A stretch of 59,771 nt of DNA from Catenulisporales bacterium. GTDB lineage: Bacteria; Actinomycetota; Actinomycetes; Streptomycetales; Catenulisporaceae. The stretch's first letter is position 1. The number at the start of each line of letters is the position of its first letter. The stretch covers positions 1 to 59,771 of the forward strand of contig JAEKKI010000129.1 in assembly GCA_019510485.1 (NCBI GenBank), written 5' to 3'. The position numbers and the translations under genes were made by a program. This document shows, piece by piece, positions 1-59,771 of this stretch. Under the pieces are notes generated by a model. The model did not search any database. It was not told the origin of the DNA and saw nothing but the letters and a program-made list of their open reading frames with translations.

Positions 1-392
1 CCGAGCGCCGCCAGCGCCTCGCACACCGCGGCCAGGCTCCCCGGCCGGTCCCGCACGATCGCCCGGATACGCCACAGGTTCAGGGCGACGTCGTCCCACT
101 CCCCGCCGGCCGTCACCGGCCCGTCGGCCGGCCGCACCGCGACGAACGGCGTGACGCTCCGCAGCCGCCCCGGCCCGTGAGCCCGCCACCACCACTGCAA
201 CACCGACGCCGCCAACAACGCCGCGCCGAGCACGATCAGCAGCGACCACCCGTAATGCCTGCGCTCCAAGACCTCCGTGAACAACCCCGCGGTCCCCACC
301 GCGAGGAAGAGCACTGACAGCTCGACAACCTCCCGCCGCCAACTCCACTCATGACGACGTCCCTGACCGCGATCCCGACGTAGCGTCCTCAT
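1..392 (-). CDS. Membrane-anchored ACT-domain-like protein, N-terminal part (cut by left edge)
   Basis: Reading leftwards from an ATG at 392 gives an uninterrupted frame of about 130 residues that runs off the window. The start is supported by GGAGG seven bases upstream. The first 25 residues are Arg-rich. Two membrane segments follow (about residues 28-45 and 52-70). Then comes a soluble part with LWRIRAIVRDRPGSLAAV, which resembles the first strand and helix of an ACT small-molecule-binding domain. The rest is outside the window, so no function is assigned. It is divergent from the secreted propeller gene at 631. The reading frame is seen directly; the ACT assignment is inference. Confidence 0.55.
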   Translation of the reverse strand, partial: MRTLRRDRGQGRRHEWSWRREVVELSVLFLAVGTAGLFTEVLERRHYGWSLLIVLGAALLAASVLQWWWRAHGPGRLRSVTPFVAVRPADGPVTAGGEWDDVALNLWRIRAIVRDRPGSLAAVCEALAAL

Positions 393-630
393 GACCTCCA
401 GCTTCGCGATCTTGTGTTGCACGGCCAGGTCCGCTTCGTCACGATCACGTGAAACCGTGCGGGGATGGCTTGGATGCCCGGGTGTGCGAGCAAGGGTTTC
501 CCCTATGCAGGCAGCACTTTTTACCAAGTCTTGACTATTCGAGGTCTCACTCGCCTCAAGGCGGCATGGCACGCTTCCCGCTGTATGACCTGTGCCACCT
601 CAATCTGATGAACAGGCGGGAATCCCAGGT

Positions 631-3261
631 ATGCGATCACCAAGACGCACATTGTTGCTTCCGATCGGAGCGGCGTGTGCGGCCCTCACCATGACTGTCT
701 GCGGGTCTCAGGCCTCTGCCCTGTCGAACAGCGCGAACCAGAATCACCAACGGCCGCACGCGACCGGCAAATCGACAGCCGCGACCGGTTCCGCGGGCGG
801 CATGCGCGCGGACGCGGTGGGCGGTCCGCCCGGCGACCCCGACGGCGGCCTCGACGATCCGAGCGCGGCCGACCAGGAGTACTTCGGCGAGCGCAGCGCT
901 CCGGGGGTCGTGGCTCCCGGCGCCTACGGTGCGGCGTTCGCGCAGATCCAGGGCATGGGCCACACCGGGCCCGGCTGGAAGGAAGTCACCGGCCAGACTT
1001 ACAACGCCGACGATCCCCGGTACCGCGACTACGACTCGAACTCCTCCGGCGGCGCGGGCAACGTGACCGGCCGGATAACCGGCTTGGCCGCCGACAACAG
1101 CGGCCACGTCTACGCCGGCGCGGCCAACGGCGGCGTATGGCGCTCCTCCAGCGGCGGCGGCAACTGGACGCCGATCTCCGAGGCGCTGCCCGCGCCGGCG
1201 ACCGGGGACCTGGCACTGGACGCCGCCGGCCGGCTCTGGTACGCCACCGGCGAGGCGAACACCGCCTCCGACACGTTCACCGGCGCCGGTGTCTACGTCC
1301 TGACACACCCGGCGTACGGCCAGTTCAGCACCCACGACCGGGTGGGCGGCCAGGAGCTGGAGTCCACCGGCATCCGCAAGCTCCGCTTCATCGGCGACCG
1401 CGTCTACGCGGCCACCACGCGCGGCCTGTGGTCGCACTCGGTGTACAACCTGTCCGCGCCGTGGAAGCTGGAGTTCGCCCCGAACCCCGACTACCTGCCC
1501 GGCGGCGCGAAGGCGTCCGACCCGCACGCGCCGTACAAGAACATCGTCAACGACATCACCGCCGACCCGAAGGACCCGGGCAAGGTCATCGCGGCGATCG
1601 GCTGGCGCAGCGGCGACGCCTACAACGGCTTCTACACCAAGACCGGGACCACCTGGGCCCCGATCACCACCTCGCTCGGCGACCTGCCGACCGCGGCGGC
1701 CAACGTCGGCGCGGTGACGTTCGACCGCTCCGCCGACGGTTCGAAGTTCTACGCGATCAACCAGGACCCGACCCAGATCACCAGCCCGAAGTCGACCCTC
1801 GGCGGCGTCTACGAGTCCGACGGCACGCCGTTCGGCCCGTGGCACCTGATCGCGGACTCGCCGAAGCTGGAGGCGTCCGGCTCGGCCGAGACCGGCGCCA
1901 CCTACAACCCGGGCGTGCAGGCTTGGTACAACCAGTTCCTCCAGGTCGACCCGAAGGACCCGAAGCACGTGTGGCTGGGCCTGGAAGAGGTCTACGAGTC
2001 CAAGGACGCCGGCGCCACCTGGAGCACCGTGGGCCCGTACTGGAACTTCACCTACGCCTGCTGGAACATCGACCCGGCCAAGCAGACCGGTGACTGCTCC
2101 CCGACCACGCACTCCGACCAGCACGCCGTGGCCGTGGGCAGCGTCAACGGCAAGAGCTTCGTAGTGGTCGGCAACGACGGCGGCGCCTACAAGCGGCCGG
2201 TCGACGGCAAGCTGGACGCCAACGGCCACGCCGCGGACTGGCAGTCGCTCAACGACGGCAGCATGGACGTCCTGCAGTACTACTCGGTCGGCGTCGGCGC
2301 GGACCCGAAGGGCCACGGCGTCGCCGTGTCCGGCGGCCTGCAGGACAACGGCCAGTCGATCCTGCGCGCCCACGACTCGGTGATGGGTTCGAACTTCGGC
2401 GGCGACGGCGGCGACACGTATGTGGACCCGGCCAACGGCTGCAACATCGCCGAGGAGTACACCAACCTCGCGATGTGGGTCACCAACGACTGCGGGCAGA
2501 ACGTCAGCACCGACTACTCGACCTCCACCGAGTACAGCGTGCCGCCGAACGACGGCGCGAACGGCACCGCGCGCTTCATCGCGCCGTTCGTCGCCGATGG
2601 CAAGAACCCGAACACCTGGGTCGCCGGCGGCCAGCACGTCGCGGTGCAGAACAAGGGCTTCGCGATCCGGTCCACCTCGGACTGGACCGACGTCTACGAC
2701 TTCGGCGCGGGCAACTACGCCTCGGCGGTCGCCTCCTCCGGCGGCCGGATCTACGCCGCGTGGTGTGGCGCCGGCTGCAACTCGGTGGGCTTCACGCGCG
2801 GTATCGCGGTGGGGAACGCCGACGGCACCGGCTGGCACCAGCTGAACCTGCCGGCCGACGGCAGCGTCCTGCCCAACCGCTACCTGTCGGGCCTGGAGAT
2901 CGACCCGGCGGACGCCGACCACGTGTTCGTCACGGTCAACGGCTTCTCCCGGAAGTGGACCGAGGGCCCCGGCGCGGGCGTCGGCCACGTCTTCGAGTCC
3001 CGCGACGGCGGCGCCACCTGGGCCGACATCTCGGCGAACCTGCCGGACGTGCCGGCCAACTCGGTGAAGCTGCTTACGCACGGCGGCCTGGCCGTGGCCA
3101 CCGACCTCGGGGTGTTCTACCGCTCCGGGAACGGCTGCGAGTGGAAGGTGCTGGGCACGCACCTGCCGACCAACGCCACCTTGCAGGTGAAGGTGGGGCC
3201 GGACGGGTATCTGTATGCCGCGACGCATGGGCGCGGGATTTGGAAGATCCGGGTTCCGTAG
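631..3261 (+). CDS. Secreted beta-propeller (BNR/sortilin-like) protein
   Basis: An 876-residue exported protein. I start it at the ATG at 631 because this places Arg-Arg and a hydrophobic stretch ending in SQASA at the N-terminus, a normal Sec signal peptide; an upstream in-frame ATG at 592 would bury it. A low-complexity region follows (to about residue 90). The remainder carries repeated blade-like elements, such as VYAGAANGGVWRSSSGGG and VFESRDGGATWADIS. These are Asp-box/BNR motifs found in sialidase, GH74 and VPS10 propellers. No catalytic residue set of a named glycoside hydrolase could be assigned, so substrate and activity are unknown. It is monocistronic and followed by a strong hairpin. 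Confidence 0.8.
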   Translation: MRSPRRTLLLPIGAACAALTMTVCGSQASALSNSANQNHQRPHATGKSTAATGSAGGMRADAVGGPPGDPDGGLDDPSAADQEYFGERSAPGVVAPGAYGAAFAQIQGMGHTGPGWKEVTGQTYNADDPRYRDYDSNSSGGAGNVTGRITGLAADNSGHVYAGAANGGVWRSSSGGGNWTPISEALPAPATGDLALDAAGRLWYATGEANTASDTFTGAGVYVLTHPAYGQFSTHDRVGGQELESTGIRKLRFIGDRVYAATTRGLWSHSVYNLSAPWKLEFAPNPDYLPGGAKASDPHAPYKNIVNDITADPKDPGKVIAAIGWRSGDAYNGFYTKTGTTWAPITTSLGDLPTAAANVGAVTFDRSADGSKFYAINQDPTQITSPKSTLGGVYESDGTPFGPWHLIADSPKLEASGSAETGATYNPGVQAWYNQFLQVDPKDPKHVWLGLEEVYESKDAGATWSTVGPYWNFTYACWNIDPAKQTGDCSPTTHSDQHAVAVGSVNGKSFVVVGNDGGAYKRPVDGKLDANGHAADWQSLNDGSMDVLQYYSVGVGADPKGHGVAVSGGLQDNGQSILRAHDSVMGSNFGGDGGDTYVDPANGCNIAEEYTNLAMWVTNDCGQNVSTDYSTSTEYSVPPNDGANGTARFIAPFVADGKNPNTWVAGGQHVAVQNKGFAIRSTSDWTDVYDFGAGNYASAVASSGGRIYAAWCGAGCNSVGFTRGIAVGNADGTGWHQLNLPADGSVLPNRYLSGLEIDPADADHVFVTVNGFSRKWTEGPGAGVGHVFESRDGGATWADISANLPDVPANSVKLLTHGGLAVATDLGVFYRSGNGCEWKVLGTHLPTNATLQVKVGPDGYLYAATHGRGIWKIRVP

Positions 3262-3287
3262 CGGCGACGGTTAGCCGCTGAGCTGGT

Positions 3288-3313
3288 GGCACCCCTGGTT
3301 TTCCAGGGGTGCC
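3288..3313. terminator. Bidirectional hairpin between convergent genes
   Basis: A perfect 11-bp stem (GGCACCCCTGG / CCAGGGGTGCC) with a TTTT loop lies between the convergent ends of the propeller gene and the GH16-like gene. No U-tract follows, as is common in high-GC actinomycetes. Confidence 0.8.
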
Positions 3314-3344
3314 GCTTCATGTTCGGCACCCGGGCCGAGCTGAA

Positions 3345-4442
3345 CTACCGGTTACGCCGCCTGCCGCGAGGCCGCCTGGTGAACACGCCGAACCCGAGCA
3401 CCGCCGCGCCGATCAGGCCGGAAGCGACAAAGAGCGGGCCGTGCCAGCTGCTATGCGCGGCTGCGGCAATGCTCTGATTCGTCGGCGGTGCCGACTGTGT
3501 CGACGTTGACGTCGACGCCGTCGGCTGCGGCGATAGCGCTGGCGTCGATGGCACTGACGGCGGCGGCTGTGCTGACAAAGACGGGGTCGGCTTCGCTGAT
3601 GAAGTGGCCGCCGAAGACGACGGCTTCGAGCTGGTCGTCGCGGACGTCGGCGAGCGGCTCGTCGTCGACGCCGGAGCCGACGGCGTGCCGGCCGGAGCTC
3701 CGGGACTGTAGGCATACACCCGCAGATGTCTGATATCGAACTCCGCCGGCAGAGCCGAAGCACTGGGCGTCCCCGTGAGGGTGTCGCCGTTGCTCATCAC
3801 GAAGCCGATCCACCGCTTCACCGACGTGGCGCCCGGCGACTTCAGCAGCACCCTGCCGTCGACGCTCACCGACTCGTAGGTCGGCGTCCATTCGATGACG
3901 TAGTCGTGGAAACCGCCGCAATAGGAACCCGGAACAGTCTGGTCGGACTTGCCGCTCCCATAGTTGATCGTCACGTACGCCGCCTGCACACCGGGCGACA
4001 CCGCGGGCTTGTCCAGAAGCTCGACGAGCATCGAGTTCGGTTCGCCGTCGGCGTCCGGCGGCCACAAGGTGATGTAGGAGTCGATCCCCGGAACCGCCGG
4101 CGCCATCGCCTGGAACTCGTACCGGCCGTAGGTCTGCGCCAACCCCCACATGCCGACGCCGCCGGAGGTATACGGCTTGCCGTGTGAGGTCTTATGCTCC
4201 ATCCTCACCCGCAGCGTGCCACCGCTGACCGAGACCTCGTCGGCACTCCAGGCGTTCGCGCCGGTCTCGTAGGCGCCGCCGTACTCGCCCCACACCGAAC
4301 CGAGCTGACTGCCCGTGAAATCGTCGCTGGCGACCAGCCGCCATCCCGCCGGCGCCGCGGCGGCGGACTGCGCCACCCCGCCGCCCAGCGCCAGGCCGAA
4401 AAGCGTCAGCGCGACCAGGACTCTGACAGACGCGGCTCTCAT
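3345..4442 (-). CDS. GH16-like (concanavalin A-fold) surface protein with C-terminal membrane anchor
   Basis: A 365-residue protein starting at the ATG at 4442, two bases after the stop of the upstream beta-helix gene. A signal peptide covers about residues 1-30. A GH16/concanavalin A-like domain follows (about 32-240; TYGRYEFQAMAPAVPGIDSY is typical). Then comes a Ser/Thr/Pro-rich linker of about 80 residues, a hydrophobic segment and an RRPRGRRRNR tail, so it is probably anchored in the membrane. Where active GH16 enzymes have ExDxxE, this protein reads GEPNSMLVELLD, which lacks the usual spacing of acidic residues. It may bind rather than cleave its glycan, or use a variant site. It is the last gene of an operon with the beta-helix protein and the MFS exporter. 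Confidence 0.75.
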   Translation of the reverse strand: MRAASVRVLVALTLFGLALGGGVAQSAAAAPAGWRLVASDDFTGSQLGSVWGEYGGAYETGANAWSADEVSVSGGTLRVRMEHKTSHGKPYTSGGVGMWGLAQTYGRYEFQAMAPAVPGIDSYITLWPPDADGEPNSMLVELLDKPAVSPGVQAAYVTINYGSGKSDQTVPGSYCGGFHDYVIEWTPTYESVSVDGRVLLKSPGATSVKRWIGFVMSNGDTLTGTPSASALPAEFDIRHLRVYAYSPGAPAGTPSAPASTTSRSPTSATTSSKPSSSAATSSAKPTPSLSAQPPPSVPSTPALSPQPTASTSTSTQSAPPTNQSIAAAAHSSWHGPLFVASGLIGAAVLGFGVFTRRPRGRRRNR

Positions 4443-4444
4443 GG

Positions 4445-5398
4445 TCACGGCAGCGGCGCCGGTCTGCCGTCTTCCCACCTGTTGCCCGACCAGACGTTCC
4501 CGCGTCCGTGCGCGTTCCACTCGGTGACGTATCCGTACCCTGACTGGAACTTCGCCCCGAAGACGTTGCCCTTCACCACGATGTCACTGGTCGCCGCACT
4601 CGCCCCGCCGGCGTAGATCGCCCAGCCGGCCGTGGCCATGTAGTTGTCCTCGACGGTGACCCGCGTCGGCTGGCCGCCGTCGGCCTCGAACAGGCTGATC
4701 GCGCTGTTCACGGTATTCGTGTCGATCAGGCTGTTGTGCCGGATGAGCAACGACGTCCCGGGATCCGGCGAGCCGTCGATCCGGATCATGTCGACCTCGC
4801 CGTCGGCGGCGGCGAAGAAATAGGGATCGTGGATGTAGTTGTCCTCGATGACGCCCTGGGTGGTATAAACACCCTTCTTACTCATGCCGTGGATGTCGCA
4901 GCGCCGCACCGTCATCACGCCACCGGGGTCCATGACGGCCTGCCGCAGCTCGGTCTGGGAGTTGCCGATGATCTCGCTGTCCTCGACGATGAGGCCGGAG
5001 TGGCCGACCCATTGCAGGATCCCCCACTGGTCGATGTCCCCGCCGCGCGGCGCGGTGACCCGCACGTTGCGGATGACGACGTTGTTCGCCTCGACCCGGA
5101 TGTCGCCGACCAGATCGATGTTCTCGATCACCGCGCCGTCCTGATTCACCGAGATCTCGCCCTTCTTGGGGACGAGATGGGAGCCCGGCTTGACGCCGGT
5201 GTTGCCGGCATTGGGCCAGCCGGCGATCGGCGGTTTGGCGGCGGGCGCCGCTGTCGGTGCCGGTGATGACGTCTTCGCCTTCGAAGGAGTCGCCGGCTTC
5301 GAGGGAGTCGCCGACGTCGCCGGACTGGTCGGCGTCGATGCGGGTGTCGACGTCGAGGTGGACATCGCGTTCGGTATCGAGGCCGAAGTCGACGTCAC
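4445..5398 (-). CDS. Right-handed parallel beta-helix protein with Ser/Thr-rich N-terminus
   Basis: A 317-residue frame. Residues 1-60 are almost entirely Ser, Thr, Pro and Ala. From about residue 75 there are repeated short rungs (AVIENIDLVGDIRVEANN, VVIRNVRV, LIVEDSEIIG, GVIEDNYIHD, VTVEDNYMAT, DIVVKGNVFG) typical of a pectate-lyase-like parallel beta-helix, probably polysaccharide-binding or -cleaving. The start is uncertain. GTG at 5398 is the only start codon before a TGA at 5471-5473, it has no ribosome-binding site, and no signal peptide is in frame. Either the N-terminus has been lost or frameshifted, or the protein is made by coupling from the MFS gene 93 bases upstream. It lies two bases before the GH16-like gene. 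Confidence 0.65.
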   Translation of the reverse strand: MTSTSASIPNAMSTSTSTPASTPTSPATSATPSKPATPSKAKTSSPAPTAAPAAKPPIAGWPNAGNTGVKPGSHLVPKKGEISVNQDGAVIENIDLVGDIRVEANNVVIRNVRVTAPRGGDIDQWGILQWVGHSGLIVEDSEIIGNSQTELRQAVMDPGGVMTVRRCDIHGMSKKGVYTTQGVIEDNYIHDPYFFAAADGEVDMIRIDGSPDPGTSLLIRHNSLIDTNTVNSAISLFEADGGQPTRVTVEDNYMATAGWAIYAGGASAATSDIVVKGNVFGAKFQSGYGYVTEWNAHGRGNVWSGNRWEDGRPAPLP

Positions 5399-5491
5399 CG
5401 CCGTGGCCGAAGTGGGCCGTGGCGAAGTGGCCGCGGTGCCGAACGTACCACTGTGCGAACGCCCGCCCCCTCAGAACTCTGTTATATCTTG

Positions 5492-6892
5492 CTATATCTT
5501 GAACCGCAGCTGACGGCGGATCGCGAACGCGATGAAGACAGTGGCGATCAGCGATGCCGCCAGCGCCGTCACCGCGAGGGCGAGCGAGTGCGGAGCGGAG
5601 AGCCCGCGTTGGAGGCCGTAGGAGTACAGGCCGCCGGCGATCATCGAGCCCAGACTCGCGCCCATGGACTCGGCCAGGACGAGGCCCGCGGCGAAGGCGT
5701 CGGTGGTCGAGGCGTCCCGGACATCCACCGCGGTCACCGGCAGGTTCGTGTAGATGAAGCCCATGCCGGCGCCGGAGACGAGGAACACCGTCCACATCAG
5801 CGGCATGGCGGTTCCGGACGACAGGTGCGCGACCAGCATCACCGGCAGCGCGGCGACCGGCACCGCGACCATCAGCGACCCGAGCACGCCGGCCCCGCCG
5901 GTGCTCAGATGCCAGCGTTCGTGGAACTTCGCTTGCAGGAACCCCACGGTGGACCACGTCACCGCATCGCAGGTGAGCACGGCCGACGCCTGGGCGATGG
6001 AGGACTCGAAGCCCCGCCGGGCGATCACCGTCGCCATCGCGTCCAGACCCGAGTAACCCAGGGTCAGCGTCAGCATCGCGAGGACGGCCAGCCGCGGACC
6101 GCGCTCTCCGGTGGGCAGCAGCCTTCTGGCGGCGACGGCCACCAGGACGAGGCCGCAGACGGCGGCGATCTGGCCGACGTCGCTCTTCACGCTCGTGCCG
6201 ACGAGCACGAGAAGACAGCCGGCGATGAGTATCAGGACCCGTATGAAAGGAGGCGTCTGCGTACGGGTGTCCTCCGCCGCGAACATCCCGGCCCGCCGGA
6301 CCACCAGAGCCCGCCCGACGAGCACCAGCGGCAGGATCAGTGTCAGCGTCCACCGCCAGTCGAGCAGGGACGACACGGTCGAGGCGTAGACCGGACCGAC
6401 GAAAGCCGGCAGCAGCCACACCGCAGAGACCAGCGAATAGACGTGTTTGCGCAGCCGCTCGGGGATGGCGTGCGCGACCGCGCTCACGCCGAACGTGGCG
6501 AGAACCCCCGATCCGAAGCCTTGCAGGACCCGGCCGATGACGAAGACCGCGACGGAACCCGCCACCGCCGCCAGCAGACCGCCGACGATGAAGACGGCCG
6601 AGGCCAGCCCGGCCGCCCGCAGGCGGCCGAGCCGGGCTGTGATCCCGGGCGTCAACGGAGCGGCGGCGATCATCGCCATCCCGTAGGAGCCGATGAGCCA
6701 GCCGTAGTAGCGCTCGGCGTTCAGATCATGCGCGACGAGCGGCATCACCACCGCCACCGCGAAGTACTGCATCGCGGTGGCGAATTCGAGGAGCATCAGC
6801 CCCACGACCAGCAGACCGGTCCGGCCGCGGAGCAGTTCCCGCCACGAGCCGGAGAGCGGAACCGGTTCGGCGGTGATGACCTCAGAGCTCAT
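5492..6892 (-). CDS. MFS transporter (DHA2-like drug/solute exporter)
   Basis: A 466-residue integral membrane protein with about 12-14 hydrophobic segments and no cleavable signal. Motif A-like residues LGRLRAA follow the second segment (about residue 87). GRVLQGFGSGVLATFG and a motif-C-like segment (VSAVWLLPAFVGPVYAS) fit proton-driven DHA2-type exporters. The ATG at 6892 is preceded by GAGG at suitable spacing. It heads an operon with the beta-helix and GH16-like genes, so its cargo may be a surface or secreted glycan-related compound; that link is inference only. Confidence 0.8.
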   Translation of the reverse strand: MSSEVITAEPVPLSGSWRELLRGRTGLLVVGLMLLEFATAMQYFAVAVVMPLVAHDLNAERYYGWLIGSYGMAMIAAAPLTPGITARLGRLRAAGLASAVFIVGGLLAAVAGSVAVFVIGRVLQGFGSGVLATFGVSAVAHAIPERLRKHVYSLVSAVWLLPAFVGPVYASTVSSLLDWRWTLTLILPLVLVGRALVVRRAGMFAAEDTRTQTPPFIRVLILIAGCLLVLVGTSVKSDVGQIAAVCGLVLVAVAARRLLPTGERGPRLAVLAMLTLTLGYSGLDAMATVIARRGFESSIAQASAVLTCDAVTWSTVGFLQAKFHERWHLSTGGAGVLGSLMVAVPVAALPVMLVAHLSSGTAMPLMWTVFLVSGAGMGFIYTNLPVTAVDVRDASTTDAFAAGLVLAESMGASLGSMIAGGLYSYGLQRGLSAPHSLALAVTALAASLIATVFIAFAIRRQLRFKI

Positions 6893-7124
6893 GAATCCTC
6901 AGCGATAGGTGCTTCCTGCGACCCGATCGATGATCGCATCCGGGTCCCCCGAGAGATATGCGACTTTGGGCTTAGGTCGCGTTGGGACCGGCTCGCGACG
7001 ACCGGCGCCATCCCCAGGTCGATTCCCTGAACGGCCCCCTCGATTTGCCGGCCCACCTTGCCCGTACTCAGCTGTGACCGAGGGGGGCTTCGTCGTACGC
7101 ATCGCCGACAATTGGGAGGACCCC

Positions 7125-7736
7125 ATGTACGTCCGCACCATGTACCTCACCGCCGATCCGGCCGCCGTGGGCCCGGCCCTGGACGTGATCGCCAAGGAAG
7201 CGCCCGGCATGCTCGCCGAACAGGAGGGCTACCAGGGGATCGGCGTCTTCGCCGACCGGACGGTCGGCAAGATCCTGCTCGGCTCCTGGTGGGACAGCGA
7301 GCAGGCGAATAAGGACAGCGACGAGAGGCTGCGGGACCGCCGCATGCAGATGCTCGCTCCGTTCGTCTCCACGATCGCCGTCACGGACTTCGAGGCGGCC
7401 GCCTACATCCGGCCGGATCCGGCCACCAGCGGCGGCTTCCGCATGCACCGCTTGGCGTTCGAACCGTCCATGGCCGACCGGCTCGTGCAGTTGTTCCAGG
7501 AGAAGGGTCAGCCCAGGCTGCAACAACTCGAGGGCTTCTCCGGCTGCTCGCTGCTGATCGACCGCAAGCGCGGCATGGCATCGGTCGGTGTCGTGTTCAA
7601 GGACATGGCATCGATGGAAGCCGCCCGCAGCGAGCAGGCGAAGATCCGCCACGACGCGCTGAGCGGGCTCGACTGGGTCCAGTTGATCGCCCTCGAAGAG
7701 TTCGAAGTCGCCGACTTGGAGATTCCGACACAGTGA
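7125..7736 (+). CDS. Antibiotic biosynthesis monooxygenase (ABM)-like protein, duplicated domain
   Basis: A 203-residue cytosolic protein. The ATG at 7125 has GGGAGGA five bases upstream, which settles the start. The frame is open further upstream but that part lacks coding character. It holds two alpha/beta-barrel ABM-type halves: residues 1-100 (MYVRTMYLTADPA, then EQEGYQGIGVFADRTVGKIL with SWWDSEQA) and 105-200 (MHRLAFEPSMADRLVQLF, then LEGFSGCSLLIDR). Family members are heme-degrading or quinone-forming monooxygenases, and many are stress or detoxification proteins; the substrate here is unknown. Divergent from the MFS operon and single-gene. Confidence 0.7.
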   Translation: MYVRTMYLTADPAAVGPALDVIAKEAPGMLAEQEGYQGIGVFADRTVGKILLGSWWDSEQANKDSDERLRDRRMQMLAPFVSTIAVTDFEAAAYIRPDPATSGGFRMHRLAFEPSMADRLVQLFQEKGQPRLQQLEGFSGCSLLIDRKRGMASVGVVFKDMASMEAARSEQAKIRHDALSGLDWVQLIALEEFEVADLEIPTQ

Positions 7737-7786
7737 CGTAGCCGACGGCCCGGGGCACAAGCACCGCACAGCGCCGGAACACCAAC

Positions 7787-7826
7787 CACAGCGACCGACC
7801 CGCTCCTGGCGTGGTCGGTCGCTGTG
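7787..7826. terminator. Bidirectional hairpin terminator
   Basis: A perfect 14-bp inverted repeat, CACAGCGACCGACC / GGTCGGTCGCTGTG, with a 12-nt loop sits between the convergent ABM-like and DUF1062 genes. Confidence 0.8.
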
Positions 7827-7863
7827 CCGCGCCGTGGCTAGGCTGTATTGGGGAATGAACTCC

Positions 7864-8472
7864 CTACCACCGGACCACGAAGCTGAAATCCCGGGCACAG
7901 CGCCCGGTCAGCTTGTCCGCCGAGGCGATCCGTCCGTCGGCGATGAGCCTCGTGACCTCGCCGCGCGACAGCTCCAAGCCGGTCGCGATGAGCGCCGTCG
8001 CTCTGAGCGGGATGGGTTGTGCGAAGCGGACGTTGACATCCAGGATGTCCGCTTTCGGCAACTCGACGGGACTCATCTCCAATGTCCACGCCTCGCTCCA
8101 GTCGAGGGTGACGCCGTTGCGGTGCGCCACATGCGGCTGGGCCAGCAGTTTCGCCGCGAGCGCGGGAGAGTTGTCGTGAAAGCCGTCGAGCATCGTGGGA
8201 TCGATGGAGCGGACGTTCACGCGGTCCAGCACGGTCAGCTTGACCGTCTCGCCGCACTGGGAGCACAGCGCCAGCAGCCAGACGTCGAGCAGCTTGTGGT
8301 TCGCGTTGACGCGGAAGCGTCCTTGGGTTTCGTACTCCATCGACGAACAGTTCCGGCAGCGGCGCCGGATGGTGGGAAGGGCGGAGGGCCGGACGAGCCA
8401 CTGGGACGCGGCGCGCACGGCAAAGGTGTTTTCGAGCACCAGGAAAGGCCGATCTACTGCGGAGATCTTCAA
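7864..8472 (-). CDS. DUF1062 family protein
   Basis: Up to 202 residues. The N-terminal part has a Cys pair (RRRCRNCSS, about residues 36-43) and a second (ALCSQCGETVKL, about 68-78), suggesting a zinc ribbon. The segment GRFRVNANHKLLDVWLLALC is characteristic of the DUF1062 family. The C-terminus contains LSRGEVTRLIADGRI, an S4-like helix pair typical of the family. The function of DUF1062 proteins is unknown. The start is uncertain: TTG at 8472 and GTG at 8418 both lack a clear ribosome-binding site, and the family usually begins near WLVRPSALP, which favours 8418. Confidence 0.75.
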   Translation of the reverse strand: MKISAVDRPFLVLENTFAVRAASQWLVRPSALPTIRRRCRNCSSMEYETQGRFRVNANHKLLDVWLLALCSQCGETVKLTVLDRVNVRSIDPTMLDGFHDNSPALAAKLLAQPHVAHRNGVTLDWSEAWTLEMSPVELPKADILDVNVRFAQPIPLRATALIATGLELSRGEVTRLIADGRIASADKLTGRCARDFSFVVRW

Positions 8473-8837
8473 CGCGACATCGGCGCGGCGCGGGTGGGCG
8501 CGGCGCCGGATCGATCAGCGGTTGCCGATGCCGGAAGGCGGGGCAGCCGGACGTCGATGACCTGCCGGGGGCACGCGGAAAAGAGCGGGTGGCGCGACAG
8601 CGCTACCCGGCTCGGGATCCTTCACGGCGTGATGTGCCTGTGCCTACCCGGCGCGATGAACGTCTCAGCTGGTGTACAACGGCCTGCCCTTGACGGAGGA
8701 TCCAGGACCGCCGCTTGGCGCTGTCCCGGTTGGCGGATCAACGGTAGCGGCGGCCGGTCCGACGGGTCCAGCGGTTTTTCCGGAGAGGACGGAGCTGAAC
8801 TCAGACCGCGCGGAAAGCCACCGATGCGCGCACGCCC
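8473..8837. other. Intergenic stretch with no recognised gene
   Basis: This is 365 bases between the start of the DUF1062 gene and the end of the histidine kinase gene. No frame shows sustained third-position GC bias, and I see no strong hairpin or tRNA. It presumably holds the DUF1062 promoter. Confidence 0.5.
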
Positions 8838-10010
8838 TCACCCGGCAGGAACCGGCAGCCGCATCTCGAACCGGCAGCCGCCCTCGATATTGCCGACCGT
8901 CACATCGCCGGAGTGCGCCTCGGCGATGCCGCGCACGATGGCCAATCCGAGACCCGCGCCGGCGCCGACCGCGCTGTCGGTCTCGGGAGTGCGGGCCGGG
9001 GTGCCGCGCCAGGCCACGTCGAAGACCCGGCCCAGTTCTTCCTCCGGGATGCCGCCGCAGGCGTCGGTCACCGCGATCCGCACCTGCGGCTCGACCGCGC
9101 CCGGGGGCGGCTCCACCTCGGACGCCTCGATGCGCACCGTGCCGTCGACCGGCGTGTGCCGAATGGCGTTGACCACCAGGTTCGACAACGCGCGTGACAG
9201 CTCACGGACATCGCCGCGGACCGTCGCGGAGGTGGTGACCACGCCGGACAACTCGATCCGGCGCGCCTTGGCCAACGGCTGCCCCTCGGCCAGGGCGCCG
9301 TCGACGAGGTCGGCGAGGGCGACGCTTTCCAGCGTGAGCTTCAAGGCGCCCGCGTGGATCCGCGACAGCTCGAACAGGTCGTCGACCATGCCGGCCAGGC
9401 GGTCGGCGGCCTGGCGCATCATCACGTGGTAGCGCGCCGGGTCCGGGGCGACGCCGTCCTCCAGCGCCTCGGCCATGGCGCGCAGACCGGCCAGCGGCGT
9501 GCGCAGATCGTGGGAGACCCACGCGACCAGTTCTCGCCGCGACCGTTCCAGAGCGCGCTCCCGTTCCCGGGACTCGCTGAGCTTGATGCTGGTCGCCGCC
9601 AGTTCGCGGCTGAGGGCGGCGAGTTCGCCGGTGGCCAGCGCCGGTTCGGCGGCCGCTCTACCCGGCGGCGGCACGGCCTCGTCGCCGTCCCCGAGCGCCT
9701 GGAGCGCGGAACTCAGGGTTCTGCTGTCGCTGGCCAGGCTGCGTCCGAGCAGGGACGCCAGGACGAGCGTGACCACGGCGCCGGACAGCGACACGATCAG
9801 GACGACGCCCGCATCGTGCGAGGAGATGAACATCGCGCGGGAGGCGATCAGGGCTCCGGCCACGACGGCCAGCACCGCGGTCGCCGCGCTGGCGAACAGC
9901 GAGGCGCGCAAAGAGCGGCCGCGCAGCAGCCGCAGCGCTATCCAGCCGATCGCCGCGGCGCCGGTGGCCGAACCCGCGCCCATCAGGATAATGAGAAGCT
10001 GATCACGCAT
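8838..10010 (-). CDS. Two-component sensor histidine kinase
   Basis: A 390-residue membrane kinase. Three hydrophobic segments occur within the first 95 residues with little extracytoplasmic loop, followed by a linker and coiled helix. The HisKA H-box is VAWVSHDLRTPLAG (phospho-acceptor His about residue 178). The ATPase domain has an N-box (LSNLVVNAIRHTP), a G1 box reading DACGGI instead of the usual DxGxGI, and G2 GAGLGLAIV. I prefer the ATG at 10010, which follows GAGGGGGAACGTG. A GTG at 10043 that overlaps the response-regulator stop is the alternative. It is the last gene of the molybdopterin oxidoreductase operon and the likely partner of the regulator encoded just upstream. Confidence 0.9.
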   Translation of the reverse strand: MRDQLLIILMGAGSATGAAAIGWIALRLLRGRSLRASLFASAATAVLAVVAGALIASRAMFISSHDAGVVLIVSLSGAVVTLVLASLLGRSLASDSRTLSSALQALGDGDEAVPPPGRAAAEPALATGELAALSRELAATSIKLSESRERERALERSRRELVAWVSHDLRTPLAGLRAMAEALEDGVAPDPARYHVMMRQAADRLAGMVDDLFELSRIHAGALKLTLESVALADLVDGALAEGQPLAKARRIELSGVVTTSATVRGDVRELSRALSNLVVNAIRHTPVDGTVRIEASEVEPPPGAVEPQVRIAVTDACGGIPEEELGRVFDVAWRGTPARTPETDSAVGAGAGLGLAIVRGIAEAHSGDVTVGNIEGGCRFEMRLPVPAG

Positions 10011-10039
10011 CACGTTCCCCCTCGCCAACGCACCAAGCG

Positions 10040-10831
10040 TCACTCACCCTCGTCGTCCTCCCCTTCGCCGATTCCGGGCCCGTCCGGCGGTAGGTCCAGC
10101 CGGTACCCCACACCCCACACCGTCACGATCAGCGTGGGCGAGGCCGGATCGGCCTCGATCTTCTCCCGCAACCGCCGCACGTGAACCGTGACCGTCGACT
10201 GGTCGCCGTACTCCCACCCCCACACCCGCTGCATGAGCTCAGCGCGGGTGAACGCCTGCCCGGGATGCTTGAGCAGGAACGCCAACAGGTCGAACTCCCG
10301 GCCGGTCAGCGCCAGCGGCTCGCCGCGCAGCCGCACCTGGTGGCCGGCGACGTCGACCTCCAGATTCCCGGCCCGGCGCACGTCCGGGGCCTGTCCCGGC
10401 ACCGGCTGGCCGGCCCGGGTCCGGCGCAGCACGCTCGCCGCCCGCAGCACCAGCTCACGCGGGCTGAACGGCTTGGTCACGTAGTCGTCCGCGCCGACCT
10501 GCAACCCCAGGATGCGGTCGCTCTCCTCGCCGCGCGCGGTCAGCATGATCACCGGGACCTCGCCCAGGGCCTGGATGCGCTTGTGCACCTCGTAACCGTC
10601 GAAGCCGGGCAGCATCAGGTCGAGTAACACCAGGTCGGGCAGCCGTTCGCGGGCCGCGGCGACCGCGGACGGCCCGTCGGCGGCGCGGCGGACGGCGTAT
10701 CCGGCGCGGGTCAGGTAGGCGGCGACGACCTCGGCGACCGTCGCGTCGTCGTCCACGACCAGGACGTCCAGGTCTTCCCGGCCGGGCCCGGGTCCGGGCC
10801 CCGGTCCCGCCGGTGTGTCGGTCGAGGTCAT
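10040..10831 (-). CDS. OmpR/PhoB-type response regulator
   Basis: A 263-residue regulator. A short Gly-Pro-rich lead is followed by a receiver domain with VLVVDDD, phosphorylation site DLVLLDLMLPG and conserved Lys in YVTKPF. A winged-helix trans_reg_C domain follows (LTGREFDLLAFLLKH, then YGDQSTVTVHVRRLREKIE). The ATG at 10831 overlaps the preceding stop as ATGA and has GGAAGGGTGG upstream. The acidic tail ends in EGEDDEGE. It probably controls the divergent region at 12.3-12.45 kb, where repeated half-sites occur; that is inference. Confidence 0.92.
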   Translation of the reverse strand: MTSTDTPAGPGPGPGPGREDLDVLVVDDDATVAEVVAAYLTRAGYAVRRAADGPSAVAAARERLPDLVLLDLMLPGFDGYEVHKRIQALGEVPVIMLTARGEESDRILGLQVGADDYVTKPFSPRELVLRAASVLRRTRAGQPVPGQAPDVRRAGNLEVDVAGHQVRLRGEPLALTGREFDLLAFLLKHPGQAFTRAELMQRVWGWEYGDQSTVTVHVRRLREKIEADPASPTLIVTVWGVGYRLDLPPDGPGIGEGEDDEGE

Positions 10832-11127
10832 CGGATCGCCACCCTTCCGTGCAGCAAGATCGGCGCGGCCACCAGCGTAACCGCCCCGGCGACGAGCAGA
10901 ACGGCGGCGAGGACCGCGCGCACCCGAGGCGTCGTGCGGCGCGCGGCCAGCCAGCACAGCGCGAACACCGCCGGAGCCAGCACCGCGTCGTGGAGCGCGA
11001 CTCCGCCCAGCAGCCAGTACGCGACACCGCTCAGGCGCGGGATCTCCGGCGCGGTCAGCAAGCCGTACACACCGTAGACCAGGACGGCGACCCCGGTCAG
11101 GATCGCGGAATACCGCAGAACCCTCAT
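10828..11127 (-). CDS. Small membrane protein in the oxidoreductase operon
   Basis: A 99-residue protein with three hydrophobic segments (about residues 6-25, 35-58 and 70-90) and a short basic C-terminus. The ATG at 11127 overlaps the upstream oxidoreductase stop as ATGA and is preceded by GGAGGTGATCGC. Its own stop overlaps the response-regulator start as ATGA. No family is recognised. The strict coupling suggests it works with the membrane oxidoreductase or the sensor kinase. Confidence 0.75.
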   Translation of the reverse strand: MRVLRYSAILTGVAVLVYGVYGLLTAPEIPRLSGVAYWLLGGVALHDAVLAPAVFALCWLAARRTTPRVRAVLAAVLLVAGAVTLVAAPILLHGRVAIR

Positions 11128-12287
11128 GCGATCACCTCCAGTCGCCGCACCCATTTGGTCTGGAGCACGCCGGGCCGGTTCGGCACGATCACCCGCGCCG
11201 GGTACCCGTGGTCCAGGGTCAGCGGCTCGCCGTTGAGGTGCAGGGCGAGGAGCGCGGTGGCGTCGCGGGCGTACTCGCGCTCCATGACCGTCACCGCATA
11301 CGCGCCGTTGCGCTCCATCGACACCACGCGCAGGTCGGCGTCGTGCGGGGCCCCGGCCATATCCATGAGGTCCCGGATCCGGACGCCCTGCCAGTGCGCG
11401 TCCACCGACCAGCCCTCGACGCAGGCGATGGGCAGTTTCGCAAAGGTCTGCGGCAGGGCGGCCAACTCGTCCCGGCTCAGGCTGAGCGGGCGCGCGCCGC
11501 CGACCACCTCCAGGCGCCAGTCGGCGGAAACGTGTTCCGCGGCGACGCCCGCCTGCGCGGCCGTGCGGTTGATCGGCACCCCCAGCTCACCGACGCCGAC
11601 ATCGCGCGGAGAAAGCACCGACACCTGCTGCACGCTGGTGACGGACTGCCCGACGGTGGCCACGGTGACGGTTCCGGCCGCGACCGCCGTGGTCGCGATG
11701 AAGGTCCGGCGCGACACACCTTGCCGCTGCGCCGCGAGGTCCTCCCGATACGCCTCCGGCAGCTCCTTCTTCGGGCTCCGGAAGCCGCGGGCGATGGCCG
11801 GCGCCTGGACCCCGATGTGCAGGACCAGCGCGCCGAGGGTGATCCACGCGACCCAGTAGTGGGTCTGGATGAACGGGAACTGACTGCCCCACACGTACCA
11901 CTGCGCGGCGTTGAGCAGGCCCGTGACGAGTTCGAAGATCGCCCCGGCGATCAGGACGAGGATGCTCAGCCGTTCCAGCGCGTGCGTCACCGACTTCAGC
12001 GGCGGCCACTGGAACAGCTTCGGATAGACGGTCCAGAGCTTGGCCAGAAGTAGCGGGATGGCCGCGACGCCGCTGACGACGTGCAGGCCCTGGGTCAGGC
12101 GGTAACCCCAACTGGGCCGGGTCCACAGATGGTGCGCCAGCCAGGACGGCGGGTGCTGGAGCACGTGGCTGACCAGACCGGTGAGGAAGGCCGTGACGAA
12201 CGCGACCCCCAGCGCGGTGCCGACCAGCGTCGTGGTGCGCTCGTCGTGCAGCCGGCTGTGGAACTGCGGCAGCGGCGGTTGCTTCAC
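11124..12287 (-). CDS. Membrane molybdopterin-dependent oxidoreductase (sulfite oxidase fold fused to cytochrome b-like domain)
   Basis: A 387-residue protein. The N-terminal half has four hydrophobic segments with conserved histidines (SHVLQHPPSWLAHHLW, GLHVVSG, THYWVAWITLGALVLHIG), like a small di-heme cytochrome b. Then SRRTFIATTAVAAG marks an internal twin-arginine-like segment. The C-terminal half is a sulfite-oxidase-type molybdopterin domain with the Mo-ligand Cys in PIACVEGWSVDAHW. It ends in HGYPARVIVPNRPGVLQTKW, a hallmark of the fold. It probably passes electrons between quinone and an extracytoplasmic substrate. GTG at 12287 fits GAGG spacing better than the GTG at 12299. It is first in a four-gene operon with sensor and regulator. 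Confidence 0.88.
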   Translation of the reverse strand: MKQPPLPQFHSRLHDERTTTLVGTALGVAFVTAFLTGLVSHVLQHPPSWLAHHLWTRPSWGYRLTQGLHVVSGVAAIPLLLAKLWTVYPKLFQWPPLKSVTHALERLSILVLIAGAIFELVTGLLNAAQWYVWGSQFPFIQTHYWVAWITLGALVLHIGVQAPAIARGFRSPKKELPEAYREDLAAQRQGVSRRTFIATTAVAAGTVTVATVGQSVTSVQQVSVLSPRDVGVGELGVPINRTAAQAGVAAEHVSADWRLEVVGGARPLSLSRDELAALPQTFAKLPIACVEGWSVDAHWQGVRIRDLMDMAGAPHDADLRVVSMERNGAYAVTVMEREYARDATALLALHLNGEPLTLDHGYPARVIVPNRPGVLQTKWVRRLEVIA

Positions 12288-12335
12288 TCGGATCCTCACG
12301 CCTCCAGATAACCGCCTCGGGGGCTCTGGCAGGGG

Positions 12336-12404
12336 TTACGACACCTTACGAAGCTGTGACGGCTGTTGATGGGGTCTACCAGGTCTTACAGACCTGTGAC
12401 GGCT
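12336..12404. promoter_or_regulatory. Candidate regulator-binding region with direct repeats
   Basis: TTACGA occurs at 12336-12341 and again at 12346-12351, exactly 10 bp apart. The longer element TTACgaagCTGTGACGGCT at 12346-12364 is repeated 40 bp later as TTACagacCTGTGACGGCT at 12386-12404 (15 of 19 identical). AGGTCTTACAGACCT is a partial palindrome at 12381-12395. Direct repeats one or four helical turns apart are the usual layout for OmpR-type regulators, and the region separates the two divergent operons. Binding is inferred. Confidence 0.5.
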
Positions 12405-12452
12405 CGGCGTGGTGGGTCCCGTCGGAACCGGAGGCAGGGCCACGGTGGAGCC

Positions 12453-14561
12453 ATGATGATGGGAACCGTTGCTTGGATGTCGGGAGCCAGGGCGCGTTCG
12501 GTGGCCGGCACCAGGCTGGGGCGGCCGCCTCTAGCGAGGCTCGGCACCGCGTTCGTCGTCTTGACCGGTCTGGTCGCCGGGCTGGCGGCGGTGGTCCGGC
12601 TGCCCAGGAGTTCGCCGTGGGCTCACGGTCTGCATGGTCTCGCACTGCTCGCAGCACTGTTCGCCTGTTACGGGCTCGGGGTCTGGCTGGTCGGCTCCCT
12701 GGCGCGGGGCTGGGCTGTCGTACTGACGCTCATCGGCGCGGTGGCGACGCAACTCGCCACCCTGACCGCAGCTCCCCGATATTCAGACGATCTATATCGC
12801 TACGTCTGGGACGGCCGCGTACAAGCGCACGGCATCGATCCCTATCGCTACGTGCCGGTGGCCTCGCGTCTGGTAGCACTTCGCAGCCCTGATCTCTTCC
12901 CGCCAACCGCCGGCCCGGGGTACTGCGTGACCTCCGGACCGGACATCACCGCGGGCTGCACGGTGCTCAACCGCCCGCTCGTGCACACGATCTATCCCCC
13001 GGTCGCTCAGGCCTACTTCTGGCTGGTGCACTGGTCCGGCCCGCGAGGCGTGCAGATGTTCGCCGGGCTCGCCGCGGTGCTCGTCACCGCTCTCCTGCTC
13101 TGGGGCCTGCCACGGGTAGGCGCCGACCCGCGGCAGGCAGTGCTGTGGGCCTGGTGCCCCCTGGTCGCGATCGAGGCGGGCAACGGCGGGCACGTGGACG
13201 TCATCGCCATGATCCCGACCACCTGCGCACTGGTGGTCCTCGGCTCCCGCCGCGTCCGGACGACCGCGCGCGCCGCTTTGGCAGGCGCGGTGCTGGGGTT
13301 GGCGGTCGCGACCAAGATGACGCCCGGCTTCCTGGTGCCCTCGGCAGCACGACGCCGCCCCCTGCCTCTTCTCGCCTCACTCCTCGGCGTCGTCGCGGCG
13401 GTCTACATCCCCCACCTGCTGGCCGTCGGCAGCGGCGCCACCGGATTCCTCAGCGGCTACCTGAACGAAGAGGGCTACGGCAACGGCAGCCGCTTCGCCG
13501 TCCTCAACCTGTTCCTGCCGCAAGACTGGACCTCGGCGGGCGCCGTCGCAGTGCTCGCCGCGACGGCAGTGCTGGTGTGGTGGTACTCCGACCCCGACCG
13601 ACCGTGGCGCGGGGCGCTGGTCATGACCGGTGTCGCACTCCTCGTCGCCGCGCCGTCCTACGCGTGGTACGCGCAGTTGCTGGTCCTCCTGGTCGCGTTC
13701 GGCGGCTGGCGGGCGATGCCCTGGCTCGCCATAGCGTTCGCGGGATACGCCTGGCAGATCGGTGAGGAAGTCGGCTGGGGCTACGGCGTCGCAGGGCTCT
13801 TCATCTGTGCCGCCTGGCTCATCCGTGTCTGTGCCGCCTGGCTCATCCGTCGACGCAAGGTCGAGATCGCGACGAGCACGGCCGCCGACATGGAGTGCAC
13901 CGGATCGGTGGACGTCATCCTCCCCTGTCTCGACGAGGCGGCGGCCCTGCCCTATGTCCTGACCCGAATGCCACCGCACTACCGAGCCATCGTCGTCGAC
14001 AACGGCTCCACCGACGGCTCACCCGCGATCGCCGCCCGCTTCGGCGCCCTCGTCGTCCACGAACCACGGCGCGGCTTCGGCGCGGCCTGCCACGCCGGCC
14101 TGGAAGCCGCCACCGCCGACGTCGTCTGCTTCCTGGACTGCGACGGCTCGTTCGATCCGGCGGACCTGCCGCAGGTCGCGAAGCCCGTGATCGCCGGACA
14201 GGCCGATCTCTTCCTCGGCCAGCGCCGTCCCACCGCCCGCGGCGCCTGGCCACCGCACGCCCGCCTGGCCAACCGCCTGCTCGCGTACCGGATCCGCCGC
14301 ACGACCGGCGTGGCGCTACGCGATCTGGGACCCATGCGCGCGGCCCGGCGTGAAGAGCTACTGAAGCTGGAGATCACGGACCGCCGGTTCGGCTACCCGC
14401 TGGAGATGGTGCTCAAGGCGGCGGACGCGGGCTGGCGCATCGGGCAGACCGACGTCCCCTACGCGCCGCGCACCGGCAAGTCGAAGGTCACCGGCACGAT
14501 CGGCGGCACTCTCAAGGCCGTCGGGGACATGCGCAAGGTCTGGAAGGCGGCCACCGGATGA
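12453..14561 (+). CDS. Fusion of MptB-like polyprenol-phosphate-dependent mannosyltransferase and GT2 glycosyltransferase
   Basis: A 702-residue membrane protein. The first 460 residues have about ten membrane segments and the signature RYSDDLYRYVWDGRVQAHGI plus DPYRYVP, as in actinobacterial MptB-type (GT-C fold) transferases that use lipid-linked sugars. The last 220 residues form a soluble GT2 domain of the dolichol-phosphate mannosyltransferase type (DVILPCLDEAAALPYVL, VVDNGSTDGS, FLDCDGSFDP). The GT2 part could make the lipid-linked donor used by the first part. GGTGGAG precedes three successive ATGs at 12453-12461, so the exact start is ambiguous by two residues. A 24-bp tandem duplication marks the domain junction. 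The stop overlaps the next gene (ATGA). Confidence 0.85.
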   Translation: MMMGTVAWMSGARARSVAGTRLGRPPLARLGTAFVVLTGLVAGLAAVVRLPRSSPWAHGLHGLALLAALFACYGLGVWLVGSLARGWAVVLTLIGAVATQLATLTAAPRYSDDLYRYVWDGRVQAHGIDPYRYVPVASRLVALRSPDLFPPTAGPGYCVTSGPDITAGCTVLNRPLVHTIYPPVAQAYFWLVHWSGPRGVQMFAGLAAVLVTALLLWGLPRVGADPRQAVLWAWCPLVAIEAGNGGHVDVIAMIPTTCALVVLGSRRVRTTARAALAGAVLGLAVATKMTPGFLVPSAARRRPLPLLASLLGVVAAVYIPHLLAVGSGATGFLSGYLNEEGYGNGSRFAVLNLFLPQDWTSAGAVAVLAATAVLVWWYSDPDRPWRGALVMTGVALLVAAPSYAWYAQLLVLLVAFGGWRAMPWLAIAFAGYAWQIGEEVGWGYGVAGLFICAAWLIRVCAAWLIRRRKVEIATSTAADMECTGSVDVILPCLDEAAALPYVLTRMPPHYRAIVVDNGSTDGSPAIAARFGALVVHEPRRGFGAACHAGLEAATADVVCFLDCDGSFDPADLPQVAKPVIAGQADLFLGQRRPTARGAWPPHARLANRLLAYRIRRTTGVALRDLGPMRAARREELLKLEITDRRFGYPLEMVLKAADAGWRIGQTDVPYAPRTGKSKVTGTIGGTLKAVGDMRKVWKAATG
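13804..13851 (+). repeat. 24-bp tandem duplication at a domain junction
   Basis: Two adjacent 24-bp units differ at one base (23 of 24 identical) and encode CAAWLIRV followed by CAAWLIRR. They sit exactly between the last membrane segment and the GT2 domain of the fusion protein. Confidence 0.9.
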
Positions 14562-15217
14562 GCACCCTGATCGTCATCGCCAAGACCCCGGTCCCCGGCC
14601 GGGTCAAGACCCGCCTGACGCCGCCGTTCACCGCACGCGAAGCAGCCCTGCTCGCCGCGGCGTCGCTGGCCGACACGCTTCAAGCCGCGCGCCAGACGGA
14701 TGCCGGGCATCGAATTCTCGCCTTGGACGGCGAGCCTCGGCCGTCCTGGCAGGACAGCTTCACGGTGGTACCGCAAGTTTCGGGCACGCTGGATCGGCGT
14801 CTGGCGGCGGCTTTCCAGGCGGCGACACGCCTCGACCCGGGTCCCGTTCTGCTCATCGGGATGGACACGCCCCAGATCACGCCGGTTCTGCTCCATTCCT
14901 GTCTGCCCGGCGACGAGGAGGACGCGACCCTCGGCGTCGCCGATGACGGCGGCTTCTGGTGCCTGGGCTTCCGGCGTCCGCGCCATCAGGACTTCGAGTC
15001 CCTGCTGTTCGACGTGCCGATGTCCACCGACCACACCGGCGCCGACCAACTGCGACGGCTGCGACAGGCCGGGCTTCGAGTTCGCCTGACGCCGACGCTG
15101 CGCGACGTCGACGTGTTCGAGGACGCCGAACACGTCTCGACCCTGGCTCCGCAGACCCGCTTCGCCGCGCGATTCAATGCTCTGCGACCGCTGCTCCCAG
15201 CCCCTGCCGGCCGCTGA
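14558..15217 (+). CDS. TIGR04282 (DUF2064) family nucleotidyl/glycosyl transferase
   Basis: A 219-residue soluble GT-A-like protein. The N-terminus, LIVIAKTPVPGRVKTRLTPP, is the family signature. LLIGMDTPQIT carries the metal/nucleotide-binding Asp, and ATLGVADDGGFWCLGFRRP completes the core. The family is named after arsenosugar loci, but most members sit in other glycan clusters and have no proven reaction. The ATG overlaps the upstream stop as ATGA, and its TGA overlaps the next ATG, so it is translationally coupled on both sides in the glycan operon. Confidence 0.85.
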   Translation: MSTLIVIAKTPVPGRVKTRLTPPFTAREAALLAAASLADTLQAARQTDAGHRILALDGEPRPSWQDSFTVVPQVSGTLDRRLAAAFQAATRLDPGPVLLIGMDTPQITPVLLHSCLPGDEEDATLGVADDGGFWCLGFRRPRHQDFESLLFDVPMSTDHTGADQLRRLRQAGLRVRLTPTLRDVDVFEDAEHVSTLAPQTRFAARFNALRPLLPAPAGR

Positions 15218-15879
15218 TGCCCGCCGCGAACACCCTCACCGGCGCTTGGACCTCCAGCGCACCGTACGCCCAAGCCCTCAGCGACCCGCAACGCCCGTTG
15301 ACGCTGCGCACCAGCACCGGCCGAACTCTGAGGCTGGACGCGGCGCGCTTCACCGCGCCGCCGGACGCCGTCGATCACGCGGTCCTCGACCGCTGCCACA
15401 GCCCGACGCTCGATCTGGGCTGCGGGCCCGGCCGGCTGGTCGCCGAACTCGCCCGGCGCGGCGTCCCCGCGCTGGGCATCGACGTGGCGCCGGCCGCGGT
15501 CCTCCTCGGACGGGCGGCGGGGGCCGCGGTGTTGCAGCGCAGCGTCTTCGACCGGCTCCCCGGGGCCGGCCGCTGGCCGCACGCGCTGCTGATGGACGGC
15601 AACATCGGGATCGGCGGCGATCCGGCGGCCCTGCTGGCCCGGATACGGGCCCTCATCCAGCCCGGCATCGGCGAGCTGGTCGTCGAAACCGAATCAGAGG
15701 ACATCCACGAGAACCACGTCGTCACGTTCGAAGGCGGCGGTATGCCGTTCGGCTGGACGCGGATCGGGGCCGAGGCGCTGGTCGAAGTGGCGGCTCCGCT
15801 CGGTTTCCGGGTCGCCGACCGGTGGACGGCCGGAGGGCGGCGGTTCGTGGCGCTCGTGACGTGTCTTCCAGGCACCTGA
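15217..15879 (+). CDS. Class I SAM-dependent methyltransferase
   Basis: A 220-residue protein. Motif I is TLDLGCGPGRLVAEL (about residues 62-76), followed by GIDVAPAAVLLGRAAG (motif II region) and a motif-IV-like ALLMDGNIGIGGDP. It starts at the ATG at 15217 in a TGATG overlap with the upstream gene; the open frame further upstream is out-of-frame shadow. It probably methylates the sugar or lipid intermediate built by this operon; the substrate is not predictable from sequence. Confidence 0.85.
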   Translation: MPAANTLTGAWTSSAPYAQALSDPQRPLTLRTSTGRTLRLDAARFTAPPDAVDHAVLDRCHSPTLDLGCGPGRLVAELARRGVPALGIDVAPAAVLLGRAAGAAVLQRSVFDRLPGAGRWPHALLMDGNIGIGGDPAALLARIRALIQPGIGELVVETESEDIHENHVVTFEGGGMPFGWTRIGAEALVEVAAPLGFRVADRWTAGGRRFVALVTCLPGT

Positions 15880-15899
15880 TACTTGATGGGACGGAAATA

Positions 15900-16949
15900 G
15901 TGAGAGTGCTGGTTACCGGCGCGGCCGGATTCATCGGATCGCACATCGCCTCCGAGCTGTCGACGGCCGGGCATGAGGTCATCGCCCTGGATGTCCTGCT
16001 GAGCGCGGTCCACCCGGATCCGCCGGCGGCCAGGCGGCGGCTGCCCGAGGACGTTCCGCTGATCGAGGCCGACGTCCGGGACGCGGCGGCGGTCGCGGCG
16101 GCTCTCGACGGCGTCGACGCGGTCTGCCATCAAGCTGCGATGGTCGGTCTGGGCGTGGACTTGAACGACGCGCCGATGTACGCCGGCTGCAACGACCTCG
16201 GCACCGCCGTGGTGCTGTCGGAGATGGCGCGCGCGGGCGTGCGGCGGCTGGTGCTGGCTTCGTCGATGGTCGTCTACGGCGAAGGACGCTACGACTGCCC
16301 TCGGCACGGCCAGGTGGCCGCCGCGCCCAGGCGCGAAGCGGACTTGGCGGCAGGCCGTTTCGAGCCCTTGTGCGAACACTGCGGACAGCAGCTCGTACCC
16401 GGACTGGTCGAGGAGTCCGCCGCGATGGACCCGAGGAACGTCTACGCGGCGACCAAGGCCGCTCAAGAATTCCTGGCCTCGGCCTGGGCCCGGGCCTGCG
16501 GCGGCACCGTGGCCGCGCTGCGCTACCACAACGTCTACGGCCCCCGCATGCCGCGCGACACCCCCTACGCCGGCGTGGCCGCGATCTTCCGCTCGGCTCT
16601 GGCAGCGGGCCGCGCACCGACGGTTTTCGAGGACGGCGGGCAGCGACGTGACTTCGTCCACGTGCGAGACGTCGCCACGGCCAACGCGGCGGCTTTGGAC
16701 TGGACTCCGACGGCGCCGCCTGGAACCTTCCGAGCGTTCAACGTCGGCAGCGGCACACCGCGCACCGTCGGGGAGTTGGCGACCGAACTGGCCATCGCGG
16801 CAGGCGGCCCCGAGCCGCGGTTCACGGCACGGTACCGGCTCGGCGACGTACGCCACGTCACCGCGTCGAACCAGCGCCTGCGCGAGGAACTGGGTTGGTC
16901 ACCCGCGGTCGACTTCGCCGACGGGCTCAAGGAGTTCGCCGCCGGTTAG
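15900..16949 (+). CDS. Extended SDR NAD-dependent sugar epimerase/dehydratase with Cys-rich insertion
   Basis: A 349-residue protein. The Rossmann motif VLVTGAAGFIGSHIAS is at the N-terminus, LASSMVVYGEG gives the Ser/Thr of the active site, and NVYAATKAAQEF gives the YxxxK pair. It ends with RHVTASNQRLREELGW. A roughly 45-residue insertion after the VVYGEG strand contains CPRHG and CEHCGQQL, a possible zinc site. As far as I recall, similar insertions occur in dTDP-rhamnose 4-epimerase-like enzymes. GTG at 15900 is chosen because it begins the Rossmann strand and follows GGGACGGAAATA. It is the last gene of the plus-strand glycan operon. Confidence 0.85.
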   Translation: MRVLVTGAAGFIGSHIASELSTAGHEVIALDVLLSAVHPDPPAARRRLPEDVPLIEADVRDAAAVAAALDGVDAVCHQAAMVGLGVDLNDAPMYAGCNDLGTAVVLSEMARAGVRRLVLASSMVVYGEGRYDCPRHGQVAAAPRREADLAAGRFEPLCEHCGQQLVPGLVEESAAMDPRNVYAATKAAQEFLASAWARACGGTVAALRYHNVYGPRMPRDTPYAGVAAIFRSALAAGRAPTVFEDGGQRRDFVHVRDVATANAAALDWTPTAPPGTFRAFNVGSGTPRTVGELATELAIAAGGPEPRFTARYRLGDVRHVTASNQRLREELGWSPAVDFADGLKEFAAG

Positions 16950-16988
16950 TCAGGTGCCCGGGCGGCGACCGGCGGTTACTGTGACCGG

Positions 16989-19004
16989 GTGACTGACGAT
17001 GGCGCGCGTGGCCCCTTCGAGGACCTGGCGAAGTTTATGGAGATCCCGAGGGTGACCGGCCTGGCGCTGGCTCCCGATGGCAGTCGGCTGGTGGTCGGCG
17101 TGCAGAACCTCTCGCCGGACGGCAAGAAGTTCATCTCCTCGGTCTGGGAGGTCGACCCCGACGGCGGCGCTCCGTTCCGGCTGACCCGGTCCTCGGCCGG
17201 CGAGTCGGCGCCCGCTTTCCTGCCGGACGGCTCGCTGTTGTTCGTCGCCAAGCGTCCCGACCCGGAGGCGAAGAACGGTGACAGCGACGACGGCCGGGGG
17301 CTGTGGCTGCTGCCGGCGCGCGGCGGCGAGGCTCGGCTGCTGGCCGCGCCGCCGGCCGGGATCGAGGACGCGGCGGTCGCTGTGAAGACGGGCCGGATCG
17401 TGCTGTCGGCGAAGGTCATGCCGGACGCGAAGGACCTTGAGGAGGACGCGGCGCGGCGCAAGGCGCGCAAGGATGCCGACGTCACCGCGATCCTGCACAC
17501 CGAGGCGCGGATCCGGGATTGGGACGTGCAACTGGGTCCGGACGGCGGCCGGCTGTTCGTCGCCGAGGCGCCGGCGGCGGACGGGAAGCCGGAGCTTCGT
17601 GACGTGACCGGGGACCTCGGTCCGGGCCTGGGATCGTTCGCCGTCAGTTCCGACGGGTCGAAGGTCGTGTACGAGGTCTTGTCCGCGCTGCCGGGCAGCG
17701 AACACGTGTCCGAGCTGCGGCTGCTCGACGTAGCTTCCGGAAAGGCCGCTTCGTTCGCCGGCGATCCGGCGCATGAGCACTCGGATCCGGTCATCTCCCC
17801 CGATGACGCCACGGTGGCGTACTTGCGCAGCGACCTCGACGTGTTCGACGTCGCTCCCAAGCCCACCATCCACCTTCAGCCTCTGCTCGGGGGCGCGGCT
17901 CGGGCTCTGGCCGCGGACCTGGATCTGTGGCCGAGCGGCCTGGTGTGGGCGCCGGATTCCTCAGCACTCTTCTTCACCGCCGACCAGACGGGCCGCGCGC
18001 CGGTCTTCAAGGTGGATGTGGCGACCGGCGAAGTCACCCGCCTCACCGGCGACCGGGCAGCCTACAGCTCTCTGCGGATCACCCCCGACGGCCGAACCCT
18101 GTTCGCCCTGCGCGCCGCCACCGATGCCCCGCCACGCCCGGTGCGCCTGGATACCGCCGCCGTGGATCAGGATCCCGCGCTGCTGTCCGCGCCCGGCGAC
18201 ACGGTACGGCTGCCCGGCCACGTCGAGGAGATCACCGCGACCGCCGAGGACGGCACGGTCATCCACTCCCGGCTGGTGCTGCCCGACGGAGCCTTCGGTC
18301 CCGCACCCCTGCTGGTATGGATCCACGGCGGCCCACTGATGAGCAGCAACTCCTGGAGCTGGCGCGCCAACCCCTGGGTCATGGTCGCGCGCGGCTACGC
18401 CGTCCTGCAGCCGGACTACGCGCTGTCCACTGGTTATGGACAGGATTTCGTCAACCGCGGCAAGGGCGAGCGCAGCGGAACGCCCTTCCACGACATCATG
18501 GCGGCCACGGACGCGGCGATCGCCCGCCCCGACGTCGACGGGACCCGTACGGCTGCTCTCGGCGCCTCGTTCGGCGGCTACCTGACCAACTGGATCGCCA
18601 CCCAGACCGACCGCTTCCGCGCGCTGGTCGCCCACGCCGGAGTCTGGAACGGCCAACTGCGGACCCTGTCCGACGCGCCGTGGTACTTCCGCCGCGCGTA
18701 TGGTGACGTGCTGCTCGAACCGGAGCGCATGCTGCGCTGGTCGCCGCATCTGCACGCGGACAACGTCAGTACCCCGATGCTGATCACCCACGGCGACAAC
18801 GACTACCGCGTCCCGGTGGCGAACGCCCTGTGGCAGTGGCAGGACCTCAAGCGACGGGGCAAGGAGGCGAAGTTCTTGTACTTCCCCGACGCGAACCACT
18901 GGATCCTGCGGCCGCAGGAATCAAAGCTCTGGTACGAAACGGTGCGGGCGTTCCTGGCCGAACATGTGCTCGGTGAGAATTGGGAGCAGCCCGAGTTGCT
19001 GTAG
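16989..19004 (+). CDS. S9 family (prolyl oligopeptidase-like) serine peptidase
   Basis: A 671-residue protein without signal peptide, so probably cytosolic. Residues 1-390 are a WD40/TolB-like beta-propeller (repeats such as ALAPDGSRLVVGV). Residues 400-671 are an alpha/beta-hydrolase domain. The catalytic triad is visible: Ser in LGASFGGYLTN (about 528), Asp in THGDNDYRVP (about 604) and His in PDANHWILRP (about 637). Such enzymes are usually acylaminoacyl-peptidases or dipeptidyl-peptidases acting on short peptides. GTG at 16989 is the start. The gene ends 53 bases before the permuted tRNA locus on the other strand. Confidence 0.9.
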   Translation: MTDDGARGPFEDLAKFMEIPRVTGLALAPDGSRLVVGVQNLSPDGKKFISSVWEVDPDGGAPFRLTRSSAGESAPAFLPDGSLLFVAKRPDPEAKNGDSDDGRGLWLLPARGGEARLLAAPPAGIEDAAVAVKTGRIVLSAKVMPDAKDLEEDAARRKARKDADVTAILHTEARIRDWDVQLGPDGGRLFVAEAPAADGKPELRDVTGDLGPGLGSFAVSSDGSKVVYEVLSALPGSEHVSELRLLDVASGKAASFAGDPAHEHSDPVISPDDATVAYLRSDLDVFDVAPKPTIHLQPLLGGAARALAADLDLWPSGLVWAPDSSALFFTADQTGRAPVFKVDVATGEVTRLTGDRAAYSSLRITPDGRTLFALRAATDAPPRPVRLDTAAVDQDPALLSAPGDTVRLPGHVEEITATAEDGTVIHSRLVLPDGAFGPAPLLVWIHGGPLMSSNSWSWRANPWVMVARGYAVLQPDYALSTGYGQDFVNRGKGERSGTPFHDIMAATDAAIARPDVDGTRTAALGASFGGYLTNWIATQTDRFRALVAHAGVWNGQLRTLSDAPWYFRRAYGDVLLEPERMLRWSPHLHADNVSTPMLITHGDNDYRVPVANALWQWQDLKRRGKEAKFLYFPDANHWILRPQESKLWYETVRAFLAEHVLGENWEQPELL

Positions 19005-19056
19005 CGAGCGGCACGGGAACGGGGATCGGCCGAGATCAAAGCGGCTGCGGCACATA

Positions 19057-19136
19057 CGTGCTCTGCCATCTGAGCTACCGCCCCCACGGATGGAGGCGAG
19101 CCGGACTCGAACCGGCGACCGCGCGATTATGAGTCG
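19057..19136 (-). tRNA. Permuted elongator tRNA-Met(CAU): 3' half precedes 5' half
   Basis: Reading the minus strand, the 3' half comes first (19136 to 19092). It holds CGA of the anticodon stem, loop CTCATAA, stem TCGCG, variable CGGTC, T-arm GCCGG-TTCGAGT-CCGGC, acceptor strand TCGCCTC and discriminator C. A 7-nt linker follows (19091-19085). The 5' half comes last (19084 to 19057): acceptor GGGGCGG, TA, D-stem GCTC, loop AGATGGCA, GAGC, A, then CG of the anticodon stem. Joining 5' half to 3' half gives exactly 73 nt with every canonical stem paired. The acceptor has 7 bp including two G-U pairs, and the anticodon stem is CGCGA/TCGCG. CCA is not encoded at the discriminator. Permuted tRNA genes are established in some algae and archaea; here it could alternatively be a rearranged pseudogene. 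Confidence 0.7.
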
Positions 19137-19160
19137 AAGTATCCGCTGCCTACGCACCGG
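19136..19160 (-). repeat. 25-bp boundary element, copy B (abuts tRNA 3' half)
   Basis: On the minus strand this reads CCGGTGCGTAGGCAGC followed by GGATACTTC and runs directly into the tRNA 3' half. It matches copy A at 22 of 25 positions. Confidence 0.8.
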
Positions 19161-19328
19161 CCGATCCCCGAAATCCTTGTGCCCTCCCGAGATCTCGCCC
19201 CTGAAGGGACAGTTCGGAGACGGATTGCGTCCGCTCCCGGGCTTTCGCCTGGTGAGCACGAGCCGTAGCTCTCAGGCCCGGGCCGGGAGGCCGAAGCTTC
19301 CCAGCCTTGCCCTACCTTAGGGACGTTA

Positions 19329-19353
19329 GAAGTATCCGTTTCCTGCGCACCGG
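19329..19353 (-). repeat. 25-bp boundary element, copy A
   Basis: On the minus strand this reads CCGGTGCGCAGGAAAC followed by GGATACTTC. It is a direct repeat of copy B 193 bp upstream of it but is followed by unrelated sequence (TAACGTCCCTAAGG), not by a tRNA fragment. Confidence 0.8.
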
Positions 19354-19403
19354 GAGGTGCTGAGGAAAGCTTGCCGTACGGCGACGCGCCGCGTCGAATG
19401 GTT

Positions 19404-20108
19404 TCAGTGCCGCCGCCGCGGCACCCCGCTCACCACGCTGACCGCCCGATCCCAACCCCACGACCCCCGCCGGCCGGCGCGCTTCACCGCCCGGGCGGAC
19501 CTGGCCGAGCCGTCGCGATAGAACCACCGGAACCACGGCGATCCCGGACGCGCCAAACGCAAAGCGGCGACCAGCGCCAGGAACGGGATCATGACGCCGC
19601 CGACCCCGAGGAAGAACCGGCCCTTGAGCACGGCCACCACCGCCAGGCCCAGGTTCACGGCCAGGAACCCGGCGAAGACCAGCCGGCTCTCCCCCGGCGC
19701 CGGTGCGAACGGATCGGACGCCACGAGCAGCACCAGGCCGATCCCGGCCGCGAAGACGACGGCGTCCACCGACTTGCGTCCCTCATCGGTCCAGTAGACG
19801 TCGTCGAGGTGCAGCCACAAGGCGTACTCGTCCAAGGTCAGCGCCGCCCCGATGGCGAACACGGCGGCCACCGCGCCCCGCCACGCGCCGTGCGGGACGA
19901 GGAAGAACTCCAGGGTGCCGGCGATCAGCAGCAGGAAGATGCCCGGCACGAGGTGGTGCACATGCACACCGCCGGCCTCCACATTGCCGAACGGGCCGCG
20001 CCCGGAACGGATCAGCCGGGTCACCGCCCGCGTGAGCGCGAACGTGACGACGAAGGCGGCGAGCATGACCAGCAGCGCGGTGTGTCCGCTCTCGGGTGCG
20101 TGGGACAA
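19404..20108 (-). CDS. Polytopic membrane protein of unknown function
   Basis: A 234-residue protein with five to six hydrophobic segments. An N-terminal membrane helix is followed by a loop containing NVEAGGVHVHHLVPGI, whose clustered histidines suggest metal or heme contact. Next come further helices and an acidic/aromatic stretch, LDEYALWLHLDDVYWTDEG. The C-terminal 45 residues are strongly basic and cytoplasmic. TTG at 20108 is the best start, with GGAGAG about 11 bases upstream. I recognise it only as a family of uncharacterised actinobacterial membrane proteins. The permuted tRNA lies downstream on the same strand. Confidence 0.7.
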   Translation of the reverse strand: MSHAPESGHTALLVMLAAFVVTFALTRAVTRLIRSGRGPFGNVEAGGVHVHHLVPGIFLLLIAGTLEFFLVPHGAWRGAVAAVFAIGAALTLDEYALWLHLDDVYWTDEGRKSVDAVVFAAGIGLVLLVASDPFAPAPGESRLVFAGFLAVNLGLAVVAVLKGRFFLGVGGVMIPFLALVAALRLARPGSPWFRWFYRDGSARSARAVKRAGRRGSWGWDRAVSVVSGVPRRRH

Positions 20109-20383
20109 GGTCGTTCTTGCTCTCCTGCAGCTGGTGACAGGTGTCGATCACCCGGGAAGGGAGCGTAGCAATGGACGGCCGCTGATTCGGTCAGCGATAC
20201 GCCGACACGCCGCGGTTCACCATTCCCGTAGGTCTCAATGGGCGAATACGCTGCGTCCAGCTTGCATTACCGACCCGGCTTCCCTATGGTCCTGACCGGA
20301 TATCAGCGGCCACATCCGACTACGGCCGCTGTCAGCTACCGTCCTTCGCAGCGCGAGACGGTTCTAACCACGGGGGTTGGATC

Positions 20384-20884
20384 ATGTCCACTCGTCATCG
20401 CATACCCATGTTCGCCGCCGCATTGTCCGCCGCGGCGCTGCTCGTCGCGGGTTGTTCCAGCTCGGGCACTGTGGGCAGCCACAGCGGCTCGTCCAAAGGC
20501 AGCTCGGGGGGCTTCACCGGCGGAACCGGAGGCGACTTCGACAACAGCGACAGTTCCAGCGACAGTTCCAGCGGCGGCTCCAGCGGGGGCGACTTGGCCG
20601 GAGGCAGCGATCCCGGCTGCGTGGCGGCGATGACCGCCATCCAGAACGCGACGAAGCTCCAGAGCTCCACCGACCCGAAGTCCATCGTCACCGGCCTCCA
20701 GACCGCGGCCGGCCAACTCCACTCGGCGGCGGGCAAGACCCACAAGGCCGGCGCCAAGCAGGCCATGAACAAGGTCGCCGACGACCTCGGGGACATCATC
20801 GACCGGGTCAAGAGCGGCAAGGCCCCGGACACCGCCCAGGCCCTCATCGACGCCGAAGACGTCAGCACGGCCTGCGGGGCCTGA
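20384..20884 (+). CDS. Secreted lipoprotein
   Basis: A 166-residue protein. Lipobox LLVAGC is at about residues 19-24, after a hydrophobic n/h region, so Cys24 should be lipidated. Residues 25-75 are a Ser/Gly/Asp-rich disordered linker. Residues 76-166 form a small helical domain with two Cys (PGCVAAM and STACGA) that could form a disulfide. GGGGG lies seven bases before the ATG. The 275 bases upstream show no other gene. Function unknown. Confidence 0.8.
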   Translation: MSTRHRIPMFAAALSAAALLVAGCSSSGTVGSHSGSSKGSSGGFTGGTGGDFDNSDSSSDSSSGGSSGGDLAGGSDPGCVAAMTAIQNATKLQSSTDPKSIVTGLQTAAGQLHSAAGKTHKAGAKQAMNKVADDLGDIIDRVKSGKAPDTAQALIDAEDVSTACGA

Positions 20885-20913
20885 TCGGCGCGCCGTCGTG
20901 CGAGGCGACGCGG

Positions 20914-22071
20914 CTACTGGATGCGCCGCTCCGCGCATACTCGCGCGGGGCGGCGCATCCGTCTGACAGCCGTCGGAGCGACAACGACCAGACCGAGAGC
21001 GAGCAGGCTGGCCACGGCGGCGCAGGCGAACGCGGTGTGGAAGCCGGCGGCCGCGGCTATCGCTCCGCTGAGCGGGCCCGCGACGAGGATCCCGAGGTCC
21101 CAGAACGACGTCATGGCCCCGACGGCCGCGCCGGCGATATCGGTCGGAACCCGCCGCAGGGTCATCGCCACCGTCGCCGGATAGATGAGCCCGAGCCCCG
21201 CACCGGTGATCGCGGCACCCGACAACGTCGTGGCCACATTCGGGGCCGCGGCCACCAGGACCAGACCCGCCGCCTGGACGCTCAACGTGACCCGGGCGAC
21301 CAAGGCGCCACCGTGACGATCGACCAGCGGGCTGCCGATCCCCCGGACCGCCAAGAACGCGCACGCGAACACCGGCAGCGCCACGATCCTCCCGGCCGAA
21401 TGCGCCAGCGACAGCACGAGCAGGGCCGCGAGCGTGCCGTATCCGTACGCTGCCAGCCCGATGATCGTCCCCGGCAGGCTCACCCCGCGCGGCACGAGCC
21501 GCCCCGGCGACGCGGCGGCCGCTCGTCCGGCCGGTTCGGGCGCGGTCGCCGCCAGCGCCGCCGACACCAACGGCAGCACGGCGACCGTGAACCACACCGC
21601 GTTCGCCCCCGCCGCCTTCTCCACGCCCGCAGCCACAACGGGGCCGAGGGTCAACCCGCCCCACATCGACAAGCCGAACCACCCGGCCACCCGCCCCCGC
21701 TGCTCGGGCGGCGCGCCGGCCAGCACCCACGGCAACGCCCCGGAGAACAGTGCCGCCTCCCCCGCGCCCATCACCAGCCGGATCACCAATAACACCGCGA
21801 CATTCGGAGCGCCCACCGTGCCCGCGCCGGCCGCCGCCGCCAGCACTCCGCCGACGACGACCACCTCGCGTGACCGGCCGGCATCGCCCCACCGGCCCGC
21901 GAACGGCCGCCCCGCCGCGGTCGCGGCGAACGCGGCCCCGACCACCAGACCGGTCACCGCGGGCCCGGCCGCGAACTTGTCGGCGAGGAAGGGCGGCAGC
22001 TCCTGCAACGTCGCGCCGAAAGCGAGATACCCGAACAGCACTGCCAGCCAGAGTCGCCGCGTCGGAGCCAT
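20914..22071 (-). CDS. MFS transporter controlled by adjacent TetR regulator
   Basis: A 385-residue, 12-helix MFS protein (from ATG 22071). LGYLAFG-type first helix, loop GRWGDAGRSREVVVVGG (motif A) and RLVMGAGEAALFSGALPW are visible. No ribosome-binding site precedes the ATG, and a palindromic operator lies 8 bases upstream, so it may be read from a leaderless or very short mRNA. The divergent TetR gene and shared operator imply that the exported compound, or a related one, induces it. The substrate is unknown. Most similar in style to YfcJ/YhhS-type DHA1 exporters. Confidence 0.85.
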   Translation of the reverse strand: MAPTRRLWLAVLFGYLAFGATLQELPPFLADKFAAGPAVTGLVVGAAFAATAAGRPFAGRWGDAGRSREVVVVGGVLAAAAGAGTVGAPNVAVLLVIRLVMGAGEAALFSGALPWVLAGAPPEQRGRVAGWFGLSMWGGLTLGPVVAAGVEKAAGANAVWFTVAVLPLVSAALAATAPEPAGRAAAASPGRLVPRGVSLPGTIIGLAAYGYGTLAALLVLSLAHSAGRIVALPVFACAFLAVRGIGSPLVDRHGGALVARVTLSVQAAGLVLVAAAPNVATTLSGAAITGAGLGLIYPATVAMTLRRVPTDIAGAAVGAMTSFWDLGILVAGPLSGAIAAAAGFHTAFACAAVASLLALGLVVVAPTAVRRMRRPARVCAERRIQ

Positions 22072-22078
22072 CACCCGA

Positions 22079-22117
22079 CAGTACCGATCGGTACTGTGAC
22101 AGTACAAGTCGGTATCA
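22079..22117. promoter_or_regulatory. Paired TetR operators in the divergent MFS/TetR promoter
   Basis: CAGTACCGATCGGTACTG at 22079-22096 is a perfect 18-bp palindrome. A degenerate second copy, CAGTACAAGTCGGTATCA, at 22100-22117 shares 12 of 18 positions and starts 21 bp (two helical turns) later. Both lie between the two divergent start codons and are the probable binding sites of the TetR protein encoded at 22158. Confidence 0.8.
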
Positions 22118-22157
22118 TGTCCGGGGTCTGACCGTCTCGACCGAAGGAGGTGCGATC

Positions 22158-22838
22158 GTGGCCAAAGGAGTCCTGCCCAACCCGTCCGCAACCCGCGCGC
22201 GCATCCTGGACACCGCGACGTCGCTGTTCTACGAACGCGGCGTCCACGCCGTCGGCGTCAACGAGATCGCCGCCACCGCCGGCGCCTCGAAACTGAGCCT
22301 GTACCGCTATTTCCCCGCCAAGACCGACCTGGTCCGAGCCATGCTCTCCGAGCACAGCGACCGCATCCACGCCTGGCTCGACCGCAACACGGCGTCAGCG
22401 ACCGGCCCGGACCGGGTCCTGGCCGTCTTCGATCTCCTCACCCAGTGGTTCGCCCAACCCGGCTACCACGGCTGCGCCATCGTCAACGGCGTCACCGACA
22501 CCCGCGCCGACCCCGAAGTGGCCGCCATCGCCCGCGCCCACCTGCACCGCTACCACACGCTGCTCGAAGACCGCCTGTCCGGCCTCGGCATCGAGGATCC
22601 CAGGGCCCTGTCTCGCCAGCTTCTGCTGCTGATCGAAGGCGCCAGCGTCGTGGTCACCATCGAAGGGACCACCGACGCCGGCGCCGACGCCCGAGCCGCG
22701 GCGGCCGCGCTGTTGGCGTCGTCGGCCAAGGCCGCCGGTACGTGCGAGATCGTCAGGGAATCAGCACGTCATGAGGCAACTCGGCAGGTCGCTCCGCACC
22801 TGCCAACTCAGCCTCCTTCACCGGCCGGACCACGGTGA
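22158..22838 (+). CDS. TetR family transcriptional repressor
   Basis: A 226-residue protein. GTG at 22158 follows GAAGGAGG by seven bases, which fixes the start. The N-terminal HTH is typical: ATRARILDTATSLFYERGVH, then AVGVNEIAATAGASKLSLYRYF and KTDLVRAM. The ligand-binding half contains GCAIVNGVTDT. The last 35 residues are Pro-rich and overlap the convergent gene at 22753, so the natural tail may be dispensable. It probably represses itself and the divergent MFS gene. Confidence 0.9.
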   Translation: MAKGVLPNPSATRARILDTATSLFYERGVHAVGVNEIAATAGASKLSLYRYFPAKTDLVRAMLSEHSDRIHAWLDRNTASATGPDRVLAVFDLLTQWFAQPGYHGCAIVNGVTDTRADPEVAAIARAHLHRYHTLLEDRLSGLGIEDPRALSRQLLLLIEGASVVVTIEGTTDAGADARAAAAALLASSAKAAGTCEIVRESARHEATRQVAPHLPTQPPSPAGPR

Positions 22839-23088
22839 AGTGCCGGCCGACCGGGCAGTACTGAATCCGCACAGTCCCCAGCCGCACCGCCTTCAGCGAC
22901 GCCCCGGGGATCCAGATCGTCGTGAACAGGTGCCCGTCCCGGCACCGCACGACCGTGTCCAGGCCGACGCGGTAGCCGCGCCTGCGCATCGCCGCCGTCT
23001 CAGCGGCGATTCCTCCGATGACGAAGACAGCGGTGAGCCATCTGCGCTTGCGACGACCTTCTCTGGCTGCCTGCGGTTTCTTCGGCAT
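22753..23088 (-). CDS. Small conserved protein with two CxxG/H-like motifs
   Basis: A 111-residue protein starting at ATG 23088. A basic N-terminus and one hydrophobic segment (WLTAVFVIGGIAAETAA) are followed by VRCRDGHLFTTIWIPGASLK and IQYCPVGRHFTVVRPV. The paired Cys-x-x-Gly/His elements look like a small metal-binding or knuckle fold, seen in many uncharacterised actinobacterial proteins. Its 3' end overlaps the convergent TetR gene by 86 bases. Function unknown. Confidence 0.65.
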   Translation of the reverse strand: MPKKPQAAREGRRKRRWLTAVFVIGGIAAETAAMRRRGYRVGLDTVVRCRDGHLFTTIWIPGASLKAVRLGTVRIQYCPVGRHFTVVRPVKEAELAGAERPAELPHDVLIP

Positions 23089-23132
23089 ACACCCAGTGTG
23101 CACCCGAAGCGCTCAGCATAGACAGGTCGCGA

Positions 23133-23166
23133 CATCAAGGCGGGGGTGGCGGAACCCGCCTTGATG
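23133..23166. terminator. Hairpin terminator
   Basis: A 12-bp perfect stem, CATCAAGGCGGG / CCCGCCTTGATG, with a 10-nt loop lies downstream of the minus-strand DUF4440-like gene. The roughly 150 bases between the stem and that gene hold nothing else I recognise. Confidence 0.7.
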
Positions 23167-23322
23167 CCACGACGGGACGGCGAGAGCCACATCGGCTCTA
23201 CGCCGTTCGGGGGGTGTCAGCTCACCACGGTCGGCCGGCCTTGGAACCCCGGGCCAGATAGTCCAGGCCGAGTGTGCCGGCGGTGCCGGCCCCGTCGCTA
23301 AATGCGGGTTCTTACCGGCATA

Positions 23323-23694
23323 TCAGTCGATCAGCGTCCCCTGATGGAAATACACGCGCCAACCCGCGTCGGTCAGTCGCCATAGGGAACTACGCCGAGC
23401 ACGCCGACCGTCGTGCTCGGAGACGTATGTCAGATGCACGATGCCAGGCGCGAGCAGAACCCCGGAGATCTCGGTGGCGACGATCGGCGACTCGGGCGTG
23501 CTGTTGTCAGGACCCATCACCGCCAAGATCGACTGAGCGTCCCAGCGACGTCCCGAGGCCCCGAATTCGACGAAGTCGGAATCCAGGAACTCCGCGACGA
23601 GTTCCGGCGACGCGCGTACCTCGGCTTCCAGGAGCCGCAGCTCCCCATCGATCGCCGCCTGGATCGCCGCGTCGGTCGCTGAGGCCTTCGGCAT
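23323..23694 (-). CDS. DUF4440/SnoaL-like (NTF2-fold) protein
   Basis: A 123-residue protein from ATG 23694, one base after the stop of the upstream serine hydrolase gene, so translation is coupled. AAIDGELRLLEAEVRASPE, FLDSDFVEFGASGRRWD and WRLTDAGWRVYFHQGT are typical of the DUF4440 branch of NTF2-like domains. These act as small-molecule-binding or hydrolase-accessory folds. No catalytic residues can be assigned. Probably works with the adjacent beta-lactamase-fold hydrolase. Confidence 0.8.
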   Translation of the reverse strand: MPKASATDAAIQAAIDGELRLLEAEVRASPELVAEFLDSDFVEFGASGRRWDAQSILAVMGPDNSTPESPIVATEISGVLLAPGIVHLTYVSEHDGRRARRSSLWRLTDAGWRVYFHQGTLID

Positions 23695-23695
23695 G

Positions 23696-25090
23696 TCAGG
23701 AGACGTTCGCAGATCCGGGGTCGGCAAAGGCGGACAAGGGAGTGTCGTCCCGTCGCTCCCCAAGCGGCGTGGTCCGCCACTCGACTTCGAACATGCCGGT
23801 ACGCAGGTCACAGCTGAAGCACAGCTTGTGCGGCGTTCGCACGAGCTGCAGGTGCACGGTCACGGTGTCCGCGTCGGTCTGGGCAGCGCGCGCCGCAAGA
23901 TGTCCGCTCACCGGCCATGAGCCGGTGGACAAGGGCAGAGTCGTGGTGATGCCGTTGCTCTCGTACAGCGTCAGCGCGTCCGGTGCGAGGGTGATCTGCT
24001 TCAGCAGCGGAAGCACTGAGCGCGTGGCGGTGAACTCACCGCCGGCAAACTCCTGGCCGGCGGGGAAGGGCAACCGAAGCCCGGTCAGCCTGCGGGTCAG
24101 CGCGGCGTCGGCTTCCGCCGAGTCCTCGGCCGCGCCCTCGAAGGCGGGCAGCAGGTGCGTCCATGCCGCATCAAGCACCGCCTGCATGTCCTCCGTCTCG
24201 GCGGTCAGCGCCAGGACGGCGTCCTGTTCCGGCAGGACGACGCAGAACTGCCCGTATGCCCCGTCTCCGCGGTAGCCGTGTCGGGCCATCCAGAACTGGA
24301 AGCCGTACCCCTGAGTCCAGTCCGAGCCCGACCGGGGATCGCCGTTGTCCACCTGTGCCCGCGTGGCCTTGGCGACCCATTCCGGGGCGAGCAGCTGCCG
24401 TCCTTCCCAGACTCCGCATTGCAGGTACAGCTGGCCGAGCCGGGCCACGGCCTCCGTGGTGGTGTGCAGTCCCGCGAACCCGATGTCCCGCCCCGGCGGG
24501 TGCTGCCGCCAGGCTGCCTGCTCGATCCCCAACGGCTGGAAGAGACGCGGCCGCAGGAACTCCGTCAGCGTCTGCCCGGTCACGCGCTGGATGATCGCGC
24601 CCAAGGTGTACGTCGTCGACTGGCTGTAGGCGAAGGTGACGCCCGGGGTGCCGTCCGGCGGTTCGAGCAGGAACCCGCGCACCGGATCCGCGTAGTCGGC
24701 GGCCAGGGCCCGGTCCCACTGCTCGGAGCTGTGCCCGGCGGACATGGAGGCGATGTGCCGGACCAGGATCGACCGGCTGCGCGGGTTCGTGATCTCCGAG
24801 TCCAGCTCTGGAAAGTACGAGACGACCGGCGCGTCGAGGTCCAGCAGCCCCTCCGCCCACGCGAACCCGGCCGCCGTGGACGTGAAGCTCTTGCTCAGCG
24901 AGTACAGGTGCTGGAGCCCTTCCGGGGTGTAGGGCGCCCACCAGCCCTCCGCGATCACGTGCCCGCGCCGCAGCAGCATGAGGCTGTGCGGCTCGATCCC
25001 GGCCACCCCGTCGATCGCGTCGAGGAAGGCGACGATGCCGCGGGCGTCGGTGGCCTGGGCGGACGGGGCGCAGCGGGGCAGGACGGGCAT
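23696..25090 (-). CDS. Beta-lactamase-fold (class C/esterase EstB type) serine hydrolase
   Basis: A 464-residue protein. The SxxK motif is in YSLSKSFTST (Ser about residue 65) and the Tyr motif in FAYSQSTTYTLG (about 157). GDGAYGQF appears where class C enzymes have the K/H-S/T-G box. No signal peptide, so likely cytosolic. GGAGG precedes the ATG at 25090. A roughly 130-residue extra C-terminal beta domain is present. Family members are D-amino-acid peptidases or esterases more often than true beta-lactamases. First gene of a two-gene operon with the DUF4440 protein. Confidence 0.85.
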   Translation of the reverse strand: MPVLPRCAPSAQATDARGIVAFLDAIDGVAGIEPHSLMLLRRGHVIAEGWWAPYTPEGLQHLYSLSKSFTSTAAGFAWAEGLLDLDAPVVSYFPELDSEITNPRSRSILVRHIASMSAGHSSEQWDRALAADYADPVRGFLLEPPDGTPGVTFAYSQSTTYTLGAIIQRVTGQTLTEFLRPRLFQPLGIEQAAWRQHPPGRDIGFAGLHTTTEAVARLGQLYLQCGVWEGRQLLAPEWVAKATRAQVDNGDPRSGSDWTQGYGFQFWMARHGYRGDGAYGQFCVVLPEQDAVLALTAETEDMQAVLDAAWTHLLPAFEGAAEDSAEADAALTRRLTGLRLPFPAGQEFAGGEFTATRSVLPLLKQITLAPDALTLYESNGITTTLPLSTGSWPVSGHLAARAAQTDADTVTVHLQLVRTPHKLCFSCDLRTGMFEVEWRTTPLGERRDDTPLSAFADPGSANVS

Positions 25091-25204
25091 CAGACCTCCA
25101 CATACGGTGGCCGTACTACTGGGAGCTACGAACTCTATACATACCGGCCGGAACCAAGCGATCTGCGGTCACCTTGCGGACGATAGCGCCGTGGCGTGCC
25201 CTGC

Positions 25205-25681
25205 TCACCGAAGATCAGCATCCTTCGGCGCCAACTCCTTGTGGAACCGGGCTGATTCGCCGCACCGGTCGGCGTACCCCAGCGAGCGGTAGAAGGCGTG
25301 GGCGTCGGTACGCCGCCGGGCACTGCTGATCTCCATGCCGACGCAGCCCCGGGACAACGCTGCCTGCTCGCAGGCGGCCAGCAGCCGGCGACCGATCCCG
25401 AGGCCGCGGACGCGGGCGTCCACCACGAGCGCCACCACCCGGCCCCAGTTCCCCGGCCGCTCGAAGTAGGGGATCACCGCCAATGCCGCGACGCCGACGA
25501 GCCGCTGCCCGTCCGCCGCCGCCAACACCAGCAGATCATCCCGCCCCGACCACGACGCCAGCCGCCCGACGACGTCCTGCTCGGTGTTCGACGGATAGCC
25601 GAGCTCGTGCAGCAGTGTGTTGATGGCGGGTGCGTCGGCTCGCTCCGCCGGGCGTATCTCCAGCGCGTCGGCCTCGATCAC
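25205..25681 (-). CDS. GNAT family N-acetyltransferase
   Basis: A 158-residue protein with GNAT architecture: LEIRPAERADAPAINTLL at the start, VALVVDARVRGLGIGRRLL as the acetyl-CoA pyrophosphate loop (R/Q-x-x-G-x-G/A), and HAFYRSLGYADR as motif B. GTG at 25681 with GGAG nine bases upstream. Substrate unknown. Single gene between the serine hydrolase and the HAF-repeat gene. Confidence 0.88.
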   Translation of the reverse strand: MIEADALEIRPAERADAPAINTLLHELGYPSNTEQDVVGRLASWSGRDDLLVLAAADGQRLVGVAALAVIPYFERPGNWGRVVALVVDARVRGLGIGRRLLAACEQAALSRGCVGMEISSARRRTDAHAFYRSLGYADRCGESARFHKELAPKDADLR

Positions 25682-25840
25682 AGGCGTGCTCCTTCACGAA
25701 GGACATGAGCGGGTCCGATCATGCCGGACAGAGTCACGTAGCTGATGTTGCTGCTGCGTATCGAAAACCTCAGCCACTTCACCGACAAGGCCCGGAAATC
25801 AGTATCCTGACGTCACGGACGCACTAACGGGAGGCGACGG

Positions 25841-26923
25841 ATGAAGGCGATGACGAGAGCCTGGGTCGCGGCGGGGATGACCGTCCAAGCTGTGCTCGGC
25901 ACGGCGGCAGGAGCCTACGCCGCCAGTGGCGAACACCGTGCGGCGGCCATCGCGGGGACCGACATCACCGTCGGGAAACAGAGCTGGCCGTGGGCGGTGA
26001 ACACCGCCGGGGAGGTGGTCGGCGGGTACTCCTTCGCCAACGACACCCACGGCTTCGTGTGGCACAACGGAGTCTTCACCGACATCATCCCCTTGCACGG
26101 CGGCACCTACAGCCTCGCCGAAGCGGTCAACGAGGCCGGCGACGTCGTCGGGAGAAGCGGCAACTACGGAGACTCGCACCCGTTCAGCTGGCACAACGGC
26201 GTGTCCGTCGAGCTGCCCGCACTGGGCGGCACCGGCTCCGCGGACGCCCTCAACGACCACGGCGTGATCGCCGGCATGGCCTTCCAGCCGTCAACCGGCA
26301 CGAACAAGGCAGTGCTCTGGTGCGATGGCGCGCTGACCGTGCTGCCGGATCTGGGCGGCACCTACAGTTCGGCCGGTCCCGTGAACGAAAGCGGGCAAGT
26401 GCTGATCTACACCGTGGCACCGTCCGGGGTGCAGCACGCCCTGTTCTGGAGCGCGGGCGTCATGACGGACCTCGGTCCCGGGGTTCCCGCGGGGCTGAAC
26501 GATGCCGGCCAGGCGTTGGTCGGCTCCGTGCAATCGGACCAGGGACCGACACGACCCTTCCTGTGGCGGGCCGGGCAGAAGACCTACCTGCCCGCGGGGG
26601 TGACCTCAGTGGCCGGCCTCAACCAGAGCGGACAGGTGGTCGGCCAGTACACCGTGGCTGGAACCGGCGCCTCCGACGGCTTCCTGTGGGACGGCCGCAC
26701 GCTCACCGACCTCGGCTCGATCTCCCCTGTGGGGATCAACGAATACGGACAGGTGATCGCGAGCAGTCCCGCCGGCACCGTCGTGTGGTATCAGGGCCAT
26801 GTGACGACGCTGACGCCGCAGACCGGTCCCGCCGGGCCACCCGTGATCAGCGACGGCGGGCTTGTGGCCAGTGAGGTGTACTCCACCGGCGATACCGACG
26901 TCTGGCAAGTGCCCCGAAGCTGA
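25841..26923 (+). CDS. Secreted HAF-repeat protein
   Basis: A 360-residue exported protein with a signal peptide ending in GAYAA. About seven repeats of the HAF type follow: F.W..G..TDL...GGTYS.A..VN..G.VVG (for example HGFVWHNGVFTDI, AVLWCDGALTVLPDLGGTYS, GFLWDGRTLTDLG). They probably form a beta-propeller. GGGAGG seven bases before the ATG fixes the start. No catalytic site is evident; HAF proteins are mostly uncharacterised extracellular proteins. Followed by a strong bidirectional terminator. Confidence 0.85.
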   Translation: MKAMTRAWVAAGMTVQAVLGTAAGAYAASGEHRAAAIAGTDITVGKQSWPWAVNTAGEVVGGYSFANDTHGFVWHNGVFTDIIPLHGGTYSLAEAVNEAGDVVGRSGNYGDSHPFSWHNGVSVELPALGGTGSADALNDHGVIAGMAFQPSTGTNKAVLWCDGALTVLPDLGGTYSSAGPVNESGQVLIYTVAPSGVQHALFWSAGVMTDLGPGVPAGLNDAGQALVGSVQSDQGPTRPFLWRAGQKTYLPAGVTSVAGLNQSGQVVGQYTVAGTGASDGFLWDGRTLTDLGSISPVGINEYGQVIASSPAGTVVWYQGHVTTLTPQTGPAGPPVISDGGLVASEVYSTGDTDVWQVPRS

Positions 26924-26947
26924 ACGCGGAATCCTGATCCGCCGCCT

Positions 26948-26983
26948 GGGTGGCCGGCTGCGAGGAGTCGCAGCCGGCCACCC
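26948..26983. terminator. Strong bidirectional hairpin terminator
   Basis: A perfect 16-bp stem, GGGTGGCCGGCTGCGA / TCGCAGCCGGCCACCC, with loop GGAG lies between the convergent HAF-repeat and MFS genes. Confidence 0.9.
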
Positions 26984-26992
26984 GTCATACGC

Positions 26993-28576
26993 CTACAACC
27001 GCCGCATGAAAGCGTGTGTCACCATCGGCTGCCCCTCAACCAGCGCTCTCGCCGCCGCCTCGAATTCGCGGTCGATCCCGGTGTAGCGCTCATGATGCTG
27101 TGCCATGTGCTCAGACCACGACCTGACTGTGAACGTCTCCAGGAACCGGTCGCTGCGCGCCGCATCCCGGTAGATGCTCCACGACGTCGCCCCGGTTCGG
27201 CGGCGCGACGACTCCACGCGGGCCATGACACGGTCGAATTCCTCGACATTCGGCTCCGGCACCAGGTACTCCACGATCACTAGAACGGGGCCGTCCCGCG
27301 GCGCCGGCTCCAGCACCAGAACTGGTTCGGGCCACGCCTCGCCCGCCGTGGGTGCGACGGACCGCTCGCGAAGCGGCAGCCACCGCGACGGGATCGCCCC
27401 GGCGAGTAGCAGGCCCGCCGCCGCGGCCAAGGCGGTGGACAGACCGGCCCACTGCGCGAGCTGACCCCAGACGAACGCCCCGATCGCCATGCCGCCTTGG
27501 AACACCAGCAGGTAGAACGCGACGGCGCGGGCCCGGACCCAGGACGGCAGGCCGAGCTGGAGTGCGGCGTTGAGCGTCGACAGCGCCCAGATCCACGCGA
27601 CGCCCGCGGCCAGCAGGGCCAGCCACGCCACCGCGGTCACGGCCACGAAGTCGACGGCGAGCAGGGCCGCGGCGAACATCACACCGGACAGTGCCAGCGT
27701 CCGGTCGTTGCCGAGCCGGCCCGCGACTCGCGGCAGCACCCAGGCCCCGCCGACCGCGCCGATCCCCACCGCGCCCAGCAAGAGCCCGTATCCCGCCGAA
27801 CCCAGCCCCAGCGTCTCGTGCGCGGTCAAGGGAATCAGGGCCCACAACGCCGCCGCGCCCGGCACGAACAGCGAAGCCCGTAACAGGATCCTGCGAACCC
27901 GCGGGCTGTTCCGCACATACCGGGTACCGGCGCGCAACGCCGCGAGCGCCTGCTCCCGTTCCTGCTCGGAGCGCGGTGCGGCGCCCCGCGTGTCCCGCCA
28001 CCGCGCGAGGACCAGCAGAATCCCGGCGAAGGAGACGGCGTTGAGCGCGAACGTCCACTCGACCCCGGCAGCGGCGACCAGCAGTCCGCCCAGCGCCGGA
28101 CCGATCGCCCGCGCGACATTCTGATTCACCGCGCCCAGGGCCGAGGCGGGCCGCAACTGCTCGCGGGGCACCAGCGTCGGCTGCAACGCCTGCCACGCCG
28201 GGCCGTTCACCGCGTTGCCACAGCCGATCAGCAGGGTCAGGGCCAACAAGGTCCACGGGCCCAGATGCCCGGCGAAGGCCAGCCCCGCCAGCACCACGGC
28301 GACGGCCGCCATACCGCCCTGAACGGCCAGCAGCAGACGTCTGCGATCCACCAGATCGGCGAGCACCCCGGCCGGCAGCGCCAGGATCAGGACCGGCAGC
28401 CCCGCCGCCACCTGGACCAGCGACAGCAGCGCCGCACCGTGGCCGATCAGCAGCCACTGGGCCCCGACGGTCTGCATCCAGCTTCCGACGTTCGAACCGA
28501 ACTGAGCCAGCCACAGCGCCCGGAACACCGGCTGCCGGAGCGGAGACCAGGCGGAAGCGGTCTGCTTCGCTCTCAT
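26993..28576 (-). CDS. MFS_3 (DUF894/EntS-like) transporter fused to C-terminal ABM-like domain
   Basis: A 527-residue protein. Residues 1-400 are a 10-12-helix MFS_3 transporter: FRALWLAQFGSNVGSWMQTV is the family N-terminal signature, and LADLVDRRRLL is motif A. Residues 425-527 are a soluble alpha/beta-barrel like antibiotic-biosynthesis monooxygenase domains (VLVIVEYLVPEPNVEEF, RFLETFTVRSWSEHMAQHHE). This fusion is a known architecture in actinobacterial EntS/DUF894 proteins. It is the last gene of the long minus-strand run and starts 36 bases after the WhiB gene. The substrate may be a siderophore or small toxic compound; unproven. Confidence 0.88.
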   Translation of the reverse strand: MRAKQTASAWSPLRQPVFRALWLAQFGSNVGSWMQTVGAQWLLIGHGAALLSLVQVAAGLPVLILALPAGVLADLVDRRRLLLAVQGGMAAVAVVLAGLAFAGHLGPWTLLALTLLIGCGNAVNGPAWQALQPTLVPREQLRPASALGAVNQNVARAIGPALGGLLVAAAGVEWTFALNAVSFAGILLVLARWRDTRGAAPRSEQEREQALAALRAGTRYVRNSPRVRRILLRASLFVPGAAALWALIPLTAHETLGLGSAGYGLLLGAVGIGAVGGAWVLPRVAGRLGNDRTLALSGVMFAAALLAVDFVAVTAVAWLALLAAGVAWIWALSTLNAALQLGLPSWVRARAVAFYLLVFQGGMAIGAFVWGQLAQWAGLSTALAAAAGLLLAGAIPSRWLPLRERSVAPTAGEAWPEPVLVLEPAPRDGPVLVIVEYLVPEPNVEEFDRVMARVESSRRRTGATSWSIYRDAARSDRFLETFTVRSWSEHMAQHHERYTGIDREFEAAARALVEGQPMVTHAFMRRL

Positions 28577-28612
28577 CGACCCGTCATTTCGTCGTGGGAA
28601 TGGCGAGCGGCC

Positions 28613-28888
28613 TCAAGCGGATGCCTGATGCCGGACGTGCCCACGCTCGGATTCCGTGAGCCCACCCCAAACCCCGAACGCCTGTCCGGTGCGCGCCGCG
28701 AACGCCGCGCACCGCACTCGAACCGGGCATCCACCGCACACGGTCTTGGCCCGTTCTTCACGTCGACGGCGCGCGTCTCCTCGTTCGTAGACCGGGGAGA
28801 AGAACACCGAGGCATCCATGCCGCGGCAGGCGGCCTGCGCCTGCCAGTCCCATTCGTCAAGCAGTGGCTTGACGTTCACCGGCTTCAT
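28613..28888 (-). CDS. WhiB-family iron-sulfur transcription factor
   Basis: A 91-residue protein with the four cluster-binding Cys: QAACRGMD, then TVCGGCPVRVRCAAF (C-x2-C-x5-C). The beta-turn GVWGGLTESER follows, and then a short basic-ended tail without a long DNA-binding arm. Redox- or NO-sensitive regulators of this family act with sigma factors. It begins 18 bases after the Dps stop, so it is probably co-transcribed with an iron-storage/DNA-protection protein. Confidence 0.95.
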   Translation of the reverse strand: MKPVNVKPLLDEWDWQAQAACRGMDASVFFSPVYERGDARRRREERAKTVCGGCPVRVRCAAFAARTGQAFGVWGGLTESERGHVRHQASA

Positions 28889-28906
28889 GGGCGTGACCCA
28901 GACCGT

Positions 28907-29461
28907 TCAGTTCCGGTCCGACGGCGTGGTCACCAGGTGCTCCGCGAGAAACCACACCTGCGTCTCACCGGTGCGGATGACTTGCGAGACGAGAGCGTCC
29001 TGGGTGCCGTCGTCGCCCATGGACGCGGTCCGTGTGGCGGCGTCGCGGGCTTGCGTGAGGATGGTCTCGTGGGCTTCGAGAAGCCGTGAGAGCATCGCGG
29101 GGACTTCCTCGACGCCGTCGGGCGGTCGCGGGATCCCGGTGATCTCGGCGGCGTGGCGCGGGTCGCCGACCGCGACGCCGCCCAGCGTCTGGACCCGCTC
29201 GGCCAGGACGTCGATCAGGTCGAGCTGCTCGGTGGCGTGCTTGTCGAGCAGCAGATGCAGCTGGTAGAACTGCGGGCCGCGCATCGCCCAGTGGTGTTTC
29301 TTGTAGAGGGCGTAAAGCATCTGGGTGTCCGCGAGGACCCGGTTGAGACGCTGGCAGGAGTACATCCGGGCGTCGTAGGACAGGGCGATCGGCAGTTGGA
29401 CCACCGTTCCGAACTCTTGGATCTCCGCGCTTCGCTGGTGTAGCTGAGGCTGACTGGACAT
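28907..29461 (-). CDS. dps: Dps-family DNA-protection/ferritin-like protein
   Basis: A 184-residue protein. KKHHWAMRGPQFYQLHLLLDKH gives the first ferroxidase His region, and ATEQLDLIDVLAERVQTLGG the Asp/Glu ligands contributed across the dimer. These form the inter-subunit iron site of Dps dodecamers. The N-terminal 35-residue extension could contact DNA. AAGGAG nine bases before the ATG fixes the start. The gene sits between an esterase and a WhiB gene, which fits an oxidative or starvation stress unit. Confidence 0.9.
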   Translation of the reverse strand: MSSQPQLHQRSAEIQEFGTVVQLPIALSYDARMYSCQRLNRVLADTQMLYALYKKHHWAMRGPQFYQLHLLLDKHATEQLDLIDVLAERVQTLGGVAVGDPRHAAEITGIPRPPDGVEEVPAMLSRLLEAHETILTQARDAATRTASMGDDGTQDALVSQVIRTGETQVWFLAEHLVTTPSDRN

Positions 29462-29489
29462 GGTTTTCAGCTCCTTTCTCGTTTTCGGG

Positions 29490-30461
29490 TCACGCGGCCG
29501 GGTGCAGTGCGGCGCGTAGGGTCTGGACCGCCAGGGTGATGGCTCCCTGCGCGGCCTGAGTGGATCGCAACGCGTTGAGCATCGCGAAGTCGTGGATGAT
29601 GCCCTGGAACCGGACGGCGGTCACCGCGACGCCGGCCGCGCGCAGCTTGTTCGCGTACGCCTCGCCCTCGTCGCGCAGCACGTCGGCCTCGCCGGTGATG
29701 ACCAGCGCCGGCGGCAGCCCGGCCAGCTGCTCGACGGACGCCCGCAGCGGCGAGGCGGTGATCTCCGCACGCTGCGCCGGATCGGTCGTGTACTGGTCCC
29801 AGAACCACTGCATGCCGTCGCGCCGCAGGAAGTAGCCGGTGGCGAACCGGTGGTAGGAACCGGTGTCGAAGCTCGCGTCGGTCACCGGGTAGAACAGCAC
29901 CTGCTGCACCAGCGGCACCCCGCCGCGCTCCTTGGCCATCAGCGTCAGCGCCGCGGCCATGTTGCCGCCGACCGAGTCGCCGGCCACGGCCAGCCGGCCG
30001 CCGTCCAGGCCGTGGGCGGCGCCGTCGGTGACGATCCACCGGGCGACGGTGTAGTTCTGCTCGATCGCGACCGGGTACTTCGCCTCGGGCGACAGCGAGT
30101 ACTCGGGGAACACGACCGCGGCGCCGGCGCCGGCGGCCAGTTCCCGGACCAGGCGGTCGTGGGTGTGCGCGTTGCCGAACACCCAGCCGGCGCCGTGGAT
30201 GTAGAGGATCACCGGCAGCGGGCCGGTGGCGCCGGCCGGCTTGACGATCCGGGCCTGCACCGAGCCGGTCGGCCCGCCGGGCACCGTGACCCACTCCTCG
30301 TCGATCGCGGGCTTGGCGATCTCCCCGGACTGGACCTCGTCCACCGCCTTGCGTCCGTCGACCGGCCCGAGATCGGATAGGTACGGCGGGTTCGCCGTGG
30401 CCTCCGCGAAGGCCTGGGCCTCGGGCTCCAGCACGGGTACGGCGAAAACGTTCTCGGGCAT
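29490..30461 (-). CDS. HSL-type alpha/beta-hydrolase (esterase)
   Basis: A 323-residue cytosolic esterase of the hormone-sensitive lipase family (family IV). The oxyanion motif reads YIHGAGWVFG (HGAG instead of HGGG). The nucleophile elbow is AGDSVGGNMA (Ser about 155), the acid is in GEADVLRDEG and the His in FQGIIHDFAMLN. ATG 30461 follows AAGGAGATCGCG, so the upstream in-frame ATG is not used. It is paralogous to the Cys-variant protein at 32703. It lies 93 bases downstream of an AraC gene that probably regulates it, and upstream of Dps. Confidence 0.9.
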   Translation of the reverse strand: MPENVFAVPVLEPEAQAFAEATANPPYLSDLGPVDGRKAVDEVQSGEIAKPAIDEEWVTVPGGPTGSVQARIVKPAGATGPLPVILYIHGAGWVFGNAHTHDRLVRELAAGAGAAVVFPEYSLSPEAKYPVAIEQNYTVARWIVTDGAAHGLDGGRLAVAGDSVGGNMAAALTLMAKERGGVPLVQQVLFYPVTDASFDTGSYHRFATGYFLRRDGMQWFWDQYTTDPAQRAEITASPLRASVEQLAGLPPALVITGEADVLRDEGEAYANKLRAAGVAVTAVRFQGIIHDFAMLNALRSTQAAQGAITLAVQTLRAALHPAA

Positions 30462-30554
30462 CGCGATCTCCTTGGGAGTGAGGATCCTTACGGGAGTCAC
30501 GCTAGGCAGCGACGACCCTTCGGACTTTTCCGCCGGCGCACCGCTTGACGACAG

Positions 30555-31601
30555 TCAGCGCACTACTGCGGAACCGCTCAGTTGCTGAGCGGCGGAGCCC
30601 GAACCGAGACGGCGCCATTGCATCGGGGACATCCCGAACGCCTCGCGGAAGGCGCGACTGAAGTGGGAGGAGTTGGTGAAGCCCCACCGGGCCGCCACCG
30701 CCGCAACCGACCGACGATGTGCGTCGGGCCCGGCAAGGTCCAGGCTCGCGCCCTCAAGCCTGCGGGCCCGCACCCAACCGTTGACCGTCAAGCCCTGCTG
30801 CTGGAACAGCACCTGCAGGTAGCGCACCGAAATGTGATGCTGGTCGGCGATCGCCTGCGGAGTCAGTCCGGGATCAGCGAGACGGTCTTCGAGGTCTGCT
30901 TTGATGCGCTCCAGCAGTGCTTGGCGCGGTCCCGGCGCCACCGGCCCGCGGCTGACGTGATGCGCCACCGCACAGCCCACAACGTCCGCCGCCGCACGCG
31001 CGAAGTGCTCACGCACAGCAGGCTTGGCGACCGCCAGTTCCTCGATCAGTCCGGCCGCCAGCCGTGGCAAAGCGGCGGCGGCATCGTCGTGATCGTCAGC
31101 GGCGATGAGGGTCGCCGTGACGCGACCGAGCGCCGACTCGTCCAAGCGCACCAACGCCCGGGGCATCGTCACAATGTGAGCCCGCTGCCGCCCCGGATGA
31201 ATGAGCTTGAACGGCCGCCCGGCGTCGTAGAGAGCCAAGGACCCCCTCCGCAACACCGCCGTGCGACCGTCCTGAATCAGCACGGTCTCGCCTTCCACCT
31301 GAAGGCGAGCGAGCACGGGCCGGCGCGGATCGGCGGCGATGCCCCTGGCTCCGCGCACGATCGTCGCCGGCCCCGATTCCTCCGTGGCGATCTGCACGCC
31401 GCCGTTCCACTCCGCGGTCAGGAACGCCGGGAACGATCCCGCGTCCCATGCCGTCAGCTCGACCTCCGCGAAGGCCCGGGCGAGCGCTCGCCGCCACGCC
31501 CGGGCCCGGTCTTCGTCGGAAGCGTACGCGGCGCTGGAGAAGGCGGTCGGCGCCAGAGCGTGCCCGGGCCGGACCGGCGAGGAGAGACTCAGGACTCCCA
31601 C
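30555..31601 (-). CDS. AraC family regulator with AraC-binding-like domain (second copy)
   Basis: A 348-residue regulator. The N-terminal cupin-like domain has VLRRGSLALYDAGRPFKLIHP. The C-terminal double HTH has TPQAIADQHHISVRYLQVLF and VAARWGFTNSSHFSRAFREA, ending with FGMSPMQWRR. GTG at 31601 lies inside the upstream AraC gene's 3' end (13-base overlap) and follows GGAGAGG. The closest relative in the window is that neighbour. Likely target: the esterase gene immediately downstream. Confidence 0.9.
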   Translation of the reverse strand: MGVLSLSSPVRPGHALAPTAFSSAAYASDEDRARAWRRALARAFAEVELTAWDAGSFPAFLTAEWNGGVQIATEESGPATIVRGARGIAADPRRPVLARLQVEGETVLIQDGRTAVLRRGSLALYDAGRPFKLIHPGRQRAHIVTMPRALVRLDESALGRVTATLIAADDHDDAAAALPRLAAGLIEELAVAKPAVREHFARAAADVVGCAVAHHVSRGPVAPGPRQALLERIKADLEDRLADPGLTPQAIADQHHISVRYLQVLFQQQGLTVNGWVRARRLEGASLDLAGPDAHRRSVAAVAARWGFTNSSHFSRAFREAFGMSPMQWRRLGSGSAAQQLSGSAVVR

Positions 31602-32632
31602 AGCACCTCTCCCGTCGTTTCCTGCTCAGCCAGTCGTTGGAGCCACTCAGTAGGCGAAACGCCATAGACCCCGCGGAAGACCCGGCTGAAGTGTGCCGCA
31701 CCGGAGAACCCCCAGCGGCGGGCGATCAGCCCCAGGCCTGCGGCCTCGCACCCGGCAGCCAGTTCCGTCCGGCATTCGCGCAGTCGCAACTCGCGGATCC
31801 ACCGCCCGACGGTGGTGCCCTCGTCGCCGAACAACTGGTGCAGATAGCGCACGGAGATGCCGTGCTCCAGCGCGATCCGGCGCAGGCTCAGGTCCGGATC
31901 CGACAGATGGTAGAGAATGAACGTCTTGATACGCAGGAGCAGGACCCGGTCGCTGCCGGGCACATCGGCCGGGGCCAGACCGAGATGGTCGGCGGCCGTG
32001 GCGGCGAGCAGACCGGTCATGCTCTGCGCCAGGCGAGCGGCGGCGGCCGCGTCGTAGGTCGTGGAGGTGTCCGCCAAGCGGTCCATGAACGGTGCCAGCA
32101 GAGCGGTGACGCCGTGCGTGGGGCGCAGGGCGCGTGCGGTGAGTCGTTGCAGTTCGGCTTCGCTGATGCCGAGCAGGACCCGCGGTACCACGAAGATCTT
32201 CATCCGGAACCGCTCGGGGAACCGGGTCCGGGACGGGCGGACGGTTTCGAAGAACGCGAAGTCGCCGGGCCTCAGTTCGATGCTGCGGCCGTCCTGCTCG
32301 ATCTGGGCGCGGCCGGTGCTCAGGGTCGTGACGAAGACGCTGTGGCCGTCGCCGCGGGCGATGGCCGCGGCGGTGCGGTCCACGACGCCGGGATCGCATT
32401 CCACTGTGGTGATCTGCACGTCGCCCAGGTGATCTGTCCACATGCTGGCGTCATAGGTCTGCGCGCCGGTACTGATGTCCATGCCGACGAGGTTCGCCAG
32501 GACGGCGTCGTGCCAGTAGTCCAGGCGTTCCCGCTTCGGCACCGAGCGAGTGGTGATCGCCCGGCCTCGGCGGGGTGCGGCCGGATCGTGGCTACCCGTT
32601 CCAGCTGTGGAGAAGTCCGATATCGCTCGCAT
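31589..32632 (-). CDS. AraC family regulator with AraC-binding-like domain (first copy)
   Basis: A 347-residue regulator from ATG 32632 (GTG at 32653 is an alternative). RLDYWHDAVLANLVGMD and the Asp-rich sensor segment IELRPGDFAFFETVRPSR mark the ligand domain. SLRRIALEHGISVRYLHQLF and IARRWGFSGAAHFSRVFRGV mark the two HTH units. It is a tandem paralogue of the next gene and lies directly downstream of the Cys-variant hydrolase, suggesting an ancestral hydrolase/AraC pair that was duplicated. Confidence 0.9.
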   Translation of the reverse strand: MRAISDFSTAGTGSHDPAAPRRGRAITTRSVPKRERLDYWHDAVLANLVGMDISTGAQTYDASMWTDHLGDVQITTVECDPGVVDRTAAAIARGDGHSVFVTTLSTGRAQIEQDGRSIELRPGDFAFFETVRPSRTRFPERFRMKIFVVPRVLLGISEAELQRLTARALRPTHGVTALLAPFMDRLADTSTTYDAAAAARLAQSMTGLLAATAADHLGLAPADVPGSDRVLLLRIKTFILYHLSDPDLSLRRIALEHGISVRYLHQLFGDEGTTVGRWIRELRLRECRTELAAGCEAAGLGLIARRWGFSGAAHFSRVFRGVYGVSPTEWLQRLAEQETTGEVLWES

Positions 32633-32702
32633 GATTCCAGCCTGCCGGGCCACGGCCGCGGTTTCATGAGTCGGCCGACTGGTTGATGACTGATGCCGGG
32701 GA

Positions 32703-33650
32703 TCAGTCGCGGGTCAGCCTGGCCCGCAGGAAGTCGCACGCCTGACGCATCGCGGCCCGGCTGGGCGGGCTGTCGCGCAACGCGTTCAGCGCCACGAAAT
32801 CGTGGACGGTCCCCAAGAACCGCATCGCGGTCGCCTCTACTCCCGCTTCCTGTAAGCGCCGGGCGTACTGTTCGCCTTCGTCCCGCGCGACGTCGGCCTC
32901 GGCGGTGACGACCAGCGCCGCCGGCAAGCCCTCCAGGTCGCTCAAGCTCGCACACAGCGGTGACGCGGTGGGCTCGGTCCAGGAATCGGAGCCTCGCAGA
33001 TATTCCTGCCAATAACGGCGCAACGCCTTACGGGTCAACAGATAGCCGCTGGCGAACCGGTGCTGGGAGCCGCTGGCGCACCGGGCATCCAGGAGTGGAT
33101 AGAACAAAAGCTGGGCGGCGATGGGCGGACCGCCACGCTGCTTCGCCAGCATGGTGAGCGCCGTGGCCAAAGTCGCCCCCGCACAGTCGCCGGCCACCGC
33201 GATCCGGTCGGTGTCCAGCCCCAACGCGTCCCCCTGATCGAGAATCCACGTCAGCAGGGAATAACACTCCTCCAACGCCACCGGATACCGGGCCTCCGGC
33301 GTCCGGCTGTACTCCGGCACGACCGCCACCGCGCCCGTTTCGGCGACGAGTTCGCTGACCAGGCGCGCATGCGTCTGGACGTCGCCGAGCATCCACCTGC
33401 CGCCGTGCAGATAGAACAGTGTCGGAGGCGGTTCGCGGATGCCCGCGGGCCGGAAGATCCAGAACCCGACAAGGCCGGACGGCCCGACCGGGGCCACCCG
33501 GAACTCGGCCCGCACGTCGAAGTCCTCGATCCGGTCGGCCTGCGCTTCTCGGAGCGCCTGCCGGCCCGGTACCGGGTCCAGGTCGTCCATGGAAGGCGGC
33601 GTGGCGGACGCCGCGATGAGCTGTTCCACCACCGGGTCGAGGACGATCAC
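32703..33650 (-). CDS. HSL-type alpha/beta-hydrolase with Cys in place of the catalytic Ser
   Basis: A 315-residue paralogue of the esterase at 29490. The HGG motif is FYLHGGRWMLG, the acid Asp is in AEADVARDEGEQ and the His in LGTVHDFVALN. The nucleophile elbow reads AGDCAGATLA: the expected Ser is Cys156 (codon TGT at 33185-33183), one base change from Ser. The protein may be a thiol hydrolase, a transacylase or a non-catalytic ligand sensor. GTG 33650 begins nine bases after the stop of the large LuxR gene, so the two are probably co-transcribed. Confidence 0.88.
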   Translation of the reverse strand: MIVLDPVVEQLIAASATPPSMDDLDPVPGRQALREAQADRIEDFDVRAEFRVAPVGPSGLVGFWIFRPAGIREPPPTLFYLHGGRWMLGDVQTHARLVSELVAETGAVAVVPEYSRTPEARYPVALEECYSLLTWILDQGDALGLDTDRIAVAGDCAGATLATALTMLAKQRGGPPIAAQLLFYPLLDARCASGSQHRFASGYLLTRKALRRYWQEYLRGSDSWTEPTASPLCASLSDLEGLPAALVVTAEADVARDEGEQYARRLQEAGVEATAMRFLGTVHDFVALNALRDSPPSRAAMRQACDFLRARLTRD

Positions 33651-33659
33651 CGGTAGACC

Positions 33660-36320
33660 CTATCCACCCGCCACCAGATCACGCAGCTGATGGCGGCTGC
33701 TGATCCCCAGCTTGGGATAGACGTTGTAAAGGTGCGACCCGATCGTTCGGGGGGAGAGAAAGAGCTGTTCACCGATCTCGCGATTCGACAGGCCGCGGGC
33801 GGCCAGGTGGACGATCTGCTGCTGCTGGGTCGTCAGCCCGGCCAGTGTCGAGGCGGGCTCGGGGGCCGTGGCGATCCCGCTGGCGCGCAACTCGGCCCGG
33901 ATCGCCGACGCCAGCGCCGCGGCACCCAACCGCTCGGCGGCTTCGAGCGCGGCGGTGAGTTGCTCCCGGGCCTCCGAGACCCGCCGACCGCGGCGCAACC
34001 AGAGCGCGTAGCTCAGACGCGCCAGAGCGCGCTCCGGCGGCCACTGCTCACCGGCGGGGTTGACGAGGGCGAGCTGGAAGCTGTGCTCCGCGTCCGTTTC
34101 CGGATCGACGACCGCGGCTGCGTGATGTATCAGCAGTACCATGCGGACGCTCGGCCGCTCCCCTTGGAGCTCCCGGACCCGGGCCAGGACTCGGGCCGCG
34201 TCCTGCCGCCGGCCGACCCGCACAGCCGCTACGGCGAGTTCGGCGATGGCGTGCGGGGACAGGTGCGGATGCTCCGGATCGCCGTCGGGCGTGAACAGGC
34301 TTCGCAGCCAGCGGAAGGCCTCCGCCCAATCGCCCCGGGCCGCGGCGGCCAGCGCTCGGGCGCGGGCCAGGCGGACCAGGGTCGCGCCGCTCCCATCGCC
34401 GTTCCGGGCATCGCCGCCGTGGCCGCCGAGGTCTGTCTCGGTCAGCACAGCGTCGCCGCGCAGGGCGTCCAGGCTCTGCTTGAGCGCTCGCAAGTCGGCC
34501 ACGACCCGGGTCATCCCCAGCACGACCGCTTCCTCCACGGCCGTCTCGATCAGCGCCTCGGCTTCCGCCCAGCGCCCGGTGGCCAGCAGGGTGTCCGTCA
34601 GCGGGGCCAGGATCCAGGCCCGGATCCCGAAGGCCGAGCGGGCTCGCAGCTGGGCGTCCGCCTTGCGGTACTGCTCCAGACACGTCTCGGGTTCGTCGGC
34701 GTGATAGGCCAGCGCACCGATCGCGAGCCGACGGGCCAGACGGCCCGGGCTGTCGGGCAGGCCTGCGGAGCCGGGGTGGTCGAGTTTGCGCAAAAGCACG
34801 GCGGGCGAGGTGTGCGGGGCGCCGACGGATACGTAGGCGTGCAGCGCGTCGCGCACCTGCGGATCGCCGAGCAGCGTCAGCGGATCGCTTCCGGCGGCAC
34901 CGGTGAGGGCCTCGGCCCGAGCCAGCAGTTCGAGGGCGTACCGGCGATGCTCCGGCAGGCCGCTGTGGTCGGCGATGGCCGCGGCCGTGGTCGCTACCGC
35001 GAGCGCCGGCGAGCCGTCGGGTCCGATCGTCGCGTCCAGGGTTTCCCGCAGCAGCTCGAAAGCCTCCTCGGGATGGGACGCCGATGCCAGCGTGGCGGCC
35101 ACGACGCAGGCCGCGGCGCATCGCAGCACCGGGTCCTCGTTGTGGCGGGCGAAGTCCTCGTGCAGTGCTCGGACCCACTGCAGGTCGCCTACAGAACCGG
35201 CGGCGACGAGCGCTTCGGCCAGGTGCGCGGCACGATCGCCGCCGGCGAGCCCCGCGGCTTGTTCCAAGACGCGGGCGGCGGTGAAGGCGTCCGGGGTGCG
35301 CCGGGCCGCCGTGGTCAAGGCCCGCGCCACGTCTTCGTCGACACCCAGGGTCGCGGCGGCCAGATGCTGCGCGCGGCGTGCCGGGTCCCCGGCAGTGGCC
35401 GCGGCCAGATCCCGGTCGGCCTGGCCGCGCAGGTGCGCGGGTTGCCGGAGGGCGGCGGCGCGGCCGAGCGGATGCTGGAAGACGACGCGCCCGTCGCCGA
35501 CCGTGATCAGGCCCGCCAGCTCGGCGGGGGCCCACACGCCGAGGTCGTCGGTGGACAGCGCGGCCATGATGGCGGCCAGGTCCGCGCCCGGCAGCGCGGC
35601 CGCCGCGTAGAGCAGGGCCCGGCGGGTCCGCGGCGGCAGCGGGCTGATTCGCGCCTCGAATCCGTGACCCGCATGCGTCCCGCTGTCCCGGGACAGCTCC
35701 ACCAGCGCCGACGGATTGCCCTCGGCCTCGGCGAGGACCTCCAGCCGCCGGCGGCCGGTGGGCGCGCCGGGCTGGGTGTCCACCAGGGCCGCGGCCGATG
35801 CCCGGCTGAGCGGGCCCACGTGCAGGAGGTCCGCGTCCGGAGGCATCCCCGGAGGCGCACCGTCACCGCGCGCCGCGAACAGCAGCGTCACGTTCCTGCC
35901 GGTGCCGTGCCGGGCGAACCAGCACAACGCGGCCAGCGTCGGCGGGTCGCAGTCCTGGACGTCGTCGACGGTGATCAGGGTCCGGGCAGGTCCGTCGAGC
36001 CGGCTGAGGGACGCCCGCGCCGCGGCGATGCTCCGCAGTCTCGGGCCGACCTGTGCCGAACGCTCCGGGAACACGGCGGGGCCGGCGTCGAAGATCCGGT
36101 GCAGTGCCGCGAAGGGCACGTTCCGCTCGGCGATCCAGCACCGCGCCGACAGCACCTGGACGCCGTCGGCCGCGGCCCGCTCGCCGGCCGCACGGAGCAG
36201 CCGGGACTTGCCGACGCCCTCGGCACCGAGCAGCAGAACGATCCCCGAGGCCTCCGGGGCGCATCCGACGCGCCCCATGATCCACTCCAGCTCGGCTTCT
36301 CGCCCCACCGTCTCGATCAT
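33660..36320 (-). CDS. Large LuxR-type ATPase transcriptional regulator (LAL family)
   Basis: An 886-residue regulator. N-terminal AAA/STAND ATPase: Walker A LLLGAEGVGKSRLL (about residues 28-41), Walker B TLITVDDVQDCD (about 115-126). A roughly 500-residue helical TPR-like sensor region follows. The C-terminal LuxR HTH has QQQIVHLAARGLSNREIGEQ and LFLSPRTIGSHLYNVYPKLG. LAL proteins activate adjacent genes in response to small ligands. Divergent from a second LAL gene and followed nine bases later by the Cys-variant hydrolase, so it heads the long minus-strand run. Confidence 0.93.
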   Translation of the reverse strand: MIETVGREAELEWIMGRVGCAPEASGIVLLLGAEGVGKSRLLRAAGERAAADGVQVLSARCWIAERNVPFAALHRIFDAGPAVFPERSAQVGPRLRSIAAARASLSRLDGPARTLITVDDVQDCDPPTLAALCWFARHGTGRNVTLLFAARGDGAPPGMPPDADLLHVGPLSRASAAALVDTQPGAPTGRRRLEVLAEAEGNPSALVELSRDSGTHAGHGFEARISPLPPRTRRALLYAAAALPGADLAAIMAALSTDDLGVWAPAELAGLITVGDGRVVFQHPLGRAAALRQPAHLRGQADRDLAAATAGDPARRAQHLAAATLGVDEDVARALTTAARRTPDAFTAARVLEQAAGLAGGDRAAHLAEALVAAGSVGDLQWVRALHEDFARHNEDPVLRCAAACVVAATLASASHPEEAFELLRETLDATIGPDGSPALAVATTAAAIADHSGLPEHRRYALELLARAEALTGAAGSDPLTLLGDPQVRDALHAYVSVGAPHTSPAVLLRKLDHPGSAGLPDSPGRLARRLAIGALAYHADEPETCLEQYRKADAQLRARSAFGIRAWILAPLTDTLLATGRWAEAEALIETAVEEAVVLGMTRVVADLRALKQSLDALRGDAVLTETDLGGHGGDARNGDGSGATLVRLARARALAAAARGDWAEAFRWLRSLFTPDGDPEHPHLSPHAIAELAVAAVRVGRRQDAARVLARVRELQGERPSVRMVLLIHHAAAVVDPETDAEHSFQLALVNPAGEQWPPERALARLSYALWLRRGRRVSEAREQLTAALEAAERLGAAALASAIRAELRASGIATAPEPASTLAGLTTQQQQIVHLAARGLSNREIGEQLFLSPRTIGSHLYNVYPKLGISSRHQLRDLVAGG

Positions 36321-36417
36321 CGCCTCCGCGCTCCAGACTCGCTCTCGCTCCGCCGCCTTATGTTTGTGACCAGCCCGGATGATTCTGTCTGCCGTGGTGC
36401 ACCGTCAGCTTCTGTCA

Positions 36418-36431
36418 GATGACCGGTCATC
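36418..36431. promoter_or_regulatory. Palindrome between divergent LAL genes
   Basis: GATGACCGGTCATC is a perfect 14-bp palindrome about midway between the two divergent regulator genes (starts at 36320 and 36528). It is a candidate operator for one or both LAL proteins. Confidence 0.5.
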
Positions 36432-36527
36432 GACGCGAAGCCTGGGGGCTGTGGGTGTCCTCAAAGCGCCCGACCTGGCAAAATAGCCGCCACGGTCATG
36501 ATCCTGATCACGGAACAGAGGACCACG

Positions 36528-39353
36528 GTGCGCCCTACCGACAACTCGCCCGACCCCGGGATCCTCGGCCGGGCCGCTGAGCTGCGTCGCCTGGGCGAGT
36601 TGGTGGCCGGCGCCGTTCTCGGCGCCAGTGCCGGTGCCGGCCCGAACGTCCTGGTGCTCACCGGCGAGCCGGGAGTCGGCAAGAGCACCTTGGTCGAGTG
36701 GGCAGCCCGGCAGAGCCGGGTCCGCGGCTTACAGACACTGCGGGTGCGGGGCAGCGAGAACGAATCCGAACTCTGTTTCTCAGCCCTGCACCAGCTGCTG
36801 CGTCCCCTGCTGTCGGACCTCGAAGGACTTGCCGGACACGCGCGTGCGGCGCTGCTCGGCGCGCTCGGCATGGGGGCCTCGAACGTCGAGGCCGTGGATC
36901 CGCTGCACCTGCGCGTCGCGGTCACGGATCTGTTGTCCGGCGCCGCGGCACGACAGCCGCTCCTGCTCCTCGTGGACGACGTCCAGTGGGTCGACCGCGG
37001 GTCCCTGGACGTCCTGGCCTTCGTCGCCCGGCGGCTGGCCGGCGAGCCGATCGCGATGCTGGTCGCGGCGCGGGAGGACACGGTTCCGGAGCGCTTCTAC
37101 CGGGACTTCCCGCACCTGATCGCCGAACCGCTCGACCGTGCGACGGCGGGACTGCTCCTGGACGCGCAGCCCGAGCCGCCGCTGGGCCGGATCCGCGCCC
37201 AGATCCTGGAGCAGGCGGCGGGGATCCCGCTGGCCTTGATCGAGCTGACCCGCGCGGTCGCCAGGAAACACGACGCGGACCTCAACGCCGCCGAGCCGCT
37301 GCCGCTCACCAAGCGGCTGGAGAACCTGTTCGCCGCGGACCTTCCCGGTTTCCCGCCCCAGGCCCGCAAAGCCCTGCTTCTCCTGGCCGCCGGAGCCACT
37401 CAGTGGTCGGAGATCCTGCGGGCCGACCCGGACCTCGACGGCGATCAGGCGCTGCTTCCGGCCGAACGCGCCGGGCTGCTGCGGGTCGAGGCCGGTCACG
37501 TCGTTCTGCGCCACCCGATCGTGCGCTCGGCCATCTACCAGTCCGCGTCGTTCGGCGAACGGCGGCAGGCGCACCTCGCGCTGGCCGCGGTGTTCGCCAA
37601 GGAGCCCGACCGGCACGCCTGGCACCTGGCCGCCGCCGCGTTGGAACCGGACGAGGAGGTCGCCTCCGCGCTGGCCGACAGCGCCGAGCGCTCACAGAAA
37701 CGCGGCGGCCACGCCGCGGCGGCAGCGGCCCTGGAACGCGCGGCGCAGCTCACACCGGACTCCGAGCTGCGGGCGAAACGGCTGCTGGGGGCAGCGCAGT
37801 CCGCGATGTTCGCCGGGTATCCGCAATGGGTCGGCGATCTCGCGGCACAGGCCCTCGGCTTCACCCAGGACCCGGCGCTGCGGGCCCAGGCCGCGCTTTC
37901 CGGCGGGTGGGCCCTGGGCGTCACCCTGCGTCACGACGAAGCGCTGGCGCTCCTGCTGCCCGCCGCCGAGAGGTTGTCCGCCGACGCCCCCGCCGAGGCC
38001 TGCGCCGCTCTGGGCACGGCGGCGACCTCTGTCTACAACTCCGGGGACCCCTTATATCGGGCCGAGATGCAGCGCCTTTACGACCGGGTGGCAGCTGCCG
38101 CAAGCCCGATCGACCGGGCGTGGGCGGTGGCCGCCTGCTGGCCGCACACGCGGCGGCGCGAGGCGCTGGAGGTCTTGGAACGCGGCCTCGCGGACTCAGA
38201 AGAGCATTCGCTGCCGGCGCTGGTGACCCTGGGAGCCACCGCGTGGATCCTGGACGAGACCGACTCCGCAACCCGCCTGCTCAGCGGAGCCCTGGACCAC
38301 CTGCGCCGGATGAGTACCGCCGGTATGAACGCGACTGTCGCGCAGGCACTCGCGCTGGCGCAGTTCGAAAGCGGCTCGTGGGCGGACTCCCTGTCCAACG
38401 CCGAGGACGCGTTCCGGATGGCCGCCGAGGCCGGAGCCGATAACGTCACCGTGGGGTCGCGCATCCTGCAGGCCACTATCAAGGCTCTGCGAGGCGACCA
38501 TGAGGCGGCGCGAGCCCAGGCCCTGGAAGCGGTGCGCGACGTCGATCTGCGCAAGTCACGGAGCCTGCATGTGCGGTACCGCCACGCCCTGGGAACGGCC
38601 GCCTGGGTGGAAGGCGACCATGTCGCCGCCTATGAGCAGCTTCGCAGTGCTTTCACTCGCGACGACAAGCCCGGCCCGATCCATTACCACGCTTCCGTGT
38701 ACTACCTCGGCGACCTGGCCTCGGCCGCGGTGCGCGCCGGCCGCGCGGAGGACGCCCGCCGCGTGCTGAACGGTGTGGAACAGACGCTCGGACCCGAGCG
38801 TTCGCTGCGGGTCCGCATGATCTGGCACCGGGCGGCGGCCCTGCTCGACGACGGGGATGCCGACGCCGCGGAAGGTCACTTCCTCGCGGCGCTGGCGGAT
38901 CCGGCGTGTAACCGCTGGCCCTTCGAGCACGCGCTGGTCCAGCTCGACTACGGCGAATGGCTGCGGCGCCACCGGCGCTCGGCCGACGCCCGGCCGCTGT
39001 TGGCCACGGCTTCGGAGACCTTCCAGCGCCTCGGTGCTCCCCCGTGGTTCGACCGGGCCGCGGCCGAGCTGCGGGCGGCCGGTGGCCCGTCCGGCGGGGC
39101 GGCGCGGCCGGGTCCGGTCGTGGATCTGACGCCGCAGGAACGGGAGATCGCGGAGCTGGCCGCGCAGGGGCTCACCAACCGCGACATCGCGGCGCGGCTG
39201 TTCTTGTCGCCGCGTACTGTCGGGTATCACTTGCACAAGGTGTTTCCCAAGCTCGGGATCTCGGTCCGGGCTCAGCTTCGTGATGCGCTGACGCCGCATG
39301 CCGCGCATGTCTCGCACGACTCGCACGTCGAGCCGCCGCGTTCGTCCGACTGA
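36528..39353 (+). CDS. Large LuxR-type ATPase transcriptional regulator (LAL family)
   Basis: A 941-residue regulator with the same architecture as its divergent neighbour: Walker A VLTGEPGVGKSTLV (about residues 42-55), Walker B LLLVDDVQWVD (about 152-162), a long helical/TPR-like middle, and a C-terminal HTH (LTPQEREIAELAAQGLTNRD, then LFLSPRTVGYHLHKVFPKLG). GTG at 36528 has GAGG seven bases upstream; the ATG at 36498 has none. The two LAL proteins are alike in their last 60 residues but diverge strongly in the sensor, so they probably sense different ligands. Confidence 0.92.
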   Translation: MRPTDNSPDPGILGRAAELRRLGELVAGAVLGASAGAGPNVLVLTGEPGVGKSTLVEWAARQSRVRGLQTLRVRGSENESELCFSALHQLLRPLLSDLEGLAGHARAALLGALGMGASNVEAVDPLHLRVAVTDLLSGAAARQPLLLLVDDVQWVDRGSLDVLAFVARRLAGEPIAMLVAAREDTVPERFYRDFPHLIAEPLDRATAGLLLDAQPEPPLGRIRAQILEQAAGIPLALIELTRAVARKHDADLNAAEPLPLTKRLENLFAADLPGFPPQARKALLLLAAGATQWSEILRADPDLDGDQALLPAERAGLLRVEAGHVVLRHPIVRSAIYQSASFGERRQAHLALAAVFAKEPDRHAWHLAAAALEPDEEVASALADSAERSQKRGGHAAAAAALERAAQLTPDSELRAKRLLGAAQSAMFAGYPQWVGDLAAQALGFTQDPALRAQAALSGGWALGVTLRHDEALALLLPAAERLSADAPAEACAALGTAATSVYNSGDPLYRAEMQRLYDRVAAAASPIDRAWAVAACWPHTRRREALEVLERGLADSEEHSLPALVTLGATAWILDETDSATRLLSGALDHLRRMSTAGMNATVAQALALAQFESGSWADSLSNAEDAFRMAAEAGADNVTVGSRILQATIKALRGDHEAARAQALEAVRDVDLRKSRSLHVRYRHALGTAAWVEGDHVAAYEQLRSAFTRDDKPGPIHYHASVYYLGDLASAAVRAGRAEDARRVLNGVEQTLGPERSLRVRMIWHRAAALLDDGDADAAEGHFLAALADPACNRWPFEHALVQLDYGEWLRRHRRSADARPLLATASETFQRLGAPPWFDRAAAELRAAGGPSGGAARPGPVVDLTPQEREIAELAAQGLTNRDIAARLFLSPRTVGYHLHKVFPKLGISVRAQLRDALTPHAAHVSHDSHVEPPRSSD

Positions 39354-39363
39354 CGGCTCCGGG

Positions 39364-39395
39364 CGGCCCCGGCCCTCGCATCAGGACCGGGGCCG
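39364..39395. terminator. Bidirectional hairpin terminator
   Basis: A 9-bp stem, CGGCCCCGG / CCGGGGCCG, with a 14-nt loop lies between the convergent LAL and alpha/beta-hydrolase genes. Confidence 0.7.
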
Positions 39396-39406
39396 AGTCC
39401 GTCGGA

Positions 39407-40126
39407 TCAGCCGACGGCGCGAACCGCCTGCAGAATCAGCTCCGCGACGGTCTTGGGCTGCGAGACGGCGATCGCGTGCGACGCACCCTCGACCTCGACG
39501 ACGGTTGCACCGGCCCGCTGCGCGCCGAACCGCTCCACGTCCGGGTTGATGGCGTTGTCCGCGGCCGCCACCAGGGCCCAGGCCGGCTTGGTCTTCCACG
39601 CCGCCGCCGTCGCCTTCTCCTCGAACCCGGCGACGGCCAGCGCCCGCTGCGCCACCGCGAGCACCTTCGTCACATCCTCGGGAACATCGGCGGCGAACAC
39701 GGCCGGGAACGCTCCTGCGGCGATGGTGACCTCTCCAGCCGGTGCACCGTCCGGGCCCGGGTACGTCCACTCCTTGACATTGGCGGCCAGCGGGCTGTCG
39801 GGGAAGCTGCCCTGCAACTCCCCGAGGCTCTCCCCTTCCTCCAGGATGTATGCGGCGACGTAGACGAGCCCGACGACGTTCTCGGTCACGCCGGCGACCG
39901 TGATGACCGCACCGCCGTAGGAGTGCCCCACGAGCACGACCGGCCCGGCGATCTGGGCGGCCACCGAGGCCACGTACGCGGCGTCGGACGCCAGGCCGCG
40001 CAGCGGATTCGACGTCGCCAGCACCGGGACGCCGTGCGCCTGGAGCTCGGCGATGACCCCGGCCCAGCTGCCGGAGTCGGCGAACGCACCGTGGACGAGG
40101 ACGACGGTGGGAGTGGATTCAGTCAT
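39407..40126 (-). CDS. Alpha/beta-hydrolase (short esterase type)
   Basis: A 239-residue cytosolic hydrolase. LVHGAFADSGSWAGVI is the oxyanion region, VLVGHSYGGAVIT carries the catalytic Ser (about residue 68), an Asp occurs in AADNAINPD and the His in EGASHAIAVSQP. This layout matches many actinobacterial salicylate-esterase-like or methyl-ketone hydrolases. GGAG at suitable distance precedes the ATG at 40126. Single gene, divergent from the Rhs toxin. Confidence 0.88.
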   Translation of the reverse strand: MTESTPTVVLVHGAFADSGSWAGVIAELQAHGVPVLATSNPLRGLASDAAYVASVAAQIAGPVVLVGHSYGGAVITVAGVTENVVGLVYVAAYILEEGESLGELQGSFPDSPLAANVKEWTYPGPDGAPAGEVTIAAGAFPAVFAADVPEDVTKVLAVAQRALAVAGFEEKATAAAWKTKPAWALVAAADNAINPDVERFGAQRAGATVVEVEGASHAIAVSQPKTVAELILQAVRAVG

Positions 40127-40362
40127 GGCGGTTCTCCGTGGGTCGGATCGGATGGATGGCCCTGGGCGGCCACGCTAGGCAGTGATGGGCCACGGAAGCT
40201 GACCTCCGGCGCATGGGGCTGCGTCGAGAAGTGCACTCGTTGCGCGGGCCACGGAACCGGTCCTCGGGTAGGGACGCTTCGGTAGACTCCTCCACCGTTG
40301 TGTGGAGGGCCGGGGGCTGCTCGCGCGCGATGACGGTGGCGAACACGGGGAGGGCTTGACCG

Positions 40363-43300
40363 ATGGCACGTCCGAGCGGGTGGGACATCCTGGGCCTGGA
40401 CGGGGATCCGACGCCGGGGGTGGTGGAGTCGGTCACGGCGCTGGCGAAGCAGTTCCATGATTTCGCCGATGACGCCGAGCGGGCATGGCGGGATCTGAAC
40501 AGCTTCGGCGGTGACGCGGCGGCGTTGCAGTGGATAGGTCAGACGGCTGATGCCTTCAAGTCGAACTTCGGGCCGTTGCCGGGGCGGATGCAGAAGCTGT
40601 ACACGTCCTACCGCGAGGCCGGGGACGCGCTGGCGGCGTATGCGCCGAAGCTTCAGGCGGCGCAGAGCAAGGCTGATACCGCGCTGCGGCAGGCGCAGGA
40701 CGCGCACGCCGATGTGCAGCGGGCCACGACGGCGGCGAGCAGCGCCGCCACGGATCTGAAGACCGCACAGCAGGATCAGGCGGCGAATCCGAATCAGCAG
40801 GCCGTCGCTGACGCCAAGACCGCACATGACACCGCGCAGAAGAACTTGGACGCCGCGAAGGCTCAGCTGGACGCGTTGGCCAAGACCGCTCATGAGGCGT
40901 ACAACGACCGCATCGGCGCGGCCAAGGACTGCGCGAGAGCACTCCACCAGGCGCAGTCGGACGGAATCCACAACAAGCACTGGTGGGAGCACGTCGGGGA
41001 GATCCTGTCCGAATGGGGTGGCAAGATCGCCGAGATCGCCGGTGACCTGGCCCCTTTCCTGGATGTGCTCGCGCTGGCCACTTCCTGGATCCCGGGCGTG
41101 GACGTGGTCACCGCCGCCCTGGCCGAGGCCGACAACCTGATCGCGCTGGCCGGCACGGCGCTGAAGATCGTGGGCGACGGCATGCAAGGGCACTGGGGGG
41201 ATGCGCTGCTCGGCGCCGGCATGCTCGCTCTGACCTTCGTCGGCGGGCGCGCCCTGGGCAAGCTCGGCAAGGAGGCCGAGGGCGAAGCCGGCGCGCTGAG
41301 CAGCGCCGAGCGCAACGCCGAGGGGGACGTCGGCAAAGAAGTGCGCTCCGCGGAGGGCAACGAGGCGTCGGTGTGCAAGGACGACCCCATCGATGTGGTG
41401 TCCGGCCAGATGCTCACCGATGAGACCGACCTCAGCCTGCCGGGGGTCTTGCCGGTGGTGCTCCGTCGGGCCTACACATCCGGCTATCAGACCGGGCGCT
41501 TGTTCGGCCCCGGCTGGTCCTCCACCCTCGACCAACGCATATCGATCAACGCCGCGGGGATCCACTTCGCCGGCGACGACGGCCAGCAACTGGACTATCC
41601 CTCTCCGTCCGCGGACGAAGCGGTCCTGCCCCATCGTGGAGCCCGCTGGCCGCTCGTCTGGGATCGCCAGAGCGATGAGATCCGCATCACTGATCCGTGG
41701 TCGGGCCGCACCTGGTGGTTCGCCACGGTCCATCACCGCGAAGATGCCGGCCAGATCCGCGGCCTGACCGCGATCACCGACCGCAACGACAATCGGATCA
41801 ACGTTCTGCGGGACCCGGACGGCACTCCCGTGGCGGTCGAACACCCGGGGTACCGCGTCGCGATCGAAGCCATGCCGACCGCAACCGGCCCGCGTATCAG
41901 CGCGCTGCGGCTCGTGGACGGACCCGACAGCAGCATCCTCGTCAAGCAGTTCCGCTACGACGAACGCGGACGCATGTCAGGAGTCATCGACTCCTCCGGG
42001 CTCCCGCTCCGCTACGAATGGGACGACGCGGACCGCATCACCGCCTGGGTCGACCGGCTCGGCCACCGCTACGAGTACCACTACGACGATCTTGGGCGCG
42101 TCGTGCGTACCAGCGGCGACGGCGGATTCCTCTCGGGTTCGTTCGAATACGATCCGGCGAACCGCACGACCGTCCACACGAACTCGCTAGGTCAGACCAC
42201 GAAGTTCGTGTACGACGAGAACGGCCACATCGCGTCCGAGACAGACGCGCTCGGCAACACCTCGTACACCCGGCGCGATCGCCACGGCCGTCTGCTGTCC
42301 AGGGTCGACCCGCTCGGGAACCACCTGCGGTTCGACATCGATGACCGCGGCGACACGGTCCGGACGCACCGGCCCGACGGATCGGTGGTGGAGGCCGACT
42401 ACAACGAGTTCCATCAGGTGGTCGAAGCCCGGCTGCCGGATGGAACAGTGTGGCGGCGGCGCTTCGACGCACGCGGAAACCTGCTGTCCGTCGTCGATCC
42501 GACGGGAGCCAGGACGACCTACGACGTCGACTCCAACGGCGCGGTGGCGTCCGTGACCGACGCCGAGGACTCTGTCACCCGGGTCCAGGCGGACCGGGCG
42601 GGCCTGCCGGTCACCGCCGTCGATCCGCTCGGCGCCGTGACGCGCGTGGTCCGCGACGCGTTCGGAAGAGTCGTGACAGTGACGGACCCGCTGGGCTCCG
42701 TCACCGAATACCACTGGACGGTCGAGGGCAAGCCGCTGTTCCGAGTCGACCCCGACGGCTCACGCACCGGCTGGGAGTACGACGCCGAGGGCCAGGTGAT
42801 CTCAGCCGTCGACCCGCTGGGCGGGGTGACACGGTTCGAACCCGGGCCGTTCGGCCTGATCACCGCGCGCGTCGATCCGAACGGCCGGCGCTACGAATTC
42901 GACTACGACACCGATCTGAAGCTGCTCACCGTTCGCAACGCGGCCGGGGCTCACTGGCAATACGACTACGACGACGCCGGGCGCCTGATCGCCGAGCGCG
43001 ACTTCATCGGCCGCTCGCTGGCCTACGGCTACGACGCCGCCGGGCGCCTGGTCGAACGGACCAACGGCCTCGGCGAGCGCGTCGTGCTGGAACGGGACGC
43101 GAACGGACAAGTGGTGTCCCGCCGGACGCCCGCTGGGGACTTCGCATACTCCTACGACGCGGCCGGCCGGCTCGCCGCCGCCGCCGGCCCGGCCGGCACT
43201 GTGGAGTTCGTCCACGACGCCGCCGGGCGCGTGGTGAGCGAGACCGTCGACGGCCGGACGATCTCCTATCAGTACGACGCCGTGGGCCGCCGAGTGCGCC

Positions 43301-44913
43301 GCGAGACCCCCGGCGGCGCCGTCTCGACCTGGTCCTTCGACGCCGCCGGCCGTCCGGTCATGGTGGAGGGCGTGGCGGGCGCCCTGAGTTTCGCCTTCGA
43401 CGCCGCCGGTCGCGAAGTGGAGCGGCTTCTCGGAGCCGGCGGCCGGCTGACCCACGAATACACCGCGACCGGCCAGTTGTCCTCCCTCCGGCTCTGGGCC
43501 TCAGGCCGGCCCGGCGCCGCCGGCGACCCGAGTTCGAGGGCTGAGCCCGATCACCTGGTCCTGGGTCGTGACTGGGACTACCGCGCCGACGGCGTGCCCG
43601 TCGAGATCGCCGATTCCGCCGGTGACCGGCGACGCTTCACCTCAGATGCCACCGGCCGCGTCACCGCCGTCCGAGCCGCGACCTGGACCGAGTCGTACGC
43701 ATACGACGATTTCGGCAACGTGGTGCTGGCCGACGACTCGCGCGACACGACGCCGGACGGGCGGTACGAGACCGACAGAACCTTGGTCCGGCGGCGGGGC
43801 CGGACCTCCTACGAGTACGACGCGGCCGGGAGGCTGGTCCGCGCCACGACCCGGACTCTGGACGGCCGGAAGAAGACCGCGACGTACACGTGGGACTTCG
43901 AGGATCGCCTGACCCAGACGCAGACTCCCGACGGAGCGGTCTGGCGCTACAGCTACGACGCACTCGGCCGTCGGACGAGCAAAGCCCGGGTCGCGGACGA
44001 CGGTGCGGTCCTCGAACTCGTCACTTTCGCCTGGGAAGGCTTCCGTCTCGCCGAACAGCGGACTGCCGCGCCCGACGGCTCTGTGGTCGACCTCACCTGG
44101 GATTACGAGCCGAACAGTTTCCGCCCGGCGGCCCAATACAGCCGAACGTGGCGGTCCGAGACGGACCAGGCCGAGGTCGACCAGACGTTCCGTGCCATCG
44201 TCAGCGATCTGGTCGGTTCGCCGACGGAGTTGGTGACCTCGGACGGAACGGTCACGTGGCGCAGCGCCGGCGGGCTGTGGGGACGAGGTGCCGCCACGCC
44301 GGCCGCCCCGGGAACCGAGTGCCCGCTGCGCTTCCCGGGCCAGTACTTCGACGCCGAGACCGGCTTGCACTACAACTTGCACCGCTACTACGACCCGCGT
44401 ACCGCCGCCTACCTGACGCCGGACCCGCTCGGCTTGGCCCCGGCCGCCAACGACCACGCATACGTGCCGAACCCGCTGGTCTGGCTGGACCCGCTCGGGT
44501 TGTCGGGGTGCACGGTGACCGTGTACCGGGCGCAGACGGCGGGCGGCCACAGCGAACGCGTGCTGATCGACGGCGAGGGGAACGTCTCCGTCACCGGCGA
44601 GAACATGCTGCACGTGAACATGAGCGGCGACATCGCCCACACCGAGTCGTTCGGCGGTGCCGGCAAGCAGATCGTCGCCTTCGACGTGCCGAAGTCGTTC
44701 GTCGACAAGGTCCGGACCGCGGCCATCGAACAGCGGCGGCCGAGCGGGATGAGCCGCCGGCAGTGGAACATCTTCTCCTCGGGCCGACCCCAGATCGACG
44801 ACCCCAAGGTGGCCTCGGACCTCTACGGGATCCCGCACGACCTGTTCGGCGGCGAGAACTTCTCCGAGCTTGTCAACGCCGTCATCCCCGGTTCTGGAAG
44901 AGTGGTCAGGTGA
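40363..44913 (+). CDS. Rhs/YD-repeat polymorphic toxin with ESX-like N-terminus
   Basis: A 1516-residue contact-dependent toxin candidate. Residues 1-110 are helical and WXG100-like, suggesting type VII secretion. Residues 110-190 are Ala/Gln-rich coiled coil. Hydrophobic helices lie at about 225-300. A DUF6531-type segment with DPIDVVSGQMLTDETDLSLP (about 345) precedes some 25 YD repeats to about residue 1250. The Rhs core boundary is RYYDPRTAAYLTPDPLGLAP, then PLVWLDPLGL (to about 1379). The remaining 135 residues are the variable toxin tip, with VYRAQTAGGHSERV and NMLHVNMSGDIAH; I do not recognise its fold. GGAGGG precedes the ATG. The stop overlaps the immunity candidate (GTGA). Confidence 0.9.
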   Translation: MARPSGWDILGLDGDPTPGVVESVTALAKQFHDFADDAERAWRDLNSFGGDAAALQWIGQTADAFKSNFGPLPGRMQKLYTSYREAGDALAAYAPKLQAAQSKADTALRQAQDAHADVQRATTAASSAATDLKTAQQDQAANPNQQAVADAKTAHDTAQKNLDAAKAQLDALAKTAHEAYNDRIGAAKDCARALHQAQSDGIHNKHWWEHVGEILSEWGGKIAEIAGDLAPFLDVLALATSWIPGVDVVTAALAEADNLIALAGTALKIVGDGMQGHWGDALLGAGMLALTFVGGRALGKLGKEAEGEAGALSSAERNAEGDVGKEVRSAEGNEASVCKDDPIDVVSGQMLTDETDLSLPGVLPVVLRRAYTSGYQTGRLFGPGWSSTLDQRISINAAGIHFAGDDGQQLDYPSPSADEAVLPHRGARWPLVWDRQSDEIRITDPWSGRTWWFATVHHREDAGQIRGLTAITDRNDNRINVLRDPDGTPVAVEHPGYRVAIEAMPTATGPRISALRLVDGPDSSILVKQFRYDERGRMSGVIDSSGLPLRYEWDDADRITAWVDRLGHRYEYHYDDLGRVVRTSGDGGFLSGSFEYDPANRTTVHTNSLGQTTKFVYDENGHIASETDALGNTSYTRRDRHGRLLSRVDPLGNHLRFDIDDRGDTVRTHRPDGSVVEADYNEFHQVVEARLPDGTVWRRRFDARGNLLSVVDPTGARTTYDVDSNGAVASVTDAEDSVTRVQADRAGLPVTAVDPLGAVTRVVRDAFGRVVTVTDPLGSVTEYHWTVEGKPLFRVDPDGSRTGWEYDAEGQVISAVDPLGGVTRFEPGPFGLITARVDPNGRRYEFDYDTDLKLLTVRNAAGAHWQYDYDDAGRLIAERDFIGRSLAYGYDAAGRLVERTNGLGERVVLERDANGQVVSRRTPAGDFAYSYDAAGRLAAAAGPAGTVEFVHDAAGRVVSETVDGRTISYQYDAVGRRVRRETPGGAVSTWSFDAAGRPVMVEGVAGALSFAFDAAGREVERLLGAGGRLTHEYTATGQLSSLRLWASGRPGAAGDPSSRAEPDHLVLGRDWDYRADGVPVEIADSAGDRRRFTSDATGRVTAVRAATWTESYAYDDFGNVVLADDSRDTTPDGRYETDRTLVRRRGRTSYEYDAAGRLVRATTRTLDGRKKTATYTWDFEDRLTQTQTPDGAVWRYSYDALGRRTSKARVADDGAVLELVTFAWEGFRLAEQRTAAPDGSVVDLTWDYEPNSFRPAAQYSRTWRSETDQAEVDQTFRAIVSDLVGSPTELVTSDGTVTWRSAGGLWGRGAATPAAPGTECPLRFPGQYFDAETGLHYNLHRYYDPRTAAYLTPDPLGLAPAANDHAYVPNPLVWLDPLGLSGCTVTVYRAQTAGGHSERVLIDGEGNVSVTGENMLHVNMSGDIAHTESFGGAGKQIVAFDVPKSFVDKVRTAAIEQRRPSGMSRRQWNIFSSGRPQIDDPKVASDLYGIPHDLFGGENFSELVNAVIPGSGRVVR

Positions 44914-45422
44914 CATCGACAGAACTGGACCGGGTCCTCCGCCGCCCCGACACCACCCCCGACGAGCCGTTGTCAGCGTTCTACGTCGAGGTGGAGGACT
45001 GGAACGCGGTGGAGGGCTTCGGCCGCAGGCTCAGAGAACTCGTGTACGCCGGCGTCAAAGCGGAGCAGGAGGCTGACTTCTCCGCCGAGGCCGTTTCAGA
45101 GGACGACGTCCCGGCGTGGGCCCGCGAGTCGTGGGAGGCGGCGGCCGAGCGCTATGCGGCACACCGGGGCGATGAGGAGTGGACCGTCCAGGACGTCCTG
45201 TACTCCTTCGAGCCGGGTCAGCGGGCATGGTCATGGTGGGACGTGACCAAGCAGTTCGGTAACACGGTCGCCATCTGGGTGGATTCGCAGGGCGAGGCCG
45301 TCTACAACTGTGAAGAGCTGCGCTGGCTGGCCTATCTGTGCGGAGCGCGCGCCCTGGTCGGACCGCTGCTTCGCGATCCGCAGGAATGGCAGCGGTCGGC
45401 GAGCGTGGGGGCTGATTCCTGA
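44910..45422 (+). CDS. Candidate immunity protein for the Rhs toxin
   Basis: A 170-residue acidic cytosolic protein without signal peptide or membrane segment. GTG 44910 overlaps the toxin stop as GTGA, so the two are translationally coupled. A small acidic protein directly after the toxin tip is the standard arrangement of polymorphic toxin/immunity pairs. Features include Trp-rich WSWWDVTKQFGNTVAIWVDS. No known Imm family is recognised. Confidence 0.7.
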   Translation: MTSTELDRVLRRPDTTPDEPLSAFYVEVEDWNAVEGFGRRLRELVYAGVKAEQEADFSAEAVSEDDVPAWARESWEAAAERYAAHRGDEEWTVQDVLYSFEPGQRAWSWWDVTKQFGNTVAIWVDSQGEAVYNCEELRWLAYLCGARALVGPLLRDPQEWQRSASVGADS

Positions 45423-45591
45423 TCATCGGCTGCCGAGCCGGTTTGCGCGCGAGCAGGAACGCCTGCGAAGTCTCCTCGGCGATACCACCGACATCCTCCG
45501 ATGCAGCACGGACACGGCTCGCGACGGCACCTTCGACCTCGACGTCGACGGGGGCGGGAGTGTGAACGGTCTGAAGTGGGTCGGGAAATGA
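45421..45591 (+). pseudogene. Coding remnant between immunity gene and next gene
   Basis: The frame ending at 45591 has strong GC third-position bias over about 56 codons (FAREQERLRSLLGDTTDIL, then FDLDVDGGGSVNGLKW). It has no convincing start, because it enters from inside the immunity gene in another frame. Its TGA overlaps the next ATG (ATGA). It looks like the C-terminal remnant of a displaced toxin tip or immunity gene, as is common behind Rhs genes, but a non-standard start cannot be excluded. Confidence 0.35.
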
Positions 45592-46385
45592 CGGTCGAAC
45601 TCGTGCTCGCGCCCGCTCGGGAGACGTTGGCGGCCGACCTCGGCGACGCCGAGGAGTGGGGCGCCTACGAACGAGCGCTGCGCGAGGTGCTGGGCGAGGT
45701 GCTGGAAGAAGCGGCCGGCAGTTTGACGGTCGACAGCCTGATCGTCAACGAACCGCTTCCAGAACGGTTCGCGTGGCTGCACAACGGTGCGAGCCTCGAC
45801 GTGCCCACCGCGCTGGACCTGGCCGTCGGAATGGCGGCCGGGACCGGCCCCTACTGCGCGTTGCGGACGCCCGACGGGCTCGAACTCGTATCCGGCTGGG
45901 ACGGTGCGATCCACCTCTTCCTGCCCGCCCGCCGGGAAATCCGGCTGTCACCGGGCCAAGACGCCGTACTCCGCCTCGAATGGCGCGATCCACCGACCGA
46001 GCTCCCCCAGGACGCACCACTCATCACCGCCGTCGCCGACGAGGCATTCTGGGCAGCGGTCCGGGAGGCCGCCCTCTCCGCCGCGCCGCGACCGGCGCTG
46101 CTGGCCGAACGCTGGGCCTACGGCGACCTGGGACTGCGGTGGTTCATCGTGACTCCGGACAACGTCCAAGATCTCGCGCGGACGGTGCGGCCGCGGTCCC
46201 TGCTGTCCGTCGTCGCCGGCCCGGATCTCGACCCGGACCCCGCGGAACTGGAGGACGGTTTCACGGACGCGGTGGTCGCCGATCTGTCGTTCCGGGTGGC
46301 CGACCGCGCGCTGAGTCGCCGGCGGGCAGTCGTTCCGGACGCCGACGGCATCGTGCGGGGACGTTGGGAAGACGAGACCGCCTAG
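45588..46385 (+). CDS. Protein of unknown function in the Rhs locus
   Basis: A 265-residue acidic cytosolic protein from ATG 45588, overlapping the upstream remnant's stop. It has no signal peptide, no membrane segment and no motif I recognise. There are conserved-looking Trp-rich stretches (ELVSGWDGAIHLFLPARRE, ERWAYGDLGLRWFIVTP). Its position suggests a second immunity-type or accessory protein. Followed by about 200 bases with no gene before the fucosidase. Confidence 0.6.
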   Translation: MTVELVLAPARETLAADLGDAEEWGAYERALREVLGEVLEEAAGSLTVDSLIVNEPLPERFAWLHNGASLDVPTALDLAVGMAAGTGPYCALRTPDGLELVSGWDGAIHLFLPARREIRLSPGQDAVLRLEWRDPPTELPQDAPLITAVADEAFWAAVREAALSAAPRPALLAERWAYGDLGLRWFIVTPDNVQDLARTVRPRSLLSVVAGPDLDPDPAELEDGFTDAVVADLSFRVADRALSRRRAVVPDADGIVRGRWEDETA

Positions 46386-46583
46386 CTGTCCGCTGAGTGC
46401 GGTTGATCAAATCTGAACACGCACATCGGATGAATCTCCTTGTCGATCAAGAATATCAGGGGTCTAAGGGCACCCTGCTCCAAGATTGATCCGATGACAA
46501 CCCTTGACCGAGACGTGCGCCGGGTGAAACATAACCGTGGCCGAACGCGTGGAGTCGACCCCGACCGTCTCGGAGACCCCCTC

Positions 46584-48896
46584 ATGACGAATCCCGTGTC
46601 CCGACGTACCGTCCTGACCGGCACGGCAGCAGCCCTGACCGCCGCGAGTCTCGTACCCGGCGCCGCGAGCACCGCCGCCGCGAGCACCACCACTCCCACA
46701 CCCAACCCGCTGGTCCCTCTGCGAATCCCGAAACTCGACCAAGGGCTTTGGCAGCAGCCTGACGCCGCGATCCAATGGCTGCGCGACACCAAGCTGGGCA
46801 TGTTCATCCACTGGGGCGTCTACGCCGGCCCAGCCCACGGCGAGTGGTACATGCACTCCGCCGCGATCACTCCGGCCGCCTATCAGAACTTCGTCAATCA
46901 GGCCTCGACGCAGCAGTTCACCGCCGACGCCTACCACCCCGCCGACTGGGCCGCCCTGGCCAAGCAACTCGGCGCCGGCTACACCGTGCTCACCGCCCGG
47001 CACCATGACGGCTTCGCCCTATGGCCGTCCACGTATCCCTACAGCTGGAACGCCGGACAGGCTCCGCTGAACCGCGACTTCATCAAGGACTACGTCGCGG
47101 CGGTACGCGCGGCAGGACTGCGCGTCGGCCTGTACTACTCCCCGATCAACTGGCGCTACCCCGGCTACTTCGACCCCACCGGCACCAACTGCGCCGCCAA
47201 CCCTTGGGGCTACACCACCGACCCGGCGCACCATGAGAACGCCCGGCTGCTGAAGCAGGAGGTGTACCAGTGTGTCAAGGAACTCGTCACCCAGTACGGC
47301 GCGCTGGACGACTTCTGGTGGGACGGCGGCTGGCTGGCGGAGCAGGGCAGTGACGCCGACGCGTCGTTCTTCTGGGAGCCGGGCCGCTACCGGGATGCGG
47401 GCAACGGCTGGCCGGTGGACGCCGCCTACGGCGCGACCGAGACCGGCACCGGACAGCCGCTGGGACTGGGCGGCCTGGTGCGCCAGAGCCAGCCGAAGGC
47501 CGTGGCCACACCGCGCTCGGGCTGGATCGGCGACCACGACGTCGAGGAAGGCTCCAGCCTGCCCACCGGCCGGCTCCGGTCCGGACGCCTGGTGCAGAAG
47601 ACCTTCTCGGTCGGCAGCACCTGGGGTTACAACTCCGACGGCTCCGTGATGAGCTACGCCAGCGCGCTGGCCCTGCTGGCCAACAGCTTCATCCGGGACA
47701 TGTGCGTGCTGATCAACGTCGGACCGGACCGGCACGGCACGGTCCCGGCCAACCAGGCCGCCCTCATGCAGCGACTCGGCGCTTTCATGAAGGCCAACGC
47801 CGAAGCGATCTACAACACCCGCGGCGGTCCGTGGGATCCGGTCGACGGCAAGTACGGCTACACCTTCACCGGAAAGACCGTCTACATCCACCTGCTGCCG
47901 GGCTACTCCGGAAGCAGTTTCACCACGCCTCCGCTGGGCGACGCCGTCGCCACCCGGGCCTACGACGTGGTATCGCAGACCTCGCTCTCGCTCAGCACCG
48001 GCGGCGGCAACCAGGCCACGATCAGCGGCATCGACCGGACCCGCTACCCGGACGACACCGTCATCGCGATCGTCCTGGACCGGCCGGTGGTTCCCGCCGA
48101 TATCGCCCTGGGCCGCCCCACCAGCACTGACAGCGCGGAATCAGCGCACGGCAACTACGCCGCCAACGCCGTCGACGGCGACACCGCAACCCGCTGGTGC
48201 GCGGCCGACGGCGGCACCGGCCACTGGCTGAGCGTCGACCTCGGCAGCGTCCGCTCCGTCACCGGTGCGCGCGTCGCCTGGGAATTCGACGGCCACCGCT
48301 ACGGCTACCGGATCGACGGCTCGGCCGACGGATCGTCCTGGACCACCCTTTCGGACCAGAGCGCCACGACCAACGTCTCCCAGGTCCAAGCCCTCGCCTT
48401 CACCGCCACCGCCCGCTATCTCCGGCTCACGGTCACCGCCCTGGAATCCGGCCGCTGGGCCTCGATCCGCTCGTTCGAGGTCTACGACCGGCCGTTCTTC
48501 GATCCGTCATCGGATCTGGCCCGGGGCAAGGCGGCGACATCGTCCTCGAACGAGAACTCCTCGCTGGGACCCGGCAACGCCGTCGACGGCAACCCCGCGA
48601 CGCGCTGGTCCAGCGCGTTCTCCGACCCGCAATGGCTCCAGATCGACCTGGGATCGGTGCAGGCCATCGGTCGCGTCGTCCTGTCCTGGGAGGGCGCCTA
48701 CGGCAAGGCCTACAAGATCCAGACCTCGAACGACGCCTCCACGTGGACCACCATCTACAGCACGACCAACGGCGCCGGCGGCGTGGAGGACCTCACCGGG
48801 TTGAAGGGCGGCGGCCGCTACGTGCGCGTGTACGGCACCGCCCGCGCAACCCAATGGAGCTACTCCCTGTGGTCCGTGCAGGTCTTCAAGGGCTGA
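46584..48896 (+). CDS. Secreted GH29 alpha-L-fucosidase with two F5/8C (CBM32) modules
   Basis: A 770-residue enzyme starting at ATG 46584, which places a Tat signal (VSRRTVLTGTAAALTAASLV) at the N-terminus; the longer frame upstream lacks one. The GH29 barrel covers about residues 55-410: KLGMFIHWGVYAGPAHGEWY is the family signature, and DDFWWDGGWL holds the likely nucleophile Asp. A C-terminal beta-sandwich (410-495) follows. Two discoidin-like F5/8C modules come last (about 500-630 and 635-770), each beginning with A.G and containing NAVDG and TRW. It removes terminal fucose outside the cell. A sugar-binding tail suggests polysaccharide targets. Confidence 0.93.
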   Translation: MTNPVSRRTVLTGTAAALTAASLVPGAASTAAASTTTPTPNPLVPLRIPKLDQGLWQQPDAAIQWLRDTKLGMFIHWGVYAGPAHGEWYMHSAAITPAAYQNFVNQASTQQFTADAYHPADWAALAKQLGAGYTVLTARHHDGFALWPSTYPYSWNAGQAPLNRDFIKDYVAAVRAAGLRVGLYYSPINWRYPGYFDPTGTNCAANPWGYTTDPAHHENARLLKQEVYQCVKELVTQYGALDDFWWDGGWLAEQGSDADASFFWEPGRYRDAGNGWPVDAAYGATETGTGQPLGLGGLVRQSQPKAVATPRSGWIGDHDVEEGSSLPTGRLRSGRLVQKTFSVGSTWGYNSDGSVMSYASALALLANSFIRDMCVLINVGPDRHGTVPANQAALMQRLGAFMKANAEAIYNTRGGPWDPVDGKYGYTFTGKTVYIHLLPGYSGSSFTTPPLGDAVATRAYDVVSQTSLSLSTGGGNQATISGIDRTRYPDDTVIAIVLDRPVVPADIALGRPTSTDSAESAHGNYAANAVDGDTATRWCAADGGTGHWLSVDLGSVRSVTGARVAWEFDGHRYGYRIDGSADGSSWTTLSDQSATTNVSQVQALAFTATARYLRLTVTALESGRWASIRSFEVYDRPFFDPSSDLARGKAATSSSNENSSLGPGNAVDGNPATRWSSAFSDPQWLQIDLGSVQAIGRVVLSWEGAYGKAYKIQTSNDASTWTTIYSTTNGAGGVEDLTGLKGGGRYVRVYGTARATQWSYSLWSVQVFKG

Positions 48897-48959
48897 TCGA
48901 GCTCACCGCACTGGAATCGACTGCCCGTGATGGAAGATGTCAGCCGGATACCTGTCACA

Positions 48960-48987
48960 GCCCTGCCAGCCGGTTGGTTGGCAGGGC
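48960..48987. terminator. Bidirectional hairpin terminator
   Basis: A 9-bp stem, GCCCTGCCA / TGGCAGGGC, with a 10-nt loop lies between the fucosidase gene and the convergent anchor-type gene. Confidence 0.75.
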
Positions 48988-49038
48988 CGGTGTGAGCGCC
49001 GGCTCACCGGGTGAGGCAGCCGGCGGCCGGGCCGACGG

Positions 49039-49698
49039 CTAAAGGGCGGGCGCCGCGGTGCCGGAGCACTTGTCACAGCACTCGGGCGTGACGCTGACCG
49101 CGTCGAGGACGGGGCCGTACGCGGAAGGGGCGGCGGCGGTGCCGGTGGTGCTGTCGAAGGTCAGCGTGGTCTGCGGGACGACCGCGCTGAACTCGAAGGA
49201 TTCGGTGGAATATCCCATGTCGACGGCGGTCTTGCCGGTGCTGTCGAAGCTGAAGCTCTGGGCCTCGTCTCCGTTGACCAGCACGCGTCCGGTCTTGACG
49301 GCCGGCCCGGCGGAGTAGTTGCCGGCCACGGAGTAGGTCACCCTGTAGCGGGTGCCGGGGGTGGTGGCGAAGGTCTGGGCGACTCCGCCCGCCTGGCCAC
49401 CGTTGAGGTCTACGGACTGGTCTCCCTCGGCGGCCGCCCAGTAGCCGGCCCCGACGTGATCGACTGAGCCCTTGGTCACGGTCCAGGGCCCGATGGTCTG
49501 CCCCGCCGTGCGGGTGGTGAACGATTTCACGGGTGCCGTCGGCGTCTCGAAGCTGCCGTCGCTGAAGACGGACGGTACCGACACGGCTCGCGGCTGGGGG
49601 GCCGGAGCGGCCGTGGCGTGCGCCGCACCAGCGGTCGCGAGCGTCGCCGCCAGCGCGGTCAGCGCGGCGGCCGTGGCACGGGCGCGATGGGTGGTCAT
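49039..49698 (-). CDS. Secreted choice-of-anchor C-type protein (DUF642-like)
   Basis: A 219-residue exported protein from ATG 49698, preceded by GGAGGAAACCG. Signal peptide to about residue 30. A single jelly-roll domain follows: [46 protein letters not shown], typical of the choice-of-anchor C/DUF642 carbohydrate-binding-like family. The C-terminus, PECCDKCSG, has three Cys. Probably a cell-wall or glycan-binding protein. It is divergent from the amine oxidase gene across about 260 bases. Confidence 0.8.
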
Positions 49699-49956
49699 CG
49701 GTTTCCTCCAAAAGGATTCGGCGAAGAAGATCGCCCGGAGATGTTCACACGCCCGCCGCCTGCGACGAGCCGCCCAAAACCCCGAGCCGAAGCAGATCCA
49801 CCCTTTGGGGGGACTGCGATACGGCCAACCGGGGGGATGCGGCCTATTCGCAATATCAATGGGCAGATAGCTCTCGCGCGCGAAAAGCAACCGTCTCCGC
49901 GTCTTTGTGGTGTGTCCACGTGCTTTGAGGTGGTTCGCCGTAAAAGACTGGTCTCC

Positions 49957-51963
49957 ATGACTGATGCCCTTCAGGCCCCTGGCTCACGGCGTTCCTTCCT
50001 GGCCTCGGCCCTCGCGGCCGGTGCCACCGCCGCCCCACTGCTCACCGGGGAAATCGCCCATGCGGCGCCCGCACCAGCGCATCCTCGCCGCCCGACCACG
50101 GAGGCGTCGCGGGACGAGGCCCGTTGGCAGATCTGCCTCGGCCTGGCGCGGCAGCTCCTGCTCGTCGGCCCGAACGACGAGGACCTGAAGCTGTCCTATC
50201 TTCGTACCCTCATCGACGGCGGCCTGCCGAAGACCACGTCGCCGAAGCGCGTCCTGATCATCGGGGCCGGCATTTCCGGGCTGGTCTCGGCGATGTTACT
50301 GAAAGAGGCCGGCCACACCGTCACGGTCCTGGAGGCCAACGGCAGCCGGGTCGGGGGCAGGATCAAGACGTTCCGGCGGGGTCCTGAAACGCCGGACGCG
50401 CCGTTCGCGGATCCGGCCCTGTACGCCGAGGCCGGCGCCATGCGCATCCCCGACTTCCACCCGCTCACCCTCGCGCTGGTCGACAAGCTGAAGCTGAAGC
50501 GCCGTCCGTTCTACAACGTCGACGTCATGCCGGGCACCGGGGCGATCGACACGCCGCCGCCCGCGGTGACCTACCGCGCCTTCACCGGCGAGACATGGCG
50601 CAACGGCCCGCCGAACCCGGACTTCGTCCTGCCGCGTCAGGCCTCGAACACGTGGATCCACACCAACGGCGCGCATGTCCGCCGGTCTCAGTACAGCTCC
50701 GACCCCAAGGGCGTGAATCGCGGGTTCGGCTGGCCGGACAGCCTGCTCGGGAACACGACACACGCGGTGATGGAGTCGATCCTGGCGCCGGTCTACGACT
50801 ACTACTCCGACCGGGTGACCGGCGGCGGGCGGAAGAACAAGCCCTTCCACGAGTGGGTCGAGGGCTGGGCCAGAGTGCTGTACGACTTCGACGGCTACTC
50901 GATGGGCCGCTTCCTCACCGAGTACGCACAGCTGAGCGACGGAGTCCTGGAGGGCGTCGGGACGATCGAGAACACGACGTCCAGGCTGCCGCTCGGCTTT
51001 CTGCACAGCTTCCTGGACGCCACTGACATCAGTCCGACCGCCGGCTATTGGGAACTGGAAGGCGGCACGGCTACGCTCCCGTACGCACTGCTTCCGGCAG
51101 TCGCCGAGGACGTGCACATGGACCGTCGGGTGATCCGGCTGGAGTACCGGGACTCCGGCAGGGCCGGCCTGGACGCGACCCATATCGGAGCGAACGGACC
51201 GAAGGTCTGGGTGCGGACAGTGCAGGAAACCGGTGGCGACCATGTCCCCGGATCGGAGATCCCGGGCAGTTTCAAGGACTACGTCGCCGACGTCGCCATC
51301 GTCACGATCCCGTTCTCCAGCCTCCGCCATGTCGAGATCGCGCCCCGGCTCTCCTACAAGAAGCGCCGGGCGATCATCGAGCTGCACTACGACGCGGCGA
51401 CGAAGGTGCTGCTGGAGTTCAGCCGCCGCTGGTGGGAGTTCACCGAGGACGACTGGAAGCGCGAACTCGACGCCATCAAGCCCGGGCTGTACCAGGCGTA
51501 TCAGGACGCCGCCGAGCCGCCGGCCGCGCACGTCTTCGGCGGCGGGTCGGTCAGCGACAACGCCAACCGGTTCATGTACCACCCCTCGCACCCGATCGGG
51601 GATAGCAAGGGCGGGGTGGTGCTCGCGTCCTATTCGTGGGCCGACGACGCCGTCCGCTGGGATTCGCTGGACGACGACGAGCGATATCCGTACGCGCTGC
51701 GCGGTATGCAGGAGGTGTACGGGAAGCGGATCGAGGCGTTCTACACCGGGCATGGCAAGACGCAGAGCTGGCTGCGCAACCGCTACGCATGCGGCGAGGC
51801 CGCGGTGCTGACGCCGTACCAGTTGACGCAATTGCACCCGGCGATCGGAACGCCTGAGGGCCCGCTGCACTTCGCGGGCGAGCACACGTCGCTGAAACAC
51901 GCGTGGATCGAGGGCGCCCTGGAATCGGCGGTACGGGCCGCGATGGAAGTCAACGCGCTGTGA
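49957..51963 (+). CDS. Secreted flavin-containing amine (L-amino acid) oxidase
   Basis: A 668-residue FAD enzyme from ATG 49957. Tat-type signal [22 protein letters not shown] Rossmann motif [18 protein letters not shown] and GGRI (about residues 92-135). C-terminal flavin motif [20 protein letters not shown]. The middle substrate domain ([24 protein letters not shown]) resembles L-amino-acid/tryptophan oxidases more than polyamine oxidases. It would release peroxide and ammonia outside the cytoplasm. No clear ribosome-binding site precedes the ATG. Single gene. Confidence 0.88.
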
Positions 51964-52011
51964 ACAACCGTCGCATGCTGGAATGCCCGGGCCGCTCAGC
52001 GACGGCGCCAG

Positions 52012-52023
52012 GTTAACGCTAAC
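52012..52023. promoter_or_regulatory. LacI-type operator-like site, upstream copy
   Basis: GTTAACGCTAAC is an imperfect palindrome with the TAAC/GTTA arms and central CG-like step of LacI-family operators. It lies 337 bases before the arabinofuranosidase start. Confidence 0.4.
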
Positions 52024-52175
52024 ACTCCTGAAGCGGATCCACGCCCGCCGTGGATCTTGCTCGGGAGGACGCGCCGACGGTCGGCGCCTGGCGAACACTA
52101 TGGGCGCGCCGGCGGCTCGCGTCAACAGCAGGCTACGGATTTACCTGATGAATGAGATATTGCGCCCCGGAAACC

Positions 52176-52204
52176 TTGACGCAACATCGTCGGAGAGTGA
52201 TAGT
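52176..52204 (+). promoter_or_regulatory. Candidate housekeeping promoter for the arabinofuranosidase gene
   Basis: TTGACG at 52176-52181 and GATAGT at 52199-52204 are separated by 17 bp, a good -35/-10 layout. The rest of the 385-base gap (51964-52348) holds only the two operator-like sites. Confidence 0.5.
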
Positions 52205-52271
52205 GATGGGCGCCGCAGCGTTCGTGCGCCCCTTCCCCCGTCAAAGACACGGGCTGTCTGCGGTGAAGTGA

Positions 52272-52285
52272 TGTTACCGGTAACA
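52272..52285. promoter_or_regulatory. LacI-type operator-like palindrome downstream of the promoter
   Basis: TGTTACCGGTAACA is a perfect 14-bp palindrome of LacI-family type, 64 bases before the arabinofuranosidase start and downstream of the candidate -10. It could act as a roadblock repressed in the absence of the sugar. No LacI gene is in the window. Confidence 0.6.
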
Positions 52286-52348
52286 CCACTGCAACTCCCT
52301 TCGGCACGCCGAATCCCCACTCCCCACCACGAGCGAAGGAGTATCCGG

Positions 52349-53899
52349 ATGGTCTTCAGATCACAGCTGTCAGGCGTCAAACGGAGGCTGCTGGCGATGG
52401 GCACCGTGCTGGTGCTCTCCATCGGCGTCGCGGTCGAGACGACCGCGGTCTCACACGCCGCCGTCACCGGCCCCTGCGACATCTACGCCTCCGGCGGAAC
52501 CCCGTGCGTGGCCGCGCACAGCACCACCCGTGCGCTGTACGGGGCCTACAACGGCAGCCTGTACCAGGTGCGCCGGGCCTCGGACAACGCCACGTCGGAC
52601 ATCGGGGTGCTCAGCGCCGGCGGATTCGCCAACGCCGCCGCGCAGGACTCCTTCTGCGCCAACACCACGTGTGTGATCACGGTGATCTACGACCAGTCCG
52701 GCCGCGGCAACAGCCTGACCCAGGCACCCGCCGGCGGCGCGGCCGGCGGCCCCGACAACCTGGCCAACGCCGTGGCCGCACCCACGTTCCTCAGCGGGCA
52801 CAAGGCCTATGGCGTGTTCGTGGCGCCCGGCACCGGCTACCGCAACGACCACACCAGCGGCATAGCCACCGGCGACCAGGCCGAGGGCGAGTACGCGATC
52901 TTCGACGGCACGCACTTCGGCGGCGCCTGCTGCTTCGACTACGGCAACGCCGAGACGAACAACAACGACACCGGCAACGGTCACATGGAAGCCATCTACT
53001 TCGGCAACAGCACCGTTTGGGGCACCGGCTCCGGCACCGGCCCGTGGATCATGGCCGACCTGGAGAACGGCCTGTTCTCCGGGCAGAACACCAAATTGAA
53101 CGCCGGCGACCCGACGATCAACCACCGGTACACCACGGCGATGGTCAAGGGCACCGCGAACCTGTGGGCGATCAGGGGCGGCGACGCGCAGTCCGGCAGC
53201 GTGTCCACGTTCTACAGCGGAGCGCGCCCCAGCGTCTCGGGCTACAACCCGATGCACAAGGAAGGCGCGATCATCCTGGGTATCGGCGGTGACAACAGCA
53301 AGAGCTCGTCCGGCACCTTCTACGAAGGCGTGATGACCTCCGGCTACCCGTCGGACGCCACCGAGAACTCGGTGCAGGCCAACATCGTCGCGGCCGGTTA
53401 CAGCTCCAGCTCGGGCTCCGGTGGCCTGACTCCGGGCAACACCATCTCCCTGCGCGCGACGACGGCGTGCTGCACGAGCGACTACCTGCGCCACGATGAC
53501 GCCGACACCAAGGTCGTCATCTCGGCCATCTCCTCGGGCAGCAGCGCCACCGACAAGGCCGACTCCACCTGGATCGTCCGCAACGGGCTGGCGAACAGCT
53601 CCTGCGTGTCCTTCGAATCGGCCAACGTTCCCGGCCAGTACCTGCGGCACTACAACTATGAGCTCTACACCGCCGGCGACGACGGCACGTCGATTTTCGC
53701 CCAGGATGCGACGTTCTGCCCGAAGGCGGGGAACAACGGCCAGGGTAGTTCGTTCCAGTCGGTGAACTTCCCCACCAAGTACATCCGGCACTACAGCTAC
53801 ACGGTGTACATCGCCAGCAACGGCGGGACAAACGCGTGGGACTCGACCAACTTCTGGAGCGACGACACCAGCTGGGTGGTCAGCGCTCCGTGGGCGTAA
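52349..53899 (+). CDS. Secreted GH54 alpha-L-arabinofuranosidase B with AbfB (CBM42) domain
   Basis: A 516-residue enzyme from ATG 52349 (AAGGAG nine bases upstream). Signal peptide ends near SHAAVTGP. GH54 catalytic beta-sandwich spans residues 35-365: GPCDIYASGGTPCVAAHSTT start, nucleophile region GHMEAIYFGN (Glu), and acid/base region GIGGDNSKSSSG (Asp). A Ser/Gly linker leads to an AbfB beta-trefoil (about 375-516) with repeated YLRH, YLRHYNYELY and YIRHYSYTVY, which binds arabinose side chains. Palindromes in the upstream region suggest sugar-responsive control. Confidence 0.93.
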   Translation: MVFRSQLSGVKRRLLAMGTVLVLSIGVAVETTAVSHAAVTGPCDIYASGGTPCVAAHSTTRALYGAYNGSLYQVRRASDNATSDIGVLSAGGFANAAAQDSFCANTTCVITVIYDQSGRGNSLTQAPAGGAAGGPDNLANAVAAPTFLSGHKAYGVFVAPGTGYRNDHTSGIATGDQAEGEYAIFDGTHFGGACCFDYGNAETNNNDTGNGHMEAIYFGNSTVWGTGSGTGPWIMADLENGLFSGQNTKLNAGDPTINHRYTTAMVKGTANLWAIRGGDAQSGSVSTFYSGARPSVSGYNPMHKEGAIILGIGGDNSKSSSGTFYEGVMTSGYPSDATENSVQANIVAAGYSSSSGSGGLTPGNTISLRATTACCTSDYLRHDDADTKVVISAISSGSSATDKADSTWIVRNGLANSSCVSFESANVPGQYLRHYNYELYTAGDDGTSIFAQDATFCPKAGNNGQGSSFQSVNFPTKYIRHYSYTVYIASNGGTNAWDSTNFWSDDTSWVVSAPWA

Positions 53900-53937
53900 T
53901 CCGGCCGATGAGCGGACGGTGACCAACCTGCTGTGAC

Positions 53938-53973
53938 GAAGCCGCACCCCGGACGGTTCCGGGGTGCGGCTTC
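53938..53973. terminator. Strong bidirectional hairpin terminator
   Basis: A perfect 16-bp stem, GAAGCCGCACCCCGGA / TCCGGGGTGCGGCTTC, with loop CGGT lies between the convergent arabinofuranosidase and aldo/keto reductase genes. Confidence 0.92.
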
Positions 53974-53976
53974 TGC

Positions 53977-54873
53977 CTAGACCTCGGCTTCGGCCGGAGC
54001 ACCCGCCGTCAACGTGGCGATGTCCTCGTCCGTCAGCGCGATGTCCCCGACCGCGACGTTCTCCTCCAGATGCTTCAACGAGCCCGTCCCGGGAATCAGC
54101 AGCAGGTTCGCAGAGCTCCGCAACAGCCAAGCCTGCGCGATCTGCGCCGGCGTCGCCCCGTGCCGGGCGGCCACCTGTGCCACGGCCGGTGCGTCCAGCG
54201 GCTGGAAGCCGCCGCCGATCGGGAAGAACGGGACGAAAGCGATTCCCAGGTCCGTGCAGCGTCGCAACAGCTCGGCGTCGCCCTGGTGCTGGACATTGAA
54301 GTGGTTCTGGACGGCAACGACCGGCGCGATCGCCAGCGCCTCCTCGAACTGCGCCAGGTCGACGTTGCTGACGCCGAGATGCCGGATCAGTCCTTCCTTT
54401 TGCAGTTCCGCCAACGCCTGGAACCGCTCGGCGATCGATTTCCCGCCGATCGGGCCCATGCCGCCGACACGCAGGTAGACGAGGTCGAGCCGCTCCAGCC
54501 CCAGATCGCGCAGGTTCTGCTCGACGAGCCCGCGCAGCTGTTCGGCCGTGCCTTCTCCGGTCAGCTGACCCTGCTCGTCGCGGAGTGGGCCCACCTTCGT
54601 CGCGATGACCAGATCGTCGGGGTAGGGCGCGAGCGCTCGGAAGATCTGTTCATTGGCACGGATCTCCGGCGTGCCGTAGAAGTCGGCCGTGTCGATGTGG
54701 TTCACGCCGAGCTCGATCGCGCGCCGCAGGACCGCCAGGCCGTCCGCCGCGGGCCGGACCGGGCCGCCGAAGGTGCCCTGCGCCAGGCGCATCGCGCCGA
54801 AGCCGATGCGGCGGACCGGCAGGTCGCCGCCGATGACGAAGGTGCGGAGGTCGGTGTTCGTGTTCTGCTCCAT
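53977..54873 (-). CDS. Aldo/keto reductase
   Basis: A 298-residue TIM-barrel oxidoreductase from ATG 54873 (GAGGATGG upstream). Catalytic Asp/Tyr in HIDTADFYGTPE, Lys in VIATKVGP. The His position of many AKRs is replaced here (LDLVYLRVGGMG instead of ..LxxxH..). NADPH-binding loop LLIPGTGSLKHLEEN. It is similar to general stress AKR12/13-type enzymes; substrate unknown. Divergent from the HTH regulator at 54959, which may control it. Confidence 0.9.
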   Translation of the reverse strand: MEQNTNTDLRTFVIGGDLPVRRIGFGAMRLAQGTFGGPVRPAADGLAVLRRAIELGVNHIDTADFYGTPEIRANEQIFRALAPYPDDLVIATKVGPLRDEQGQLTGEGTAEQLRGLVEQNLRDLGLERLDLVYLRVGGMGPIGGKSIAERFQALAELQKEGLIRHLGVSNVDLAQFEEALAIAPVVAVQNHFNVQHQGDAELLRRCTDLGIAFVPFFPIGGGFQPLDAPAVAQVAARHGATPAQIAQAWLLRSSANLLLIPGTGSLKHLEENVAVGDIALTDEDIATLTAGAPAEAEV

Positions 54874-54958
54874 GCATCCATCCTCAGGACCAGCCTCGCG
54901 CGCGGGCCACCGCGTGGCAGCAAATGGCCACCCGGGGCGCGGGTGGCACACTGGACGT

Positions 54959-55624
54959 ATGGCTGCGGAGATGACGATCACCGTCCACGGCGAGAAGGAA
55001 CTGGCGGCCCGCACCGGCCACCTGTTCGCGAAGCCGGAGCGGGAGTTCCTGTGCGCGGCCGCGGATCTGAACACCTGGTCGCGCCGCGAGGCCCGAGTGA
55101 CGGCCATCGGCGACATAGCGCATCGCGTGCAACAGGGCCTGACGATCCGCAAGCTCTACAGCTCCGCGGCACTGACGGACGAAGAACAGCGCCTGCACCT
55201 GCTCGACCTGCGCTCGGCCGGAGCTCAGGTCCGCATCGCGGCGACCGCCCTACCGCACGAGACGATCATCAGCGACCGCAAGGCGATGATCCTGGCCGGC
55301 CGCACGATCCGGGGCGAGCGCGAGTTCACGGCGACGACGTCGACGATCCTGATCGAAGGCGTCCACGCGATGTTCGAAGCAGCCTGGGAAGGCGCGATCA
55401 CCTTGACGGACTACCTCGCGCAGGACCTCCCCCACATCGACGCCGACGGCAAGGCCGTGCTCCAGATGCTGACCACCGGCCTGACCGACGAGGCGGCAGC
55501 CCGCCGAATGGGAGTGTCCCTACGCACCTATCGGCGCCGTGTCGCGGAGATGATGCGGCTGCTGGAGGCCGAGTCGCGGTTCCAGGCCGGCGTGCGGGCC
55601 GGGGAGCTCGGCTTGGCCGGCTGA
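54959..55624 (+). CDS. LuxR-type HTH regulator with PLD-like (TrmB-like) sensor region
   Basis: A 221-residue protein. The C-terminal LuxR-like HTH is LQMLTTGLTDEAAARRMGVS followed by LRTYRRRVAEMMRLL. The N-terminal 150 residues (EREFLCAAADLNTW, GLTIRKLYSS, LDLRSAGAQVRIAATALPHE, ISDRKAMILAG) have the layout of the phospholipase-D-like sensor found in TrmB-like actinobacterial regulators. ATG 54959 has no obvious ribosome-binding site and may be leaderless. Divergent from the aldo/keto reductase. Confidence 0.8.
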   Translation: MAAEMTITVHGEKELAARTGHLFAKPEREFLCAAADLNTWSRREARVTAIGDIAHRVQQGLTIRKLYSSAALTDEEQRLHLLDLRSAGAQVRIAATALPHETIISDRKAMILAGRTIRGEREFTATTSTILIEGVHAMFEAAWEGAITLTDYLAQDLPHIDADGKAVLQMLTTGLTDEAAARRMGVSLRTYRRRVAEMMRLLEAESRFQAGVRAGELGLAG

Positions 55625-55651
55625 TCGCTCGCGTTCTTCGCCGGCGCCGCT

Positions 55652-56065
55652 TCAGTCCAACGGACCCGGCCAAGCGGTGAACGGCAGCAGCTCCCGCAGC
55701 CTCGCGGACTCCCGCCGGCCCAGCACCACGTCGGTGTCCAGGTTCGCCGGATCGATCTGGCGGATGAACTCGCGACACCGTCCGCACGGCGGGAGCACAT
55801 ACAACAAGCCATGATCATCGCGCCACACCGCGACGATCCGGCTGATCTCATACTCACCGGCCGTGACCATCGCCGCGATGGCCGCGTGTTCCGCGCAGAA
55901 GCCGGTGCCCGAGCCCGTGTCGATGCACACGCCGCGATAGACGTTGCCCGCTGTGGTGAGCAGCGCGCATGCCACGTTCCCGAACAGACGATCCCGGACG
56001 TAATGCGGCTTGAGCACAGCTTCGGCACGTGCGATCAACTCGCTGTTCGACAAGGAAGTCATCAT
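55652..56065 (-). CDS. Cytidine deaminase-like (CDA/blasticidin-S deaminase) enzyme
   Basis: A 137-residue zinc deaminase. The zinc/proton-shuttle motif is TGFCAEHAAIAAM (C-A-E, about residue 58) and the second zinc motif PPCGRCREF (about 92), as in homotetrameric cytidine deaminases. VYRGVCIDTGSG precedes the CAE motif. The nucleobase substrate cannot be decided: cytidine, deoxycytidine or blasticidin-like. It lies 38 bases downstream of the aldo/keto reductase at 56104 on the same strand. Confidence 0.9.
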   Translation of the reverse strand: MMTSLSNSELIARAEAVLKPHYVRDRLFGNVACALLTTAGNVYRGVCIDTGSGTGFCAEHAAIAAMVTAGEYEISRIVAVWRDDHGLLYVLPPCGRCREFIRQIDPANLDTDVVLGRRESARLRELLPFTAWPGPLD

Positions 56066-56103
56066 GCATCACGATCAAGGGCGTCGGTTTCCGCCCGCTC
56101 ACC

Positions 56104-57087
56104 TCACCACCGATCCCCGATCTGGGGAGCGATCAGCTCGTCATAGACCTCGCGCACCACGCCGAACTCCGCTTCGGACAGCGGCGCCAAATCGGCCGCC
56201 GCGGCATTGTCAGCGGCCTGCTTCGGGTTCCGCGCACCCGGGATGACCACGCTGACCCCCGGCTGATCGACGATCCAGCGCAAGGCGAACTGCGCCATTG
56301 CGACGCCCGACGGCACCAGCGGCGCCAGCCGCCGTACCGCCGCCAGTCCCGTGCCGAAGTCGACCCCGGAGAACGTCTCGCCGACGTCGAAGGCTTCGCC
56401 GTGCCGGTTGTAGTTCCGGTGGTCGTTCTCCGCGAAGGTGGTGTGCTCGTCGTACTTGCCGGACAGCAAACCGCTGGCCAGCGGCACCCTCGCGATGATC
56501 CCGACGCCGGCCTGGCGCGCGGCGGGCAGGACGTCCGCGAGGGGACCCAGCCGCAGCATGTTCAGAATGATCTGCACACTCGCCACACCCGGCCGGGCGA
56601 TCGCCGTGAGCGCCTCGGCGCGGGTCTCGACGCTGACTCCGTACGCGGCGATGCGCTCCTCGGCGACCAACGTGTCCAGCGCGTCGAAGACCTCATCGCT
56701 GGAGTACACGGCCGTGGGCGGGCAGTGCAGCTGCACCAGATCGAGGGTGTCCACGCCCAGATTCGTCCGGGACCGGTCGGTCCAGGCCCGGAAGTTGTCC
56801 AGGGTGTAGTTCGCCGGCTCCTGCGGCACCCGGCGGCCCATCTTCGTCGCCACCGTGATGCCCTCGTCCGGCCGCGCCTTGAGGAACGTCCCGATCAGCT
56901 GCTCGCTGCGCCCGTCACCGTAGACGTCGGCGGTGTCCAGGAACGACACCCCGGCGTCCACAGCCGCGCCGAGCGTGGCCAGCGCGTCGTCCTCGGACAC
57001 CTCGCCCCAGTCGGCACCCAATTGCCACGCGCCGAGACCGATCACGCCGACCTGCCGACCGGTACGGCCCAGGACCCGCTTCTCCAC
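56104..57087 (-). CDS. Aldo/keto reductase
   Basis: A 327-residue enzyme. GTG 57087 follows GGAAGGA, so the longer upstream frame is not used. Catalytic Asp and Tyr in FLDTADVYGDG, Lys in VATKMG, His in LVQLHCPP. The cofactor loop is VVIPGARNPKQAADN. General AKR of the AKR11/12 type acting on aldehydes or sugars; substrate unknown. Probably co-transcribed with the cytidine deaminase. Confidence 0.9.
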   Translation of the reverse strand: MEKRVLGRTGRQVGVIGLGAWQLGADWGEVSEDDALATLGAAVDAGVSFLDTADVYGDGRSEQLIGTFLKARPDEGITVATKMGRRVPQEPANYTLDNFRAWTDRSRTNLGVDTLDLVQLHCPPTAVYSSDEVFDALDTLVAEERIAAYGVSVETRAEALTAIARPGVASVQIILNMLRLGPLADVLPAARQAGVGIIARVPLASGLLSGKYDEHTTFAENDHRNYNRHGEAFDVGETFSGVDFGTGLAAVRRLAPLVPSGVAMAQFALRWIVDQPGVSVVIPGARNPKQAADNAAAADLAPLSEAEFGVVREVYDELIAPQIGDRW

Positions 57088-57256
57088 CTGGAAGTCCTTC
57101 CTCTGCACCACCACACGAAGACCGACGTCAACGCTTCGTGGGGCCAGCCTAGAACACCCCGGAACAAGCGACTCGGCACAGAGGGCCGGAAAACCCACAA
57201 GACACGCCATGGGTAGCCTGGCACGGCAATATCAGAACCCAGTCAAGGAGATGCCA

Positions 57257-57604
57257 ATGCCCAGGATCCGCCGTGGAATCGCCCTGGCCGGCGCGGTCGC
57301 CGCCGTCGTCGGGCTGACGCCGGCGGTGGCGAACGCGACACCGTCGTCCGGCGTGTCGGCCACCATCATCAGCAAGGTCACCGTCGACGGCAAGGACTAC
57401 ATCCTGCGCCAGATCACGTCGGACTGCACGACGGCCCAGGTCTACAGCCGGGGCGCGACGTTCGTCGAGACGAGCGGCGCCGACAATGTGCATATCGGCC
57501 GTAACCTGGGCCCGACCCCGCTCACGCTGGACGTTCTGTACGTGGACCCGGCCGGCAGCCCGCTGTCCGAGGACGCCCCGAACCCCGGCTGCGACTTCCA
57601 GTAG
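57257..57604 (+). CDS. Small secreted protein
   Basis: A 115-residue exported protein. ATG 57257 is chosen over 57251 because AAGGAG lies six bases before it. The signal peptide ends near AVANA. The mature part of about 88 residues contains two Cys (SDCTTAQ and NPGCDFQ) likely to form a disulfide, and reads as a single beta-rich domain. No family recognised. Confidence 0.75.
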   Translation: MPRIRRGIALAGAVAAVVGLTPAVANATPSSGVSATIISKVTVDGKDYILRQITSDCTTAQVYSRGATFVETSGADNVHIGRNLGPTPLTLDVLYVDPAGSPLSEDAPNPGCDFQ

Positions 57605-57620
57605 CCGCCGGACCAGCGGT

Positions 57621-57671
57621 CGCTGTCGCAGGGGTTTGCCAGCCTGCCCGCAGGCAGACCCCTTGACAGCG
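57621..57671. terminator. Long hairpin terminator
   Basis: Nested inverted repeats follow the small secreted gene: CGCTGTC/GACAGCG at the base, GGGGTTTGCC paired with GGCAGACCCC (one G-U), and CCTGC/GCAGG at the tip. Confidence 0.85.
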
Positions 57672-57786
57672 TCCCTCCTGAGGTCGATTCTGTGCCAAGC
57701 GTGTTTGAGATTGTCATAACGTAGCGGAAATTGTTCGAACCGCGTGAGGCCTTCGATCTTCGTCGCCCAAGAGGACAGGGAACCAC

Positions 57787-59280
57787 ATGTTCACACGATC
57801 AAGGCGCCGCACCGTCAGCGCCGTCATCTGCGCAGCGGCGACCGCCCTGTCCGCCCTGGCCCTCGTGGGCCTCGCCCAGGCCCCGGCCCACGCCGCGACG
57901 TCACAGTTCACCCCGGGCCAAGCCTGGACCGACACCTCCGGCACCACGCTCCAGATGCACGGCCTCGGCATCGTCAAGGTCGGCTCCACCTGGTACGGCT
58001 TCGGCGAGGACAAGACCGGGGAGAGCTCGGGCAACGCCTTCTTCCAGGACATCCCCTGCTACAGCTCCACCGACCTGTCGCACTGGACGCTGCAAAGCAG
58101 GGCCCTGAGCAAGCAGTCCAGCGGCGACCTGGGACCGAACCGCGTCGTGGAACGCCCGAAGGTCCTGTTCAACTCCAGCACCAACACCTTCGTCATGTAC
58201 CTGCACATCGACAACTCCAGCTACGGCGAGGCGAAGGTCGGGGTCGCCACCAGCAGCACGCCGTGCGGCCCGTACAGCTACCGGGGCAGCTTCCAGCCCC
58301 TGGGCCACCAGAGCCGGGACCTGGGCCTGTTCCAGGACACCGACGGCTCGGGCTACCTGCTGTCCGAGGACCGGGCCAGCGGCCTGCGCATCGACAAGCT
58401 CTCCTCGGACTATCTCAGCGTCGTGAGCGCGGGCGGCAGCGGCGGCAGCGTGGCGCTGTTCGCGGACTACGAGGCGCCCGCGATGGTCAAGGCGAACGGG
58501 ACCTACTTCGTCCTCGGCTCGCACCTGACCGGCTGGAACCTCAACGACAACGCGTACACGACGGCGACCTCGCTGTCGGGCCCCTGGTCCGCGTTCAAGG
58601 ACTTCGCCCCGGCCGGCACCAACACCTATCAGACGCAGACCGCCAACATCATCCCGGTCGCGGGAAGCTCGGGCACGTCCTACATCTACGCCGGAGACCG
58701 CTGGAACCTGAACAGCCTCGGGGAATCGCAGCTGGTCTGGCTCCCGCTGACGCTCTCCGGCACGACGGCGAACGTCGGCTGGCAGAACTCGTGGTCGCTC
58801 GACGTCGGCGCCGGAACCTGGTCCGGCAGCTCGAACCCGGCATCGGGCTCCACCCACTACCTCACCAACGCGAACAGTTCTCTGGTGATGGACGTCAGCG
58901 GCGCCTCCACCGCGAGCGGCGGCGTGATCATCCAGTGGGCCAACCACGGCGGCACCAACCAGCAGTGGACGCTCCACCAGGTCGCCGGGAACGTCTACAC
59001 GATCACCAACGGGAACAGCGGCCTGTGCCTGGACGTCCCGAACCGTTCCACCACCGGCGGTACGCAACTGGACCAGGCGACGTGCAACGGCGGCAGCAAC
59101 CAGCAGTGGGCCCTGGACTCGGTCGGCAGCTACACCTCGTCGAGCGATACGAGCTATGAACTGGCGGCTCTGAACAGTGGTTTGGTCGCGGACGTCTCGA
59201 GTGGCGCCACTACTCAGGGCGGCAAGGTGATTCAGTGGTCGACCAACGGACAGGCGAATCAGACCTGGAAGCTGTCCTGA
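57787..59280 (+). CDS. Secreted GH43 (subfamily 24-like) exo-galactanase candidate with ricin-type CBM13
   Basis: A 497-residue enzyme with signal peptide ending in PAHAA. Five-bladed GH43 propeller spans residues 38-345; MHGLGIVKVGSTWYGFGED and VVERPKVLFN are typical of exo-beta-1,3-galactanase-like GH43_24 proteins, which often lack the usual catalytic base Asp. Residues 355-497 form a ricin B-type trefoil with three QxW repeats (NQQWTLHQ, NQQWALDS, NQTWKLS) for galactan binding. Together with the GH54 and GH29 enzymes it would attack type II arabinogalactan. Substrate assignment is by family resemblance only. Confidence 0.88.
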   Translation: MFTRSRRRTVSAVICAAATALSALALVGLAQAPAHAATSQFTPGQAWTDTSGTTLQMHGLGIVKVGSTWYGFGEDKTGESSGNAFFQDIPCYSSTDLSHWTLQSRALSKQSSGDLGPNRVVERPKVLFNSSTNTFVMYLHIDNSSYGEAKVGVATSSTPCGPYSYRGSFQPLGHQSRDLGLFQDTDGSGYLLSEDRASGLRIDKLSSDYLSVVSAGGSGGSVALFADYEAPAMVKANGTYFVLGSHLTGWNLNDNAYTTATSLSGPWSAFKDFAPAGTNTYQTQTANIIPVAGSSGTSYIYAGDRWNLNSLGESQLVWLPLTLSGTTANVGWQNSWSLDVGAGTWSGSSNPASGSTHYLTNANSSLVMDVSGASTASGGVIIQWANHGGTNQQWTLHQVAGNVYTITNGNSGLCLDVPNRSTTGGTQLDQATCNGGSNQQWALDSVGSYTSSSDTSYELAALNSGLVADVSSGATTQGGKVIQWSTNGQANQTWKLS

Positions 59281-59298
59281 CAGACGGCTGAGAGCGGA

Positions 59299-59328
59299 CT
59301 GCGGCAGTCGCGACGGCGGCTGCCGCAG
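59299..59328 (+). terminator. Hairpin terminator of the GH43 gene
   Basis: A 9-bp stem, CTGCGGCAG / CTGCCGCAG, with a 12-nt loop begins 18 bases after the stop codon. Confidence 0.75.
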
Positions 59329-59437
59329 CGGTCCTTAACCGACGCGGGATTCTGCGCTCGCCTCGCCGGTCTCGACGCAAGGCACTGACCCGCGGGGCAA
59401 CGTCCGGGTCAACTTCGACGGCCAGGCACTTCAGCGG

Positions 59438-59466
59438 CGTCCCCGGGCTCGCTGAACCCGGGGACG
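59438..59466. terminator. Second hairpin, likely for the incoming minus-strand gene
   Basis: A 10-bp stem, CGTCCCCGGG / CCCGGGGACG, with a 9-nt loop lies between the GH43 gene and the convergent gene entering from the right edge. Confidence 0.65.
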
Positions 59467-59639
59467 ACGCTTGCCTTCGCTAGTGCCGAGGCACGCTGCG
59501 ACGGCCGCGCCGCCGCAGCGAGGCGATGTGCAGATCGGCGTTGTTTGGTCTAGGAGAGCACCACAACCCGACCGTCCCGTTGCCGCGGGCGCCGGAGCTT
59601 CACGCCGGTTCGGCCGGGCTCACATCAATGAGCCCAAGC

Positions 59640-59771
59640 CTAGCCGGCGTCGCTTTTTCGCTTTTTCTTTACGGCTTCGCGCGGGGTGTTGATGGTCTGT
59701 GGCGTGCCTGCCCCGGGTGGGGGTGCTGCGGCCTGGCCGGTCGTCTTGTCCAGATCAAGGTCAACAGCGAC
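59640..59771 (-). CDS. C-terminal end of a gene entering from the right edge
   Basis: The minus strand is open from the window end to TAG at 59642-59640 (43 residues plus stop). It reads VAVDLDLDKTTGQ, then a Pro/Gly/Ala-rich stretch, then INTPREAVKKKRKSDAG. The Lys/Arg tail looks like a nucleic-acid-binding or disordered C-terminus. Third-position GC bias is weaker than in its neighbours, so this is a tentative call with no function assigned. Confidence 0.4.
   Translation of the reverse strand, partial: VAVDLDLDKTTGQAAAPPPGAGTPQTINTPREAVKKKRKSDAG

Follow-up and report, generated by a model that had tools for sequence, protein, structure and literature searches.

An RNA element encoded on the minus strand of a contig from a Catenulisporales bacterium (JAEKKI010000129.1; all 59,771 nt were analysed and are called the window here) is very probably, at a rough probability of 0.88, a YrlA-type Y RNA whose tRNA-like effector module is a complete, circularly permuted tRNA. 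A sequence-only reading had described this site as a permuted tRNA-Met gene, i.e. the 3′ half of a tRNA followed by a 7-nt linker and then the 5′ half, and the layout that it gave on the minus strand is correct letter for letter. Rejoining the halves between positions 28 and 29 does yield 73 nt with all stems paired, which ARAGORN reads as tRNA-Met(cat), and the acceptor stem can indeed be extended to 9 bp and capped by a UCCG loop. What was missed is that the halves are enclosed by a longer RNA, in which 11 perfect base pairs (19169–19159 with 19031–19021) make up an outer basal stem that is followed by a conserved inner stem. The parts of the element, in window positions, are as follows.

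19021 to 19169, minus strand: the whole probable YrlA-type Y RNA with its permuted tRNA module, 149 nt (covariance-model match 19028–19168; Rfam match 19035–19149).
19159 to 19169, minus strand: outer basal stem, 5′ strand, GGGGATCGGCC, a perfect complement of 19021–19031.
19137 to 19158, minus strand: conserved Y-RNA stem, 5′ strand, GGTGCGTAGGCAGCGGATACTT, the presumed Ro60-binding part; its motif recurs in Y RNAs whether or not they carry a tRNA module.
19092 to 19136, minus strand: tRNA 3′ half, positions 29 to 73, with anticodon hairpin, variable loop, T arm and acceptor 3′ strand.
19127 to 19133, minus strand: anticodon-like loop CTCATAA, with the anticodon CAT at 19129–19131; in relatives a loop of 7 nt is retained around other anticodons.
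19085 to 19091, minus strand: linker ATCCGTG, 7 nt, closing the acceptor end.
19057 to 19084, minus strand: tRNA 5′ half, positions 1 to 28, with acceptor 5′ strand, D arm and the start of the anticodon stem.
19032 to 19056, minus strand: conserved Y-RNA stem, 3′ strand, ending in TTTGATCTC.
19021 to 19031, minus strand: outer basal stem, 3′ strand, GGCCGATCCCC; pairs of this stem covary in relatives.

In such an RNA the two transcript ends would pair into the basal stem, the expected binder of the Ro60 ring (Rsr), and the remainder would fold as a tRNA L-shape built from the anticodon hairpin (29–41), the T arm, the loop-closed acceptor stem and the D arm, with positions 27–28 pairing back to 42–43 to finish the anticodon stem. 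On this view the permutation is topological: it follows from the point at which the Y stem joins the anticodon stem, so that splicing is not needed. The identification stands on sequence homology, on a covarying secondary structure together with the 15–48 pair, and on a location close to Ro60 genes, seen both in bacteria and in viral contigs; that the element is transcribed, binds Ro60 and is functional is a prediction.

Passages of PMC8394870 describe YrlA as having D, T and acceptor arms, with a basal stem that binds Rsr and a tRNA-like domain that binds PNPase, and report that the tRNA-like domain of Y RNAs is modified by tRNA enzymes, while the Y RNA structure 6CU1, from Salmonella, superposes on tRNA with a circular permutation in the account of PMC11472068. 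The window element resembles YrlA (RF02553) and 6CU1, as PMC8394870 and PMC11472068 describe them, in its basal stem, formed where the 5′ and 3′ ends pair, and in carrying the T arm, a capped acceptor stem and the D arm in the same permuted order. YrlA is encoded with Ro60/Rsr genes, and so are many relatives of the window element, though not the window copy itself. It differs in that the Rfam model runs the anticodon-side stem directly into the Y stem, whereas here an anticodon hairpin of 3 bp and 7 nt is added and the break falls at 28/29. The intact 7-nt anticodon loop is new relative to YrlA as described in these passages, with D, T and acceptor arms only; a literature search found no anticodon-loop-bearing Y RNA in print, although the primary YrlA papers lay outside its scope and an earlier description is possible. 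Other bacterial Y RNAs, such as the Deinococcus Y RNA, and the RYPER complex (PMC4726728, PMC8394870) likewise involve a Ro60-linked RNA with a conserved stem and a presumed tethering role, but a different insert takes the place of the complete tRNA. Genomes with the full-tRNA elements also carry short hairpin Y RNAs built on this stem.

Homology to other elements of this kind was measured with a covariance model built from 12 relatives, the window copy being left out. The site scores 111.6 bits (E 3.2e-24) over the whole model, Y stem included, and the next-best match in the window, to the shared stem of a tandem neighbour, reaches 17.4 bits (E 0.026). With the same model the genome's own tRNA-Met scores 16.9 bits, and real tRNAs at 62 loci score at most 30.1 bits as single genes and 56.6 bits as identical genes in tandem. 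Such tandem genes (L146, L169 and L170, which are one place in G037) mimic a permuted tRNA and are a source of false positives for the model. They also give some substance to the idea that the window site is a tandem-tRNA remnant or rearranged pseudogene, consisting of the 3′ half of one gene and the 5′ half of the next after loss of the outer halves, yet the 56.6-bit imitation covers model positions 33–111 only, where the window match extends through the Y stem, and there are no other tRNA halves in the window. The fold moreover covaries over many genomes and full-length homologues adjoin Ro60 genes, which makes this origin highly improbable; a decayed pseudogene, the alternative named in the sequence-only reading, is not supported either, as relatives keep the fold, with covariation.

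At its gathering cut-off Rfam gives no match in the window. Run in E-value mode, it ranks YrlA RF02553 first, at 19035–19149, with 35.3 bits (E 5.8e-6) against a gathering score of 69, and the YrlA score also falls below gathering in all 16 other sources tested (best 53.9 vs 69). The RF02553 model seemingly does not cover these lineages, and the element is therefore filed as a variant rather than a plain member. A group I intron or permuted intron–exon origin, suggested by the layout, found no intron match in the same mode, and tmRNA reached only 14.7 bits. ARAGORN called no tRNA gene in the unjoined window; applied to doubled windows it gave 2 to 9 hit windows per sequence in four Markov-simulated 60-kb sequences, a background that led us to rely on homology against chance.

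Folded as a single sequence, the window RNA is no more stable than its shuffles (z −0.94; 30 of 200 equal or surpass it), and neither the anticodon hairpin nor a correct T arm appears in the fold of minimum energy, so the cloverleaf rests on comparison and not on folding energy. The seed alignment for this comparison comprises 13 elements with an anticodon hairpin (L039 5191–5341, whose long acceptor was misaligned by MAFFT, was excluded). When cloverleaf and Y stem are imposed on these 13 sequences, 99.1% of 467 cells are paired and 18 of 36 pairs show double changes, a level of covariation that none of 500 shuffles reached, and pairing falls to 35–49% when the partners are slid.

Wider model searches returned 160 matches from 97 loci and 31 from 15 further loci, and the resulting alignment has 181 rows, 150 from the 160 matches and all 31 from the second group. 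T and D arms are present in 150 of the 181 rows; 91 of these have an anticodon hairpin in the strict sense (3 bp, a loop of 7 nt, U33) and the other 59 do not, a ratio that is uninformative on frequency because the loci were found with the same model. In the 91 strict elements the 15–48 pair is GC in 83 and AU in eight, with none broken, and the pair 28–42, which bridges the permutation, is GC in 66, AU in 18, CG in five, GU in one and unpaired in one. An alternative pairing with 42, by the two T before position 29, is possible in 85/91 and fails where 42 is C. All 91 have TTCGA in the T loop and GG in the D loop, and 90 have A14; A38 is found in every row of a 96-row list, while U33 holds for the 91 by definition. 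A set from viral contigs behaves similarly, with 15–48 as GC in 53, AU in 28 and AC in two of 83 strict rows and 42–28 paired in 82, and although the loop letters of this set were partly fixed by the search pattern, positions 42, 48, 15 and 28 were free.

The same 91 elements bear on the original interpretation, according to which the site is a functional permuted tRNA-Met gene whose transcript is cut and ligated at 28/29, loses its linker by end processing and becomes a decoding tRNA. In its favour, no stem or conserved tRNA position is missing, the real tRNAs closest to the window copy in the compared set are tRNA-Met, and genes for the RtcB ligase were found in 5/5 related genomes tested. 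The acceptor stems, however, keep at least six pairs and are closed by a loop of 2–17 nt in 91/91, with CCA inside the loop in 12. The flanks of the halves are a Y-RNA stem that is seen around tRNA-less inserts too, and these tRNA-less Y RNAs share the letters that are conserved where splicing would have to occur. RtcB was not found in the window's own genome, which is 77% complete, and the search for an intact tRNA-Met elsewhere in this genome, one of the checks proposed at the outset, turned up an ordinary tRNA-Met(CAT) with an elongator-like anticodon arm.

The anticodon itself is of 15 kinds among the 91 strict elements (CAU 20, GAU 18, CUC 12, GUC 11, CUU 8, GUU 7 and nine rarer), with U in 57 and C in 26 at position 36, and its identity is not conserved among orthologs; even close relatives differ. 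When the elements were compared with 81 real tRNAs from two genomes, one set being partial (five short Y RNAs without a tRNA body were dropped from the 96), the nearest tRNA shared the anticodon in 5/91 and the amino acid in 11/91; the window copy is among the five. Shuffling gave means of 1.8 and 4.9, and out of 20000 shuffles 468 and 44 attained the observed values, uncorrected for relatedness. This weak excess may be explicable by relatedness, but agreement above the shuffles means that anticodon identity is possibly not wholly irrelevant. A varying anticodon, 5/91 agreement with the nearest tRNA and an ordinary tRNA-Met in the genome together make a decoding role unlikely, and the cut-and-rejoined tRNA gene as a whole is to be given very little credence.

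The other system that the layout recalls is the permuted tRNA genes known from red algae, green algae and certain archaea (PMC3978253, PMC3218864). In the window element, by contrast, the flanks appear by eye to be the Y stem, with no sign of excision signals or of a free acceptor end, and the anticodon is not conserved. What is shared with those genes is a full cloverleaf with the 3′ half placed before the 5′ half.

In a DNA search of 60 related genomes the stem motif turned up at many places, flanking differing inserts, and the covariance-model search of related genomes that had been suggested as a check found many full-length homologues with the fold retained. Of the 391 genomes examined in the order, 104 contain a match of at least 131 bits, at 105 places among the matches listed (to E 2.8e-20), a count which takes in the window's own copy and the model members; the tally of 376/391 genomes at E 0.001 was set aside, since the model also picks up real tRNAs in tandem. 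Across the class, 37 of 394 genomes have a match at 1e-13, and 17 of the 37 belong to other orders. A pattern scan of genome contigs gave 109 stretches, and among the 80 listed 73 are titled Streptomyces, the other seven being four Hyphomonadaceae MAGs, Actinorhabdospora filicis, Niastella vici and one further bacterium. A looser pattern led to 61 viral contigs, and at least one strict element is present in 66 of the 68 sources formed by these and the seven genomes. Two L394 rows have no Y motif and look like ordinary tRNAs.

With the genome's own Rsr as tblastn query, an rsr gene was found at 30/30 top loci (L042–L071), and one is present at 22 of 40 loci fetched by coordinates (L072–L111), the other 18 being without it within about 4 kb, and at 20 of 23 later loci. 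TROVE is encoded by 47 of the 50 viral contigs tested (50 of 61), and the same search matched in 1/14 control genomes. In a second anticodon-bearing group (L074–L076, L079–L086, L088–L090, L109–L111) the body is mostly nearest to tRNA-Glu, and the 4 kb fetched for each locus contain no Ro60 gene.

The window is one of the three misses among the later loci, with no TROVE gene beside the element, and it shows neither a sigma-70 promoter nor a terminator pattern near the copy; its flanking genes were not found at the relatives' loci and there is, on that account, no synteny. These points, together with a tandem neighbour that is without its helix-69-like loop, would suit a true YrlA-type Y RNA that survives in this organism as an orphan copy, decaying or unexpressed. 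Against this, every tRNA stem and the perfect 11-bp outer stem are kept, and compared with the common form the window copy has compensatory changes at 30–40 and 42–28; we regard decay as improbable, if somewhat less so than the two readings above. The genome does carry a TROVE gene elsewhere, and a Y RNA 27 nt upstream of that Ro60 gene has the same stem motif as the window element.

Beside the element lies a second Y RNA, which has the following features.

19181 to 19360, minus strand: tandem Y RNA in which the same basal stem encloses another insert; the model finds the shared stem weakly.
19308 to 19328, minus strand: stretch resembling 23S rRNA helix 69–71, TAACGTCCCTAAGGTAGGGCA; the helix-69-like loop is deleted in the window copy.

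Kin of this neighbour occur in 6/14 family genomes, all in the window's genus (6/10). The relatives' insert, GTAACTATAACGTCCCTAAGGTAG, matches 23S helix 69–71 of a relative at 21 of 24 letters, a value reached by 0/300 whole-element shuffles and by 4 of 20000 shuffles of the 24-mer; the margin is thinner in a gapped 23S comparison (34.5 vs a best of 33.0 in 300 shuffles). The helix-69-like loop is altered in one relative, and Rfam gave no match up to E 5 on a relative's neighbour copy. Judged by this similarity, the insert (in the window and in L002, L005, L026, L029 and L030) may be a mimic of rRNA carried by an RNA that partners Ro60.

Other variants were met in the course of the searches. 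Ro60-adjacent Y RNAs at L020 1317 (−), L040 2758 (−) and L041 2218 (−) combine a long extra arm with a D arm reading TGGCGGA...GACGCG and resemble class II (leucine-type) tRNAs. Elements in L016, L018, L019, L025, L030 and others are YrlA-like and have no anticodon loop, the anticodon stem continuing into the Y stem, and they are often the second or third RNA of arrays whose first member has the loop. ARAGORN calls ordinary tRNAs (Lys, Asp, Ser) at the Y RNAs L010 1495–1569, L015 1524–1598, L342, L341 and L258, with the Y stem used as the 5′ half; tRNA-Lys(ctt) and tRNA-Asp(gtc) were called at two such Y RNAs. Finders of tRNA genes can thus misread Y RNAs of this type, and automated annotations may hold false tRNAs there.

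As to what the module does, it could act as a Ro60-tethered tRNA mimic, in which the intact anticodon loop would engage enzymes that read the anticodon arm, either luring anticodon nucleases, as decoy or bait, or being acted on by tRNA-modifying enzymes; this would come in addition to the tethering of PNPase for which Y RNAs are known. We hold this step to be a possibility that falls short of an even chance. An inhibitory action on anticodon nuclease has been proposed for YrlA without an anticodon loop (PMC7790460), but the nuclease is reported in that paper not to cut Salmonella YrlA, which counts against the decoy step. The variable anticodon fits a decoy better than decoding, and is also compatible with a loop kept only for its shape. 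A broader and more speculative suggestion is that the Ro60 RNPs of many actinomycetes and phages might display complete tRNA replicas, with their anticodon loops, as interchangeable baits for enzymes attacking or modifying the anticodon arm, the fast-changing anticodon reflecting an arms race with anticodon nucleases and phage Ro60 with its RNAs serving as counter-defence; this we consider rather unlikely as it stands.

Reading the site as a YrlA-type Y RNA replaces a claim that needs an unknown bacterial tRNA splicing route with a simpler one, and it would mean that tRNA mimicry by Ro60-linked Y RNAs can reach the whole molecule, anticodon loop included. With anticodon-nuclease inhibition proposed, in PMC7790460, for YrlA without the loop, and with natural loop-bearing versions of varied anticodon now at hand in bacteria and phages, the role of the tRNA-like part of Y RNAs becomes testable.
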